Shown: in pieces, positions 1 through 64,000 of the stretch
Layout of the letters: each line of letters starts with the position of its first letter
How positions within the stretch are numbered: the stretch's first letter is position 1
Origin: Candidatus Ancillula glyptotermitis
GTDB taxonomy: Bacteria; Actinomycetota; Actinomycetes; Actinomycetales; Bifidobacteriaceae
Assembly: GCA_031268675.1 (NCBI GenBank)
Contig: JAIRWY010000048.1
Span: forward strand, 1-64,000
Direction: 5' to 3'
Length of the DNA stretch: 64,000 nt
Program-made: the position numbers and the translations under genes
Notes under the pieces: generated by a model
Databases searched by the model: none
Seen by the model: the letters and a program-made list of their open reading frames with translations, nothing else
What the model was told of the DNA's origin: nothing

Positions 1-149
1 TAAAAATTACTATCAGTAATAATAAGTCCAGCATTAAACTGTGACATATCTGCAGCATTAGATTTTTGAGGCAATGACACAAAAACCGTAGTACTCACAA
101 CGAAAAACGCAAGAAACGCAAGAAAACTCGAAAGTCTTTTTTTAAACAT
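1..149 (-). CDS. Secreted protein, N-terminal fragment (continues off the window); reads MFKKRLSSFLAFLAFFVVSTTVFVSLPQKSNAADMSQFNAGLIITDSNF...
   Basis: Hand translation of the minus strand from ATG at 149; signal peptide followed by an FNAGLIITDSNF segment resembling N-termini of actinobacterial secreted proteins; SD-like AGGGGG just upstream. Confidence 0.6.
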   Translation of the reverse strand, partial: MFKKRLSSFLAFLAFFVVSTTVFVSLPQKSNAADMSQFNAGLIITDSNF

Positions 150-192
150 TTTACCCCCTATTGTAATATTTTTTCTATTCATAATACCCCTT

Positions 193-221
193 ATTATACC
201 ACACTACTTATACAATGTCTA
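193..221 (-). promoter_or_regulatory. Promoter for the CDS at 149(-): TAGACA-17 bp-TATAAT with extended -10 (TGG)
   Basis: Minus-strand -10 at 193-198, -35 at 216-221. Confidence 0.6.
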
Positions 222-1678
222 CTATTTAGTTTAGCAAGTTTATGTGCTTTGCAATTTTTTACTAAATCGACGGATAAATAACAAAGAACACATAATAATG
301 TGATATACAATGGGAAGAATATTCTAACATCTGAGGCATAAATTGATGGAGAAAATGAAACCAAAAAAGTTGCTATAAAACCAGAAAATGCGATATAAAG
401 TATAAATAAAGTTCTGAATGTAAAGCCATAAAGTAAAAAGATAGACGCAACAAAACAGAAAATTAGAAATAAGAAGAATATATGTGGCATAAGTGTTTTT
501 GGATTGCTAAAAGAAGTATTAGGAATAAATTGATCCTGCATTTGCCCTAGCATTTGACTTATTTGGGGTCTAAAGAAGTCAGAAGTATTATAAAAGTATT
601 TAGACATGATTAAAGGAACAAAGTTAAGTAAAAACAAAACTACTTTTTTATTTGTCGAAATGCTTATGCGAATGCTCAAAATTAACAATACCGAAATAAT
701 TGCTAAGTAGACTAAATCACTATCAAATAAAAAATGCTTACAGATGTATAAGAACCCTAAGTTAACTTTTGAAAAAATGCTTATATTTGCATAAGCTGGA
801 AAGTTACTTGCAATTTCAGCAAATCTGCGATGAACATTTCCTGGACAAATAAGCACATTCATTATACCTAACAATGAAATGACTAATCCAAGAACAATAT
901 ATAAATTAAATTGTTTAGCTTTTATTTTAATAAACCACACCAAATTAAAAAGAAAGAATATCATAAATGCTAAAACACTCATTTGCTCAGAGTTACAAGC
1001 AAAAATTAAAGATAACAAATACAAAATCATTTTACTTATTTTTATTCTTGTTGTTTCCGTCTTAGCTAATGTGGAATATATACTAGTTCTAATCCCTGAA
1101 AGTGCATACAGTAATAAGGAAGATGTCCAAAGATAATTAATAACCATTGCATAAATTCCTGCTGAAGAATATATTGCAGATGGAATAAAAAGACAAAAGA
1201 ATATGGCAACTAGAGACATTTGCCAAAACTCTATAAATCCAAAACACTTTCGTATAGAATGAACCATAAGTACAGCTAAAGCAATAGTGATTATTCTCCA
1301 AATAAGTAAATGTTCTGTCATAAAGTATCCAAAAAATTCTACTACAAATCTTGATGACCAGTTAGTATATTTCCAAACGGCATATGCAACTGGTCCAGTA
1401 AAATTTCCAGAAACTACTTGATCGTGAAATACTGCCTGCCAGTCTCCAGAACGAACATCTTGAAAATACGTTAACAAATAGAAAAATATACCAACACATA
1501 AATAAGGAATTGTTGATGGTTTTTTAATAAAATCTATTATGCGGGTGTATGCTTTTGTAAAAGTTACTTCATTTGAAACAGAAGTTGGAGAATTTAGGGG
1601 GGGGGGGTAATGCACGCGCAAAACAGGATCAGCACTCATTTGCGCATCCCCAATTGTATCTCCATTTTTACAACCCAT
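194..1678 (-). CDS. Multipass membrane protein of unknown function, possibly envelope or glycan related; contains an 11-nt poly-C tract (PPP) near the N-terminus
   Basis: ORF with many hydrophobic segments; start reassigned from 1696 to ATG at 1678 because the first six codons overlap the -10 box. Confidence 0.7.
   Translation of the reverse strand: MGCKNGDTIGDAQMSADPVLRVHYPPPLNSPTSVSNEVTFTKAYTRIIDFIKKPSTIPYLCVGIFFYLLTYFQDVRSGDWQAVFHDQVVSGNFTGPVAYAVWKYTNWSSRFVVEFFGYFMTEHLLIWRIITIALAVLMVHSIRKCFGFIEFWQMSLVAIFFCLFIPSAIYSSAGIYAMVINYLWTSSLLLYALSGIRTSIYSTLAKTETTRIKISKMILYLLSLIFACNSEQMSVLAFMIFFLFNLVWFIKIKAKQFNLYIVLGLVISLLGIMNVLICPGNVHRRFAEIASNFPAYANISIFSKVNLGFLYICKHFLFDSDLVYLAIISVLLILSIRISISTNKKVVLFLLNFVPLIMSKYFYNTSDFFRPQISQMLGQMQDQFIPNTSFSNPKTLMPHIFFLFLIFCFVASIFLLYGFTFRTLFILYIAFSGFIATFLVSFSPSIYASDVRIFFPLYITLLCVLCYLSVDLVKNCKAHKLAKLNSRHCISSVV
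1597..1607 (-). repeat. Homopolymer tract, 11 G on + (11 C on the coding strand), inside the membrane protein ORF
   Basis: aatttaGGGGGGGGGGGtaatgc. Confidence 0.95.
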
Positions 1679-1684
1679 AACTAA

Positions 1685-1713
1685 ATTATACCACACCTTT
1701 TTACACTTGTCAA
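1685..1713 (-). promoter_or_regulatory. Consensus promoter TTGACA-17-TATAAT (TGG extended -10), 6 nt before ATG at 1678
   Basis: Minus strand TTGACAAGTGTAAAAAGGTGTGGTATAATTTAGTTATG. Confidence 0.8.
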
Positions 1714-1832
1714 GTAAAGAAACAGGTAGCTAGTATACAGAAAATCACCACATGGAATGTTTGAGATATAGAACACCATGGATATAGAACATCTATGAGG
1801 TGTGGACGGAGAGAATAGATGGAGTGGAGAAA

Positions 1833-1911
1833 GTTGATGATAAATGGAAGATGTTGTATTTTGGGTGTAAACCAACTTCTACTTGAAAATGTCATAGGCA
1901 TGTGGTATAAT
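1833..1911 (+). repeat. Copy A of the dispersed promoter-bearing repeat (partial)
   Basis: gttgatgataaatggaag.tgttg...aaaatgtcataggcatgtggtataat shared with 4447-4751 and the complement of 17999-18304. Confidence 0.8.
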
Positions 1912-1944
1912 ACTTTGTAGAAGTATAAACATGTGGAGGAGTAC

Positions 1945-2892
1945 ATGGAGAAGTTTGAACGTGGATTAAGTGGCGTGCAGTATCCTATTGAGTATAAGAA
2001 TGGATCTGGAGTAATTTTTACTGCATGCATTGCGTCAATTGGGTCGAGTTTGCGCGAATATAAGGCAGATGGTGTTGATATAACAGTTCCTTATAGACTA
2101 TCAGAGTTTACACCTGTTTTTTCAGGAATTGTACTGTTTCCTTGGCCCAACCGACTTGAAGACGGCAAGTACACATTTGAGGGCAAGGAAATTCAAGCGC
2201 CCATCAATCATCCAGAAGAAAACAACAATTTGCATTCACTCTCGGAAAATCATGAGTTCCAGCTAGTGGACTACCAAGAGAATGCAGTAACTCTGTCCCT
2301 CAGATTACCACATTCTCGTTTTTACCCATTTGATATAGGCGTTGAAATTACATATGAACTAGGTGAAACTGGACTTGAGGTATCAATTAAGGTTGAAAAT
2401 CTTGGAAAAACTCGCGCGCCATTTGGTCTAGGCTGGCATCCATGTTTTGCGTACGGAGGCAGTAGGGAAGATGCTGTTTTAGAAATGAGTGCAAAAACCC
2501 ATATTGCTGTTTGTGACAGAAATCTACCACTTGAAAAAGTCCCAGTTGAAATTTGCTCTGGTGGTAAATTTGACTTTAGAAAACCTAGTGCGTTAAAGGA
2601 TTTGCAAATAGATGATGCATTCGTACACTTTGAGAACGTGAACGACGAACATCAGGTCATATTGCATCGTCCAGACGGTAAGAAAACTACTGTTTGGTCC
2701 GATCTACATTATGGAGCATGGCAAATCTGCACTATAGACTCAATTGGGGAAGATAAGAACCAAGGCATTTTCATAGAACCTTGTACATGTTATGCAAATG
2801 CTTTTAAAACTGGCGACCACTTAATAGTATTTGAGCCTAAAGGAGAATCTGGAAGTACATTAGAATGCACATGGGGTGTTAGATTTGAATAA
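1945..2892 (+). CDS. Aldose 1-epimerase family protein
   Basis: Galactose mutarotase-like features (PWPNRL, LHSL, GLGWHPCF, EPCT); ATG at 1945 preceded by GTGGAGGAG. Confidence 0.8.
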   Translation: MEKFERGLSGVQYPIEYKNGSGVIFTACIASIGSSLREYKADGVDITVPYRLSEFTPVFSGIVLFPWPNRLEDGKYTFEGKEIQAPINHPEENNNLHSLSENHEFQLVDYQENAVTLSLRLPHSRFYPFDIGVEITYELGETGLEVSIKVENLGKTRAPFGLGWHPCFAYGGSREDAVLEMSAKTHIAVCDRNLPLEKVPVEICSGGKFDFRKPSALKDLQIDDAFVHFENVNDEHQVILHRPDGKKTTVWSDLHYGAWQICTIDSIGEDKNQGIFIEPCTCYANAFKTGDHLIVFEPKGESGSTLECTWGVRFE

Positions 2893-2919
2893 GCATTTGG
2901 CGCAGGTGAGGTAGATCAC

Positions 2920-4170
2920 CTATGACACAGTAGCGGATCTTTTCTTCTTCCAAATTGCAACCAAGATAACAATACCAACCAGTAGAATCATTGACACTGT
3001 CGCAATAATATATGGCGAACTTGAAGCAGATGCCTCATCAGTAATGCTGTCAAGATTATTCTTGTTGATTTCAAACACGACAGTACCATCTTTGCCAGAG
3101 TGTAGACGATAAGTCGTTCCATCAAAAGAAGGTAAAAATCCCAAGCGCCATAGTTGACCTGCAGCACTATCAACACCGAAGAACGAAGCCACAAACTCTT
3201 TTTCGCCAACTGATGACCCTACAGAATCTTCGGTTACAGAATCTAGTTTTATGCCAAGCGCTTGAATGCCTTTCACCACAGTCGGACCTGGGCACTGCCC
3301 GTAGTAGTCACCAAATTTCTCGTTGATATATTGCTGCGCTGCCTGATAAACCGCACGATCAACACCAGATGGTTCATTGACATTGCCCGCAGTTGCATAT
3401 TGCTTGAGTAGACTTTTCGCTTTCTGGGTGACATCCTGCTTCTCTAGTGGCAAAAAATCTGTAAACTTCACAAGCCCATCTGGAAACTTATCTTCTGACA
3501 CATTCTCACTTTCTGGTGCTGTCATTTCGTAGGCGATCGTACCATCACTAATATTATGCAACCGATAAGTTACACCATCACTAGATACAACAAAACCGTC
3601 CTTAATAAGTGTTGCTGCATTGCCATATTCTCCTTGATTACTATTACTAATCAGCGACCCAAAATAACCAGCAAACATACCTTCTTGCATCGCACCGACA
3701 TTTTTCAGGTTGCTGGCGTTACTAACAGCTGAACCAACATTGGCGGTGTTCATCCAGTTCTTCCAAATAGTGTTGCAATAATTCCACAGCTCGCTGGCAA
3801 TTTCTTCACCTGCTAAACTCTGAATCTCCTTGAGAACTTGATTGCGCGGATTCGAACCACCACTCATCCATTTTTCAAAAGCACTAATGTCGCTCGCAGT
3901 CGGAGTATGAGCAGCAGACGCAGTATAATCCTCAAATCCAGCAAGATTGAATCCACTCGTACTAGCCCAAGCACGTGCCTGAGCAGAGATACTAGTAGTG
4001 GCAGTAGAATTATCACCACTAACTGAATCTGCATCGTCTGGTCTATCATCTTTTACGTCACCAGCGATGCTTTGAGTCCCTGGATCTGCAATAGCAATAT
4101 GAACATTAGACAACAAGGCAGGTACAAATACCATCAGCAAGACGGTCACACATAATGAAAGTTTTCGCAT
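2920..4170 (-). CDS. Secreted or membrane-anchored surface protein, unknown function, with an internally duplicated TYRLH..DGT segment and C-terminal TM + basic tail
   Basis: Signal peptide MRKLSLCVTVLLMVFVPALLSNVHIAIA; C-terminal PYIIATVSMILLVGIVILVAIWKKKRS. Confidence 0.75.
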   Translation of the reverse strand: MRKLSLCVTVLLMVFVPALLSNVHIAIADPGTQSIAGDVKDDRPDDADSVSGDNSTATTSISAQARAWASTSGFNLAGFEDYTASAAHTPTASDISAFEKWMSGGSNPRNQVLKEIQSLAGEEIASELWNYCNTIWKNWMNTANVGSAVSNASNLKNVGAMQEGMFAGYFGSLISNSNQGEYGNAATLIKDGFVVSSDGVTYRLHNISDGTIAYEMTAPESENVSEDKFPDGLVKFTDFLPLEKQDVTQKAKSLLKQYATAGNVNEPSGVDRAVYQAAQQYINEKFGDYYGQCPGPTVVKGIQALGIKLDSVTEDSVGSSVGEKEFVASFFGVDSAAGQLWRLGFLPSFDGTTYRLHSGKDGTVVFEINKNNLDSITDEASASSSPYIIATVSMILLVGIVILVAIWKKKRSATVS

Positions 4171-4176
4171 AAAATA

Positions 4177-4182
4177 ATTATA
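4177..4182 (-). promoter_or_regulatory. Extended -10 TGATATAAT, 6 nt from ATG at 4170 (leaderless configuration)
   Basis: Minus strand CATGATATAATTATTTTATGCGA. Confidence 0.6.
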
Positions 4183-4446
4183 TCATGTCTATACTAAAAA
4201 TTATATTATGCAATATCTGATAAGTAAGTTATTTTATCATTAAAGTGATGTTGTAGAATTTTAGCAGGATTTCCAGCAAGGATCACATACGGTTCTACAT
4301 CATTTGCAACCGTTGTTCATGTATTTACAGTAGAACCGATAGAAGTATCTATCTAGTAGTCGAATAAAGAGCTAAACTTATGCTAGATCTACTAAGTGTA
4401 CAGATTTAAGTGAAGAAAATTAAAAAAGTAAGGTATATTCCACTTC

Positions 4447-4751
4447 GCATTTATCACTCTGCTTATACCTCATGAAGTCTAAAAAAGCCTGTTTTCCCCC
4501 TTCAAAATAGTACATGTGTATATAACACACATAAGCACCTTAAATCAAACCACGTGCTTATAAATAGCCTTAATGAAGGTATAGGTTATAAAACCACCTG
4601 GATTTGCTACAGAAGAAGCTTTTACATGTACATCCCCTGAATAAAGAAGGACTTGTATTGAAGAGGGGTTGATGATAAATGGAAGGTGTTGCATTTTGCA
4701 TGCGAATGCATAAAAAAGCAAAATGTCATAGGCATGTGGTATAATGGAGGT
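4447..4751 (+). repeat. Copy B (long, ~305 bp) of the dispersed promoter-bearing repeat
   Basis: Near-identical to the reverse complement of 17999-18304 by eye; ends in TGTGGTATAATggaggtATG. Confidence 0.9.
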
Positions 4752-6569
4752 ATGAAGATTGACAAGGTGCTAATAGCAAATCGTGGAGAGATTGCGGTAC
4801 GGATACTGCGCACTGCACGGGATTTAGGCATTAAAAGTGTTGCTGTGTATTCTGATCAGGACATAATGGCGCCGTTTGCTAAACTGGCAGATGAGTCATA
4901 TACATTAGATGGCACAAGTTTTTCAACAACCTATATGAACACCGAGAAAATACTAGAAATTGCTAAAAAAACTGGTGTTGATGCACTACACCCTGGTTAC
5001 GGCTTCCTTTCTGAGAATGCTGAATTTGCATCTGAAGTTGAGGCAGCAGGTATTAAGTGGATTGGTCCTAGTGCAGATGCAATTGATATGTTGGGAGACA
5101 AAGTCAAGGCGCGCATAGTTGCTGATAAAGCGGGTGTTTCTCCAGTACCAGGTATTTCTAGAGCCTTGGAAAATATAAAGCAGGTGCGCGATTTTGTTGC
5201 GGAATACCAGTTTCCCATCATACTGAAGAGGCTTGATGGAGGTGGCGGACATGGTATTTTCGTTATACGAACTGAAACGCAGCTAGAGAATTTTGAGGCT
5301 GCTCATACTGCTGATATTAGCTACTACTTTGTTGAAAAATTTGCAGAAAATGCACGTCATGTTGAAACTCAATGCGCACGTGATTCACATGGTAATTTTG
5401 TTGTTGTGTCAACTCGTGATTGCTCAATTCAGCGAAGAAATCAAAAGTTGTTAGAAGAAGCACCTGCACCATTTCTTCCGCCTGGAATTCATGAAAAGTT
5501 GCTGAAATGGTCACAATCTCTGTTTGAAACTGTTGGATATGTTGGATTGGGCACCTGCGAATTTCTGCTTGAGTGTAATAATTTGTACTTTCTTGAAGTA
5601 AATCCTAGACTACAAGTTGAACATACGGTTTCTGAAGAAGTTTCTGGACTTGATTTGGTCGAGCAGCAGATTAGAATTGCTGAGGGTAAATCTCTTAGTG
5701 TTTTAGAAAGTGGTAGCGAAAAAGTACCTGTTCATTCTATTGAGTTCCGAATCACTTCTGAGAATCCACACGCAAATATGACTCCAACTTCTGGAATTTT
5801 GACAGATTTGCGTTGGCCAGCTGGACCTGGTGTACGCTTAGAGACTGGAGTTGAACTTGGAGATGTTGTAACTACTGATTTTGACTCCATGATTGCTAAA
5901 ATTATAATCACGGGCAAGGATAGAATTTCTACAATTGCGCGCGCTAAAAGAGCATTACGAGAACTTGAAGTTGTTGGAATTTCAACGCCTAAAGAGTTGT
6001 TTGAACTTGTTTTAGATGATGATGATTTTATAGCAACTAGTTGTGAGTTTAAGGTCCACACAAAGTGGTTAGAATCCAAGATTTTGCCAGAACTTGAGAC
6101 TGTTGAGCAAGAAGATGTCCAAAATGCGCAAGAAAAAGAGGCGGATGTATACAAAGAGTTTGTTATTGAGGTTGATAAAAAGCGAACAGTTATAAAATTG
6201 CCATCTACTTTGTTTAATAATCAACCACAGCAAACAGCAACTGCTCCGCGCGTTAGCCCTTCTTTTTCAAGGCGTTCTCTTGGTGCAAGTTCTGGAGCAA
6301 TTGGGGGTCAAAATTCTGCTGGTGATCCATTAAAAGTGGTTAGTCCGATGCAAGGAATTGTTGTCTCAATTGCCGTAGAAGTAGGACAGAAGGTGCAAAA
6401 AGGTGATCTAGTAGTTGTGCTTGAAGCTATGAAGATGGAGAAATTTGTAGTTGCTGAAACAAGTGGAATTGTTGAAAAAATAAATGTTAAACCTAGTGAT
6501 CCTGTAAATGCGGGAGTAGAACTTATAGAGTTGAAAGTTTTTGAAAATGCTGAGGAAGGAGTTAAATAA
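4752..6569 (+). CDS. Acyl-CoA carboxylase alpha chain: biotin carboxylase + biotin carboxyl carrier domain
   Basis: IANRGEIAVRILRTARDLGI, biotin carboxylase motifs, C-terminal EAMKMEKFV biotinylation site; start moved from 4686 to ATG 4752. Confidence 0.92.
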   Translation: MKIDKVLIANRGEIAVRILRTARDLGIKSVAVYSDQDIMAPFAKLADESYTLDGTSFSTTYMNTEKILEIAKKTGVDALHPGYGFLSENAEFASEVEAAGIKWIGPSADAIDMLGDKVKARIVADKAGVSPVPGISRALENIKQVRDFVAEYQFPIILKRLDGGGGHGIFVIRTETQLENFEAAHTADISYYFVEKFAENARHVETQCARDSHGNFVVVSTRDCSIQRRNQKLLEEAPAPFLPPGIHEKLLKWSQSLFETVGYVGLGTCEFLLECNNLYFLEVNPRLQVEHTVSEEVSGLDLVEQQIRIAEGKSLSVLESGSEKVPVHSIEFRITSENPHANMTPTSGILTDLRWPAGPGVRLETGVELGDVVTTDFDSMIAKIIITGKDRISTIARAKRALRELEVVGISTPKELFELVLDDDDFIATSCEFKVHTKWLESKILPELETVEQEDVQNAQEKEADVYKEFVIEVDKKRTVIKLPSTLFNNQPQQTATAPRVSPSFSRRSLGASSGAIGGQNSAGDPLKVVSPMQGIVVSIAVEVGQKVQKGDLVVVLEAMKMEKFVVAETSGIVEKINVKPSDPVNAGVELIELKVFENAEEGVK

Positions 6570-8233
6570 TGGGATTACTTAATACATTATTAGGCAGGAG
6601 AAATATAACTACGGTACTAACTTCTGCAAGGCGTACCACCAACAAAATACATAAAAACATCAGAAAAAACCGCAGTTTGCTATTTGGTCGTAAGCAAAAA
6701 GTTGATTTTAAATCTATACTTTCCGAAAAAACAAATGAAGCTGAAGCACTTGCAATTCAAAAGCAGAAGAAAAAGGGCAAGCTTTCTGCGCGACAAAGAA
6801 TTGATTTGTTGCTAGATCCTAGTACGTTCGTTGAGATTGGGCAATTTATTGGCGGAAGTCTTGATGATGAAAATTTTCGTGGAACTGCTGTTATAACTGG
6901 TTTTGGGAATATAAATGGGCAGAAAGTTTGTATTTATGCTCAAGATTTTAGCATCAACGGTGGTTCGCTTGGGGAAGTTGAGGGACAAAAAATATGCAAC
7001 TTGCTTGATTTGGCACTAGATGAACGAATTCCAGTTGTTGCTATGCTTGATTCTGGAGGCGCTCGTATTCAGGAGGGAGTTGTTGCACTGGGTAATTATG
7101 GTCGTATTTTCCGTAAAACTGCAATGGCTTCTGGTGTAGTTCCGCAGATTTCTCTTATACTAGGACCATGCGCAGGTGGTGCAGTTTATTGTCCAGCATT
7201 GACGGACTTCGTAATTATGACTACTCAAAATTCGCACATGTTTGTGACTGGGCCTGATGTTGTGCGCGCAGTTACTGGTGAAGATGTCACTGCGGATGAA
7301 CTTGGTGGCGCTCGTATGCACTCGGAAATTTCTGGGGTTTCACACCACTTGGCAGATAGTGAAGAGAATGCAATTGAGTATACGCGCGTTCTTTTGAGTT
7401 TTTTACCTGCAAATTCACAAACTACTCCAACCATTTACGACTACAGACCTACATCTCATGATGAAAAGAATGCAGCCTATTTGGAATCAATCTTGCCAGA
7501 ATCTGCAAAATCAACATATGATATTCTTGATGTTATTTACTCAATTGTAGATTATGAAGAGTTTCTTGAAGTACATCAACTTTTTGCCCCAAGTGCGGTT
7601 GTGGGGTTTGCTCGAATTGGTGGAAGGACTGTGGGAATTGTTGCTAATCAACCAGCGTTTAATGCTGGCACTTTGGATATAGATGCATCTGAAAAAATAG
7701 CGCGGTTTGTACAACTTTGTGATGCATTTAATATTGGCATTGTTACACTTGTGGATGTACCTGGTTATAGACCTGGAATTACACAGGAACGGTCAGGAAT
7801 TATACGGCGTGGAGCAAAAGTAATAACAGCATATGCAACTGCAACCGTTCCACTAATTACAATTGTTTTAAGAAAAGCCTATGGAGGTGCATATATTGTT
7901 ATGGGTTCAAAAGAAATTGGTGCAGATATAAATCTTGCTTGGTCTAATGCGCAAATTGCTGTTTTAGGAGCTGAAGGCGCAGTTCAAATCGTGTATAGAC
8001 GAAAACTGGCAGAAGCTAAATCCAACGGAGAAGATGTTGAGAAGTTACGGCGCGAGCTCATTGATCAGTATGCAAAAGAAGCTATAAATACGCGGTTGTC
8101 GTTGAAAAAAGGAGCGCTAGATGCTGAAATATCTCCGAGTGACACTAGGCGGTATATAATTGAATCACTTGACTTGTTGAAGGATAAAAAGAAGCAGAAG
8201 GTTAAACGTAAACATGATAATAGACCTCTTTAA
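6569..8233 (+). CDS. Acyl-CoA carboxylase carboxyltransferase (beta) subunit
   Basis: SARQRIDLLLDP, GGARIQEGV, GYRPGITQE, AYGGAYIVMGSK motifs. Confidence 0.9.
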   Translation: MGLLNTLLGRRNITTVLTSARRTTNKIHKNIRKNRSLLFGRKQKVDFKSILSEKTNEAEALAIQKQKKKGKLSARQRIDLLLDPSTFVEIGQFIGGSLDDENFRGTAVITGFGNINGQKVCIYAQDFSINGGSLGEVEGQKICNLLDLALDERIPVVAMLDSGGARIQEGVVALGNYGRIFRKTAMASGVVPQISLILGPCAGGAVYCPALTDFVIMTTQNSHMFVTGPDVVRAVTGEDVTADELGGARMHSEISGVSHHLADSEENAIEYTRVLLSFLPANSQTTPTIYDYRPTSHDEKNAAYLESILPESAKSTYDILDVIYSIVDYEEFLEVHQLFAPSAVVGFARIGGRTVGIVANQPAFNAGTLDIDASEKIARFVQLCDAFNIGIVTLVDVPGYRPGITQERSGIIRRGAKVITAYATATVPLITIVLRKAYGGAYIVMGSKEIGADINLAWSNAQIAVLGAEGAVQIVYRRKLAEAKSNGEDVEKLRRELIDQYAKEAINTRLSLKKGALDAEISPSDTRRYIIESLDLLKDKKKQKVKRKHDNRPL

Positions 8234-8297
8234 GTTCTTGGTTGTTGTAAATTTAAAAAAAGCCTGTAGGATGCTTGCAAAATTTTAGAAGTTGTAG

Positions 8298-8303
8298 TAT
8301 AAT
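8298..8303 (+). promoter_or_regulatory. -10 box of the groES promoter
   Basis: TAGTATAATG about 40 nt upstream of ATG 8343; SD agaaggag. Confidence 0.45.
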
Positions 8304-8342
8304 GTAGTATGTAAGTTTAGTTTAAGTAGAAGGAGAATTGTT

Positions 8343-10170
<1,828 letters not shown>

Positions 10171-10179
10171 GAAGTAGTT

Positions 10180-10836
10180 ATGAAGTTTTGTGAAGCAACT
10201 GGACTTATTGGGCAGATTGTTGAATTTGCTCTGAGTATTATCCATGCATTTGGTATTTTCGGGGCTGGATTAGTGGTTGTAGTTGAAAATATACTTCCAT
10301 TTATACCATCAGAGGTAATTTTACCTGCAATTGGATTTGCTGCAGTTAATGGTACTTTTCATTTACAGGGTGTACTTGGGGTTATATTTGCACTATTGAT
10401 TGTAACAGTTGCTTCCGTTTTAGGAGCACTTGCACTTTTTCTTGTAAGTAGGAAAATAGGTATAGATGGTGTTGCAAAGTTGCCATTTTTGAAGTTACAA
10501 GATATTCAGAGAGCTGTTAATACATTTGAGAAACATGGTGATTTGGCGGTGCTTTTTTGCCGTATATTACCAGTTGTTCGCGTATTAGTGACTATTCCTG
10601 CTGGAATTTCCAAAATGAAACTTCGTGCATTCTTGTTCTTTACTTTTTTGGGCTCGTTGCTGTGGAACACCGTGCTTATTGGCTTTGGCGCGCTTATTGG
10701 AAATAGTTGGTGTAGTATTGAGCCTGTATTTTCAAAGTACTCAAAACTTACTCTAGTGGTTATTGTGTTGATTTTTGTCATCGCATATATAATTAAACGA
10801 AAACTGCATAAACCAACTAATAGTGAGGATAACTAA
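10180..10836 (+). CDS. DedA/SNARE-associated family membrane protein
   Basis: ENILPFIPSEVILPAIGF, CRILPVVRVLVTIPAGISKMKLRAFLFFTFLGSLLWN. Confidence 0.85.
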   Translation: MKFCEATGLIGQIVEFALSIIHAFGIFGAGLVVVVENILPFIPSEVILPAIGFAAVNGTFHLQGVLGVIFALLIVTVASVLGALALFLVSRKIGIDGVAKLPFLKLQDIQRAVNTFEKHGDLAVLFCRILPVVRVLVTIPAGISKMKLRAFLFFTFLGSLLWNTVLIGFGALIGNSWCSIEPVFSKYSKLTLVVIVLIFVIAYIIKRKLHKPTNSEDN

Positions 10837-11975
10837 TGTTAGTGGGTGTTGTTGGTGGTGGGCAACTCGCACGCATGATGGCACCTGAGTTTCAAAAGCT
10901 AGGAATTGAAGCAAGGGTTCTAGTTGAGGAAAGTGGTTCATCAGCCGATCAAGTGTATGGTGATGTAATAGTCGGTTCATGTGATGATATGCAGAAACTA
11001 GAAAGTCTGGCTAGTGATTTAGATGTACTGACTTTTGAGCATGAACATGTTCCGAATGAGCAGATTTCGGCACTAGAACGAGCAAAAGTTGTAGTTTATC
11101 CTTGTTCAAGCGCGCTAATTTATGCACAAGATAAACTTAAAATGCGTAAAAAACTCATGCAGATGAATATTCCATCTCCTCAATTTTCAGTTGTTAATGA
11201 CTTTAGTGGTATAATAGAATTTGCGGAAAATATTAAGAGCGATAAAGTTGTTCTAAAAGCTGCAACTGGCGGTTATGATGGTAAAGGTGTCTATGTATTT
11301 GATATAAGGCGAGGTGCTGATGAACTGCCTGAATGGGTATTGCGAGGGACTGAACTTCTTGTTGAAGAGTGTATTGATTTTTCGCGAGAACTATGTGCAT
11401 TAGTTGTGCGTTCAAATGCTGGAGAATTGGTGCATTATGATGTCGTGGAAACTATTCAAAGAGGAGGTGTTTGCAAGACGGTTATTGCTCCTGCACCTAA
11501 TTTAAAGCAGGGTGCGGTTGATTTTCAGGAACTTGCACAAACTATGGCGTGTTCAATTGCTCAGGAGTTGGAGGTTGTTGGTGTTTTGGCAGTAGAAATG
11601 TTCCAACGAGGAGATGAACTTCTTGTCAATGAGTTGGCAATGCGACCGCATAATTCTGGGCACTGGACAATTTCAGGTGCAGTAACTTCGCAGTTTGAAA
11701 ACCATATCAGAGCAGTTTGTGGACTAGCTTTGGGGAGTACTGCACGAACTTCAAAATGGACTGTTATGGAGAACATTTTAGGACAAGAAGGCACGAATTT
11801 GGGAAATGCACTACCTAGTGCATTGGAAATTGACAGTCGCGCAAAAGTAAACTTGTATGGAAAATCTGCATGCTCTGGCAGAAAACTTGGGCATGTTAAT
11901 ATTTCAGGTGAAGATTTAAGTGAGTTGTTAAGTGTGTCTGGTAGAATTTCAAGCGTTCTTGAGGGCAAAAAGTAG
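10836..11975 (+). CDS. purK: 5-(carboxyamino)imidazole ribonucleotide synthase
   Basis: GVVGGGQLARMMAPEFQKLGI, ATP-grasp fold, NELAMRPHNSGHWT. Confidence 0.93.
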   Translation: MLVGVVGGGQLARMMAPEFQKLGIEARVLVEESGSSADQVYGDVIVGSCDDMQKLESLASDLDVLTFEHEHVPNEQISALERAKVVVYPCSSALIYAQDKLKMRKKLMQMNIPSPQFSVVNDFSGIIEFAENIKSDKVVLKAATGGYDGKGVYVFDIRRGADELPEWVLRGTELLVEECIDFSRELCALVVRSNAGELVHYDVVETIQRGGVCKTVIAPAPNLKQGAVDFQELAQTMACSIAQELEVVGVLAVEMFQRGDELLVNELAMRPHNSGHWTISGAVTSQFENHIRAVCGLALGSTARTSKWTVMENILGQEGTNLGNALPSALEIDSRAKVNLYGKSACSGRKLGHVNISGEDLSELLSVSGRISSVLEGKK

Positions 11976-11999
11976 AAAATAGAACTAGAAGGAGAAAAT

Positions 12000-12512
12000 A
12001 TGTCAAAAGTTTATAATGGCGAAAGTGGACACGAAGAACCAGTTGTTGCAATTTTCATGGGGTCAAAATCAGACTTGGGAATTATGCAGGCAGCTGCTGA
12101 TATACTCAAAGAGTTTCAAATTCCGCACACTATTGAAGTTAAGTCTGCGCACAGAATGCCGTTTGCTATGCTAGATGCTGCAAAAACAGCAGAAGAAAAG
12201 GGCTACAAAGTGATTATTGCAGGTGCAGGAGGTGCTGCCCATTTGCCTGGAATGCTTGCATCTGCGACGACTCTTCCAGTAATTGGGGTTCCAGTTTCGC
12301 TTAAAAACTTGTCTGGACTAGACTCGCTTTTATCAATTGTGCAGATGCCATCTGGTGTTCCAGTTGCAACAGTTTCTATTGACGGCGCGCGCAATGCAGG
12401 ACTATTAGCAGCCCGCATTCTTGCAGTATCTGACTCAAGGATATTTAAGAAGTTGCAGGAGTTTTCAAGTGCTCTTTATGAAGTTGCTGATGCACAGAAT
12501 GAAGAACTATAA
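12000..12512 (+). CDS. purE: 5-(carboxyamino)imidazole ribonucleotide mutase
   Basis: [34 protein letters not shown]. Confidence 0.93.
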
Positions 12513-12701
12513 TATCAACTACATTTTAATGCAGATTTAATTAGAATTATAGGGCATAAACAGGTATTGGTGATTACAACATAAAAATATAAAGAAGAAA
12601 AGTAACAAAAAAAAAGAGACAAAATAGTTATGTTTTGTATATTTTTTTGTTGCTTTGCAAAATATTACTCAGGCTTTGTACTCATTCGTTAGATTTATGG
12701 C

Positions 12702-12731
12702 TTGACAAAGTGGGGGGGGGGGTGCTATAAT
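12702..12731 (+). promoter_or_regulatory. Promoter with a poly-G tract in the spacer: TTGACA (12702-12707)-18 bp-TATAAT (12726-12731)
   Basis: TTGACAAAGTGGGGGGGGGGGTGCTATAATGG; G11 at 12712-12722. Confidence 0.85.
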
Positions 12732-12775
12732 GGTGGTAGTTGTTAATTTATAGTATATTAAGGAGATAGTAAGTT

Positions 12776-14230
12776 ATGAGTCGGAAGTTAAAAGTGTTTT
12801 CACGTCTGGTGGTGTGTTTTTCTGCAATCAGTTTAAGTGTTTTTGGGGTTATTCCATCGTCTTTTTCAGTTCAAAAAGCAAGTGCTGGTGAAATTCCAAC
12901 TTATGATTTTAACTACACATATGCCTTTGATCATAACACTCTTAATCTTCTTCCAAATCATCAATTCATTGCTCCTGATGTATGCGTACATACTGCAGAT
13001 GTTGTTGCTGGACGATATGCGGAATTCATGAAAGCAGGAAATTATGTGCTAGAAGTAAGAAATAAAGAAAACGGAAATATTCATTCTACTTTTGAAAATA
13101 CTCTTACTAACGATAGTTTCGCAGATTATGGAACTTCAACAGATCTTCTCTTAAAAAATAACTACTTAGGTCAAGACTCTGGAATCAATTTAATATGTCA
13201 TGGTTATTGTGGAGATGGTGTAATTGAGTTTAATCTTATAAATTTTCCAGTAAATTTCTTCGCGCTAGATACGAAATATACAGTATCTCTTAAACAGACA
13301 GTTGGATTAACTCAAAAGGTAATATTCAATGGTGAATTAGAAGTAAAATCTGAAAATCCTGCGCCTGTTGATGGTGTACTTCATGTTGTAAATGGAATAA
13401 CTAGGGTTGTAGATTTAAGTAGTGTATTTGGCGAGGGTAGATCAGGAGATGAAATTATCTCCCAAAATCCTGAAATATTAAGTGTTGGAACTCATGCTAC
13501 TACTGCTGATGTTCAAATTACTACTCACAGACCAGGTAGGACGGTTCTTGTTGATAAAACTAATGAGAATAAGCAGCTGAATGTTGTTGTTTTACCAGCA
13601 TTTTCAAAGCCAGTTGCTGATTTAACGAAGGTTGTTAGTATAACTAATCCTGCGCCGAATTCTCAAGATGCTCAATTTCATGATGCAATTAAATTCCTCT
13701 TTGAGCATGGAGTTACAACTGGAGTTGAAGATAAAGACGGCAGTGTTTATTACTATGGCGATAACAACTTAACGCGTGGAGAATTTGCGGCATATTTATA
13801 CCGTTTTAGTGGTTCTCCTGTAGTTACAAATGAGCAACTAGCAAATAACTTTGCAGATGTAAAAGAAGGCGATCAATTTGCGAAAGAGATTGCATGGTTA
13901 AAAGCACATGCTATTTCAACTGGAGATAAGAACAACTTCTATCCAAAACTGCCTATTAAGCGTGGTGAAATTGCTAAATTTGTTGCACTTGCTTTTGCTA
14001 ATGCTGATGAAGTTGAAGAGGCAAAGGGTTATGAGCGGTTTTTGGACTTGGATGCGAATGCTGAGTTTACAAAATACATCAAGTTTTTAGGTTATCGGGA
14101 AATATCATCAGGTGATTCATCAGGTTTTGGTACTTCACCTTATGCGTATTATTATCCTGACTTCTTTATCAGTAGAGGTCAGATCGCTAAGTTTTTATAT
14201 GAGGCTAATTTGAAACTATTTGTGAACTAA
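12776..14230 (+). CDS. Secreted SLH-like (S-layer homology) domain surface protein
   Basis: Signal peptide; repeats such as FHDAIKFLFEHGVTTGV..LTRGEFAAYLYR, FAKEIAWLKAHAISTG..PIKRGEIAKFVALAF, YIKFLGYREISSG..ISRGQIAKFLYEA. Confidence 0.85.
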   Translation: MSRKLKVFSRLVVCFSAISLSVFGVIPSSFSVQKASAGEIPTYDFNYTYAFDHNTLNLLPNHQFIAPDVCVHTADVVAGRYAEFMKAGNYVLEVRNKENGNIHSTFENTLTNDSFADYGTSTDLLLKNNYLGQDSGINLICHGYCGDGVIEFNLINFPVNFFALDTKYTVSLKQTVGLTQKVIFNGELEVKSENPAPVDGVLHVVNGITRVVDLSSVFGEGRSGDEIISQNPEILSVGTHATTADVQITTHRPGRTVLVDKTNENKQLNVVVLPAFSKPVADLTKVVSITNPAPNSQDAQFHDAIKFLFEHGVTTGVEDKDGSVYYYGDNNLTRGEFAAYLYRFSGSPVVTNEQLANNFADVKEGDQFAKEIAWLKAHAISTGDKNNFYPKLPIKRGEIAKFVALAFANADEVEEAKGYERFLDLDANAEFTKYIKFLGYREISSGDSSGFGTSPYAYYYPDFFISRGQIAKFLYEANLKLFVN

Positions 14231-14231
14231 T

Positions 14232-15512
14232 ATGAGAATAAAGCAACTTTTTGGTAATTTATACCTTCAGGTAATCTTTGCAGTTATTTTGGGGGTCTTG
14301 GTAGGAATATTTATTCCGTCATTTGGTGAAAAATGCTTACCTTTGGGGTCGGTTTTTATATTTTTAATCAAGATAGTAATTGTTCCAATTATATTTTGTT
14401 GTATAACTCACGGTGTTGCCAGTATAGGTAACTTAAAGTCATTGGGGAAAATTGGAATTAAGGCAATTATATATTTTGAAGTTTTGACAACTATTGCTTT
14501 AATTATTGGTTTAGTAGTTGTTGATGGATTGAAGCCTGGATCTGGAATGAACATTGATCCTGATAAGTTAGATAAGAATTTGGTTGAATCATATACACAG
14601 TCATCCGTACAATCGCATAATAGTATTTTGGGCATAATTCAAACAATCTTCCCAAAAACATTTTTTGAAAGCTTTTTTTCGGGAAATTTACTACATACAC
14701 TAGCAATAGGGCTTTTGTTTGGGGTTGCAATTTTGAAGTTGCATAATCCACGCCATATAGAATCACTAGTAAATGGATTGAATGTTATGACTGAAATGTT
14801 TTTTAGCATTATGAATATTGTGATGAGGTTTGCTCCATTTGGTGTATTTGGTGCAATTGCATACACTATTTCATCATTTGGTTCATCATCTTTAATTTAT
14901 CTGTTGAAAATGATGGTATGTGTTTATTTAACATCAATTTTATTTATTCTAGTTTGTTTGGGACTCATTTTGAGATTCTGTGGAGTTAATATCTTCAAGT
15001 TTCTTAGATTTATAGCAACTGAAATAATTCTTGTACTTGGAACAAGTTCATCTGAGGTTGCAATTCCATCTATTATTTCAAAATTTTCAAGATCTGGGGT
15101 TGACCCCTCAATTGTTCGATTGGTGATTCCGATGGGATATAGTTTTAATTTAGATGGGACATGCATATATTTAACGAGTGCAATACTATTTATATCTCAA
15201 AGCATGAATATTGATCTAACCTTTGGTAATAAAATACTTATCCTTGTATTACTACTATTGACATCAAAAGGTGCAGCTGCAGTGTCTGGTGGTGGATTTA
15301 TAACATTAGCAGCAACTCTTTCCTCTTTCAGTTTGATTCCAGTTGTCGGCATAACAATTATTCTAGGTGTTGACAGATTTATGTCGGAAATTAGGTCTAT
15401 AACCAATATCATAGGAAATTGTGTTGCAACAGTAGTTGTGGCAAAATGGGAGAAAAAGATAGATATGGAAGAGTTCAACAAGGCATTAAATCGCAAAAGT
15501 GCTAAATTATAG
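14232..15512 (+). CDS. Dicarboxylate/amino acid:cation (Na+ or H+) symporter family protein
   Basis: SDF-family features: IKIVIVPIIF, GTSSSEVAIPSI, GYSFNLDGTCIYLT. Confidence 0.88.
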   Translation: MRIKQLFGNLYLQVIFAVILGVLVGIFIPSFGEKCLPLGSVFIFLIKIVIVPIIFCCITHGVASIGNLKSLGKIGIKAIIYFEVLTTIALIIGLVVVDGLKPGSGMNIDPDKLDKNLVESYTQSSVQSHNSILGIIQTIFPKTFFESFFSGNLLHTLAIGLLFGVAILKLHNPRHIESLVNGLNVMTEMFFSIMNIVMRFAPFGVFGAIAYTISSFGSSSLIYLLKMMVCVYLTSILFILVCLGLILRFCGVNIFKFLRFIATEIILVLGTSSSEVAIPSIISKFSRSGVDPSIVRLVIPMGYSFNLDGTCIYLTSAILFISQSMNIDLTFGNKILILVLLLLTSKGAAAVSGGGFITLAATLSSFSLIPVVGITIILGVDRFMSEIRSITNIIGNCVATVVVAKWEKKIDMEEFNKALNRKSAKL

Positions 15513-15530
15513 TTCAAGCATAAAGAATAC

Positions 15531-16304
15531 TCAAAACACCTGACAAGTCTTCAAGTCATTCCAAGGGTCAGTTGAGAATGGCAATAACTTGACATCTAGT
15601 GTTTGATTTAATGCATGAAGTTGGTATTTTAGCTTGTGCAGCCACGGATATTCAGATACGAAGTGCGGTATATCAACTATTGCAAAATTGAACTGTTGTA
15701 TAGCGTCTTGCACAGGGTGATGCCTCAGATCAGAAGTTATAAATAAGTCCGCACCCTCACCGTTAAATGCTTGTGCAGCTTCAAGAAAAAACGAATCCCC
15801 ACTACCTCCGATTGCATATGGGCGGTAGATTTTCATACTCATATCGTTTGCACAGACCTTCATTAACGGTGCAGTTTTGGGAACAAGCTTATCCAACTTG
15901 GTTTTGAATTTAATCAAGTAGTCGGATAGTAAGGTGCCCTTTTGTACAGAATCTGCAATTTCCTGTATTGTATCACGAACTCCACCTATCTGGTTGTCCG
16001 CATTTGTATGCATGACATAATGCGATATGTTGTTTTTAATCAATTTGTTGAGTATTCTACCTCGAAAAGTATCTCCTCCAACTAGATGAACACTTCTAAA
16101 AAAGAGTGGATGATGCGTAATCAGTAAGTTTGCCCCACAAGCAATTGCTTCGTCCACAACAGCATCCGTAATATCAACACTCAGTAAAATCGTGGAGATT
16201 TCAGATTGTACATCTCCAACACAAAGACCTGGAAAATCCCAATCCTCAGATAAATTCAGCGGATAGAGTGATTCTAGGTGTTCAATAAGTTTCAGTAGTT
16301 TCAT
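15531..16304 (-). CDS. Nif3-like dinuclear metal centre hexameric protein
   Basis: ANLLITHHPLFFRSV, HTNADNQIGGVRDT, SGDSFF motifs. Confidence 0.88.
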   Translation of the reverse strand: MKLLKLIEHLESLYPLNLSEDWDFPGLCVGDVQSEISTILLSVDITDAVVDEAIACGANLLITHHPLFFRSVHLVGGDTFRGRILNKLIKNNISHYVMHTNADNQIGGVRDTIQEIADSVQKGTLLSDYLIKFKTKLDKLVPKTAPLMKVCANDMSMKIYRPYAIGGSGDSFFLEAAQAFNGEGADLFITSDLRHHPVQDAIQQFNFAIVDIPHFVSEYPWLHKLKYQLHALNQTLDVKLLPFSTDPWNDLKTCQVF

Positions 16305-17998
16305 TAAAAAAGTCCAGTTATTGTACCAGATCCATCAATATCTATATTATTTGCAGCAGGAATTTTCGGTAAACCAGGCATTGTCATAACGCTACCAGTA
16401 ATCGCAACTATAAAACCAGCACCAGCACTTACTTTTAACTCGCGGATTTGTATTTTAAAACCCCTTGGGGCACCCAGTTTTTTCGGATCATCAGAAAATG
16501 AATACTGTGTTTTTGCCATACAAATTGGTAACTGTTCAAAACCTAACTCTTTTAGAGTTTCCAACTGTCTTTTTGCGCCAACTGTTAAGGATACTCCATC
16601 TGCTTTGTAGACTTTTTTAGCAATTGCATCCAATTTTTCCTCAATTGTTTGGTTTAACTCGTAGGCATATTTTAGGGTTGTTGCTTTTTTGGTAGTTTCA
16701 ATTACTGTATTCGCAAGTTCAACTGCTCCATTTGAGCCCTTTTCCCAAACTTCGGATAACTCAAACGGTATATTTTTAGCATCGCACTGTGATTTCACCA
16801 GACTAATTTCTTCATCAGTATCCGTATAGAACTTATTTAATGCTACAACAGTTTTTAACCCGAAAATATCTTGAATATTATTCACATGTTGATATAGATT
16901 TTCTAGTCCCTTTTTGAGGGCAACAAGGTTTTCCTCGTTGTATGCTGTTTTTTCAACACCACCATGGTATTTAAGTGCACGAATGGTTGCCACAATAACA
17001 ACCGCATCTGGTTTTAATCCAGCTTTTCGGCATTTAATATCAAAGAACTTCTCAGCTCCAAGGTCAGCACCAAAACCAGCCTCAGTTACTACATATCCAT
17101 CATCTCCAGCTAATTCAAGTGCTTTTTTCGTTGCTACAACAGAATTACATCCATGTGCAATATTTGCGAACGGACCACCATGTATTAAAACTGGTGTACC
17201 TTCCAGAGTTTGGACAAGATTTGGCAAAAACGCATCCTTCAAAAGTGCGGTCATTGCTCCATGTGCTTTTAAATCTTTTGCCTTAACTGGTTTTCCGCTC
17301 CTGTTATATGCAACAACAATTTCGCCGAGTCTGGTTTTTAAATCTAACAGATCAGTTGCCAAGCAGAAGACAGCCATAACTTCAGATGCAACAGTAATCT
17401 CAAATCCATCTTCTCTTACAATTCCGTTTATTGTCCCGTTCGCACCATGTGAAAGTCCACTAGTAATATGTCTGAGCTGCCGATCGTTCATATCAACACT
17501 TCGTTTTAGAACTATTCTGGTTGGATCAACATCAGTTTCATTTCCTTGTTTTATGTGGTTGTCTAGTAGTGCAACTAGTAAATTATTCGCAGCCCCAATT
17601 GCATGAAAATCACCTGTAAAATGCAAGTTGATGTCTTCCATAGGTATTACTTGTGCATATCCACCACCAGTTGCACCACCTTTTACTCCAAATACTGGAC
17701 CTAAACTTGGCTCTCGAAGTGCGCCAACAGTTCTATTGCCGAGTTTTCTCAATGCGTCTGTTAATCCTACAGTAGTTGTTGTCTTGCCTTCTCCTGCAGG
17801 TGTTGGATTTATCGCAGTAACCAGTATAAGCTTCGCTTTTGATTTTTGCGCATTTTCATCTGCAGTAAGCGGTAATTTTGCTTTATATCTACCATAAAAT
17901 TCCAGTTCATCAACATTTATTCCAAGTGTAGACGCAACCTCATGAATTGCTTTTGGCTTTACACTTGTTGCAATTTCAATATCTGTTTTATAATCCAT
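16304..17998 (-). CDS. fhs: Formate--tetrahydrofolate ligase
   Basis: [55 protein letters not shown]; start moved from 18016 to ATG 17998. Confidence 0.95.
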
Positions 17999-18304
17999 AT
18001 CTTCATTATACCACATGCCTATGACATTTTGCTTTCAACTGCATCCGCACCCAAACTACAACACCTTCCATTTATCATCAACCCCTCTTAAATACAAGTC
18101 TTCTTTTATTCAGGGGAGGTACATGCAAAAACTTCTTCTGTAGCAAATCTAGGTGGTTTTATAACCTAGACCTTCATTAAGGCTATTTATAAGCACGTGG
18201 TTTGATTTTAGGTGCTTATGTGTGTTATATACACATGTACTATTTTGAAGGGGGAAAACAGGCTTTTTTTAGACTTCATGATGTATAAGCAGAGTGGTAA
18301 ATGC
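17999..18304 (-). repeat. Copy C (long, ~305 bp) of the dispersed promoter-bearing repeat, directly upstream of fhs
   Basis: Reverse complement aligns with 4447-4751; ends TGTGGTATAATgaagatATG. Confidence 0.9.
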
Positions 18305-18464
18305 TATTTCTTGTATAAAGTGCTACTTCTTAGGGTGTTGTAGTTCTGATTGGAATTCAACTTTTGTACATTTCTAATTCCGCACTTATTGTATTTTCTT
18401 ATAAACGAGCATTCTATAAAAAATACTTTTGTAAGTTATTTCAAGAAGATAATTTGACTTTTAC

Positions 18465-18495
18465 TTGACAAGCAGGGGGGGGGGGGTGATATAAT
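18465..18495 (+). promoter_or_regulatory. Promoter with a poly-G tract in the spacer: TTGACA (18465-18470)-19 bp-TATAAT (18490-18495)
   Basis: TTGACAAGCAGGGGGGGGGGGGTGATATAATGG; G12 at 18475-18486. Confidence 0.85.
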
Positions 18496-18548
18496 GGTAA
18501 GCGTTCGTTGTGCATGAATAGTTATTCAGTTTGGAGATGTTGAAGTAA

Positions 18549-19787
18549 ATGAGAGAAGTAAATGCTAATTTGTATGTAGTAGGCATCATTGGTGGTGGTT
18601 ATGTGGGATTACCAAATGCTGTTTATTATGCTGAACGCGGAGCTGAAGTAGTTGTTTTTGATACGGACGAGTCAGTTGTTGCTGGAATTAATTCAGGAAT
18701 TTCGCATATTGCTGATGTAGAAAATGAAGTTCTGCTAAAACTAGTGTCTGCAGGGAGAATTCGCGCTACACAAGATTTCACGCAGATCGCAAATTGCCAG
18801 TATATTTTTATAGATGTTCCAACTCCTCTAAAACATGGTGAAAAACAGCCAAGTTATGTATATATAGATATGGTTGCTTCAAGTCTAGCAGAATATCTTC
18901 CAAAAGGTAAAGGTGTAGTAGTTTTTCTTGAGTCTACGGTTGCACCTGGAGATACGTTCAGGTACTTAATACATCCACTTCAAGAAGCTGGATATAAACT
19001 AGATGTAGATGTTTACGTCTGCTTTTTTCCTGAGCGGATTAATCCTGGTGGTAGTTTTGACTTTAGAAGAGTTTCCCGCGTTTTGGGTGGATCTAAATTG
19101 GCAACGCGAAAAGCTAGTCATTTTTTCTCAGCACTGAAAAGTTCACAAGAATTACAACAGGAAATTACCACTGTTTCTAGTATAGAGACAGCTGAATTGA
19201 GCAAGATTTTGGAGAATACTTATCGCTATGTCAACATCGCTCTTATCAACGAGTTTGCTAAAGTTGCTCAAAAGATAGGTGTGGACATTACTGAAGCAAT
19301 TGATGCAGCAGGAACTAAGCCGTATGGATTTCAGAAGTTCTATCCAAACATCAAGATTGGTGGACATTGCATTCCAGTAGATCCATTTTATCTGTATAAT
19401 TCTATGCAGGAACTAGGAATTGAAATGCCACTTCTTAAGGCTGCAAGTTCGGTAAACGACTCGATGCTGAATTTCGGTGTTGAAAAAATAGTTGATGCAC
19501 TAGATAAACCTCTTAAAGTTGCCAATATTGCGTTGATTGGCGCAACTTACAAGAAAAATATTGCTGATGTACGCGAAAGTGCTGCATTTGTACTGAAAAA
19601 TAGATTACAGGAACTTGGTGCAAGCGTTGAGTTGTTTGATCCGCTTATATATCCTAAAACTTGGAAGAATGACTACACAGATTTTGACTTGGTCGTTTTA
19701 CTTGTTGGTCATACTTGCGTGGATATTGATGAGTTGAAGTCTAATTCAAAACTATTTGTTAACTTAGACTTTGATTTGAAAAAGTAG
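18549..19787 (+). CDS. Nucleotide-sugar dehydrogenase (UDP-glucose/UDP-GlcNAc/ManNAc dehydrogenase family)
   Basis: GGGYVGLPNAVYYAERG, FFPERINPG, IKIGGHCIPVDPFYL. Confidence 0.9.
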   Translation: MREVNANLYVVGIIGGGYVGLPNAVYYAERGAEVVVFDTDESVVAGINSGISHIADVENEVLLKLVSAGRIRATQDFTQIANCQYIFIDVPTPLKHGEKQPSYVYIDMVASSLAEYLPKGKGVVVFLESTVAPGDTFRYLIHPLQEAGYKLDVDVYVCFFPERINPGGSFDFRRVSRVLGGSKLATRKASHFFSALKSSQELQQEITTVSSIETAELSKILENTYRYVNIALINEFAKVAQKIGVDITEAIDAAGTKPYGFQKFYPNIKIGGHCIPVDPFYLYNSMQELGIEMPLLKAASSVNDSMLNFGVEKIVDALDKPLKVANIALIGATYKKNIADVRESAAFVLKNRLQELGASVELFDPLIYPKTWKNDYTDFDLVVLLVGHTCVDIDELKSNSKLFVNLDFDLKK

Positions 19788-19839
19788 AGAGCTGGTGTAA
19801 AGAAACATAATGAATAGTAATGGAATAAGGTTGTAGTTT

Positions 19840-22107
19840 TTGGTAAATAAGTTTCGCCATCGATATGATATCCAAGCTCTAAGAACACTTGGCCTAGTAT
19901 TTGTGGTGATTAATCACTACTTTGAGAGTTCATTGTCTGGCGGTTATATTGGTGTTGATGTATTTTTCGTTATCAGTGGATTTCTAATTACTTCTATGCT
20001 CCTAAATAACCCACCGAAGAAATTGGCTGACTTGGGAAAATTCTGGTCACGGCGTATTCGCAGACTTTTTCCTGCTGCATTCATTTCACTAGCACTTGCT
20101 TTTGTGTTAACTCTAAACTATTCACCAGCAAGTTCTAAGGTTTCTAATTTTAAGCAAATACTTGCATCTTCGCTGTACTTCCAGAATTGGCAGCTCATTT
20201 CAGATGGTCAAGACTACTTTTTGCAAGATAATTCAACTTCTTTTGTCCAGCATTTTTGGAGTTTGTCGGTTGAAGAACAGTTTTATATACTTTGGCCCAT
20301 TCTATTTCTAGTATGTTTCTTCTTGTGTATTAAGACCGTGCTTAAACAGCGTGCATTCTTGGGGGGTATTTTAACCATCTTCCTTATTTCCTTGTCGTAT
20401 TCTATTTACTACACACCACTTCATCATGATCAAGCATATTTCTCCACGTTTACTAGGATCTGGGAGTTGGCAACTGGTGGATTGCTTGCATATTATTTTG
20501 TTATATACTTGCCCAGTATTGCCAAAAGTGGTAATTATCAGAAGAAGTTGACTGTGCGGTTTGCAAAAAATGTTGCACTTCGTTCAGCTTTGGCTGTTTT
20601 TGGGTACATCGGCGTTATATACTGTGCTTTTACTTTTGACAAATCTACACCTGTTCCTGGTCTAATAACGTTGATCCCAATAAGTTTGACTGCACTAGTA
20701 ATTTTCTGCTATACCGATACTCTTGAGGAAAGTGTGAAGGGCAATGAATTCAAGCCTGGACGAGGAGAATATTCTGCACCAATAAGACGGTTGACCTCGC
20801 ATTTTGCATTAGGCAGAATTCTCAATAGGATTATTAGGTTAAAGCCATTGCAGTATTTAGCTAGTATTAGTTATGAGGCTTATTTGCTGCACTTCATTTT
20901 TTATATGGCAGTTTTTTATGTAAAAGACGGTGAGATTTCATTGCATGACAAGATTTCAGCTATTTTGCTTGTATTTATCTGCTCTTCGATACTAAAACAC
21001 CTGATTTCTGATCCTGTACGCTTTAGGCTACATATTTTGAATGGTGGGGGGTTACATATACTTAGAACATATATTTTGGGGGGTTTTACGACCTTGACTG
21101 TTGTTGCGCTGTGCATTACTTCAACTCAGTCAATTTTGAACCATCAGCAATCTTTTGTTCCTCAGCAACCTCAAGCAGAATCTGCATCAACCAAATCTGA
21201 CAATTGTTTTGGTGCTGCTGCAGCAGTCAACGATAAATGTGACTTTATAGGGAATGCTTTAGTTATAGATCCACTTACTGCTAGTGCTGATAGATCAGAT
21301 ATTTATAAGGACAAGTGCGCAAATTCTCCGCCATTTAGCACTAGAATTGTATGCAAATATGGTGAACAAAATACTCCTAAAAAGCGCATTGCACTTGTAG
21401 GTAATTCACATGCTGTTCATTGGCAACCTGCATTTGCTATGTTTCTTGATAATGCAAAATGGGAACTTACTACATACGTAGCTTCAGTATGTTATACGAC
21501 TCTTGGGGTTACGGAACGACTTGAAACTTCTGAAAACACCAACGGTTGTAGAGGATTCAATGAATGGGCGATTTCTGAGATACAGAGGCAGAATTATGAC
21601 CTTGTTGTTGTTTCTGATTTAATCGGGTATAAAACTGTTGTAGATGCAAATGGAAAAGAAGTTGAAGATGGATTAGAAGATGGGTTTACGAAGATGTTTG
21701 AAAAGTTTGCACAATCTGGTGAAAAGATACTAGTTATAAAAGATACTCCGCCGTTTACTCAAAATGTTCCAGATTGTGTAGAGAAAAATTGGGATCCGCA
21801 AAATAAAGAAAAGTTAACAGTATGCCGAGGTAAGAAACGGAGTGCAGATGATTTTGGTGACGCTCCATATAGAGCAGCTGAAAATTTCTCACAAAAGCAA
21901 GATGTTGGCGCACTTATGCATACTGTGGATTTTGACAAGTATATGTGCCATGAAGTCGCAAATAAAAAAACTATATGCGAACCAGTAGTTGGCGGTGTAA
22001 TAGCTCGCTATGATCTAGGTCACATTACAAAAACATTTTCGCAGACATTAAGTGAACCACTTTTTGAAGTTGTAGATAAAATTTTGAATCATAAAGAGAC
22101 TAGTTAG
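19840..22107 (+). CDS. Acyltransferase-3 / SGNH fusion (OatA-like envelope O-acetyltransferase)
   Basis: YDIQALRTLGLVFVVINHYF..GYIGVDVFFVISGFLIT, ~10 TM segments, C-terminal ALVGNSHAVHW SGNH block. Confidence 0.88.
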   Translation: MVNKFRHRYDIQALRTLGLVFVVINHYFESSLSGGYIGVDVFFVISGFLITSMLLNNPPKKLADLGKFWSRRIRRLFPAAFISLALAFVLTLNYSPASSKVSNFKQILASSLYFQNWQLISDGQDYFLQDNSTSFVQHFWSLSVEEQFYILWPILFLVCFFLCIKTVLKQRAFLGGILTIFLISLSYSIYYTPLHHDQAYFSTFTRIWELATGGLLAYYFVIYLPSIAKSGNYQKKLTVRFAKNVALRSALAVFGYIGVIYCAFTFDKSTPVPGLITLIPISLTALVIFCYTDTLEESVKGNEFKPGRGEYSAPIRRLTSHFALGRILNRIIRLKPLQYLASISYEAYLLHFIFYMAVFYVKDGEISLHDKISAILLVFICSSILKHLISDPVRFRLHILNGGGLHILRTYILGGFTTLTVVALCITSTQSILNHQQSFVPQQPQAESASTKSDNCFGAAAAVNDKCDFIGNALVIDPLTASADRSDIYKDKCANSPPFSTRIVCKYGEQNTPKKRIALVGNSHAVHWQPAFAMFLDNAKWELTTYVASVCYTTLGVTERLETSENTNGCRGFNEWAISEIQRQNYDLVVVSDLIGYKTVVDANGKEVEDGLEDGFTKMFEKFAQSGEKILVIKDTPPFTQNVPDCVEKNWDPQNKEKLTVCRGKKRSADDFGDAPYRAAENFSQKQDVGALMHTVDFDKYMCHEVANKKTICEPVVGGVIARYDLGHITKTFSQTLSEPLFEVVDKILNHKETS

Positions 22108-22250
22108 CAGTAGGTTATGGCAGAATAAATGGGTGTTGAAAAATGTTAAATAGATGTTAAATTTTGTCAGAACTGTATACAAATGCCCATCTTTTGGGCA
22201 GTAGATCAAAAAAAAGTTGTTTTAGTGCAACGAGCCAGTACTAAAAGGTG

Positions 22251-22256
22251 TATAAT
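22251..22256 (+). promoter_or_regulatory. -10 TATAAT, 6 nt before murF ATG 22263 (leaderless configuration)
   Basis: GGTGTATAATTATATAATGGATG. Confidence 0.55.
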
Positions 22257-22262
22257 TATATA

Positions 22263-23672
22263 ATGGATGTTTCAAAAATAGTAATCAACTCAAAAAAAGC
22301 ATTTCCTGGTTGTACATTTATCCCAATTCGTGGTGAAAAGTTCGATGGACACCAGTTTATTCGTGATGCAGTTGAAAATGGGGCGATTAAGGTTGTTTTT
22401 GAAACTTCAAATCCGCATGTAGAAGAAGTGAAGAAAAGCTATAATTGTGTAGAATTTATTGAGGTTGATGATACAATTAAAGAGCTTGGAAATATTGCTA
22501 AAGAACATCTAAAAACTCTTCGGTCTAAGTGTAAGGTTATTGCAATTACTGGTTCAGTTGGAAAAACTACAACAAAGGATATTACTGCTACTTTGCTTTC
22601 AAGTGTTGGAAATGTTGTATTTGCGAAAGAGTCTTATAATAATGAAATTGGTGTACCACTGACGATTTTTGAAGCGCAAAAAGACACCGATTACCTTGTG
22701 CTTGAAATTGGTGCGAATCATGTTGGTGAAATTGAATACTTGGCAGATATTTGCACTCCTGATATTGCAGTCCTGCTAAAAATAGGAGTTGCACATCTTG
22801 GTGAATTCGGAAGCTTGTCCAATATCCAGAGTGAGAAGGTGAAGATTTTTAAAAACTTAGGTGCTGAAAATCACCAAGTTGGACAGTTGCAGAATAAAAA
22901 AAGTGTGGCAATTTTTAATCATGATGATGCAAACGCTGACTATATTCGAGAGTGCATGCCAAAAGGCGCTATTAGCATGGAATTTGGACTTGATGATGTT
23001 AAAGATGTTAGACTTGATGAAAATGGTAAGCTTTCGTTTGTGCTAGTTGATGCATTATCTGGTGCGCAAAAGGTGCAGACTGATCTTGTTGGTGAACACA
23101 ATGTTTACAACGTCTTGGCAGCATTGCGTATAACTCAGGCACTAGGATTGCAACAAGATGAAATGATTCATGTGCTAAAAACTGCTGCTCCAATTGCACA
23201 ACACAGGATGCAAGTTAAGCAGATTGGTAATTTGACTATAGTGGACGACAGTTATAATGCAAATCCAGATTCTATGCTGTCTGGTCTTAAAGCATCTGCA
23301 CAAATTGCTGCACAGAATAACGCGAAATTGGTAACTATACTTGGTGATATGCTTGAACTTGGCGACAAAACAACAGCGGAACATGCTCGAATTGGCACAA
23401 TTGCACTAAATGAAATTGGAGTTGCGCAGTTAATTGGTATAGGTACGGCATGGGCAGATTTCGGAGAGGAGCTTGATGATAAATTCAGGAACAAGTTCAA
23501 ACATGTTCAAGGCACATTAGAAGAGCAGAAAAAACAGGTATTAGCAACTTGCATTTTAGATGAAAATGTGGTATTATTATTAAAGGGTTCGTGTGCATTG
23601 AGGTTGTGGGAGTTAGGAGATTATATTATTGAATATTTGGAAAACTTGAATCAGAGAGAAGGGGTTGTATGA
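22263..23672 (+). CDS. murF: UDP-N-acetylmuramoyl-tripeptide--D-alanyl-D-alanine ligase
   Basis: VIAITGSVGKTTTKD, EIGANHVGEIEYL, DSYNANPDSM, LGDMLELG; start moved from 22248 to ATG 22263. Confidence 0.93.
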   Translation: MDVSKIVINSKKAFPGCTFIPIRGEKFDGHQFIRDAVENGAIKVVFETSNPHVEEVKKSYNCVEFIEVDDTIKELGNIAKEHLKTLRSKCKVIAITGSVGKTTTKDITATLLSSVGNVVFAKESYNNEIGVPLTIFEAQKDTDYLVLEIGANHVGEIEYLADICTPDIAVLLKIGVAHLGEFGSLSNIQSEKVKIFKNLGAENHQVGQLQNKKSVAIFNHDDANADYIRECMPKGAISMEFGLDDVKDVRLDENGKLSFVLVDALSGAQKVQTDLVGEHNVYNVLAALRITQALGLQQDEMIHVLKTAAPIAQHRMQVKQIGNLTIVDDSYNANPDSMLSGLKASAQIAAQNNAKLVTILGDMLELGDKTTAEHARIGTIALNEIGVAQLIGIGTAWADFGEELDDKFRNKFKHVQGTLEEQKKQVLATCILDENVVLLLKGSCALRLWELGDYIIEYLENLNQREGVV

Positions 23673-24775
23673 TTGCACTTATATTAGCAGTTGCAGTTTC
23701 TCTGTTTTTGTCGCTTTTTGCCACGCCTTTGTTGATCAAGTTTTTGGTTAAACATCAACTAGGTCAATTCATTCGCCAAGATGGTCCAGAGTCGCATTTT
23801 ACAAAGCGCGGTACTCCAACCATGGGCGGTGTAATAATCGTTATTTCCACTATTGTAGGATATGCATCTGCGGCTTTGTGGATGTATATTCATCAAGGGC
23901 GATTCCCAAAAGTGTCTGGATTGCTTGTGCTTGGGTTGATGTTTTTTATGGGGCTAGTGGGATTTGTTGATGATTTGGCTAAAATACGCACTAAACAAAG
24001 TCTTGGTCTCACTGCGCGCGCAAAAATCATTTGGCAACTAATTATTGGTGTTGTTTTTGCAATCTTATGTAATAGTTTTCCGAATTCAGATGGAATATTT
24101 CCAGCTTCAAATCACATTTCTTTTATTAACGATATTTCTGTTAGTTTTGACTTTGCTGGTAAAACACTAGGTACAATTCTATTCATTATATGGGTCAACT
24201 TGATAATTAGTGCATGGACTAATGCGGTTAATTTAACAGATGGATTAGACGGTCTAGCAACTGGTGTTTCTCTGTTCTCGTTTTCTGCGTATGTGGCTAT
24301 ATGTTTCTGGGAGTTCACGCATTCATGTCATCTAGTTTCTGAATCTGCAAATGTCTGCTATAGTGTACGAGATCCCTGGGATTTGGCGCTAATTGCTGGT
24401 GCGATTACAGGTGCATGTTTAGGTTTTCTTTGGTGGAATGCTGCACCTGCTAAAATTTTCATGGGTGATACTGGTTCTTTTGCGCTTGGAGGTGCATTTG
24501 CTGCTCTTTCAATACTTTCGCATACACAGCTACTTGCGGTTATTATCGGGGGAGTGTTTGTTTTAGAGTGCGTTTCCGACATTATACAAGTTGGTTGTTT
24601 TAAACTAACTCATAAACGAGTCTTCAAAATGGCTCCAATTCATCATCATTTTGAACTTAAAGGATGGGCTGAGGTCAATGTTGTAATAAGGTTTTGGATA
24701 ATTTCCGCACTTTGTGCAGGTATTGCAGTTTTGCTGTTTTATGGTGGCTGGTTGCAAGGATTGGTTTTTGATTAG
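23669..24775 (+). CDS. mraY: Phospho-N-acetylmuramoyl-pentapeptide transferase
   Basis: KRGTPTMGGV, NAVNLTDGLDGLA, FMGDTGSFALGG, APIHHHFELKGW. Confidence 0.96.
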   Translation: MIALILAVAVSLFLSLFATPLLIKFLVKHQLGQFIRQDGPESHFTKRGTPTMGGVIIVISTIVGYASAALWMYIHQGRFPKVSGLLVLGLMFFMGLVGFVDDLAKIRTKQSLGLTARAKIIWQLIIGVVFAILCNSFPNSDGIFPASNHISFINDISVSFDFAGKTLGTILFIIWVNLIISAWTNAVNLTDGLDGLATGVSLFSFSAYVAICFWEFTHSCHLVSESANVCYSVRDPWDLALIAGAITGACLGFLWWNAAPAKIFMGDTGSFALGGAFAALSILSHTQLLAVIIGGVFVLECVSDIIQVGCFKLTHKRVFKMAPIHHHFELKGWAEVNVVIRFWIISALCAGIAVLLFYGGWLQGLVFD

Positions 24776-24782
24776 GGGAAAT

Positions 24783-26453
24783 ATGGAAGATAGTTATAAA
24801 ATTAAAAAAACAGCACAAAAGTTTATTACATCAACTAGAGATAAACAGTTGAAATTTAGGTCTAGACTTAATACACAATTGGAATCAATTAGATCAAATG
24901 TGAATAATTACAACACTTCAGCTGGTAAAAACATGCGTAAACAAGACAATGAAAAGGAATTACAACAAGAGCAAGTAGAAGATTTTAAACTAGAAGATAA
25001 ACGCATTTTGCTATTGGGGTTGGATTCTGCTGGTAAGAGCATACTGAAACATATTCAACGCATGCAATTTAATGTACGTTCGTTTGATGAACTTATTGAG
25101 GATGCTGATATACGCACGCGCGAGGATTTACAAATAACTGATTTTGACCTAATTATTACAACCTCAATATTTGGACCGCAAGATTTAATTATTCAAGATG
25201 CATTTTTAAACAGTATCCCTGTGTGGTCTGAACTAGAACTTGCATGGTATTTAAGAAGTAATAGTAATAACACTTCACTTCCAACTCACTGGATCGGCAT
25301 TACAGGAACTAGCGGTAAATCAACAACAATTGAAATCTGCAACCTGATTTTTAATCAAGCTGAATTTAAGGTACAAGTTGCATCTGAGGGTAGTATTTTG
25401 GATGCAGTTTTAAACGAGGAGTTGGATTTTGTTATAATTGAAGTTTCTAGTTTTCTATTGCATTTTGCATATACATTTTCATTTGAAGTATCCGTCATTT
25501 TGAATATCAACGAAGATCATATTAACTGGCACGGTTCGCTTGGTGAGTATGTGAACGCTAAAAGTAAGATATTCAACAACACTTCTAAGTCCTGTATATT
25601 CAACGCTGATGATTCGGATTTACACTCAATTGTTCAAGAAGCAGATGTTGTTGAGGGTGCGCGAGCAGTTGGATTCACTCATCATTCACCAGGTCGCTCA
25701 ATGGTTGGACAGGTTGCTGGTTTGGTCACAGATCGTGCATTTTATGGAGATAATACTGACCCTCTGAGGTACCTGTATGCTAACGAGATTATGGACCTAA
25801 ACGAGTTCCCGCAGCTCCTGAACCCAGTTGAACAACTGCCATCTTATCTAGTTGATGATATTGTTGCTGCAGTTGCTGTTGCACGAACTTATGGAATTAG
25901 TGCTGATGATATATCAAATGCAGTTGCTAAGTTTGCTTATCCAGAGTCTTCAAATCAGTTGATATATGAACGCGAATTGAAAAATGAAATAAAATATGGT
26001 GTTAATAGTATATACTATGTTGACAATTCAAATAGCAATAATCCATATTCTGCTGAATCTGTAATTAAAACTTATCCTTTAAGAAGTGTGGTTTGGATTT
26101 CTGGTGGTGATACAAAAGGAATTGACTATAATCTATTTATAACGCATATTGCTCCTTATATAAGTGCAGCAATTGTTATCGGAGATGAAATGGACACAAT
26201 CTGGCATGCACTTCGTAAATACGCTGTTGAATTACCTGTATATCGAATTGAGCCGTATCCATTTTATAATGCTGTTACTCGTGCGCTTGAAAAGGCAGAT
26301 GAATTGGTGTTTGAAAACCAGACTATTTTATTTTCGCCTGCATCTAGGTGGAATTATACTACACAAGATGATTTGGTCTTACAACTAAAAGAGTATGTCC
26401 AGAAGTTGGATAATAAAATACGCGAAACTAGTATGCGGAGGGGTTATTGGTAG
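24783..26453 (+). CDS. murD: UDP-N-acetylmuramoylalanine--D-glutamate ligase, with N-terminal extension
   Basis: GITGTSGKSTTIEI, EVSSFLL, NINEDHINWHGS; position between mraY and ftsW; ATG 24783 after AGGGGA. Confidence 0.9.
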   Translation: MEDSYKIKKTAQKFITSTRDKQLKFRSRLNTQLESIRSNVNNYNTSAGKNMRKQDNEKELQQEQVEDFKLEDKRILLLGLDSAGKSILKHIQRMQFNVRSFDELIEDADIRTREDLQITDFDLIITTSIFGPQDLIIQDAFLNSIPVWSELELAWYLRSNSNNTSLPTHWIGITGTSGKSTTIEICNLIFNQAEFKVQVASEGSILDAVLNEELDFVIIEVSSFLLHFAYTFSFEVSVILNINEDHINWHGSLGEYVNAKSKIFNNTSKSCIFNADDSDLHSIVQEADVVEGARAVGFTHHSPGRSMVGQVAGLVTDRAFYGDNTDPLRYLYANEIMDLNEFPQLLNPVEQLPSYLVDDIVAAVAVARTYGISADDISNAVAKFAYPESSNQLIYERELKNEIKYGVNSIYYVDNSNSNNPYSAESVIKTYPLRSVVWISGGDTKGIDYNLFITHIAPYISAAIVIGDEMDTIWHALRKYAVELPVYRIEPYPFYNAVTRALEKADELVFENQTILFSPASRWNYTTQDDLVLQLKEYVQKLDNKIRETSMRRGYW

Positions 26454-27664
26454 TGGAGGAAAGGCTTCAGAATAAAAATTTAACTAAACATTTTGCTTTT
26501 AACTACTACTTACTGCTTGCTCCAACGGTTTTTCTTGTAGTATTTGGTCTTTGCATGGTATTTTCTGCATCTTCAATTTCGCTGATGCAACACGATATTT
26601 CACCTATAACCCTTCTATTAAAACAGTTGATTTATGCTGCGATTGGGTTAGTTGGCATGTTTGTATTGGCAAATATATCCATTGAATTCTACAGTAGATT
26701 TGCAAACCTCTGTGTGCTTATTGCGCTTGTACTTGTTGTTGGAACGCTGTTGTTTGGTTATGCAAAAGGTGGGAATAGGAACTGGCTACAAATAGGGTCT
26801 GTGACATTTCAACCATCTGAGATTGCAAAATTAGCGATTTCTGGTTGGCTTGGAATACAACTAGCTAAACTTGCTAAAGATGGAAGAATTCAAAATATTA
26901 ATGATTTACTGAACATGGAAATTATACTAGGAGTTTTTGGAATAGTTGGCTCTATTTTGCTTGGTGGAGATTTAGGAACTGCTATGATATTTCTAGTGAT
27001 TATTTTTGCTCAACTGTTCGTTTCTGGTGTTAAGTTGCGGTATTTATTCACTGTATTTGCTTTAGGTGCAATTGTGTGTGCAGGATTTGTACTAACAAGC
27101 GAGAATAGAAAAGAGCGCATTTTGGGTAATTATACGAACTGCAATGGAGATACACAGGGTTGGTGTTATCAAAGTGTACATGGTATTTATGCGCTCGCAA
27201 CTGGTGGTGTTTCTGGTGTTGGACCAGGTGCAAGTAGAGAAAAGTGGTCGTATTTACCAGAAGCGCACAATGACTTCATATTGGCTATTGTTGGTGAAGA
27301 ATTGGGAGTCGTTGGTACTCTTACTGTGCTTATATGCTACGGAATTATGATCTGGACGATGTTTCATGTGATTATGCATAATAACGATATAAGGTGTCGT
27401 ATAATTACTGCTGGAATTACTGCATGGATTGCTGGACAAGCAATTTTCAATATTGGAGCAGTTTTACGGTTTCTACCAGTTATTGGAGTCCCACTTCCTC
27501 TGGTTTCATATGGAGGAACTTCGCTTATCTCGGTGCTTTGGGCACTTGGTGTTGTCATGTCGTTCATAAAAATGGATGCTCGTATTTTAACAAGTAGCAA
27601 AAAACAGTATAAAAAACAGGCAAAAGATGTTATAGCAGTACTAGATGGTGGTGTGCGCGGATGA
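26447..27664 (+). CDS. ftsW: FtsW/RodA/SpoVE family lipid II polymerase
   Basis: GNRNWLQIGSVTFQPSEIAKLA, PEAHNDFILAIVGEELG, PLVSYGGTSLI. Confidence 0.93.
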   Translation: MVVEERLQNKNLTKHFAFNYYLLLAPTVFLVVFGLCMVFSASSISLMQHDISPITLLLKQLIYAAIGLVGMFVLANISIEFYSRFANLCVLIALVLVVGTLLFGYAKGGNRNWLQIGSVTFQPSEIAKLAISGWLGIQLAKLAKDGRIQNINDLLNMEIILGVFGIVGSILLGGDLGTAMIFLVIIFAQLFVSGVKLRYLFTVFALGAIVCAGFVLTSENRKERILGNYTNCNGDTQGWCYQSVHGIYALATGGVSGVGPGASREKWSYLPEAHNDFILAIVGEELGVVGTLTVLICYGIMIWTMFHVIMHNNDIRCRIITAGITAWIAGQAIFNIGAVLRFLPVIGVPLPLVSYGGTSLISVLWALGVVMSFIKMDARILTSSKKQYKKQAKDVIAVLDGGVRG

Positions 27665-28110
27665 ATAAGAAGTTGTTGTTCGAGAACTTGGAAGAAATAG
27701 ATGATTTTGCAGCAGAGTTTGTTCAAAACATTACAACTTCAACTGCCATATTTTTGATTGGAGAAATGGGAGCTGGCAAGACTACGTTTGCTGCTGCTTT
27801 GGCTAGGGCACTTGGTATAAAAGAGCGCGTGGTTAGTCCAACTTTTATAATCGGACATGAATACACTTCTGGACGTATACCACTTCTGCATATTGATGCA
27901 TATAAAATAATCACGATGTCTACTTCCACTGAAGCATTTTTAGACGAACTAGAAGCACTTGATATAGAAACTGCTCTTAAACAAGGTGTTGTTATATTTG
28001 AGTGGTGTGAAGAAATTGCTGATTTACTTGCGCCCAAACGGGTGGAAATTCATATTGAAGTTAACAAGATTTCTAGAATTCGCACTGTGGAGGTAAGATA
28101 TTGTGCATAA
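27661..28110 (+). CDS. tsaE: tRNA threonylcarbamoyladenosine biosynthesis ATPase
   Basis: LIGEMGAGKTTFAAALARALG, SPTF, HIDAYK, FEWCEE. Confidence 0.9.
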   Translation: MNKKLLFENLEEIDDFAAEFVQNITTSTAIFLIGEMGAGKTTFAAALARALGIKERVVSPTFIIGHEYTSGRIPLLHIDAYKIITMSTSTEAFLDELEALDIETALKQGVVIFEWCEEIADLLAPKRVEIHIEVNKISRIRTVEVRYCA

Positions 28111-28161
28111 TTTAAAATTCTTGCAGCCAAATATTCCGCTAGTAAAGGAGGTGCTAAATCT

Positions 28162-30300
28162 ATGCATTCGTTGATAATTGATACAACACAAGGTACAAAT
28201 ATTGCTCTAGTTGCTCAAGAAAGTACACGCATAGTTTCATGCAAGATTTTAGGGCGAGCGGAAAAGAATAGTCAGTTGGAAAATATAGCAGTTCTAACTT
28301 CTGCGCTTGTTGGTTCAAGTCAGATTGATCAAGTGTTGGTTAGTACAGGTCCAGCGTCATATACAGGTCTTCGTATTGGAATTTCTTTTGCGCGCGGGCT
28401 CTCTTCGGCACTTGAAATACCATTACGTGCATATTCAACACATGATTTAGTAGCGGCATATTATGGGCTAGAAGTTGTTGAAACTAATGCAAAACGAGCG
28501 CAGAAGTTCATCAGCAAGTATACATGTGCGGGAATGAAACGAATTTCAATGGCGGTTGATAATGCAGGTGATTTTGAAGAAATAACTATTGTACGAGATT
28601 TTGAAGGCATGGCAAAGTTCCTTGCGCTCAATATTGGAACTCTTGAGTTGCCCGTTACTCCTATTTATTTGCGCGCGCCTGATGCTAAAGCAAATATTAA
28701 ACCACCAATTGTATTTTTAGAAACTGGACTTGAAAAAATTCCAGAGTTGTCGTCAATTCAAGAGGCTAGTAGTGATGATTTAGATGAATTAGTTGTAGTT
28801 GAAAAACAGATTTTTGCACTTGATGCATGGAGTAGTAAAACGATTGAAAATGCATTAAATAACCCAGAAGTTAAGGTGCTAAAAGTTGTTCATAATTCTA
28901 AAATAGTTGGCATGTCAATAACAACATTTCCTAAATTTAACGATTTGCCAGCAGATTTGGATTCAGTTGGAGTTTTGCCTGAGTATAGAAATCAAAAACT
29001 TGGTAAAAAATTGCTTGAAAAAACACTTGAAGTTCTTAAAAAATCAGGTTTACAGCGTATTCAACTAGAAGTTAGATCTAGTAATTTTATTGCACAAGAA
29101 CTTTATAAAGAATTTGGTTTTAAACAGATTCGTACACGTGCAAAATACTACAAAATGGCTGAATCTGGTGATGAAGATGCAATTGTTATGGAATATGTAT
29201 TTAATTCTGGACAAAAAACTGCGCCTGATTTATCTTCACCTATTATTATGGGCATTGAGAGTAGTTGTGACGAAACTGGTGTTGCATTTATACAAAACGG
29301 TCATATTCTAGGATCTGCACTTTCTAGTTCTATGAGTGAACATGCGAAATTCGGAGGTGTTATTCCAGAGATTGCATCGCGTGCGCATGAATCTATGCTT
29401 GTGCAAGTTACTCAACAGGCAATTGAACGAGTGCGTATACTACAGCCTAATTTTCATCTGCGCAATATCCAGGCGGTTGCACATGCGAGTGCTCCTGGTT
29501 TGGTCGGCTCGCTTGCTGCTGGTGCTGCATTTGCTAAGGGCATTGCACTTGCACTTTCTTGCCCAATCTACGCAGTAAATCATGTTGATGCACATATATT
29601 TGCATCAGGCATACGAATCCATCATGATCAGAACCAGTTGCCTAAACGGTTCTTGGGTGTTATTATTTCTGGTGGACATACTGCGCTAGTTTTGGTTGAT
29701 GATATGAACTTTAAACTTATTGGTTCAACTCTTGATGATGCTGCTGGTGAAGCATTTGACAAAATCGGGCGTGTTTTGGGTCTTGAATATCCTGCTGGTC
29801 CACAAATAGATCTACTCGCACAAAGTGGTAGAAAAGACGCTATATGCTTTCCTAGACCGTTAACTGATGCGAAGTTCAATAAAGAACATCGGTATGATTT
29901 CTCTTTCTCAGGTATGAAAACAGCAGCGATTTATGAACTGGAAAGGCAGCGAGAATTGCCAAAAGATCAGCAGATTAGTTTGAATGATTTTTGTGCCTCA
30001 TTTGCAGAAAGTGTTGCAGATGTCATTTTGATCAAGATAAAACGAGCAATTGATGACTTTGCATTAACTAGTATAGTTTTGGGTGGCGGATTTTCAGCAA
30101 ACTCTCAACTGCGCGAAAAGTTGCATATCTTTGCTAGAAATGAACAACTAGACCTCCATATACCATCAACCAATCTTTGCACAGATAACGGCGAGATGGT
30201 TGCATATCTTACTGAACAACTTTTTTTGCGCGGTGCAGCTAGTTCAGATTTAAATTACAGTGTTCAATCTGTGTTGAGTCCCAATATTGTGCAGATATAA
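28162..30300 (+). CDS. Three-domain fusion TsaB - RimI (GNAT) - TsaD
   Basis: TsaB: VSTGPASYTGLRIGISFARGLSSAL; RimI: DSVGVLPEYRNQKLGKKLLEKTLE; TsaD: GIESSCDETGVAF, VIPEIASRAH, SGGHTALVLV, GGGFSANSQLR, in one uninterrupted ORF. Confidence 0.92.
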   Translation: MHSLIIDTTQGTNIALVAQESTRIVSCKILGRAEKNSQLENIAVLTSALVGSSQIDQVLVSTGPASYTGLRIGISFARGLSSALEIPLRAYSTHDLVAAYYGLEVVETNAKRAQKFISKYTCAGMKRISMAVDNAGDFEEITIVRDFEGMAKFLALNIGTLELPVTPIYLRAPDAKANIKPPIVFLETGLEKIPELSSIQEASSDDLDELVVVEKQIFALDAWSSKTIENALNNPEVKVLKVVHNSKIVGMSITTFPKFNDLPADLDSVGVLPEYRNQKLGKKLLEKTLEVLKKSGLQRIQLEVRSSNFIAQELYKEFGFKQIRTRAKYYKMAESGDEDAIVMEYVFNSGQKTAPDLSSPIIMGIESSCDETGVAFIQNGHILGSALSSSMSEHAKFGGVIPEIASRAHESMLVQVTQQAIERVRILQPNFHLRNIQAVAHASAPGLVGSLAAGAAFAKGIALALSCPIYAVNHVDAHIFASGIRIHHDQNQLPKRFLGVIISGGHTALVLVDDMNFKLIGSTLDDAAGEAFDKIGRVLGLEYPAGPQIDLLAQSGRKDAICFPRPLTDAKFNKEHRYDFSFSGMKTAAIYELERQRELPKDQQISLNDFCASFAESVADVILIKIKRAIDDFALTSIVLGGGFSANSQLREKLHIFARNEQLDLHIPSTNLCTDNGEMVAYLTEQLFLRGAASSDLNYSVQSVLSPNIVQI

Positions 30301-30387
30301 TGTATTTGTGCGTGATCTCTCTTATTCTGTAAATACTTAAAGTTTGCTTAAAATTTACTTGAAGTTTAAAATAAACCTACCAAAAGC

Positions 30388-30400
30388 GGGGGGGGGGGGG
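30388..30400 (+). repeat. Poly-G tract, 13 G, upstream of the giant surface-protein gene
   Basis: caaaagcGGGGGGGGGGGGGtagttcaATG. Confidence 0.95.
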
Positions 30401-30407
30401 TAGTTCA

Positions 30408-30482
30408 ATGAAAAAACTCTTGATTTTATATATATTTTATGTTATACTAAGAGTGGTGATTTATTGTGCGAAAAATGGATGA
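30408..30482 (+). CDS. Possible 24-aa hydrophobic leader ORF MKKLLILYIFYVILRVVIYCAKNG, overlapping the start of the giant gene out of frame
   Basis: ATG 7 nt after the G13 tract (which could act as an SD); stop lies inside the giant ORF. Confidence 0.25.
   Translation: MKKLLILYIFYVILRVVIYCAKNG
30420..30448 (+). promoter_or_regulatory. Candidate promoter of the giant gene TTGATT-17-TATACT (TGT extended -10)
   Basis: -35 30420-30425, -10 30443-30448. Confidence 0.5.
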
Positions 30483-33400
30483 GTTAAAGTTTTCCACGCT
30501 TGCAGAATCTACAGGTGCAACCACATCTGGGATCAAGCGTTGGAGATGGCGTAATAGCAAGCGTGGAACTTTGCTCGACTTTAGGCGTGGAAATATGTAT
30601 TCTAGTAGTACAATGCGTCTGCTAGTATTTTCATTAGCTTTGATTATTCCTGTGGCAGTTGCAGCTACAAGTTTAGCATTATATTTGACTTCAAACGCTG
30701 CAACAGAATCTGTATTTGTCAGAACAGTTGTAAATGGTGCAAAAACTGGGTCAAATTCTGCATATTCTGGCGTTGATGCAAATACATTTGTCCAAGTAGA
30801 GCTAAATTCTCAACAGAAAATCCAGACGCAGAAGATTAAGGTTGCAGCAGATATTTCTGATCCGTCAAAAACGCTTGAAGTGGAAATTAAACCGCAGTTC
30901 GTTAAGTCCATGTCTATAACGGTTCCAGGTTATTGTTCAGGTAATCAAAACTTGGACTGGGTAAAAACAGAATCTGAGTGTCAAGGTACAGCAAGTTGGG
31001 CTAGTTCGCATTGGGTTCCTGAACATGAAGAACTCAAAGATGTCAATCAGATTCACTGGACAATTCAGTGGCAGAATAAACTTCCTTCAAATGCGCCTGA
31101 AGTAACGGTTCCTTTACTAACTTCTCCACTATTCAACTCATTTAATGCACGCGCAGGTAATGGAGGAACTGATACTTCAAGTAGTGCTAATGATGGTGGT
31201 ACTAATGCTGGTAGTTTAGTCTATCCATTTGCGAACTCAAATCAAAGTGCAATTTATAAACTTGATGGTAATTATTTGAATCAGCCCAATTATGACCCAG
31301 GCTTTACTTCTAGTGATACTTCACTTTTTGGTTCATTTGTCCAGAAGTCTAATACGGCATTTGGAACTCCATCTCTTTTTGACAGTGCTCCAATCAATGC
31401 ACTTCAATTGAATAATTATGCATGTAAAGCAAATTCCTCAAGTGAAGACTGTTCGGTAGGAATTCCAGTGCAGACTCACACATTTGAGTTTTATACACAA
31501 CTTGCGGACAGTAGTACAATCAACGCGCTCCAAAATAACGGCTTCTTAAATGTGTCATTCGCAGTCTCAGTTGGAAAGTATACACAAATTCAGAATATAA
31601 ACACAATTGCATCAAATAGCATCATGTATATGGCTGGTTCAAATATAGGTGTTGCAAATGCACTTACACATGGATTTAACAGTAGTAATGCAATTCCAAG
31701 TTACCAAACCTACAATATAATTGTACCTGGAACTTCCTTTGACTTGACAACTGCTAGTCTAGGATCTTCTGATACAATTTCACCGCTAGATGCGTTTATT
31801 ACTACGCCTGCAAATGTACGCTTTAATAATCCTCCAACTGTCCCATCTGCACCTCCCGCAGTTTCCGCAGTTTCACCTAGTACAATTACTACTGCATGGA
31901 GTTCAGATACTAATTGTGGAATAAATCATGATGAACGGTGTGGAAATGGTGGAGCTGAAGTTACAATAACTGGGCATAACTTCTCCTCATCTGCTGTGGT
32001 TACGATCGGAGGCTCGCCGTGTTTAAGCCAACAAGTGGTATCTTCAACGCAAATTATGTGCACGATTCCGCGTGGTCAAGGCTCTGTTAGTGTTGTTGCA
32101 ACTAACAACTTCGGTAGTTCAAATGCGACGGTGAAGTTGACATATTCTAGTTCTGCACCCGCAAAAACTGGTACTGGATTTGATATTGACACAGATCCTG
32201 TACTTTATAGTGCAAATGTAGTTGGCAACTTGTATGGTGATACTGCAGCAAACGCAAATATACTTGGAGAAACTATCCATACTGGTGAAGGTAGTGATGA
32301 TGTGATTGAAAATATTTCTGCATATGACTTGACTCGTTCTGCATACGACAATATGCGCGTATACACAGAATCAGGTGTTGAAAATGGAATCCGCGAGAAG
32401 TTTTTGGGTGGATCTTCGGATTCTTCAACTGGACTTAAACAAACTGGTCTATTTGCAACGACTCACTGTGAAGAGGATGCAACTGGACAAGTTAAACTTC
32501 CATGTAGTTTTGCAAACAACAGTTCAGATGCAGTTGCTAATTATCAAGCTGGGAATTCTGCAGATTCTGCACATAAAATAGTTGGTACAAAAGCTATTCC
32601 TAGTGCTGGAACTGGTGCAGAACTGTTCAATACATATCGACCACAATCTAGCGACAACATGAATGGGCAAGAGCGTGCAAGTATATACTACGTCCAGAAT
32701 TTTCCAACAGACTCAAATGGCAAGATACTCTATAATGATGAGCATGCAATATTTGAAGGTTGTCAAGGTGCATGGGGGAGTACACCTGTTCCTGCAGGTT
32801 GTCGTATAAATGGAGATAGTTCTGTTCAAAATGCGCCTGGACAACAGTTTGGAAATGGAACAAATATCGTCAACTTCAGGAATTCTATTTATGGACATTT
32901 TAACGGTATGGCACAAGGAAAAGGCTCGTCTTCTGCAAGTATTGTATTTCCAAGTATTAAAACTATGGGGTCTAAAATCCAGTACAGTGATGGAAATAAC
33001 AAAGAAGAGAAGGTTTACCTAGAATATTCTAATGTCGGAAACTTTACTATGTCTGGTTCACAAAAAAAGCGTGTGATTTCTGCGCGGATTACGATTTCAA
33101 ACATAATTACTATGGATCCACCTACTTGGGGTCAATCTGAGAGTAGACCAGCATTTACATTTTCAAACAATTTCTATTCAGGAATGCTTTATCAGGGCGT
33201 TAAATCTTTTGATATTGCTGTTGAATTGTTTGATCGTCAAACTGGAAAGCGCATTAAGTTCAATAATGTAGTAAATAATGATGTAATTACAAATCAGAAC
33301 CGTTCTGGAGCGACTTTTGCACTTTTTTCGCTTGATAGAGATGCTGGTAATACCGAGTTTGTTGGACAATACTCTACTGCATCATCTGTGGTGTTAAATA

Positions 33401-36400
33401 AACATGGAATGACCTACAACAATTCATTCATAGCGCTCAACGGAGGTGCTAATCCAAATCCTGATGTTACACAAAACAACGCCTATTATGCAAATGTTCA
33501 AGATCCTGAATATGTTGATGATCCACAAGATGCAACATATCCGAGTTCTGGAGTTGCATTTCCGCTTTCTGGTACAAAATTCAAGTTTTTGTTAGGAACT
33601 ACACTTGGACACACCTTTTCATCCATCACTTCAGTATCCACAGTTGCTCCAGTTCAACAGACTGCGATAACTTCAGTTTCTTCACCATTTCTTGTCAACA
33701 ACCGTACTAATTCCAAAACTGATCAGCTACTGTATCCTAATGGAAAACCAGGCGAAGTTAACCTTGACAAGCAGATTCCAGGCTATTCAAATCGCGAGGA
33801 TGACCTTTTGAACAGGCAGATGATTACAGATGTTTTTGGGCAGAAGATTGACCATCCATTTAATAATCCATATATTGGCACAAACAACGACAATCCAGTA
33901 GAAGATGAGGAAATTAACTGTAATAAAACTGGTACTGCATGTTCTGGTGAGCCAAATCCAAATACATACTACTACTATATTAACCAGCCCAAGTTAGCAC
34001 TGGGCTCCGAAACTATTTATCAAGCAAAGAAGTTGATTATTGAGGATGAGTTGCCTGCAGGTGTACGATTAGACACGAATAATACCATTTATGATTATAT
34101 TCATCAGCAGACTAGTAATGCAAGTTCTGATGCTCGTAATTCTCCAATTGTTCTTTGGGATGCTGGTGGAAATACTGCTGGAGTTTGGGATCAAGGTAAA
34201 AGTGGAGTTTCTGGAATTCCTTGGGATTCTGGTTATGTGTGTGATGCAAGTGCTTCTATTCCGTATCTTCCGCTAGCAGTAACTACTGATGTTGTTACTG
34301 GACGGCAAAAATTACACCTAGAATTAACTGGTGCACTTCTGAGTTGCTTGCACGGTGGGACTTATTCTACATCAAATTCAGGACAGGATCCGATGACAGA
34401 CCTCACACTAAGGCTCAGAGTTAAACTTGTTGATGAAGTTCCACAAGGTGCTATTCTTGAGAAGAGTAATACTGCAAAAGTTGTATATGATTATACAGGG
34501 ATTTCATTTCCACTAGTTGATTCAACACTTTCAATTCGCTACGAGCTCGATTCTTCAACTACGCGTGTGGGCGCGCGGAATAATCCGATGCAACAGGGTT
34601 ATAATCCTTACGATCTCCTGTTTGGCAAGGTGCATGATATAAACGGTGTTGTTCAGCCGCTTGAAGGTGCAACATTCTCACTAACAAAACTCTCTGATGA
34701 TTGGAATACAGCTGAAAACCCAGTAGTTTTAACATCCACAAGTACTAATACGAATCTTCCGCAGGATTTGGATGGGGATTCAGTTGCTGATGTTGACGCG
34801 TATGGTAATGCACTACTTGTTCCTAAGGCGCTTGTTAAATTTGAGGCATTGGAAATTGGCAAGTATAAACTTGAAGAAACAACTGCTCCACAAGGTTTTC
34901 AGCCAATACAAGCACAATATATTGAAATACTTCCTGAAAACTGCACCGATTCTACACTGGTAACTGGATGTGTACGCATTTCGGAGCAACCTGGTGATAC
35001 AACTGCGCTTGAAGAACTTAATCCAAGAGGTGCATATAATGAACTTCTAACCAATGGGCGTATACTCAACACGGTTTTGGCAAACGACAAGCTTGATGAG
35101 CCAGAGCAAGCTCCTGAGTTTAGTTTGAAAATCCGCAAAATTTCTACACAAGGCAGTCCGATAAATTCCACTAATCCGAACTACTTCGCAACTTTTCTTT
35201 TGCAGAAGAAAGAATCTGATGGAAGTTTAACCTATATTTGCCATAACCAACAATCAAATTCAGCAATTGAATATTCAGGTGCAATTTCTTGGTCAGATGC
35301 AACCGATGGTTCTGCGTATGCAAGCGGAGAACAAGGGCTTATATGTTCGTATGAAACTGCTCATAATTCTAGTGGGAATACGGATCCTATTATACAGTTT
35401 CCGTCTCTTAGTAGTGAATTTGTATATCAGGTAACTGAAGTTGCAAACTACTCGTGGCATAAAGCAGGAGAAGATGGCGAAGAGAATGCAGAAGGAGGTG
35501 CGCATACAGGAGACAGTAAAATTTATGCAGATCCTCTAGGCTCATACCTTGTAAATTGGACTTCAGATGATAAAAAGCCGCATATTGCTTATGATAATAC
35601 ACAATCAGTTGTTCAAATACCCAATAAGGAGGACATCAGCGGTACTGAAACAGTAAAAAATAATGCAGTTCGAGTTGGAAATTCTTTTGAATATAATACT
35701 TCTACAGGTATAATTGACTACAACTTGCCAAATAAGCGCAATAACTTGTTCAAGTTTAAAATATTTAAAACTGGTAGTGGTCAACCACTAAATGGTGCAG
35801 AGTTCAAATTGTATAAGGCAAATTCACAGGGAGATGTGACTTCAACTACTCCAATCTCCACGCAGATTTCTGGATATTTAGATCAAACTTCACCGTTAAC
35901 ATCAGGCGAGTTGGACTTTAGGGGTAGTCCAGTTTCTGGTTGTATTCCAACTGCGAGTACTGTTTGTGCACATCAAGGGCTACTTTCTGGTTATTATTTG
36001 CTCTCGGAGACAAGTGTTCCCAATGGCTTTGCAAAGGAGAACTTGAATTGGTTGTTGTATATAGATGATACAAATTTCAGGATCAAGAATTTGGGAGGAA
36101 CTACTAAATCTGCAGAAAATTGGACAAGTGTTGCAGTAACTGCACCAGCACAAAGCGATCTTCCTGATGATAACTCATTCTACCAAGCAACACTTGATAT
36201 TCAGAACTATAGTTTGCAGAACTTCAAGTACTTCAGTGTGAATCCTAAAGTTGTTGTACTTGAACATGGAGTAATGCAACCACTTGAAAATGCCAAGTTT
36301 GAGATTTATGAGTGTGATTTGATGCAAAACTGCTCGCTTTCTGTACAGACTTATTATTCTAACTCAGATGGATTACTTTATACTCTACCGCAAGGGCAGG

Positions 36401-39400
36401 GGCAGAGCATTAAGGATTTGCGTTTGAAACAATCAGATACATATATACTAAAAGAGGTTCAAACACCAGATTCAATTGCGCCAGTAAGTGGATATTGGAA
36501 ATATCAATACAGCGGTTCTTCATTGACTACAAGTTATTGTACACAAGATGGCACAACTGAAGAAAATATTGCTAGTACTGGAATTTATACAACTTCTACT
36601 GCAGTTCCAGTTATTTCGCAAAATTTGGTTAATAAACCGCTGTTGACAAAGCTACACTTTACAAAAGTTGATGAGTTTAATCAGGTACTTGCAGGTGCGA
36701 AATTCTCGTTAACTCCAGTTCTTGAAGATGGTGAACGCGATGAGGATAATTCAATTACTAGTATATCTACTGCGACTGGACTTGTTGAGTTTGACAATCT
36801 GGAAAATGGTATTTACGAGCTGGAAGAAACTTCTGCGCCTGTGAACTTCCGTAAATCTTCTGGTAGTTTTACCATTATATTAGATAGAGTAAATAGTTCA
36901 ATTGTACAAGTGGCAGACAATTTAAACAACATTGACTATTACTTAGAGCGGGATAAACAGCATGGAATAGACTATCACTATTATGATCTTGATCTGAATT
37001 CTGTTGCAACTCCTGTACTTAAAAACTTGCAGTATTTTAAACTGAATGCGATAGTGAATGCATGGAATTCAAACATAGATGCATTTGGAGCTGCTTTAAG
37101 TGGAGCAACGTATAAACTACTGAGTTGTCCGCGCATTTCTTCGCAGTTGCCTTTGAATCTTAATACAACCTCTTGTAATCTAGTTGGTAATTATACCAGT
37201 AATGTTCAAGGTGAACTAATAAATTCTGTAACTTCAACAAAGCTCAGTGATTATGACTTGTCTGCTTCATCATCTTATATTCTACAAGAAACTTCTGCAT
37301 CAAGTGGATACCAATCATCAGGTAATCAATATGTGCTCAAATATAATCAGGATACTTTTAGCTCAGAGGTTGGTATATATTCAAGTGCTGGAGTCGCCCA
37401 ATATGATCAGAGTGGATATAATCTAAACTTGTTAATAACTACACAAGAAAATCAGGCTTTATTACAGCCAGAAGATAGAGGGAATAAGTGGATTTCACTC
37501 ACAGATCCGAATATAAGTGGTAGAATTCAGTTGAAAATTCCTAGCAAAGAACAGTTGTATAGCATCAACTTCACGAAGGTGTGGCAAAATAATCAACCGT
37601 TAGAAAATGCGAAGTTCATGGTATATCCAGCAAGTTGTGCTGATGTAAATAAATCTACTTGTCCTAATTATCAAGAAGTATTTTCAAATGCACAAGGAGT
37701 TGTAGAGTTTGCAAATCTCAAGGCAGGAATTTATACAATTGAAGAAAAACAAGCACCAAATGGATATATTAAATCTACAGAAACTGCCACAATTGAAGTT
37801 GGACTGAACAAAACTCTCGATTCAAATGCATTAACTCAGAAGTTTATTAATGAGCGATTTTATAAACTAAATATAACAACTCAAGATGTTCTTGCGGCTG
37901 CAACAGTCGTAACTTCGCAAATATCCAGTGCAAAATTTTGTCTAGTAGATTTAGGCAACTATTCAAATAGTCAGACGATTTTTGATTATCCAGGTCTTTT
38001 TGGTGATTCAAAAGTTGATGCATGCAAGAGTATAAATGGTGCAAAACTCTACACTTCTAATCATGATGGTGAACTAATACTTGGAGAAGATTTTGGAGTA
38101 GTTGGAGCACCCAAATTAAAAGATGAAGTCTTGAATTGGACCCACAACTGGGCGATAAAACAGGTTGAAGCACCAGCTGGTTTTCAGTTGCCTGATAATT
38201 ACTACTTGTCGAGTTATATGCCAAATGAAGAACAACCAGTTGTGAAAATGTTCAGTGATTCTGGTAATGCAGATGCGAAAACACCTGCTCATTCTGTGTG
38301 GAATTTGGCTGATGTTACTGATGAGTTTCCAGTTGTTGATATACGCAAAACTTCAGAGTATTCATTCATCAAGAAAGATGAAACTGGTGCGGCATTAAAT
38401 GGTGCAGTTTTTAGTTTGTCGTGTATGCATACAGAGGTTTATTCTTCAGATGAGGATAACTACACCAAAACTTGTACGTCTGGTCAAGTTCTATATGCGA
38501 CTTCTGGTAGTTTTGATGCAACTGCTGGAAAAATAGGATGGAGAAATCTTGCACATGGTGAGTGGAAAATTGAAGAAATTTCACCACCAGTTGGTTATGC
38601 AAAAGCAGATGGATTTAATGTCCTCACAGTTGGTGGACACGTAGAAAATGGTGCGCTTGTAAATGAAATAACTACTACGAATAACACCAACTTTGCGAAT
38701 ACAAGTACTTTTAGAATTTCTACTACAGTTTCTAATTATCAGGATTTTCCACTCTTGAATGCGCAGTTTTGCATAGTTGATGTTAATGCATTTAATGGAG
38801 CTCTTGAAAATGCTAGTAACCAGATAAACCTGCCTAGTATTTTGTCTGGTACTTCTGTTTTGCATGGTGCTTTCTCTTCTACATCTTGTGATCAGTCATC
38901 AACTATTGGTTCAAATCTTCCAGCTCAACTTCACTTAGTCTCAAACTCCTCAGGTGCATTGATTACTTCAAATTCTGTACCACTTGATGAGTTTAATGTG
39001 GTTGGTTCGCACACAATTGTTCTTAGAGAAACTGCACCTCCTAGTGGGTTCAAACTTGAAGATTCATTATACATCATCACTCATAGCGCGGTAAGTGGTC
39101 CAGTAGTTCAAAAATATACACGTACTTCAAGTTCAGATGCGTACACTTTGCAAGATGTTGAATTTAGCGTGAATTCGGCAACTTCTACGCATTTTGATAT
39201 GCTGAACTTGTCCATTCACAACGTGCCAGTTAACTACAACATTTCTTTTACGAAAACCCGCGCGATTACTAATGCAGTTTTGCCAAATGCAGAGTTTGGA
39301 CTATTTAAGGCAAAATCGAGTGTAGTTGATTTAGATACAATTTGGCAAGTAGATTCTGCTGCTATTCAAACTGCAACTAGTCTTGCAAATGGCTTGGTGC

Positions 39401-42400
39401 ACTTTAATGATATTCTTGCAGGTACATATATTGTCAAGGAAATTAGTCCGCCGAATAACTACAAATCTAGTAATGCTGAACTTCTTTTAAATCTACACTC
39501 TGCAGGCAGTTCTCCAACGCAGGATGATTCAACTTATGCAAATCTAGCAGTGGATCATACTGCATCTTTGACTCCATTTACTCCAGTTCAAGAAAATACA
39601 GTGGTTGGTGGGAATTGGGCATATACTTTTATGCCTCTGCAATTAGATTTCTCTAATAAGTTGTACTTTTCATTTTCACCGCGTAAATCTGCAGATAGAA
39701 CGAATCAGCCACTAGCTGGTGCAGAATTCTGTTTGACTGATTCAAGTACGCCAAATAATGCTGTTGCCAATTTGATCGCCAATTTGAATACAGGTATTGC
39801 AACTAAATGTCATGATGATAAAGGCTTGAAGTTGTACTCAACGACTAATGGAAAATTCAACACCAAACTGGACGGTTCTGGACAATTCGCTGATGATTTA
39901 CTACTTCAATCAGATTTAACAAGTGTTGGAAATGATCAGCAATACAGTTTGATGGAAATAACTGCACCTAAATATTACAACATTTTAACTTCTCCTTTTC
40001 TATTTACTAGAGAAACAGCATCTTCTGTTTTTGCAAGCCCAATTGTAAATCTGGAAAAGAATATAACTGTACAAGCAAACAGTTTGGGAGTGCACTTAGT
40101 TGAAGCAACTGCTGATAAAACGGATGGTACTTGTATTGACACTGGTACATTTGCTGGTGCATCTTCAAGAAATGACCTTCCGCCTTATTTGCCGCTACCA
40201 TATGAGGAACCAACCAGATTCTGCATTGATGATCAAACTGAACAGTCCAGTGGTTTAGAAGGTAGCAGTTTTAAGTTAACTCCAGCAGATGTAAATGGAA
40301 ATAAGTTGAATACTCCAAGTGCAAATGCGCTTGTTAAAACCACACATGCAGATTCTACTGGACAAGTACATTTTGATGATGTATATGCATCTGATAGCGA
40401 ATATTGGGTTCTTGAAGAAACAGCTACAGTTGATGGCTACAAGAAAGATACAACTAGTAGATTAGTAAAACTTGATGAAGCAAACGCTGCTAATACAGTT
40501 GCTATTGCAGATCCATTTAAGGACTGGGAGTTGTATAAATTCAACATAGAAAAGGTCAACATTACTAACACTGCGCAGTTTTTATCTGGTGCGCAGTTTG
40601 GAATCTATGAGTGCTCAGATGCAGATTTAGGCGAACGAAGTAATTTTGGGCAACGATATTCTCGCACAGATGTTGAGGCTGATAAAAATAGACGTTCTTG
40701 CTCTAATGAAGTAGGCAGGTTTATCACAGATGTTGCTGGTGAAGTCTGGAATTTGAGTAAGAATTTACAGTTTGACAAGCGCAAGATATATGAGGTCCGT
40801 GAATTAGTTGCACCAAATGGATATGAAACTCGCACTTCTACACTTGCATTCTCATTTTACAACAACATGCCTATTGCACTTCAAGTCATTTACTGGACTT
40901 CACAGTTGGTCATTGCAGGAACTGATTATAATTCTGCTATGATGCCCGTGAATATTGCAGAAACTTGTAATGCTGGAACTGAGGCAACTCAAAGATGTGA
41001 CAAACTGCTCTGGGATACGTCAAATGCGCGTGGATATGGCAATAAGGCTTTGACTACAAGGTCTACAAATATGGATGTACTAGGAATTCAAATGTATGAT
41101 GTTCCTGATGATTCAAATGTTATTGCACGGTTCCAGAAATCTTCTGAGCTTGACAATTCGCCGCTATCTGGTGGACATTTCATGATTCAAACTGCTGATG
41201 CAACTGGAACACCGATTTATGACACATCAACCACAATATACACGGTTATATCTGGTGCAGACGGAAAAGTAGAGATACGCAATGTCATGACTAATAAAGG
41301 ACTTGCAGTTGGATACTACTTGCTTTCTGAAGTTGGTGCACCACCTGGTTTTGCGCTTAATTCTGCTGTGAAATACCTCATTTATATTACAACCAGTACA
41401 ACTGAGAGCCCCTTTATACAAGAAGTAGTTCAGTCAAAAAATGGTCCAGTTTTGGGACTAAAACAGAATTTGTCTAGTGTTGTATCAGGAACAGTTAAGT
41501 CGCTTGACATCAACTTCAATGCGTTCAACAAGCGCGATTTTGGCAAGGATGAATCTGCATGGTTAAACTCACCTGGATACAACATCAATTTGGAGAAGGT
41601 TATAGAAAATAGTCCACTTGCAGGCGCAGTTTTCACACTTTCTGCGTCTAATGGCGCAGGTTTTTACCCAGTAGCTGATTTTTCAACAGGTGTGGATGGT
41701 CATAGTGCAGATTTGGACAACTTTGCATTTGTTGCAGGTGTAAATTATAGACTTGAAGAAACCACACCACCAGCAGGCTACTTCTTGACTGGTGATTACT
41801 ACGACATTTCGTATGACCAGATCATGAATAAGCCCTCAGTAACTCGTTTTGTTAGAAGTGAAGATGGTGCAAGTTTTATAGATGATGGTATTCCAACTGC
41901 TTATTCTTATACTGCAGATAATAAACAGGTGAAGTTATTATCAGGTGTTTCATATTCAGTAAGAGCAACTTCTAATCTGATTCCTAGTACCTCAGCTATA
42001 GGAACTGAAGGTAATCCATATAACAACTACATTATTGATACTGGAGTTGGTGCATTTGTAGATCCTGAAACTGGGTCACTGTATTCAGCAACTGGATCAT
42101 TAGTTCTAAAAGATGCATTCGCGAAGTTTGCGAGTTCTAATGCGTATTTATACATTCCAAATGCGGGTGAAACAGTTCTGCGAATTTCAGATGGTTCAGT
42201 TTGTGGTGTTACATCTGATGGCGAGGGTATAAAAACAGTTGATGAAAGCAATTGTACTTTAAGCGATCCTGTGCATTCCTACACTAGGCATAATGCAGAT
42301 ATAGGGTATGGGCAAAAAGCGTATTTGCTTGATAATAACGCTGGTTTTCTCATCAACATCACAACTGGTAGTTATACAAACGCGCTTGGACAAACGCATG

Positions 42401-45400
42401 ACCAAAGGGATGCAATTAGTGAACCAACTTGTAAAGTACTTCCAGAAGTATTAACTACTTCTAGTGGTTCAAGTGGCTCATTTCTGCGGTTTTGTACAAC
42501 TACGCAATATATTTTTACTGGCTCTTCATTTCCACTTGCGCATGGTGAGGCGCTTAAATTTGGAGATGTTGTTGATTATACACACTATGGAGTTGGTGCA
42601 TTTACGGTGTCCAATCAAAAGAAATTGCGGATAGTCTTCCACAAGAAGTCAAATGATGTTGTTGACTCAGTTCCGCTTGCGGGCGCAATCTTTGAGTTGT
42701 GTTCTGCAGAACTGGTTAATGAAAGTTGTCCGCAAGGAAGTTCTAAAACTGCCACAAGTGACTCAAGTGGAAATGCGGTGTTTGACAATACTGCGGAAGG
42801 TCAATATAGATACCGCGAGCAAATTGCACCAGTTGGTTATGCGGTTGGCGCAAACTCCACTTGGCAAGAACAGAGTTTCATCGCTAATTCTGCTGATTGG
42901 GTAGTAGTAAATAATTCATTTGAAAAAACTGTGCCGATTGAATTATCAAATGCTAAAGAGAGCTTGACTTTGACTCTTGCTGCACAAAAAGTGATTGGAC
43001 TAGATACAACTACGCCTTTTCAGGATGTTCAATTTAGAATGTGCGGGTTAAATGGATCAACTTATGATCAATCTGTTCAAACTGATGTGGATGGAAAACT
43101 AGTGTTTAATAATATTGAACCTGGTGATTATACAATTTTCGTTGTAAATCCAACTGGATACTTTGAAATTCCAAGTGTTGCTATACATATCGCTCCAACG
43201 CGTTCAATTACTGAGGGACTAGATTCAAATACAGTTTTTGGAATTAACGGGTTAACGATTGCGCAAGTGAATTCAGGTAGTTCAGATGCTGCAATGCGTC
43301 AATTACAAATATCTGAGCCAATCAAGTTTATACCACAGTTCAAAGCCAACGCAGTAAATAAAATCTCCAAGTTTGTGGACGGTTCTGAGGATTTAGTAGA
43401 GCACGATTTGCATGGTACAACTTTTGAACTTCTAGTTGAAACTACTCAGAACAACTTTCAAAAACTATGTGATTTGGTGAGTTCAACTACTAGTGTTTTG
43501 CAATTTACATCAAACTGCGCACTTGGAAATACAGGTGAAAGCTTAAAGGACAAGTATTTGGATAAAACCAGACAATATAAGCTTGTGCAGACTTCTGTTG
43601 ACTTGGCAAATGAGACTGGAACTCCTGTATCTGTGCGGTTAATTGCGGATCCTGTGCAGATTTCTGGTGTAGATCTAAATCCAGGTGATGAAAAAGATAT
43701 TAACATTGTGAATAACTCGTACCCATATACGCTTTCTATAACAAAACGAGATGCAAAATCCAACAACCTGCTATCTGGAATTGTTTTTGAGTTGTATAAA
43801 TGCGAAAACTTTGCTAATTGCACAGAAGAAGATATAACTGGATCTGGACAAGTAGTTCTTAAAACTGCGACCACCAATAATGGACAACTGCAATTTACAG
43901 GACTGGATCAGAGCTGGTATTTACTTAAAGAACATTCAGTTCAAGATGGGTACTTCAAATTTGAGCCAGTTGTAGTTAAACTTGATGAAAATAAACATCT
44001 TGACTTGACAAATACGAAGTACTTTAGTGTTGATGTTACAAACTACGATAGACATTCTGCGGACAAGAAGCCTTTAGCTAGTTCTGAGTTTGAGTTGAAG
44101 TCCACAACTGATGATGAAAAATACAATTTGATGTCAAATACCTCTGGACAACTTGTGGTAACAAGCGCTGGTGAATATTACGGAAGAACTGTTGACCAAG
44201 TGCATCTGAGTTCAGTTAAATCATACAAGTTGGTCGAATTGAGTGCACCTGATGGATATCAAGTTGATGGAAATTACACCGAGTCACAAACACCAATTGT
44301 TTACTCAAATGCGGCAGTTTTGACTATTGAGGTGTTGAATGAACCAAAGTTTTCACTAACTTTCTCAGTTGTTGATGCGCAGAAAGCTGATAAAAAACTG
44401 GCTGGTGCAGAGTATGAACTTTGTCCAGAAAATGCATCTGCAGGTTCACCAAGTTGCCAAACAGCAACTGCAACTTGGCAAGATGCGACTTCATCATCAT
44501 CTGGAACTCCGTATAAACTTGGTAGTGGTGAATGGACAGGTGTTGTACATTTCAACAACTTGAAGTTGGGGACTTATGGACTATGGCAAGCACATCCAGC
44601 GGAACCATATAAGAGCAAATGTGGTGGAAATAGCAACGAGTCTGCATGCTCTTCATTGGCTGCGGATGGATATAATACGGAGTATAACTATTCACCGAAC
44701 ATGGAAAAATACCTCATTACCTTAAGGCATCCAGCGGATATAGAACCAAGAAGTAGTTTTGAAACAGTTGATCCGATTGCTGGTAATCTGAACAATTTGG
44801 ATGTTCAACTGACTCCAAGCCTTGTTGGGAATAGTTTCGGCTTAAATCTGGGGGAAACTGGAACTGGAACTGGGCAGAGTATTAAGAGTCAACAGATTTT
44901 CCATTTGTGGTTTGATAAATTTGATGGTGTTACTTATTCAAGTCTAACTGATGCAGTTTTTAGACTGGATGAGTATGATGGATCTGCTTTAGTCAATCAA
45001 ATCAACTTCTATTCATTTGCAGGACTTTGTAAAACTGGACAAATATGTGATGCATCAACTTCTAGTAATTGGCAGATTTTTCCAGGTTTTTATACTTCGC
45101 CAAAACCAACTGTTGCAAGTTTAGGTTCATCAAGTGTGCGATCTCTTGATTCGGTTCAGCTTTCAACTGCACATAATTATGTACTGTCTGAGGTTAGTCC
45201 ACCATCTGGTTATGAAGCTGTTTTGCAATACAACATCAGATTTGACACGGAAAAGCAAATACCAGTGATTACTTATGGAGATACTCCGACTGTTCTTAGT
45301 TGTGCCAGTCCTGCATATAACGCGACCGGAAATAAGTTCTTGTTACAAACTGATGGTTATGAAATTGATGGTGTGGAATCAGGACATATGCTCAAAGTTG

Positions 45401-48400
45401 TTGCAACAGTTTCAAGTTCAGATGGATCAGCAACTGACTGTACTACTGGTAGTGCTTATACTTCTACAGAAGATTCTGGCAAGATATTGCCCGTTAATAG
45501 TTGGTTAAAATGGGTTCCAGGCAATTGGAACACTTCCATATATCAGGTTGAAGACATTTTCTACCAGAATGCGGCATATATTTCTATTCCTGATGTTCCA
45601 CTGGATTCTAGGTTTGCTCTGGACTTTAAGAAGTTGACGACTTTACAACAAGATGGTTCAGTACTTCTTGATGATCAAATATCAGGAGCAGTTTTGGATG
45701 CAAATAGTTCAAATCTACCAGCACTAAATGGTGCTGAATTCAAAATTTGCGCGTCTGATTTCTCTGCGCCGACTATAACAGGACTTCTACTAACCAACAC
45801 ATGCGCAACTGCAGTATCTGGTACTAAAGCACAGAAGTTGAATAATACAGGAGATGCATTTGAACAAGAAACTACTGGATTACAAAACGGTGAAGTTAAA
45901 TTCAGCAACCTCAAAGTTGGTTTTTATACTATCTGGGAGAGTAAAATGCCTGATGGTTATGGCTCAGGTGGTACACCGCAAATTGGCTATCTGGTGCGCT
46001 TTTTTACATCTCCAATTCAAGGCGGTGGTTATGCAAAACTAGTCAGTGTACGCAAGTTGTATGACATTGTCACACAAGTAAATCAACCACATGAGGAAAT
46101 TAACGGACTTGGTGATGTTAATTATGCGTCCCCAATTGTTGGTGATGAAAATATGCAAAAACAGTGTCCGTACACAAATGACCAAGAGGTGATTGCAACT
46201 GATATTTATCACTCTCATTGGTGCGTAGGAAAGAAGACAGTTTTGAAGTTTAATGAACCAGAGAGTCCTAATGTTCAGTATGAGTTTAGTTCTAGCAGCT
46301 TTCTGCCAAAGTACACAGATACTGGTTATGGCGATATTGGTACAGCACCTGAAAATCCAGAGACTAGTATGAATTATAAACTTGATATTATCAACCGATT
46401 ACATGCATATAACTACTCGTTCAAAAAAATCAACAGTTGGTCTGAGCCTCTTGAAGATGTTGGTTTTACAGCATATAGAATTCCTTGTCAAGAAGTGGTA
46501 GTAGATGCATGTCTGGGTAACTTTGACTTGGAACAGAAAGATTCTTATCCTAGTCTTCATGCAACTTCAGATAATACTGGAACCGTAGAATTTAGAGGAC
46601 TTTTTGGACCAGAAACACTTTGGGCTATTGTTGAGACAACTCCACCAGTAGGTTTTCAAGTGTCTGGAGATCCTGTGGCATATATACAACTTGGAATGAA
46701 CGGAACTTCAGAATTTGCCACAAGGATAGTAGGCGGCTCGCACATACAACTTACTCTTAATCAAGAAACTCATGCAATTGCTGATAACTGGTTGCTCAAA
46801 AACGTAAAACAGTTTCCAATATCTGGAACTACTGCATTAGAAGAGGTAGTATTTGGAACACTTGACCAAACGCCCGTACTAGATGATAACTTTAGTAGTA
46901 GTAATGCGCAAGGCTCAGCCAAAACACTTCAGGTGAAGAATTATGCAAGTTCTGATGATACATACACAGATTTAATCTGCTCGTCCACTTGTACACTTGA
47001 ATCAGACAAGGTCTATCGTATTAAATATGTCAGTTATGAAACAGGGTTTAGACCTATTGCTTTAGGATTCTACACGATTGATTTTGTGCAGAATTCAACA
47101 CTAGGTCCAATTCCGCGCGTGCAATTTAAAGCATCTGAATTTGATGAACCAGTGGAAGTCAAGCAGAATGCAGATACAACTACTGGTCAATTAACTGCTC
47201 AGGAAGAGGAAGACTTCGTAAAAGAAGCACATGGTTTTAGCAAGTTCTGGCGCGATGCACAAGGTGATGATCACCTCAAGTTGAAAGTTCCACTAGAGAA
47301 GATACCGTTCAAGTTGAATTTGACAAAGCAGAATGTTGATGGGCAAAATTTGCGAAATGCTGTATTCTCGCTATGTGTTCTAAATCCTGATGGTGATGCA
47401 TGTCTTGATGACAATTATAATCAAGTTTCAACTTCTTCTAGTACGGGCAGATTTTCATTTGCACAAGAATATACAAATGCTGCTTCAAAATATCATCTCA
47501 CACCTCTTCAGGACTCTAAGACCTACTCACTAGTGGAAAAACAACCAGCACCAGGTGGTTACGACAAGCTATCTGGAAATATTGCGTTATATTGGAACAA
47601 TAATCTACCACATGTCCAATTTCCAGACTCTGAAATAGTGCTCACCACAGAAAGCGCTGTTATTGAAAATCCTGGAACTCCTGAAAGTTATGTGAACGTG
47701 CATTTTAGTGATCCGCTTAAGAACCAGCTACAGATGAAGTTGGATATACAAAAGTTGCTTACGAATATGCGTGGAGATGTTATTGACGATTCAACGCCGA
47801 AAAATGCAACATTTTCTGCAAAATCAGTTGTAGTAAATCAAGTTGGCTCAAATTATATTCCAGCAGCAACTGGAAGTATAGAAACTACTCTGCAAACTGA
47901 TGAGAACGGTAATTTGACTACTTCTCCAATAGTTGCACAGATTGATAACAAACATGGTATAATAGTAGAAGAGACTACATCTGTTACTGGTTATAATAAA
48001 CTGCCTGGATATTATCTAGTGCTTGGTGATACGGCACTTCCTGAAGGAGTTGTTGTTTATTATTATTCACATGAACTTTCAAGTGGCAACTACTCACGAC
48101 AACAAGTTTATGCAGGTACTTCTTCGGACAACTTTGATTATACAGCATGTGAACTAAGTGATTTGGATTGTTATAGAACTGTTAAATTGAGGATTGCTAG
48201 TAAACCAATAGGTTTTAATTTCTACATTAAGAAAACTTCTGGTACTAATTTACTTCAAGGTGCAGTATTTAACATGCTTGAGTTAGTTAAATCAGTCCCA
48301 GATGAAAAGTACTCCATAAAAGCAGATGGATTGCAGATTTCTGACATAATTTCAGGTGAAGATGGAATTGCCCATTTTGAGGGACTTGATCCTGGTACTT

Positions 48401-51400
48401 ACTTACTAGCAGAAACTCCACCAGTTGGATACAAGTTGTCGTCAACGCCTCTGCATTTAATTCAACTGCAGAAAACAGGAACCAAATCGAGCATTAAAGC
48501 GGTTGGTGCAGTAGTTGAAAATGGCGAGTTCAGACAAAGTGATGCACAATGGAATACTCTTTGTGAAAGTGCAGGTCAAGATAATACATGTGAAGTGGTT
48601 GATGCATCGGAATCCAACAACTTCCAAGCGTCCACACAAAATTCAGGAGCAAATCAGGAACTGGTTGTAGAAAATTATCGCAGTATTAAATTAAACTTGC
48701 AGCTAAATGCGACAACTGAATGGGCAGATGCAGGATCTAGTTTAACCTATACTTCAGCAAATCAAAATCCTGCTAAATTTGCACTTTGTAAGGCTCAAGC
48801 TAATTCTAGCCCAGATTGTGATGGTGCAGTTGAAATTTTGAATACTGGGCAAAATGGAAAACTTGCATTTGATATGGAGTTGATGACAAGTGCTGCTTAT
48901 GGGTATATTTTGAAGCAGACTAAAACTCCTGCTGGTTATACTGGAGTTTCTGGATATTACCGCATTAGTATTAGTGATAGCGGTTCAGGTGGAGTAGGAG
49001 TTCTTGCAATGTACAATTCTGGTGTAGAAACAGATATTGCAGAAGGAGAAAAGGATGTGCAGGTAAATGCAACAACTGGGAGATATGAGCTGAATGTTCC
49101 GAATAAGGCAGTTCAATACGAGTTAGCATTTTCAACCGCTTGGATTATGACCAACGGAAAGTTATGGGGGACTTCAAAAATTGGAGACAATGCATATTCA
49201 ACTGCATCTTTTGGATTAACACAACTTGATGCAAACGGGAACAAAATGCTTGGATCAATTCCGTATTCTGCAACTTCCACATGTACAAGTCCTATGTCTA
49301 CTACTTGCGGAAAAGTAGAGTTTCATAATATTCTTGCTGGAGATTATATACTAGAACAAACTACTCCAAATATTCCAAATGAAACTGCAGATCGCTACCT
49401 TGTGCAATTCTATCAAGACTTCAGTTTTGTTGATTATGATGGAAATCCAGATCCTCATCCAATGGCGAAGTTGACAAAATATGATTTGGCGACTTCTCTG
49501 CCATCTACAAATCCAAGTGCAGTATATATTAAGGACTTAAATGAAGTTGTTGATAATAGTTTTCATGCTGATTTTTCTGTCACTGATTGGACTGATTATA
49601 ATGCAAAAGAAGTACTAATCTTCAAGAATAAATCACAGTTCCAGATTCAGCCTAAGACATTGAACAAACAGACAGTAGAAGAAATTACAGATGCAAAGTA
49701 TAAGATTGAGGCTTGTGAAAGTGCTGGAAGTTGTATATCACCACAGATTTTGGGCACGAACTTAACTGGAAATCAAGTGCATGAAATTTACTTTTCCGTT
49801 GATAAGCACTACAGAATTTCTCAGACTACTGTTAATGACAACTTTGAGATTGACCCCGCGGCTAAGGAATACATTCCTGAAACTTGTTCATTTGAAGATG
49901 GTAATTATCCAACAAACTGTTTTGAATCAGCATATAGAGTTGTTAGCAGTGGTATATATAATGGCAGTTTGCTCATAAACTTGTTTACTTTTGAGAATAC
50001 GCCATTGTTCACAGTTGCTATTACTAAACTTAATGCACTTACAAATGCTCCAATTCAAGGCGTTTCTTTTAAAATTGATGATGGAAATAATCAGTATTAT
50101 GCAACTACTAATTCTTCTGGTATTGCTAGATTCTCGCAGAAGTTCAAGAGTTTGAGTGGAATTTTGTACACTTTAAACGAGGACTTAGAAAAGCCTGGAT
50201 TTTTACCTGAAACTGGCTCTTTAGGCATAAGTTTTGATACTTCAGCTAGTGTACCAAGTATTTCAAACAACAACTTCTTAAGTATTTCAAATGTTGCTGA
50301 TATTACCAAGCAGTTTAATTCAGATGCAATTGGTTCTATTCGTATGCAGAATTCATCATCTGTTAGAAATGTGCCAGTTTTCAAAGTGAATACCCGCCTA
50401 ATTAACGCACTCACTAGAACTGAACTAGATCCTTCAATTGCAAGTAGTTATACTTATGCGTTCACTTCTGGCGATTGTGTTGCATCACGCATGGAGCCAA
50501 TTCCAGCAACTTTACACACTGGAACCCCATGTAATTACAACTTGTCGCTAAATTCCGCACCTAGTGATTCTGATTATACCGCACCTGACCAAAACTACAA
50601 CTTCTATTATAATGCGAACTTAAAACTCATGGCAAAATTTAATTCTGGACAAGAATATGAACTACAAGCTGTTCAAACTGGAGATGGAGTACCTGAAATA
50701 ACATTAGACTATTTTGTTTTCCCGAAGCTCAAAGTACAGGTTGAAAAACGTGATTCAATAACAGATGATTCAATTGCAGGCGCAGAATTTAATCTAGCAC
50801 TTGAAAGTTGTGGTTCTTCAGTCCAGATAAACGTAAATATTTGTCAAAATCCTGGTACTGTAACTTCAACAATTGCTGACCAATTCCAGAGTTTCAATGC
50901 GCTAGTAAAGACTAATCATTATCAGTTATCTGAACAAAATGCACCAACTGGTTATACAACTTCTTCTGTTAAATACGACTTCAACTATTCTTCGGACGGA
51001 AATCTCCAGATGCGAAAAGTTATAGGAACTACTTCAACAACTATTGAAGTGCCGCTTGGTGGAGTTGCTATTAGTTCAAATACAGACCCTCAGACTTCTG
51101 TTCAGCTACTTGATGGTAATACGCTCAAATTCGTATACAAAAATACCAAAACTAGTAAAATAACTGTGCATAATTATGATGAAGAGATAGCCGTAGAAAA
51201 GGAGAAAAGTGGTTCAGAATTCAAGCTTTTTGACTGTGGAGTATATCAAAATGAACTACCATTAGCTACTAGATGCCAAAATCCATCAATTATTGCAACT
51301 GGTTTGACCGTTGATGGTACTTTAGATTTCTTGAATTTACAGCAAACTCATGAGTATAAACTACAAGAAATTACTGCTTCTGGACAAGTTCAAGTGGTTT

Positions 51401-54400
51401 CAGTATTCATACACTGGGATTCTGCAGCAACTCTAAGTGCTCGTTGGATAGTTGAAGATGATGTAAATACAGGTGGTTATAACGGAACTGCAGTTGCAAG
51501 TGGCGGACAAAATCAGGCAGATGTACTTGATTTAAACGTTGTAAATAAGAAGTTCAAAGTACATCTTAACAAGTATGATGAGCAAACAGGTCAAATGTCT
51601 GGTGCTTCTTTTGAGATTAGGGATAATACTGGATTTGCTATTGCCAACTCTAGGAAAACGACTACAAGTAGTGGAGTCATTGAATGGACAGATATAGCAT
51701 TTGTTTCTGGACAGACTTACCAACTGGTTGAAACAAGTTCTCCAACAGGTTTTGCGCTTGCGAAGACGCTTGATTTTACATTTAGTGCGGATGGAACTGG
51801 AACAACAGCGACTTCAAGCGAATTTACAACAGCAAGTTTTGCAACTGGACAAGATATTGGAACACTGGCTGTAATTGTGCGGAATCAAAAACTACAACTT
51901 CAAGCAACTGTTCTTTCAAATGGCAAGTATATTGAAGGAGCTTCATTTGATGTTTATAACTCAACTGGAACACAAAAGGTTGCTGGTCCATTTACAGTGT
52001 CAAATGCCACAAGTACTGCGAATCTCTTGATTCAGACAGATGCGTTACAAGTTGGTGTTTCGTATATACTTAGAGAAGTAAAACCTGCAGATGGTTATGC
52101 TAGTGCTGAAGATATTTATTTCAGATTTGATGCTACTACTAGAGAAAACATTGTGAATGTTGGTCAAATTAGCAACCCCAAAAATACTCTTGTAGTAAAA
52201 ACTTTTGGAGTTGATGATAAAAATAAGGAAAATGACTTGACATCAGCAGCATATATGGTGTATAATGGTAACAGCGAGCCAGTTTGCATCTCCAATAGCT
52301 CTATAAGCATCGATCTGTTTGATACTTATTGTTCTCTTAATCGGGGTTCGGTTTACTTTATTAAGCAAACTGGCTCACCTTCTGGTTATAGACTGGTTGA
52401 TGAGCCTATTGCGTTTACAGTATCTGGTGATGCAAGGGATAATGGTGTTACGACTGTTGAGTTTATTAACCAGTTGTTTAGTTTACAGGTAGCCAATACT
52501 CAAAATGATCGTGCAAATAACAGAACTTCTATTTATGGTTCTACATTTAGTGTGAATAAGTTGATCAATGGTGAACTTCAGGAAATTCCAGAACTGAATA
52601 ATTTGGCAACTGATACTAAAGGTTGTATTGAAGTTTCAAACTACCATTTTATTGCAGGCACACAATATATGCTAGTTCAGACTAAAACACCAGATGGCTA
52701 TATTAGCGCACCTAATGTTCCACTAGTTTTTGAGGATAATGAGGCAACTAAAACGCTTGAGGTTAATAATCAGCCGTATTTACTTACTGTACGCACAAAA
52801 GATGCTAGTACAGGTGAGAATTTGCCGTATCCATCTGGTGCGCATTTTATATTGTGCCCAAGTGACTCCAAACAAACAGAAAACTGCATAACCAGTAAAG
52901 AATCAAGTTACTCTGGGGTTGCTGGATACGATTTTGATAGTGCAAAGTTACAGCCTGGTACTTATTCACTTATTCAAGTTACTGGACCAATAAACACAGG
53001 TGGATATGCTATTGCAGATTTGGAACCAGTGCAGATTGAACGTGTTGCAAATTATAATGCAGGTGAAGATGGATTCAACACGTATGAAGTTGTAAATCAT
53101 AGAAACTCGTTGGTTTTAAAATTGTTTAGTAAAACGAACACATCGGAAAAAATAAACACTGGAACATTTGCGCTATTTACATCAGACGGAACTTCACAAA
53201 TCGGTGGGCAGGAGAAAGTTTATACTGCTGAAGACGGTTCTGTTGAAATTCAGCAGAATTCATCCATCTGGAATTTGGATCAAGTTTATATTCTACGGCA
53301 GTTAACAGCTGCTCCTGGTTATATTCCTGCGCCTGATATTCGTATCAAGTTCAGCTCTACTGGTAATCCTGAAGTGCTTTTAGATGATGAAACTTCAGCT
53401 TTTCCATTCGGGCAAGTGACTAATGATGACTTTGTAAATGGGCAACTCGCTCTAAATGTCTTTAATAGTCCACTTCAACTGCAAATAGCGAATTTTGATA
53501 TAGATAGAGTTACTCCCGTTTCTGGGGCTTATTACAAAATTTGCCCTCTTGTACCTCTTGCACAAGGAGAAACAATTCCAATTTCAGATCGCACAATTGC
53601 AGGTGGGGAAGATGCATGTACTTCACAGACACAAACAGATGAAAATGTGGTTCGCTTTGATGGTGTGCATATTTTAGCTGGTGTTGATTATAGACTTGAG
53701 CAGAATCAGACACAAGATGGATTTATCAACGCCTCGCCTATGCTACTTCGGTTTGATATCAATGGTTTTCGCGCAAATTATACAATTCATCATGGTCCAA
53801 CACTTTTTTCAATTAAAGGTGCTGCCACAGTAAACTATCCAGAAGGACATAATGATGAATTAACTGGTGGAGAAGTTAGTGGGAGCGGTAAGTTGACGCT
53901 TAAGATATTATCAGCAACTTATAAACTACAGTTAGTTAAATATAAGCAAAATGGAACTACAGTCCTTAATGGTGCAGGTTTTTCACTTTTCAACGAGGAT
54001 GGTACGCCTATGGGTTCAAAATCTGGCTATTCAATGCAACCAGAGCGATTTACAGGAGATTCTTCGTGCGATACTGATATTGCACTACCAGTTAATGAGA
54101 CTGGTAATGATGTTTATCCAACGCCTGATGGAAAACCGTATCCGAATTTGTCTTGCGCAAGTGAAGAAAATAACGGAATGTTGATATTTACAGGCATGAT
54201 GTTTAGAACTGGTGTTAGTTATTATCTGCGAGAAACGACGGTTCCTGAAGGACAACTTGCAGTTCCTGATTTGAGAGTCGAGGTTGATATAGACGGCAAG
54301 TGGACAGTGCGTTCAACCGTTCTTGGAAATGAACAAGAGGTGGTTAGTGCAGGTGTAGTTGATAACTACTGGGAGATAGTTTCACTTCTTGATGGTAATT

Positions 54401-55860
54401 TGCAGTTGAAAGTGCGCGATCCAGATGAATTCACGCTCTCTGTTCACAAAGTGTCCAGTGAAGATAATGCTGGTTTAGGAGATGTTAAATTCACAATCTG
54501 GCCAACTAAACTTGATGAGCATGGATTACCAGAGAGAACTCTTGATGAGCTGGATACAAAACAAGATGATGCAATTACTGCTAAGTCTAGTAGTGGTGAG
54601 CTTAATGCAGGTGATATTGTATTTGAACATATTACTTCATACAGTTACATCATGCAGGAAACTGGAGCGCCTTGGATTTATGCACAAGATCCGTCCTTCT
54701 ATTTGGTTAAATTTACGCCTGATTTTAGCTTGGGCGCAGAAACTGGGCAATATAAAACAACAATTTCTAAAATACTACGCACTAGAAATGAGCAGAATAA
54801 GTTGACTTCCTCGTTATCTACTACTAGGTTGGAAGTAGATACTGAATATCATGACAATTGCGGTGATGGGAAGAGTTGCAATATTGCAGATTTCACTCAG
54901 GATGCTGATAATGACTTTAAGAATGCGCGCCGATTTGTCCTGAATATGGTTGCAGTAGATTATAAAACTTGTCAACCAATTCCAGTGCACCAGCCAAATT
55001 ACACGAAGTTTGATTTTCAGGAAGTTGGAGAAGATGGAACTACGAATACACTAGATACATTTACTTCTCTTGAGAACGCAGAAGGCAGTTTTTTAGTACC
55101 TGAACATAACTACACATTCCAAGATCTAGATGCTGCGCGAAACCAGTACAGAATTGGTGCAGATTCACTTGATGAACATCTGTATTCAGGACCGAACTTG
55201 GAATTAAACAAGAAGTATAGACTTGTACCAGCTCAAACTCCAGCAGGTTACATTCCGCTAGAAGGATTTTATGACATCAAGTTTCCTGCAGGTTCAAATC
55301 TACCTGAAATTACTTATAATTCTGGTAGTTCAGTAGACGAAATTGGGATGAATAAAACGAACGAGAAGGTTACTTCAGTTGATGTAAAATGCCAACTTTT
55401 CAAAGGAGATGCGCATACAATTCACTACGAGCAGTATATACTTGATGAGTTGAACTGGTTGCCCAGCGAAGTTGTGGACTCTTCTGCGAGTACATTGGCA
55501 GTTAGCAGTAATCCGTACGCACTATATGGGCGCGGTATTTTGCCGATTGCTCAGATAAAAGAACGCTGCGAGTTTGATACAACACTAGATTTTGACGACC
55601 AGAACTGTAAAGCGCCAGAACCAGATCCTACCCCTGATCCAACGCCAACGCCTGCCCCTGCAGATTCTAGCGTGCCAGATGCTCCGCCAACTTCTAGTGC
55701 AATTTCGCATGAGGTTGCTAAAACTGGTGTTGATGTGAAAATATCACTATTGTTGATTACTCTACTTCTTATTGGTGCAAGTCGTACAATGCGTAGAAGA
55801 CATGAAAGGCGTAGAAGGAATTCTCGTCCATGGTATTGCGTTAGAAACCAGAATGAATAA
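30466..55860 (+). CDS. Giant (8464-aa) cell-surface protein: N-terminal TM/signal region, TIG/IPT-like domain, ~45 divergent Cna-B/SpaA-type repeats, Pro-rich stalk, VAKTG sorting-like signal
   Basis: Single open frame; recurrent ...L.GA.F.L.....G.....F..L..G.Y.L.E...P.GY units; C-terminal DPTPTPAPADSS...HEVAKTGVDVKISLLLITLLLIGASRTMRRRHERRRR. Confidence 0.93.
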   Translation: MRKMDELKFSTLAESTGATTSGIKRWRWRNSKRGTLLDFRRGNMYSSSTMRLLVFSLALIIPVAVAATSLALYLTSNAATESVFVRTVVNGAKTGSNSAYSGVDANTFVQVELNSQQKIQTQKIKVAADISDPSKTLEVEIKPQFVKSMSITVPGYCSGNQNLDWVKTESECQGTASWASSHWVPEHEELKDVNQIHWTIQWQNKLPSNAPEVTVPLLTSPLFNSFNARAGNGGTDTSSSANDGGTNAGSLVYPFANSNQSAIYKLDGNYLNQPNYDPGFTSSDTSLFGSFVQKSNTAFGTPSLFDSAPINALQLNNYACKANSSSEDCSVGIPVQTHTFEFYTQLADSSTINALQNNGFLNVSFAVSVGKYTQIQNINTIASNSIMYMAGSNIGVANALTHGFNSSNAIPSYQTYNIIVPGTSFDLTTASLGSSDTISPLDAFITTPANVRFNNPPTVPSAPPAVSAVSPSTITTAWSSDTNCGINHDERCGNGGAEVTITGHNFSSSAVVTIGGSPCLSQQVVSSTQIMCTIPRGQGSVSVVATNNFGSSNATVKLTYSSSAPAKTGTGFDIDTDPVLYSANVVGNLYGDTAANANILGETIHTGEGSDDVIENISAYDLTRSAYDNMRVYTESGVENGIREKFLGGSSDSSTGLKQTGLFATTHCEEDATGQVKLPCSFANNSSDAVANYQAGNSADSAHKIVGTKAIPSAGTGAELFNTYRPQSSDNMNGQERASIYYVQNFPTDSNGKILYNDEHAIFEGCQGAWGSTPVPAGCRINGDSSVQNAPGQQFGNGTNIVNFRNSIYGHFNGMAQGKGSSSASIVFPSIKTMGSKIQYSDGNNKEEKVYLEYSNVGNFTMSGSQKKRVISARITISNIITMDPPTWGQSESRPAFTFSNNFYSGMLYQGVKSFDIAVELFDRQTGKRIKFNNVVNNDVITNQNRSGATFALFSLDRDAGNTEFVGQYSTASSVVLNKHGMTYNNSFIALNGGANPNPDVTQNNAYYANVQDPEYVDDPQDATYPSSGVAFPLSGTKFKFLLGTTLGHTFSSITSVSTVAPVQQTAITSVSSPFLVNNRTNSKTDQLLYPNGKPGEVNLDKQIPGYSNREDDLLNRQMITDVFGQKIDHPFNNPYIGTNNDNPVEDEEINCNKTGTACSGEPNPNTYYYYINQPKLALGSETIYQAKKLIIEDELPAGVRLDTNNTIYDYIHQQTSNASSDARNSPIVLWDAGGNTAGVWDQGKSGVSGIPWDSGYVCDASASIPYLPLAVTTDVVTGRQKLHLELTGALLSCLHGGTYSTSNSGQDPMTDLTLRLRVKLVDEVPQGAILEKSNTAKVVYDYTGISFPLVDSTLSIRYELDSSTTRVGARNNPMQQGYNPYDLLFGKVHDINGVVQPLEGATFSLTKLSDDWNTAENPVVLTSTSTNTNLPQDLDGDSVADVDAYGNALLVPKALVKFEALEIGKYKLEETTAPQGFQPIQAQYIEILPENCTDSTLVTGCVRISEQPGDTTALEELNPRGAYNELLTNGRILNTVLANDKLDEPEQAPEFSLKIRKISTQGSPINSTNPNYFATFLLQKKESDGSLTYICHNQQSNSAIEYSGAISWSDATDGSAYASGEQGLICSYETAHNSSGNTDPIIQFPSLSSEFVYQVTEVANYSWHKAGEDGEENAEGGAHTGDSKIYADPLGSYLVNWTSDDKKPHIAYDNTQSVVQIPNKEDISGTETVKNNAVRVGNSFEYNTSTGIIDYNLPNKRNNLFKFKIFKTGSGQPLNGAEFKLYKANSQGDVTSTTPISTQISGYLDQTSPLTSGELDFRGSPVSGCIPTASTVCAHQGLLSGYYLLSETSVPNGFAKENLNWLLYIDDTNFRIKNLGGTTKSAENWTSVAVTAPAQSDLPDDNSFYQATLDIQNYSLQNFKYFSVNPKVVVLEHGVMQPLENAKFEIYECDLMQNCSLSVQTYYSNSDGLLYTLPQGQGQSIKDLRLKQSDTYILKEVQTPDSIAPVSGYWKYQYSGSSLTTSYCTQDGTTEENIASTGIYTTSTAVPVISQNLVNKPLLTKLHFTKVDEFNQVLAGAKFSLTPVLEDGERDEDNSITSISTATGLVEFDNLENGIYELEETSAPVNFRKSSGSFTIILDRVNSSIVQVADNLNNIDYYLERDKQHGIDYHYYDLDLNSVATPVLKNLQYFKLNAIVNAWNSNIDAFGAALSGATYKLLSCPRISSQLPLNLNTTSCNLVGNYTSNVQGELINSVTSTKLSDYDLSASSSYILQETSASSGYQSSGNQYVLKYNQDTFSSEVGIYSSAGVAQYDQSGYNLNLLITTQENQALLQPEDRGNKWISLTDPNISGRIQLKIPSKEQLYSINFTKVWQNNQPLENAKFMVYPASCADVNKSTCPNYQEVFSNAQGVVEFANLKAGIYTIEEKQAPNGYIKSTETATIEVGLNKTLDSNALTQKFINERFYKLNITTQDVLAAATVVTSQISSAKFCLVDLGNYSNSQTIFDYPGLFGDSKVDACKSINGAKLYTSNHDGELILGEDFGVVGAPKLKDEVLNWTHNWAIKQVEAPAGFQLPDNYYLSSYMPNEEQPVVKMFSDSGNADAKTPAHSVWNLADVTDEFPVVDIRKTSEYSFIKKDETGAALNGAVFSLSCMHTEVYSSDEDNYTKTCTSGQVLYATSGSFDATAGKIGWRNLAHGEWKIEEISPPVGYAKADGFNVLTVGGHVENGALVNEITTTNNTNFANTSTFRISTTVSNYQDFPLLNAQFCIVDVNAFNGALENASNQINLPSILSGTSVLHGAFSSTSCDQSSTIGSNLPAQLHLVSNSSGALITSNSVPLDEFNVVGSHTIVLRETAPPSGFKLEDSLYIITHSAVSGPVVQKYTRTSSSDAYTLQDVEFSVNSATSTHFDMLNLSIHNVPVNYNISFTKTRAITNAVLPNAEFGLFKAKSSVVDLDTIWQVDSAAIQTATSLANGLVHFNDILAGTYIVKEISPPNNYKSSNAELLLNLHSAGSSPTQDDSTYANLAVDHTASLTPFTPVQENTVVGGNWAYTFMPLQLDFSNKLYFSFSPRKSADRTNQPLAGAEFCLTDSSTPNNAVANLIANLNTGIATKCHDDKGLKLYSTTNGKFNTKLDGSGQFADDLLLQSDLTSVGNDQQYSLMEITAPKYYNILTSPFLFTRETASSVFASPIVNLEKNITVQANSLGVHLVEATADKTDGTCIDTGTFAGASSRNDLPPYLPLPYEEPTRFCIDDQTEQSSGLEGSSFKLTPADVNGNKLNTPSANALVKTTHADSTGQVHFDDVYASDSEYWVLEETATVDGYKKDTTSRLVKLDEANAANTVAIADPFKDWELYKFNIEKVNITNTAQFLSGAQFGIYECSDADLGERSNFGQRYSRTDVEADKNRRSCSNEVGRFITDVAGEVWNLSKNLQFDKRKIYEVRELVAPNGYETRTSTLAFSFYNNMPIALQVIYWTSQLVIAGTDYNSAMMPVNIAETCNAGTEATQRCDKLLWDTSNARGYGNKALTTRSTNMDVLGIQMYDVPDDSNVIARFQKSSELDNSPLSGGHFMIQTADATGTPIYDTSTTIYTVISGADGKVEIRNVMTNKGLAVGYYLLSEVGAPPGFALNSAVKYLIYITTSTTESPFIQEVVQSKNGPVLGLKQNLSSVVSGTVKSLDINFNAFNKRDFGKDESAWLNSPGYNINLEKVIENSPLAGAVFTLSASNGAGFYPVADFSTGVDGHSADLDNFAFVAGVNYRLEETTPPAGYFLTGDYYDISYDQIMNKPSVTRFVRSEDGASFIDDGIPTAYSYTADNKQVKLLSGVSYSVRATSNLIPSTSAIGTEGNPYNNYIIDTGVGAFVDPETGSLYSATGSLVLKDAFAKFASSNAYLYIPNAGETVLRISDGSVCGVTSDGEGIKTVDESNCTLSDPVHSYTRHNADIGYGQKAYLLDNNAGFLINITTGSYTNALGQTHDQRDAISEPTCKVLPEVLTTSSGSSGSFLRFCTTTQYIFTGSSFPLAHGEALKFGDVVDYTHYGVGAFTVSNQKKLRIVFHKKSNDVVDSVPLAGAIFELCSAELVNESCPQGSSKTATSDSSGNAVFDNTAEGQYRYREQIAPVGYAVGANSTWQEQSFIANSADWVVVNNSFEKTVPIELSNAKESLTLTLAAQKVIGLDTTTPFQDVQFRMCGLNGSTYDQSVQTDVDGKLVFNNIEPGDYTIFVVNPTGYFEIPSVAIHIAPTRSITEGLDSNTVFGINGLTIAQVNSGSSDAAMRQLQISEPIKFIPQFKANAVNKISKFVDGSEDLVEHDLHGTTFELLVETTQNNFQKLCDLVSSTTSVLQFTSNCALGNTGESLKDKYLDKTRQYKLVQTSVDLANETGTPVSVRLIADPVQISGVDLNPGDEKDINIVNNSYPYTLSITKRDAKSNNLLSGIVFELYKCENFANCTEEDITGSGQVVLKTATTNNGQLQFTGLDQSWYLLKEHSVQDGYFKFEPVVVKLDENKHLDLTNTKYFSVDVTNYDRHSADKKPLASSEFELKSTTDDEKYNLMSNTSGQLVVTSAGEYYGRTVDQVHLSSVKSYKLVELSAPDGYQVDGNYTESQTPIVYSNAAVLTIEVLNEPKFSLTFSVVDAQKADKKLAGAEYELCPENASAGSPSCQTATATWQDATSSSSGTPYKLGSGEWTGVVHFNNLKLGTYGLWQAHPAEPYKSKCGGNSNESACSSLAADGYNTEYNYSPNMEKYLITLRHPADIEPRSSFETVDPIAGNLNNLDVQLTPSLVGNSFGLNLGETGTGTGQSIKSQQIFHLWFDKFDGVTYSSLTDAVFRLDEYDGSALVNQINFYSFAGLCKTGQICDASTSSNWQIFPGFYTSPKPTVASLGSSSVRSLDSVQLSTAHNYVLSEVSPPSGYEAVLQYNIRFDTEKQIPVITYGDTPTVLSCASPAYNATGNKFLLQTDGYEIDGVESGHMLKVVATVSSSDGSATDCTTGSAYTSTEDSGKILPVNSWLKWVPGNWNTSIYQVEDIFYQNAAYISIPDVPLDSRFALDFKKLTTLQQDGSVLLDDQISGAVLDANSSNLPALNGAEFKICASDFSAPTITGLLLTNTCATAVSGTKAQKLNNTGDAFEQETTGLQNGEVKFSNLKVGFYTIWESKMPDGYGSGGTPQIGYLVRFFTSPIQGGGYAKLVSVRKLYDIVTQVNQPHEEINGLGDVNYASPIVGDENMQKQCPYTNDQEVIATDIYHSHWCVGKKTVLKFNEPESPNVQYEFSSSSFLPKYTDTGYGDIGTAPENPETSMNYKLDIINRLHAYNYSFKKINSWSEPLEDVGFTAYRIPCQEVVVDACLGNFDLEQKDSYPSLHATSDNTGTVEFRGLFGPETLWAIVETTPPVGFQVSGDPVAYIQLGMNGTSEFATRIVGGSHIQLTLNQETHAIADNWLLKNVKQFPISGTTALEEVVFGTLDQTPVLDDNFSSSNAQGSAKTLQVKNYASSDDTYTDLICSSTCTLESDKVYRIKYVSYETGFRPIALGFYTIDFVQNSTLGPIPRVQFKASEFDEPVEVKQNADTTTGQLTAQEEEDFVKEAHGFSKFWRDAQGDDHLKLKVPLEKIPFKLNLTKQNVDGQNLRNAVFSLCVLNPDGDACLDDNYNQVSTSSSTGRFSFAQEYTNAASKYHLTPLQDSKTYSLVEKQPAPGGYDKLSGNIALYWNNNLPHVQFPDSEIVLTTESAVIENPGTPESYVNVHFSDPLKNQLQMKLDIQKLLTNMRGDVIDDSTPKNATFSAKSVVVNQVGSNYIPAATGSIETTLQTDENGNLTTSPIVAQIDNKHGIIVEETTSVTGYNKLPGYYLVLGDTALPEGVVVYYYSHELSSGNYSRQQVYAGTSSDNFDYTACELSDLDCYRTVKLRIASKPIGFNFYIKKTSGTNLLQGAVFNMLELVKSVPDEKYSIKADGLQISDIISGEDGIAHFEGLDPGTYLLAETPPVGYKLSSTPLHLIQLQKTGTKSSIKAVGAVVENGEFRQSDAQWNTLCESAGQDNTCEVVDASESNNFQASTQNSGANQELVVENYRSIKLNLQLNATTEWADAGSSLTYTSANQNPAKFALCKAQANSSPDCDGAVEILNTGQNGKLAFDMELMTSAAYGYILKQTKTPAGYTGVSGYYRISISDSGSGGVGVLAMYNSGVETDIAEGEKDVQVNATTGRYELNVPNKAVQYELAFSTAWIMTNGKLWGTSKIGDNAYSTASFGLTQLDANGNKMLGSIPYSATSTCTSPMSTTCGKVEFHNILAGDYILEQTTPNIPNETADRYLVQFYQDFSFVDYDGNPDPHPMAKLTKYDLATSLPSTNPSAVYIKDLNEVVDNSFHADFSVTDWTDYNAKEVLIFKNKSQFQIQPKTLNKQTVEEITDAKYKIEACESAGSCISPQILGTNLTGNQVHEIYFSVDKHYRISQTTVNDNFEIDPAAKEYIPETCSFEDGNYPTNCFESAYRVVSSGIYNGSLLINLFTFENTPLFTVAITKLNALTNAPIQGVSFKIDDGNNQYYATTNSSGIARFSQKFKSLSGILYTLNEDLEKPGFLPETGSLGISFDTSASVPSISNNNFLSISNVADITKQFNSDAIGSIRMQNSSSVRNVPVFKVNTRLINALTRTELDPSIASSYTYAFTSGDCVASRMEPIPATLHTGTPCNYNLSLNSAPSDSDYTAPDQNYNFYYNANLKLMAKFNSGQEYELQAVQTGDGVPEITLDYFVFPKLKVQVEKRDSITDDSIAGAEFNLALESCGSSVQINVNICQNPGTVTSTIADQFQSFNALVKTNHYQLSEQNAPTGYTTSSVKYDFNYSSDGNLQMRKVIGTTSTTIEVPLGGVAISSNTDPQTSVQLLDGNTLKFVYKNTKTSKITVHNYDEEIAVEKEKSGSEFKLFDCGVYQNELPLATRCQNPSIIATGLTVDGTLDFLNLQQTHEYKLQEITASGQVQVVSVFIHWDSAATLSARWIVEDDVNTGGYNGTAVASGGQNQADVLDLNVVNKKFKVHLNKYDEQTGQMSGASFEIRDNTGFAIANSRKTTTSSGVIEWTDIAFVSGQTYQLVETSSPTGFALAKTLDFTFSADGTGTTATSSEFTTASFATGQDIGTLAVIVRNQKLQLQATVLSNGKYIEGASFDVYNSTGTQKVAGPFTVSNATSTANLLIQTDALQVGVSYILREVKPADGYASAEDIYFRFDATTRENIVNVGQISNPKNTLVVKTFGVDDKNKENDLTSAAYMVYNGNSEPVCISNSSISIDLFDTYCSLNRGSVYFIKQTGSPSGYRLVDEPIAFTVSGDARDNGVTTVEFINQLFSLQVANTQNDRANNRTSIYGSTFSVNKLINGELQEIPELNNLATDTKGCIEVSNYHFIAGTQYMLVQTKTPDGYISAPNVPLVFEDNEATKTLEVNNQPYLLTVRTKDASTGENLPYPSGAHFILCPSDSKQTENCITSKESSYSGVAGYDFDSAKLQPGTYSLIQVTGPINTGGYAIADLEPVQIERVANYNAGEDGFNTYEVVNHRNSLVLKLFSKTNTSEKINTGTFALFTSDGTSQIGGQEKVYTAEDGSVEIQQNSSIWNLDQVYILRQLTAAPGYIPAPDIRIKFSSTGNPEVLLDDETSAFPFGQVTNDDFVNGQLALNVFNSPLQLQIANFDIDRVTPVSGAYYKICPLVPLAQGETIPISDRTIAGGEDACTSQTQTDENVVRFDGVHILAGVDYRLEQNQTQDGFINASPMLLRFDINGFRANYTIHHGPTLFSIKGAATVNYPEGHNDELTGGEVSGSGKLTLKILSATYKLQLVKYKQNGTTVLNGAGFSLFNEDGTPMGSKSGYSMQPERFTGDSSCDTDIALPVNETGNDVYPTPDGKPYPNLSCASEENNGMLIFTGMMFRTGVSYYLRETTVPEGQLAVPDLRVEVDIDGKWTVRSTVLGNEQEVVSAGVVDNYWEIVSLLDGNLQLKVRDPDEFTLSVHKVSSEDNAGLGDVKFTIWPTKLDEHGLPERTLDELDTKQDDAITAKSSSGELNAGDIVFEHITSYSYIMQETGAPWIYAQDPSFYLVKFTPDFSLGAETGQYKTTISKILRTRNEQNKLTSSLSTTRLEVDTEYHDNCGDGKSCNIADFTQDADNDFKNARRFVLNMVAVDYKTCQPIPVHQPNYTKFDFQEVGEDGTTNTLDTFTSLENAEGSFLVPEHNYTFQDLDAARNQYRIGADSLDEHLYSGPNLELNKKYRLVPAQTPAGYIPLEGFYDIKFPAGSNLPEITYNSGSSVDEIGMNKTNEKVTSVDVKCQLFKGDAHTIHYEQYILDELNWLPSEVVDSSASTLAVSSNPYALYGRGILPIAQIKERCEFDTTLDFDDQNCKAPEPDPTPDPTPTPAPADSSVPDAPPTSSAISHEVAKTGVDVKISLLLITLLLIGASRTMRRRHERRRRNSRPWYCVRNQNE
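55714..55860 (+). other. C-terminal cell-wall sorting-like signal: VAKTG + hydrophobic span + Arg-rich tail
   Basis: VAKTG codons at 55714-55728, then KISLLLITLLLIGAS, then MRRRHERRRRNSR. Confidence 0.7.
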
Positions 55861-55962
55861 TAAAAATAGGAAACTCTAAGCTCTTCGTAGTGTTTCTTTC
55901 AATAAAGTATGCTATATTTGCGTACGAAATGTAGTTGTTTACAATTAGGAAAGGATGATGAA

Positions 55963-56583
55963 ATGAATATACAACAACAAAGGGGCGCGAGGTCTATTTT
56001 TCTGTATGTTTTACTTGGGTTTGCATTGGTGTTTTACCTGTTTTTGTGCGGGAGTAGTGATAACTATGCTCATGCAAGTCAAACAGTTGATGTAGAAAGT
56101 GATGCTGAGCTCAATAGGGAGCTCTACCCATTGAATTTTCCAGAAGATGGAATGTTTATTGATGATGAAACTGAAGAAAATGTAGCCAAACTAGAGGAAA
56201 AGCATAAGATTAAAGTTCCAAATTTGCTCAGAGATATATATGCAAAAAGAGTGGATATTGAAAAAGCTGGGTATGTAGGGGAATCAGAGGGTGAAATTTT
56301 AGTAGGTGTATTGCCATGTTTGTCCACTGGTGATAAGTGTGGTGATGACGGTTATATGAGCATTGATAGAGTATATACTTGGATACTTGAAAATACTGAA
56401 GAGACTGAAGAGACGATTCCCAAGAATTATCTACCATTTGCAATGGATGGATTTGGCAATTATCACTACTTAGATTTGAATAATCCTGCTAGTACTGATA
56501 TTATATATGGAATTGATAATTCGGAGTTCGGTTACGATGGATTTGATTTTGTAGTATTCCGACAAGGAGTTTTACGCCAGTGA
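55963..56583 (+). CDS. Signal-peptide or TM-anchored SUKH (SMI1/KNR4-like) domain protein
   Basis: SIFLYVLLGFALVFYLFLCGSS then PNLLRDIYAKR...IPKNYLPFAMDGFGNYHYLDL; paralogous to the C-terminus of the next gene; ATG 55963 after AGGAAAGGATGATG. Confidence 0.7.
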   Translation: MNIQQQRGARSIFLYVLLGFALVFYLFLCGSSDNYAHASQTVDVESDAELNRELYPLNFPEDGMFIDDETEENVAKLEEKHKIKVPNLLRDIYAKRVDIEKAGYVGESEGEILVGVLPCLSTGDKCGDDGYMSIDRVYTWILENTEETEETIPKNYLPFAMDGFGNYHYLDLNNPASTDIIYGIDNSEFGYDGFDFVVFRQGVLRQ

Positions 56584-56604
56584 GGAAAATTTCACGCTTT
56601 TTAT

Positions 56605-56631
56605 TTGACAAGTAGATAAGTGTGGTATAAT
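56605..56631 (+). promoter_or_regulatory. Promoter TTGACA-15-TATAAT with TGG extended -10
   Basis: TTGACAAGTAGATAAGTGTGGTATAATGG. Confidence 0.65.
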
Positions 56632-56687
56632 GGTACTGTATTGTTTAGGTAGAGAGTTGACAGTGGAGTAGAGGTGGAGTCGTTATT

Positions 56688-57890
56688 ATGAGTGAAGAAT
56701 TGAATAAGGATGGTTGCAGTAACAAGAGCTTGGAAGCAATTGCTGATGATGGTAGAGTAGGTAATGAGCCTTGGGCTAAGAATAGTGGTGTGTGGTCTAT
56801 ATATACTGGAAAAGATCGTGGCTTTGACTTTTCGCCATATTTTCTTGGTGCTTGGTTCTATCCATGTAATTTGAAGGTTCGTTACACGATGGTGTTGGCT
56901 ATGACTGGAAATCGGGATCGGGATTTTAGAATACTGAATAATTTAGATCCTCTTTTTAAACATTTTAATTCAAATGGTTATGTTTGGCATCATGTTTGGT
57001 GGTATCCTTATGAGGATAATGAGTTTATAGATAATACGAGAGTTGGTTGTTGGCACACTTATCCTAAGTATCCTAATTCTGTAATTTTAGATGCGTCTGA
57101 TTGGCAGGGCAAGTGGTGGAGAATGCAAGAACCGATTATTGGTGCTGCCCCTCGATGCTTGATGCAGCTTGTTGAGGTTGGTGCACACAACAATGTTTTG
57201 GGTTTGAATGGGGTGAATAGGCATGCTGGTGCATGTGCACAATATGATGATATTTATTATGATTTGCTTGAAAATTTCAGCATATGGAGAGAACTTTGGC
57301 TTAGGAATTATCCAAATCCATATTATAAAAGAAACCGAATTACCAACGAAGGCTCTGCACTATGTCAACTAAATTTCCCAGAACCTGATTCCAAAGGTTG
57401 TGGTGGCGGGGTATATGTTCCTGATAATCAAACTGAGGAAACTATAGAGCAATTAGAGGAAAGTATAAATCAATTAAACGGAGAATTTAATATAGAAGTA
57501 CCTGAATTGTTAAAGAAAATATATGATAAAAGTATAACGCTTGAAAAATGTAAATTTATGGGAGATGCTGAAGGAATCATTTTGGTAGCTGTATTTCCTT
57601 GTTTCTCTACTGTCGATGATGAATCTGGTGAAAAATATATGAGTATTTATGAATTATATACTTTGCAAACTCAAAATGAGGTTCTAAAAAAGATAATCCC
57701 AAAGAATTATCTACCGTTTGCAACAGATGGTTTTGGCAGTTACTTTTATTTAGATTTGGATGCATCTGAAACTGCAAAGGCTACTATTATATTTGGTGAC
57801 GAAATGTTTCCATCTGATGATGATGAAAATTCTACTGGAATTACGTTTCATAATTTTAAGTACGAAGGGAAAGCTATTGTTGACGCATAA
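56688..57890 (+). CDS. Putative WHH/HNH-like nuclease (toxin) domain fused to a C-terminal SUKH (SMI1/KNR4-like) immunity domain
   Basis: N-terminal TGNRDRDFRILNNL..NGYVWHHV....MQLVEVGAHNNVLGLNGVNRHAG; C-terminal VPELLKKIYDKS...IPKNYLPFATDGFGSYFYLDL. Confidence 0.7.
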   Translation: MSEELNKDGCSNKSLEAIADDGRVGNEPWAKNSGVWSIYTGKDRGFDFSPYFLGAWFYPCNLKVRYTMVLAMTGNRDRDFRILNNLDPLFKHFNSNGYVWHHVWWYPYEDNEFIDNTRVGCWHTYPKYPNSVILDASDWQGKWWRMQEPIIGAAPRCLMQLVEVGAHNNVLGLNGVNRHAGACAQYDDIYYDLLENFSIWRELWLRNYPNPYYKRNRITNEGSALCQLNFPEPDSKGCGGGVYVPDNQTEETIEQLEESINQLNGEFNIEVPELLKKIYDKSITLEKCKFMGDAEGIILVAVFPCFSTVDDESGEKYMSIYELYTLQTQNEVLKKIIPKNYLPFATDGFGSYFYLDLDASETAKATIIFGDEMFPSDDDENSTGITFHNFKYEGKAIVDA

Positions 57891-58176
57891 GTTCTCAGTT
57901 GATTCATGCATTAGTTCAAACCTTTTTCTTTATACTCACTAGAATATACTATTCTTGTTTTTCCATATCTTTCCTTTTTAACGCCTTGAGCTTAAAACTG
58001 TCCAGTATTTATTATGCACTGCACACAAGCAATATATCATCTTTTTGTGTTTTGAGTGATGTAGTTGGATATACATGTGTTGGTTTGGTTTGTTGTCGTT
58101 ATTCAATGTTGTTGATGTTTAAAGTATACATGTGCTGATAAAGGAGTTTTAAGCATAAAACGCTACTATTTAAGGT

Positions 58177-58295
58177 GTTGATGATGGATGTGGATGCACA
58201 AAAAGCAAAAGTTGATGATAATACTCAAGGTGTCCTACTTTAGATGCAAATCCAGCCAAAAGCAAAATGTCATAGGTGTGTGATATAATGAATAT
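58177..58295 (+). repeat. Copy D of the dispersed promoter-bearing repeat (partial, with an internal half-duplication)
   Basis: gttgatgat...aaaagcaaaa occurs twice, then aaatgtcataggtgtgtgatataatgaatatATG. Confidence 0.7.
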
Positions 58296-60440
58296 ATGAG
58301 AGTTTTGCTAATTGATAACTACGATTCGTTTACCTACAACATATATCAGTATTTAGCTGAGATGGGTTGTTCTGTTTTAGTTGTTCGCAATGATAAAATT
58401 ACTCTAGCTGAAATAGAAAAACTTAATCCTGATACCATATTCTTGTCTCCAGGACCAAAAGATCCACAAAATGCTGGAATATGCCTAGAAGTTATTAGAA
58501 ATTATCATAATTCAATACCAATATTTGGAATTTGTCTTGGGCATCAAGTAATTGCAGAAGCATTCGGTGGAAATATAGTTAATGCAGGTACAATATTGCA
58601 TGGAAAAACTTCTCTTATCCATCCACTAAATATCGGTATTATGACGCTTGATGAGCCTTTTTTGGCTACGAGATATCACTCACTAATTGTTGAAAAACAA
58701 ACACTTCCAGATTGTTTACTTATTACAGCTGAAACTGATGATGGTTGCATTATGGGGTTAAAACACAAAGACTGGGATGTTGAGGGAGTTCAATTTCACC
58801 CAGAGTCTATATTAACATCAAGAGGGAAGTTGCTCATCAAGAATTTTCTGGAACGAGTACCTATGCGTGCTAACAAAGATTATGAAATTTTTGATAAGTT
58901 GATTAGTGCTACACATGCTTTAGGTGTAGCAAAAACACACAAAAGTTCAATTATTGAGCAAACCGTTCAGATAGTATCTCATGATCTAGATATATTCCAA
59001 CTGTTTAAAATGCTAAAAATGCAATACCATGAAGATGAAATATGTATACTAGATTCTGCTAGTGGGCCCAAAGATGACCGAAATATGAGCATAATTGGAG
59101 TGAATCCGAAATTTGATTTAATACTAGAAAACGGTAAGTTGTACTTAAAAACACAGTATTTGGAAATTGAAAAAGCATTTAGAGATGAACTTTTTGATCT
59201 TTATAACGAAAATGGTTATTTTTTACTACCAGATGGTAAATTCTCAAGTTTTTACAACCGGATACAAGGAATGTTCAGAACTAATTCTACACTAAAGTTT
59301 TCAAACGGACTAATTGGTATGTTTTCTTACGAGTATTTGCATTATCTTGATGATATTCCGCGAGAAAAACAAAAAGATGTTGATACTCCAGATGTTCATT
59401 TGACTTACTATTCGCACATATTGACGAATGAAGGTGATAAAGTGTTGCTAATTTCAAATAGTATAACTAGCGATGTGCAAGAACAAACTACTTTACTTGT
59501 AGACTTTATAAAATTACAAGTTGTTCATGAAAATTCTGATAAAAATTCTGCTGGTAGTAGTAGTAGTGAAAAAACTAATACTGTTGAACATAAGGTTGAT
59601 GCTATACCAGTTTCAGAAACTTTTTCGCATGATGAATACATAAAAAATGTTGAAATAGCAAAAAACTATATCAAAGCTGGAGATATATTTCAGGTCCAGT
59701 TGGGTATTAGAAAAACAATGAAAGTAGACGTTAATTCTCTTGCTCTTTATGAAATGCTAAGAGCGGAAAATCCATCTCCGTATATGTTTTTCTGGAGTAG
59801 AAATAACTGTACACTAATTGGGAACAGTCCAGAATTGCAGTTGAAAGTTATTGGTTCTGATGTTTTGATTCGTCCAATAGCGGGTACATCAAAAGGTAAG
59901 GGGCAGAATTCTACTGAACGCGAGCGTGTAATTCATGAGTTGAAGAGTAGTGAAAAAGAGCAAGCTGAACATATAATGTTGGTGGACTTGGCTCGAAATG
60001 ATGTTGGAGTTTGGAGCAAGCCTGGAAGTGTCAAAGTTGATGACTTAATGAGTATTGCGGAATATTCCCATGTGTTCCATATAGTGTCATCTGTTAGTGG
60101 AAAGCTGGTTGAAGGTGTTAATCCAGTTGCTGTTTTTGAGGCAACTTTTCCTGCAGGAACGCTAACTGGTGCTCCAAAAATTCGCGCAATGGAAATAATT
60201 CAGGAACTTGAAAAATCAGAGCGTGGAGCGTACGGAGGTGCTTTCACATTTATTGACTTCAACGGTAATATCATGTCATCGATTATAATCCGCACCATTA
60301 TAAAGGAGGGAAATAATTACCACTTCCAGAGTTCTGCAGGAATTGTAATAAACTCAGATACAGAAAGTGAATGGAATGAACTGCAGTACAAAACTCAAAT
60401 GCTTAAAAATGCACTTGGAGCAATCGCAGGTGCAAGTTAG
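58296..60440 (+). CDS. Glutamine amidotransferase + chorismate-utilising synthase fusion (anthranilate or aminodeoxychorismate synthase type)
   Basis: LLIDNYDSFTYNIYQYL, GICLGHQVIAEAFGG, GVQFHPES; then RPIAGTSKGKG, DLARNDVG, FPAGTLTGAPKIRAM. Confidence 0.9.
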   Translation: MRVLLIDNYDSFTYNIYQYLAEMGCSVLVVRNDKITLAEIEKLNPDTIFLSPGPKDPQNAGICLEVIRNYHNSIPIFGICLGHQVIAEAFGGNIVNAGTILHGKTSLIHPLNIGIMTLDEPFLATRYHSLIVEKQTLPDCLLITAETDDGCIMGLKHKDWDVEGVQFHPESILTSRGKLLIKNFLERVPMRANKDYEIFDKLISATHALGVAKTHKSSIIEQTVQIVSHDLDIFQLFKMLKMQYHEDEICILDSASGPKDDRNMSIIGVNPKFDLILENGKLYLKTQYLEIEKAFRDELFDLYNENGYFLLPDGKFSSFYNRIQGMFRTNSTLKFSNGLIGMFSYEYLHYLDDIPREKQKDVDTPDVHLTYYSHILTNEGDKVLLISNSITSDVQEQTTLLVDFIKLQVVHENSDKNSAGSSSSEKTNTVEHKVDAIPVSETFSHDEYIKNVEIAKNYIKAGDIFQVQLGIRKTMKVDVNSLALYEMLRAENPSPYMFFWSRNNCTLIGNSPELQLKVIGSDVLIRPIAGTSKGKGQNSTERERVIHELKSSEKEQAEHIMLVDLARNDVGVWSKPGSVKVDDLMSIAEYSHVFHIVSSVSGKLVEGVNPVAVFEATFPAGTLTGAPKIRAMEIIQELEKSERGAYGGAFTFIDFNGNIMSSIIIRTIIKEGNNYHFQSSAGIVINSDTESEWNELQYKTQMLKNALGAIAGAS

Positions 60441-60694
60441 CTTGAAACAACCCTCGTATCCGCAAGTTCTTTTATCTTGTCGATTCTAAATCCGCACCAA
60501 ATATCTTCATTCCCATAATCATCCAGAACAGTAACTACTGGAGCAGTCTGAAAATTGTACTTGTCTAATATAGCAGCTGCATTAGGATCCTTCTTTATAT
60601 CCAATAGAGTATACTCAACTCCATACTTGTCCAAAAAAAGACAGGTATTTCTACATTGTACACAATTATCCAACGAGTATACCGTAACTACCAT
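60437..60694 (-). CDS. nrdH: NrdH-like glutaredoxin/redoxin
   Basis: CVQC active site; APVVTV; WCGFRIDKI. Confidence 0.85.
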   Translation of the reverse strand: MVVTVYSLDNCVQCRNTCLFLDKYGVEYTLLDIKKDPNAAAILDKYNFQTAPVVTVLDDYGNEDIWCGFRIDKIKELADTRVVSS

Positions 60695-61399
60695 ATTAAA
60701 CCTTTCTACTTTGAGCTATCCATTAACTACAATTAACAACCTTTCAAAACTAAAAGTACATCAATGTATTTAACATTGTACATTATAGCACAGTAAATTA
60801 TTTTTTTTGTAATTTTTCCTTAAAATTTGTAAAATTATACAGAAACTTAGTGAAGACAACATTTTGCGGAAATGGACGGTAGGTAATAATGCAAACTTTA
60901 TCACTTATTTTGCCAAAGTGCATTAAAATACAGGTTAAACTTCTATTTTGAGCGTAATGAGCGTAACTACTTTATCAGTTTTTAAGAATGTTTGCTTACT
61001 GTAGATCTTGAGACAAGTCAACACTTAATGTTTTCAACAATTCTATACTAGCTTCACTCCTAAATGCTTTCCAATATCCTTTTACTGCATACTTCATTTG
61101 TGCGCTCTTCAACGCATCTATTATTCTTTTGACACTATAATTTGCCACCTAGTTTGAAGTAGAGCATTTTGACTATTACTAGAGTAATAAAACAAGTCAA
61201 AAAGTACATCTCAATTTTTTATATCTTGAAGTGTTACTTTCAAATACTTCTACTTTTTACTATGTGTTAGTACTAGCATGCGCCCAAAATTCCAGGCACT
61301 TTGAGCATTTGGTGCTGATGAAGAAAGGAGCTATCGCGCTGTTTAATTATATACACCTTGTGCATCTTATACTTGTTGATTTATATATATGTGTACATT

Positions 61400-61810
61400 T
61401 TTGCACTAGATGCTCTTAACCAGTTTTTTAAAGTATGAACACTAGTAATATCTAGTTCCTCACAAATTTCCTGTTTAGTACAGCTACTGTTAATAAGGTA
61501 GACTGCTTTACTCTTAAGCTCGTTAGAATAAACCTAGTGTTCACTTGATGGTGTTTTGTTTTGCACATGTCTTTGCATTTTCTGTTCCAGCATACAAACC
61601 ACCTGTTCCTTTTCTGCAGTTTAGTACACTATCTCCTTTATAATTTCCAAAACTGCTCATTTGTTTACTTCTTCTGGTCTTTGGCTAATGTATATTGTGT
61701 TTGGGCTTCTATGCATACTATTGGCAATACATCTTATTGATGTAATCCCATTTCGTACAATTGCTTTATCCTTCGTCTTTCCCCTAAGCTTAAATGAGTA
61801 AATGCCATAC
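61400..61810 (-). pseudogene. Decayed IS30-like transposase remnants plus a second transposase-type HTH fragment
   Basis: Minus-strand fragments in different frames: MAFTHLSLGERRRIKQLYEMGLHQ*, SIRCIANSMHRSPNTIYISQRPEEVNK*, GDSVLNCRKGTGGLYAGTENAK, NELKSKAVYLINSSCTKQEICEELDITSVHTLKNWLRASS. Confidence 0.65.
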
Positions 61811-61910
61811 TAATATTACACATGTATTTGAACTTCCTTTTGTTAGGACTGGGACTATCAAAACCACACAAATGTTAACATAACAAGAAATTTAATGGTA
61901 TTATGTAAAA

Positions 61911-61984
61911 ATATCAGGTGTCCTAATTACTATGCGGATACAACCCCAGTTGAAAATGTCATACCCCTATGGTATAATGAAGGT
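61911..61984 (+). repeat. Copy E of the dispersed promoter-bearing repeat (partial)
   Basis: caggtgtcct...agttgaaaatgtcatacccctatggtataatgaaggtATG. Confidence 0.65.
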
Positions 61985-63340
61985 ATGAAAGTGCGCATGC
62001 GGTCTAAGATTTTACTAGTTGGTGTTGTGTTTGTTGTTGCGATTTTGCTAGTGTATTCTTTACTACGGCTTGGTGATCGTGATTTTATAGCATATGCAAC
62101 ACCTGAACATGCAATCCTTGATCTTGAAAATACTAGTTTAGGTACGCACCCAGTAAGTATTAACTATTCTGATAATGAATACTCTGCAATTGGTGCATTT
62201 TACTACGAGAACGGAAAATTTCAGGAAATTGGTACGCGTTATGCAAATGAAAAAGTAGCCACTAAACAGCGCCCAATTGCTTCAATTGCGAAAGTAATAA
62301 CTGCGCTAGTTGTGCAGAGTCGTCTGTCAATTAGTAGTAATAATCCTGGTGATATAGTAACTATTAGTGGTAATGACGAAAATGATTGGAAAAAAGCAGT
62401 TAGCCAGAATGAGACTAATTTACCAGTATACAGTGGTGCGAGTTACACATATGCGAAAATGCTTCAGGGAATGTTAACGGTCAGCGCGAATAATATTGCA
62501 AACTTACTAGCAACTTCAACTTTTGGTTCATTTGCGAACTACAAAAAAGCTGCTAATGAGTACTTAATAGCACACAATTTGAATGCAACAACTATAGGAG
62601 ATGATGCAAGTGGATTTGATTCGTCGACAACTTCAAGTCTGAAAGACCTTGTTGAACTTGGTAAATTAACACTTGAGGACAACTTCTTAAAAGATGCTGT
62701 TTCACACGAAAATATTCAGTGGTGCGCAAGTAGTGGCGAGACCAATTGCTCAGAGTACTACTCAACAAATGCACTTCTGGGTACTGACGGATTCGTGGGG
62801 ATTAAGACTGGATTTACTGATGATGCTGGTGGATGCTTCTTGTTCGCAACAAAACGACAAGTGCAAAATACAGATGTTTATTTAATCGGTGCAGTTTTGG
62901 GTTCACCTAGTGTTAGTACACGGTTCTATATTGCAAAAGACATTGCAGATTCAGTAGATTTGCAAAATTCTAGTGATGATACAAGTTTTAGCAGTTTTTC
63001 AACTTCATCTTGGGAACTTGGTAAAATTGATGTTTTGCAAAATACTGCAGTTGTCGCTAAATATCAAACAGTATGCAATGGCGAGGTGAAAGCAGTTGTA
63101 GAAAATCCCGCTGATTTGAATAGTATTATATGGAGTGATGACATTAAAACAGGTATTACATATCACTTTGATGCATTAACTCGTAGCACAAAATTTGGAG
63201 ACAAAATTGGCACCATTTCATTTAATAAGAAAGATTTTCCTATTGTGATTCAACCGAGTAGTTCTCAAAAAGAAGCTGAAAATGGGCAGTCTTGGTTCAC
63301 AAAATTGCGTTGTAAAATTTCTGGACATGGATTATCTTGA
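61985..63340 (+). CDS. Serine-type D-Ala-D-Ala carboxypeptidase (S11 family), membrane anchored
   Basis: N-terminal TM; SIAK (SxxK), SANN (SxN), KTG (IKTGFTDDAGGC); start moved from 61895 to ATG 61985. Confidence 0.88.
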   Translation: MKVRMRSKILLVGVVFVVAILLVYSLLRLGDRDFIAYATPEHAILDLENTSLGTHPVSINYSDNEYSAIGAFYYENGKFQEIGTRYANEKVATKQRPIASIAKVITALVVQSRLSISSNNPGDIVTISGNDENDWKKAVSQNETNLPVYSGASYTYAKMLQGMLTVSANNIANLLATSTFGSFANYKKAANEYLIAHNLNATTIGDDASGFDSSTTSSLKDLVELGKLTLEDNFLKDAVSHENIQWCASSGETNCSEYYSTNALLGTDGFVGIKTGFTDDAGGCFLFATKRQVQNTDVYLIGAVLGSPSVSTRFYIAKDIADSVDLQNSSDDTSFSSFSTSSWELGKIDVLQNTAVVAKYQTVCNGEVKAVVENPADLNSIIWSDDIKTGITYHFDALTRSTKFGDKIGTISFNKKDFPIVIQPSSSQKEAENGQSWFTKLRCKISGHGLS

Positions 63341-63348
63341 AAGAAAAG

Positions 63349-63378
63349 TGGACAATTATGTTCAATATATGGTATACT
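63349..63378 (+). promoter_or_regulatory. Promoter TGGACA-18-TATACT (TGG extended -10), 7 nt before ATG 63386
   Basis: TGGACAATTATGTTCAATATATGGTATACTATTAGGCATG. Confidence 0.65.
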
Positions 63379-63385
63379 ATTAGGC

Positions 63386-64000
63386 ATGAGCATAAAAAAT
63401 GTATTAGTTGTACATAAATCTCATTCATATCAAGGTGCAGGCGATTTAAATCCTGCCAGTGATGATTTGTTTTTTGATGAAATTGTTGCATTTTTACAAG
63501 GTGAAGGTGTTCAGGTGAGTTTTGATGCTGACGGTGAAACCACATTTGATTTGGCAATTTCATTGGGTGGTGATGGGACTATTTTGAGTACAGCACAGAA
63601 ACTACGCGGAACTTCAACACCAATATACGGTATAAATCTGGGGCATGTGGGGTTTTTGGCGGAAGGAACACCTTCAAATGCACAAGAGAGTATTAAATAC
63701 TTGCTAAATGGCAAGTACAGTATACAGGAGCGTGGAATTTTGAACGTGCAGATTGCATATCCTGATGGAACACATGCAGATGACTGGGCAATAAATGAGG
63801 CTGCACTGGAAAAAGCAGGTGTTGCTGGTGAGTATTTTGGAATGCTCAATACACGTCTGGAGGTTGATTCAGTTGCACTTTCAAGTTACGGCTGTGATGG
63901 AATTATCGTATCTACTCCAACTGGTTCAACGGCACATGCATTTAGCGGTGGAGGTCCTATTGTCTGGCCTGAAGTTGAGGCAATTGTTGTGGTTCCTGTT
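63386..64000 (+). CDS. NAD kinase, truncated by the window end
   Basis: Hand translation: LAISLGGDGTILSTAQ, YGINLGHVGFLAE, DGIIVSTPTGSTAHAFSGGGPIVWP. Confidence 0.92.
   Translation, partial: MSIKNVLVVHKSHSYQGAGDLNPASDDLFFDEIVAFLQGEGVQVSFDADGETTFDLAISLGGDGTILSTAQKLRGTSTPIYGINLGHVGFLAEGTPSNAQESIKYLLNGKYSIQERGILNVQIAYPDGTHADDWAINEAALEKAGVAGEYFGMLNTRLEVDSVALSSYGCDGIIVSTPTGSTAHAFSGGGPIVWPEVEAIVVVPV

Follow-up and report, generated by a model that had tools for sequence, protein, structure and literature searches.

A recurrent poly-G promoter architecture in Candidatus Ancillula glyptotermitis and its likely role in surface phase variation

Does a run of 11 guanines inside the promoter of an SLH-domain protein gene in Candidatus Ancillula glyptotermitis act as a slippage element that switches the gene by changing spacer length? 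The reported genome comprises 1.80 Mb with 37.92% GC and encodes the bifid-shunt phosphoketolase; the intracellular life of the organism is the authors' inference from relatives (PMC11707648). That lineage paper describes no pili and few secreted glycosyl hydrolases, and mentions neither phase variation nor SLH proteins (PMC11707648). The assembly used here has 1,802,720 bp on 100 contigs, with 37.7-38.2% GC in the 343 kb read, and contains an XFP phosphoketolase gene. The locus lies in a stretch of 64,000 nt, called the window below.

Anatomy of the promoter and its downstream genes

Bases 12702-12731 read TTGACA AAGT GGGGGGGGGGG TGC TATAAT. The -35 hexamer TTGACA (12702..12707, + strand) combines with the -10 to give a 12/12 promoter match, the only 12-of-12 sigma-70-type match in 12400-15600 (3.2 kb). 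Between them, AAGT, the G11 tract (12712..12722, + strand), which is the presumed slippage element, and TGC form an 18-nt spacer, with TGC TATAAT constituting an extended -10 (12723..12731, + strand); TG[CA]TATAAT recurs in 24/27 members of the poly-G promoter family described below. A ribosome-binding site, AAGGAG (12760..12765, + strand), precedes the ATG at 12776, so that the open reading frame (ORF) starts 44 nt past the -10, and no notable fold was found in the leader RNA. The original prediction, TTGACA-AAGT-G11-TGC-TATAAT with an 18-bp spacer ahead of an SLH gene, held exactly. Four runs of at least nine G occur in the window (12712-12722, 18475-18486, 30388-30400 and 1597-1607), compared to zero expected from 100 dinucleotide shuffles of it.

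The encoded protein of 484 aa (12776..14230, + strand) carries an SLH domain (PF00395, E=5e-14) and a signal-like N-terminus. A sodium:dicarboxylate symporter gene (14232..15512, + strand) starts 2 nt after the SLH gene ends; we infer that the two are probably co-transcribed, in which case the symporter would switch alongside. A second poly-G promoter, TTGACA-AGCA-G12-TGA-TATAAT with a 19-nt spacer (18465..18495, + strand), lies ahead of a UDP-sugar dehydrogenase gene (18549..19787, + strand), for which orthologs were sought for promoter comparison and none was found in the three other genomes of the genus. The AT3/SGNH acyltransferase gene that follows (19840..22107, + strand) is likely, by inference, to belong to one operon with the dehydrogenase gene. 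This second, G12 copy, some 26 further copies in the genome and the adjacent symporter were all missing from the original prediction.

A genome-wide promoter family, its targets and other G tracts

Searching the genome for TTGACA-N4-G5..-TATAAT, with the reversed pattern as a control, returned 25 exact copies versus 0 for the control. Inspection of all tracts of eight or more G (about 48 in the genome) yielded 27-28 promoters of one layout, with the common core cTTGACAAGC-G(9-15)-TG[CA]-TATAATaga at about 28 loci; one additional copy, L203, is truncated at a contig end. The G run lies on the non-template strand in every family promoter, and no template-strand version was present among all listed tracts of the genome. 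Except for two bases 5' of the core and a few 3' of it, flanks are weakly conserved, so the DNA around the core is largely unrelated from one copy to the next. Paralogous promoters with 97% downstream identity differ in their tracts (G10 versus G13). Altogether, five within-genome paralog pairs were available, three of them with differing tract lengths, which is too few to test tract hypermutability. In two poly-G promoters (L181:3334-3364 and L215, - strand, tract 860-871), TTCCCA replaces TTGACA; these are perhaps decayed copies.

A first objection is that the tracts are artefacts of sequencing, assembly or binning. Several tracts lie near contig ends in an assembly of 100 contigs, which would favor this explanation. 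Against it, the sites are spread over >20 contigs, including some of 50-87 kb, contamination is 0.74%, and the contig ends fit an N-terminal sequence common to the large-protein family. We rejected an artefact origin because the same hexamers frame each promoter tract on both sides, a pattern that poly-G read ends cannot yield, and consider it all but excluded. Exact G counts may nevertheless be off by one.

The targets are mostly surface-related or surface-modifying, with a few of unknown place. They comprise five SLH proteins, the UDP-sugar dehydrogenase, two ABC ATPases, several proteins of unknown function and large secreted proteins sharing the N-terminus MWLMDKNAYRNSKLAEKNS..., some of which bear beta-helix, leucine-rich or GLUG repeats. 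The two ABC ATPases, with no obvious surface exposure, count against a phase-variation reading. Within this genome, secreted targets could not be told apart by a crude hydrophobicity test (19/23 versus 126/185), and our reading does not rely on it.

Many large surface proteins share a further trait, a C-terminus in which (A/K)xTGV is followed by a hydrophobic stretch and then by basic residues, as seen in the proteins of L196, L204, L206, L208 and window 30466-55860; these ends resemble an LPXTG anchor without the LP.

The genome also contains G tracts in other positions. In a second arrangement, the promoter spacer is fixed at 17 nt and the tract (G10-G14) lies outside it, ending 19-30 nt before the -35. 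Such sites were observed at window 30388-30448, L200:2078-2087 and L210:2265-2278, each before a giant surface-protein gene; the window product spans 8464 aa with SpaA and SdrD_B domains, and those of L200 and L210 exceed 1780 aa. By analogy with other repeats elsewhere, the tract might adjust the promoter region 5' of the -35. A C11 tract (coding strand; window 1597-1607) lies about 25-30 codons into a DUF6056 membrane protein (ORF 194-1696, - strand), for which a promoter at 1713-1685 (- strand) points to an ATG near 1678 as the true start. We infer that this tract is probably a frameshift-type switch. Further G tracts are located about 40 codons into ORFs of 1732, 502 and 1241 aa (L193:919-930, L195:5923-5932 and L208:1991-2001, respectively), and the same inference, again likely, applies to them. 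Lastly, at L192:6593-6611 (- strand), G19 between CCCGGGC and CCCGC abuts a TATAAT without a -35, upstream of a protein of >2190 aa.

Spacer length and the slippage reading

Of 83 ordinary TTGACA/TATAAT promoters in this genome, 53 have 17-nt and 23 have 18-nt spacers. The spacers of 27 poly-G promoters are spread more broadly, with 2, 2, 5, 9, 7, 1 and 1 cases at 15, 16, 17, 18, 19, 20 and 21 nt, respectively. The 17-18-nt share is 76/83 (92%) for ordinary versus 52% for poly-G promoters (Fisher p=2e-5, Levene p=8e-5). This spread was measured across loci, with one allele per locus, and not within one locus; independent drift of tract lengths would produce such a pattern. In a tandem SLH pair on contig C4 with near-identical upstream DNA, one spacer is AGC-G11-TGC and the other ACTAGTGGTGAGGGTGC (followed by TACAAT). 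Both measure exactly 17 nt, one with G11 and one tract-free. The pair provides a natural control, in which the tract-free sister resembles a locked version that may predate or postdate the tract.

Our best reading is a multi-locus slipped-strand promoter switch of the porA/tp0126 kind. We consider it likely because about 28 stereotyped promoters, broad spacers, surface targets, a MutS that was not found and a tract-free sister all point to poly-G spacer phase variation; length variation in the population and an effect on expression are inferred. The sequence criteria for porA/tp0126-type loci are met, namely a homopolymer between the -35 and -10 hexamers, optimal and non-optimal spacings across loci, and surface targets. 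According to this proposal, the variable part of the sigma-70-type promoter would be its G11 tract, and the promoter itself is one of about 28 built on a standard core. Replication slips would add or remove G residues and shift the distance between -35 and -10. Spacers of 17-18 nt (perhaps 19) are predicted to be active, while those of <=15 and >=20 nt would be weak or silent, with these thresholds being inferred. Without MutS, slips would stay uncorrected. Cell lineages would then differ at random in which S-layer-type proteins, large adhesin-like proteins and glycan enzymes they express, with the inferred benefit of surface variation towards the protist host, neighbors or phages. No match to MutS_V was detected in the assembly (positive controls: 11/14 genomes), which is about 82% complete, so this absence is not proof. 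The lineage was reported to lack many mismatch-repair genes, as do Actinomycetales generally (PMC11707648).

Since 18 nt is a common spacing in this genome (23/83 ordinary promoters), the assembled G11 allele at 12702 is likely to be active rather than impaired, with the expression effect being inferred. This qualifies the original prediction that loss of one G would give the optimal 17 bp: 17 nt is the commonest spacing (53/83), but 18 nt is also common. Its expectation that larger changes weaken or silence the promoter remains plausible, but the extended -10 may soften length dependence. Its central proposal, spacer-length phase variation, is supported by the anatomy and the genome-wide evidence, with length change and expression effect both inferred.

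Several points weigh against the switch reading. The evidence comes from a single short assembly with one allele per locus and no population data, the wide spacing among loci could represent fixed differences, and the extended -10 could make the promoters spacing-tolerant. The last point underlies one rival, graded tuning instead of an ON/OFF switch, in which tract length would modulate strength only modestly through the extended -10 and slow evolution would set each locus. In its favor, nearly all poly-G promoters, as well as 66/83 ordinary ones, have TGN ahead of the -10, and activity may extend to each of the most frequent poly-G spacer lengths (17-19 nt). Graded tuning, however, needs no long pure G run, which would vanish if stability were favored; the tract-free C4 sister shows that a stable 17-nt spacer is feasible; and tp0126 and porA depend strongly on spacing. 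We regard this rival as unlikely. Less likely still is a static element, with the G run serving as a regulator binding site or DNA structure whose length is irrelevant. Consistent with it, the core shows strong conservation and its G run never departs from the non-template strand, but otherwise identical cores differ in G count from 9 to 15, and a fixed site would be expected to hold its length and the 17-18-nt spacing of ordinary promoters. The slippage switch remains the preferred reading.

Occurrence elsewhere and comparison with known systems

The poly-G promoter core was found in none of the 188 other family genomes searched; in the full set of 189, including its own, the sole other match contained five G, not a long tract, and came from one genome. 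Likewise, 396 genomes spread over the order contained no such core outside its own genome, and in 40 stretches around poly-G tracts from same-genus and family genomes, no tract occupied a spacer between good hexamers. A single weak candidate, TTAACA-GAAGTA-G15-TATACT, was seen in genome G012 (L233). The family genome G165 (L237-L256) contains 36 tracts of at least nine G, many of them after TTAA, outside promoter spacers; these could conceivably belong to another repeat element.

A scan of species genomes detected the arrangement in at least 111 stretches. Most belong to uncultured Clostridia, Bacilli and Faecalibacterium of the gut, and a few come from Treponema and other bacteria. The highest count elsewhere was 18 copies in one 1.7-Mb genome of an uncultured gut Firmicutes member. 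Genes behind the promoters of this gut set often start like those for lipoproteins or secreted proteins, and here the crude hydrophobicity test did discriminate (71/88 versus 491/1093). In G189 and the Faecalibacterium bins, most copies have one length, G8. Some of the environmental matches are very likely due to chance, and the design probably arose more than once. A bolder reading, to which we incline by a narrow margin, is a genome-wide switchboard of about 28 independently slipping loci whose same design has repeatedly arisen in uncultured gut Firmicutes and gone largely unreported.

Most known cases of promoter slippage concern single loci in pathogens; in the present case, an uncultured relative of bifidobacteria would have about 28 such loci. 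If true, independent slipping of these loci would allow a great number of different surfaces, and a large surface repertoire open to switching would alter the picture of the lineage given in PMC11707648. Its members are regarded as symbionts inside termite-gut protists, where immune escape is not an obvious driver, raising the question of whether the surface is varied for protist recognition, phage avoidance or life between hosts. The occurrence of similar promoters in Clostridia, Bacilli and Faecalibacterium suggests a strategy that is common in the gut and recognizable from sequence.

In the open-access literature searched, with most subscription papers outside this scope, we found no report of a single genome with a standard core at about 28 loci, or of such a core in this lineage. 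The closest precedents each match in part. Neisseria meningitidis porA likewise has poly-G between -35 and -10, and a change of one G alters transcription of the surface protein (PMC3899988; PMC7864442), but it is a single locus of a proteobacterial pathogen, whereas the actinobacterium studied here repeats one core at about 28 loci. Treponema pallidum tp0126 and tpr share poly-G in the promoters of several surface-protein genes, with the tp0126 tract located in the spacer and best output at 17 nt (PMC7864442); there, however, the loci are few, the tpr tracts occupy other promoter positions, and PMC7864442 describes no single repeated core. Bifidobacterium breve, from the same bacterial family, exhibits G-tract slippage in its sortase pili that was measured by deep sequencing, but those tracts act by frameshift within coding sequence, and further G-tracts in promoter spacers are merely mentioned (PMC9187656). 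Mycoplasma hyorhinis Vlp resembles the present system as a surface-protein family with repeat-controlled promoters (cited in PMC3899988). The Vlp promoter repeats are poly-A. They serve one paralog family, unlike the poly-G tracts here, which occur on paralogous and unrelated genes alike. Within the literature searched, the kind of switch is known, while its scale and host are new.
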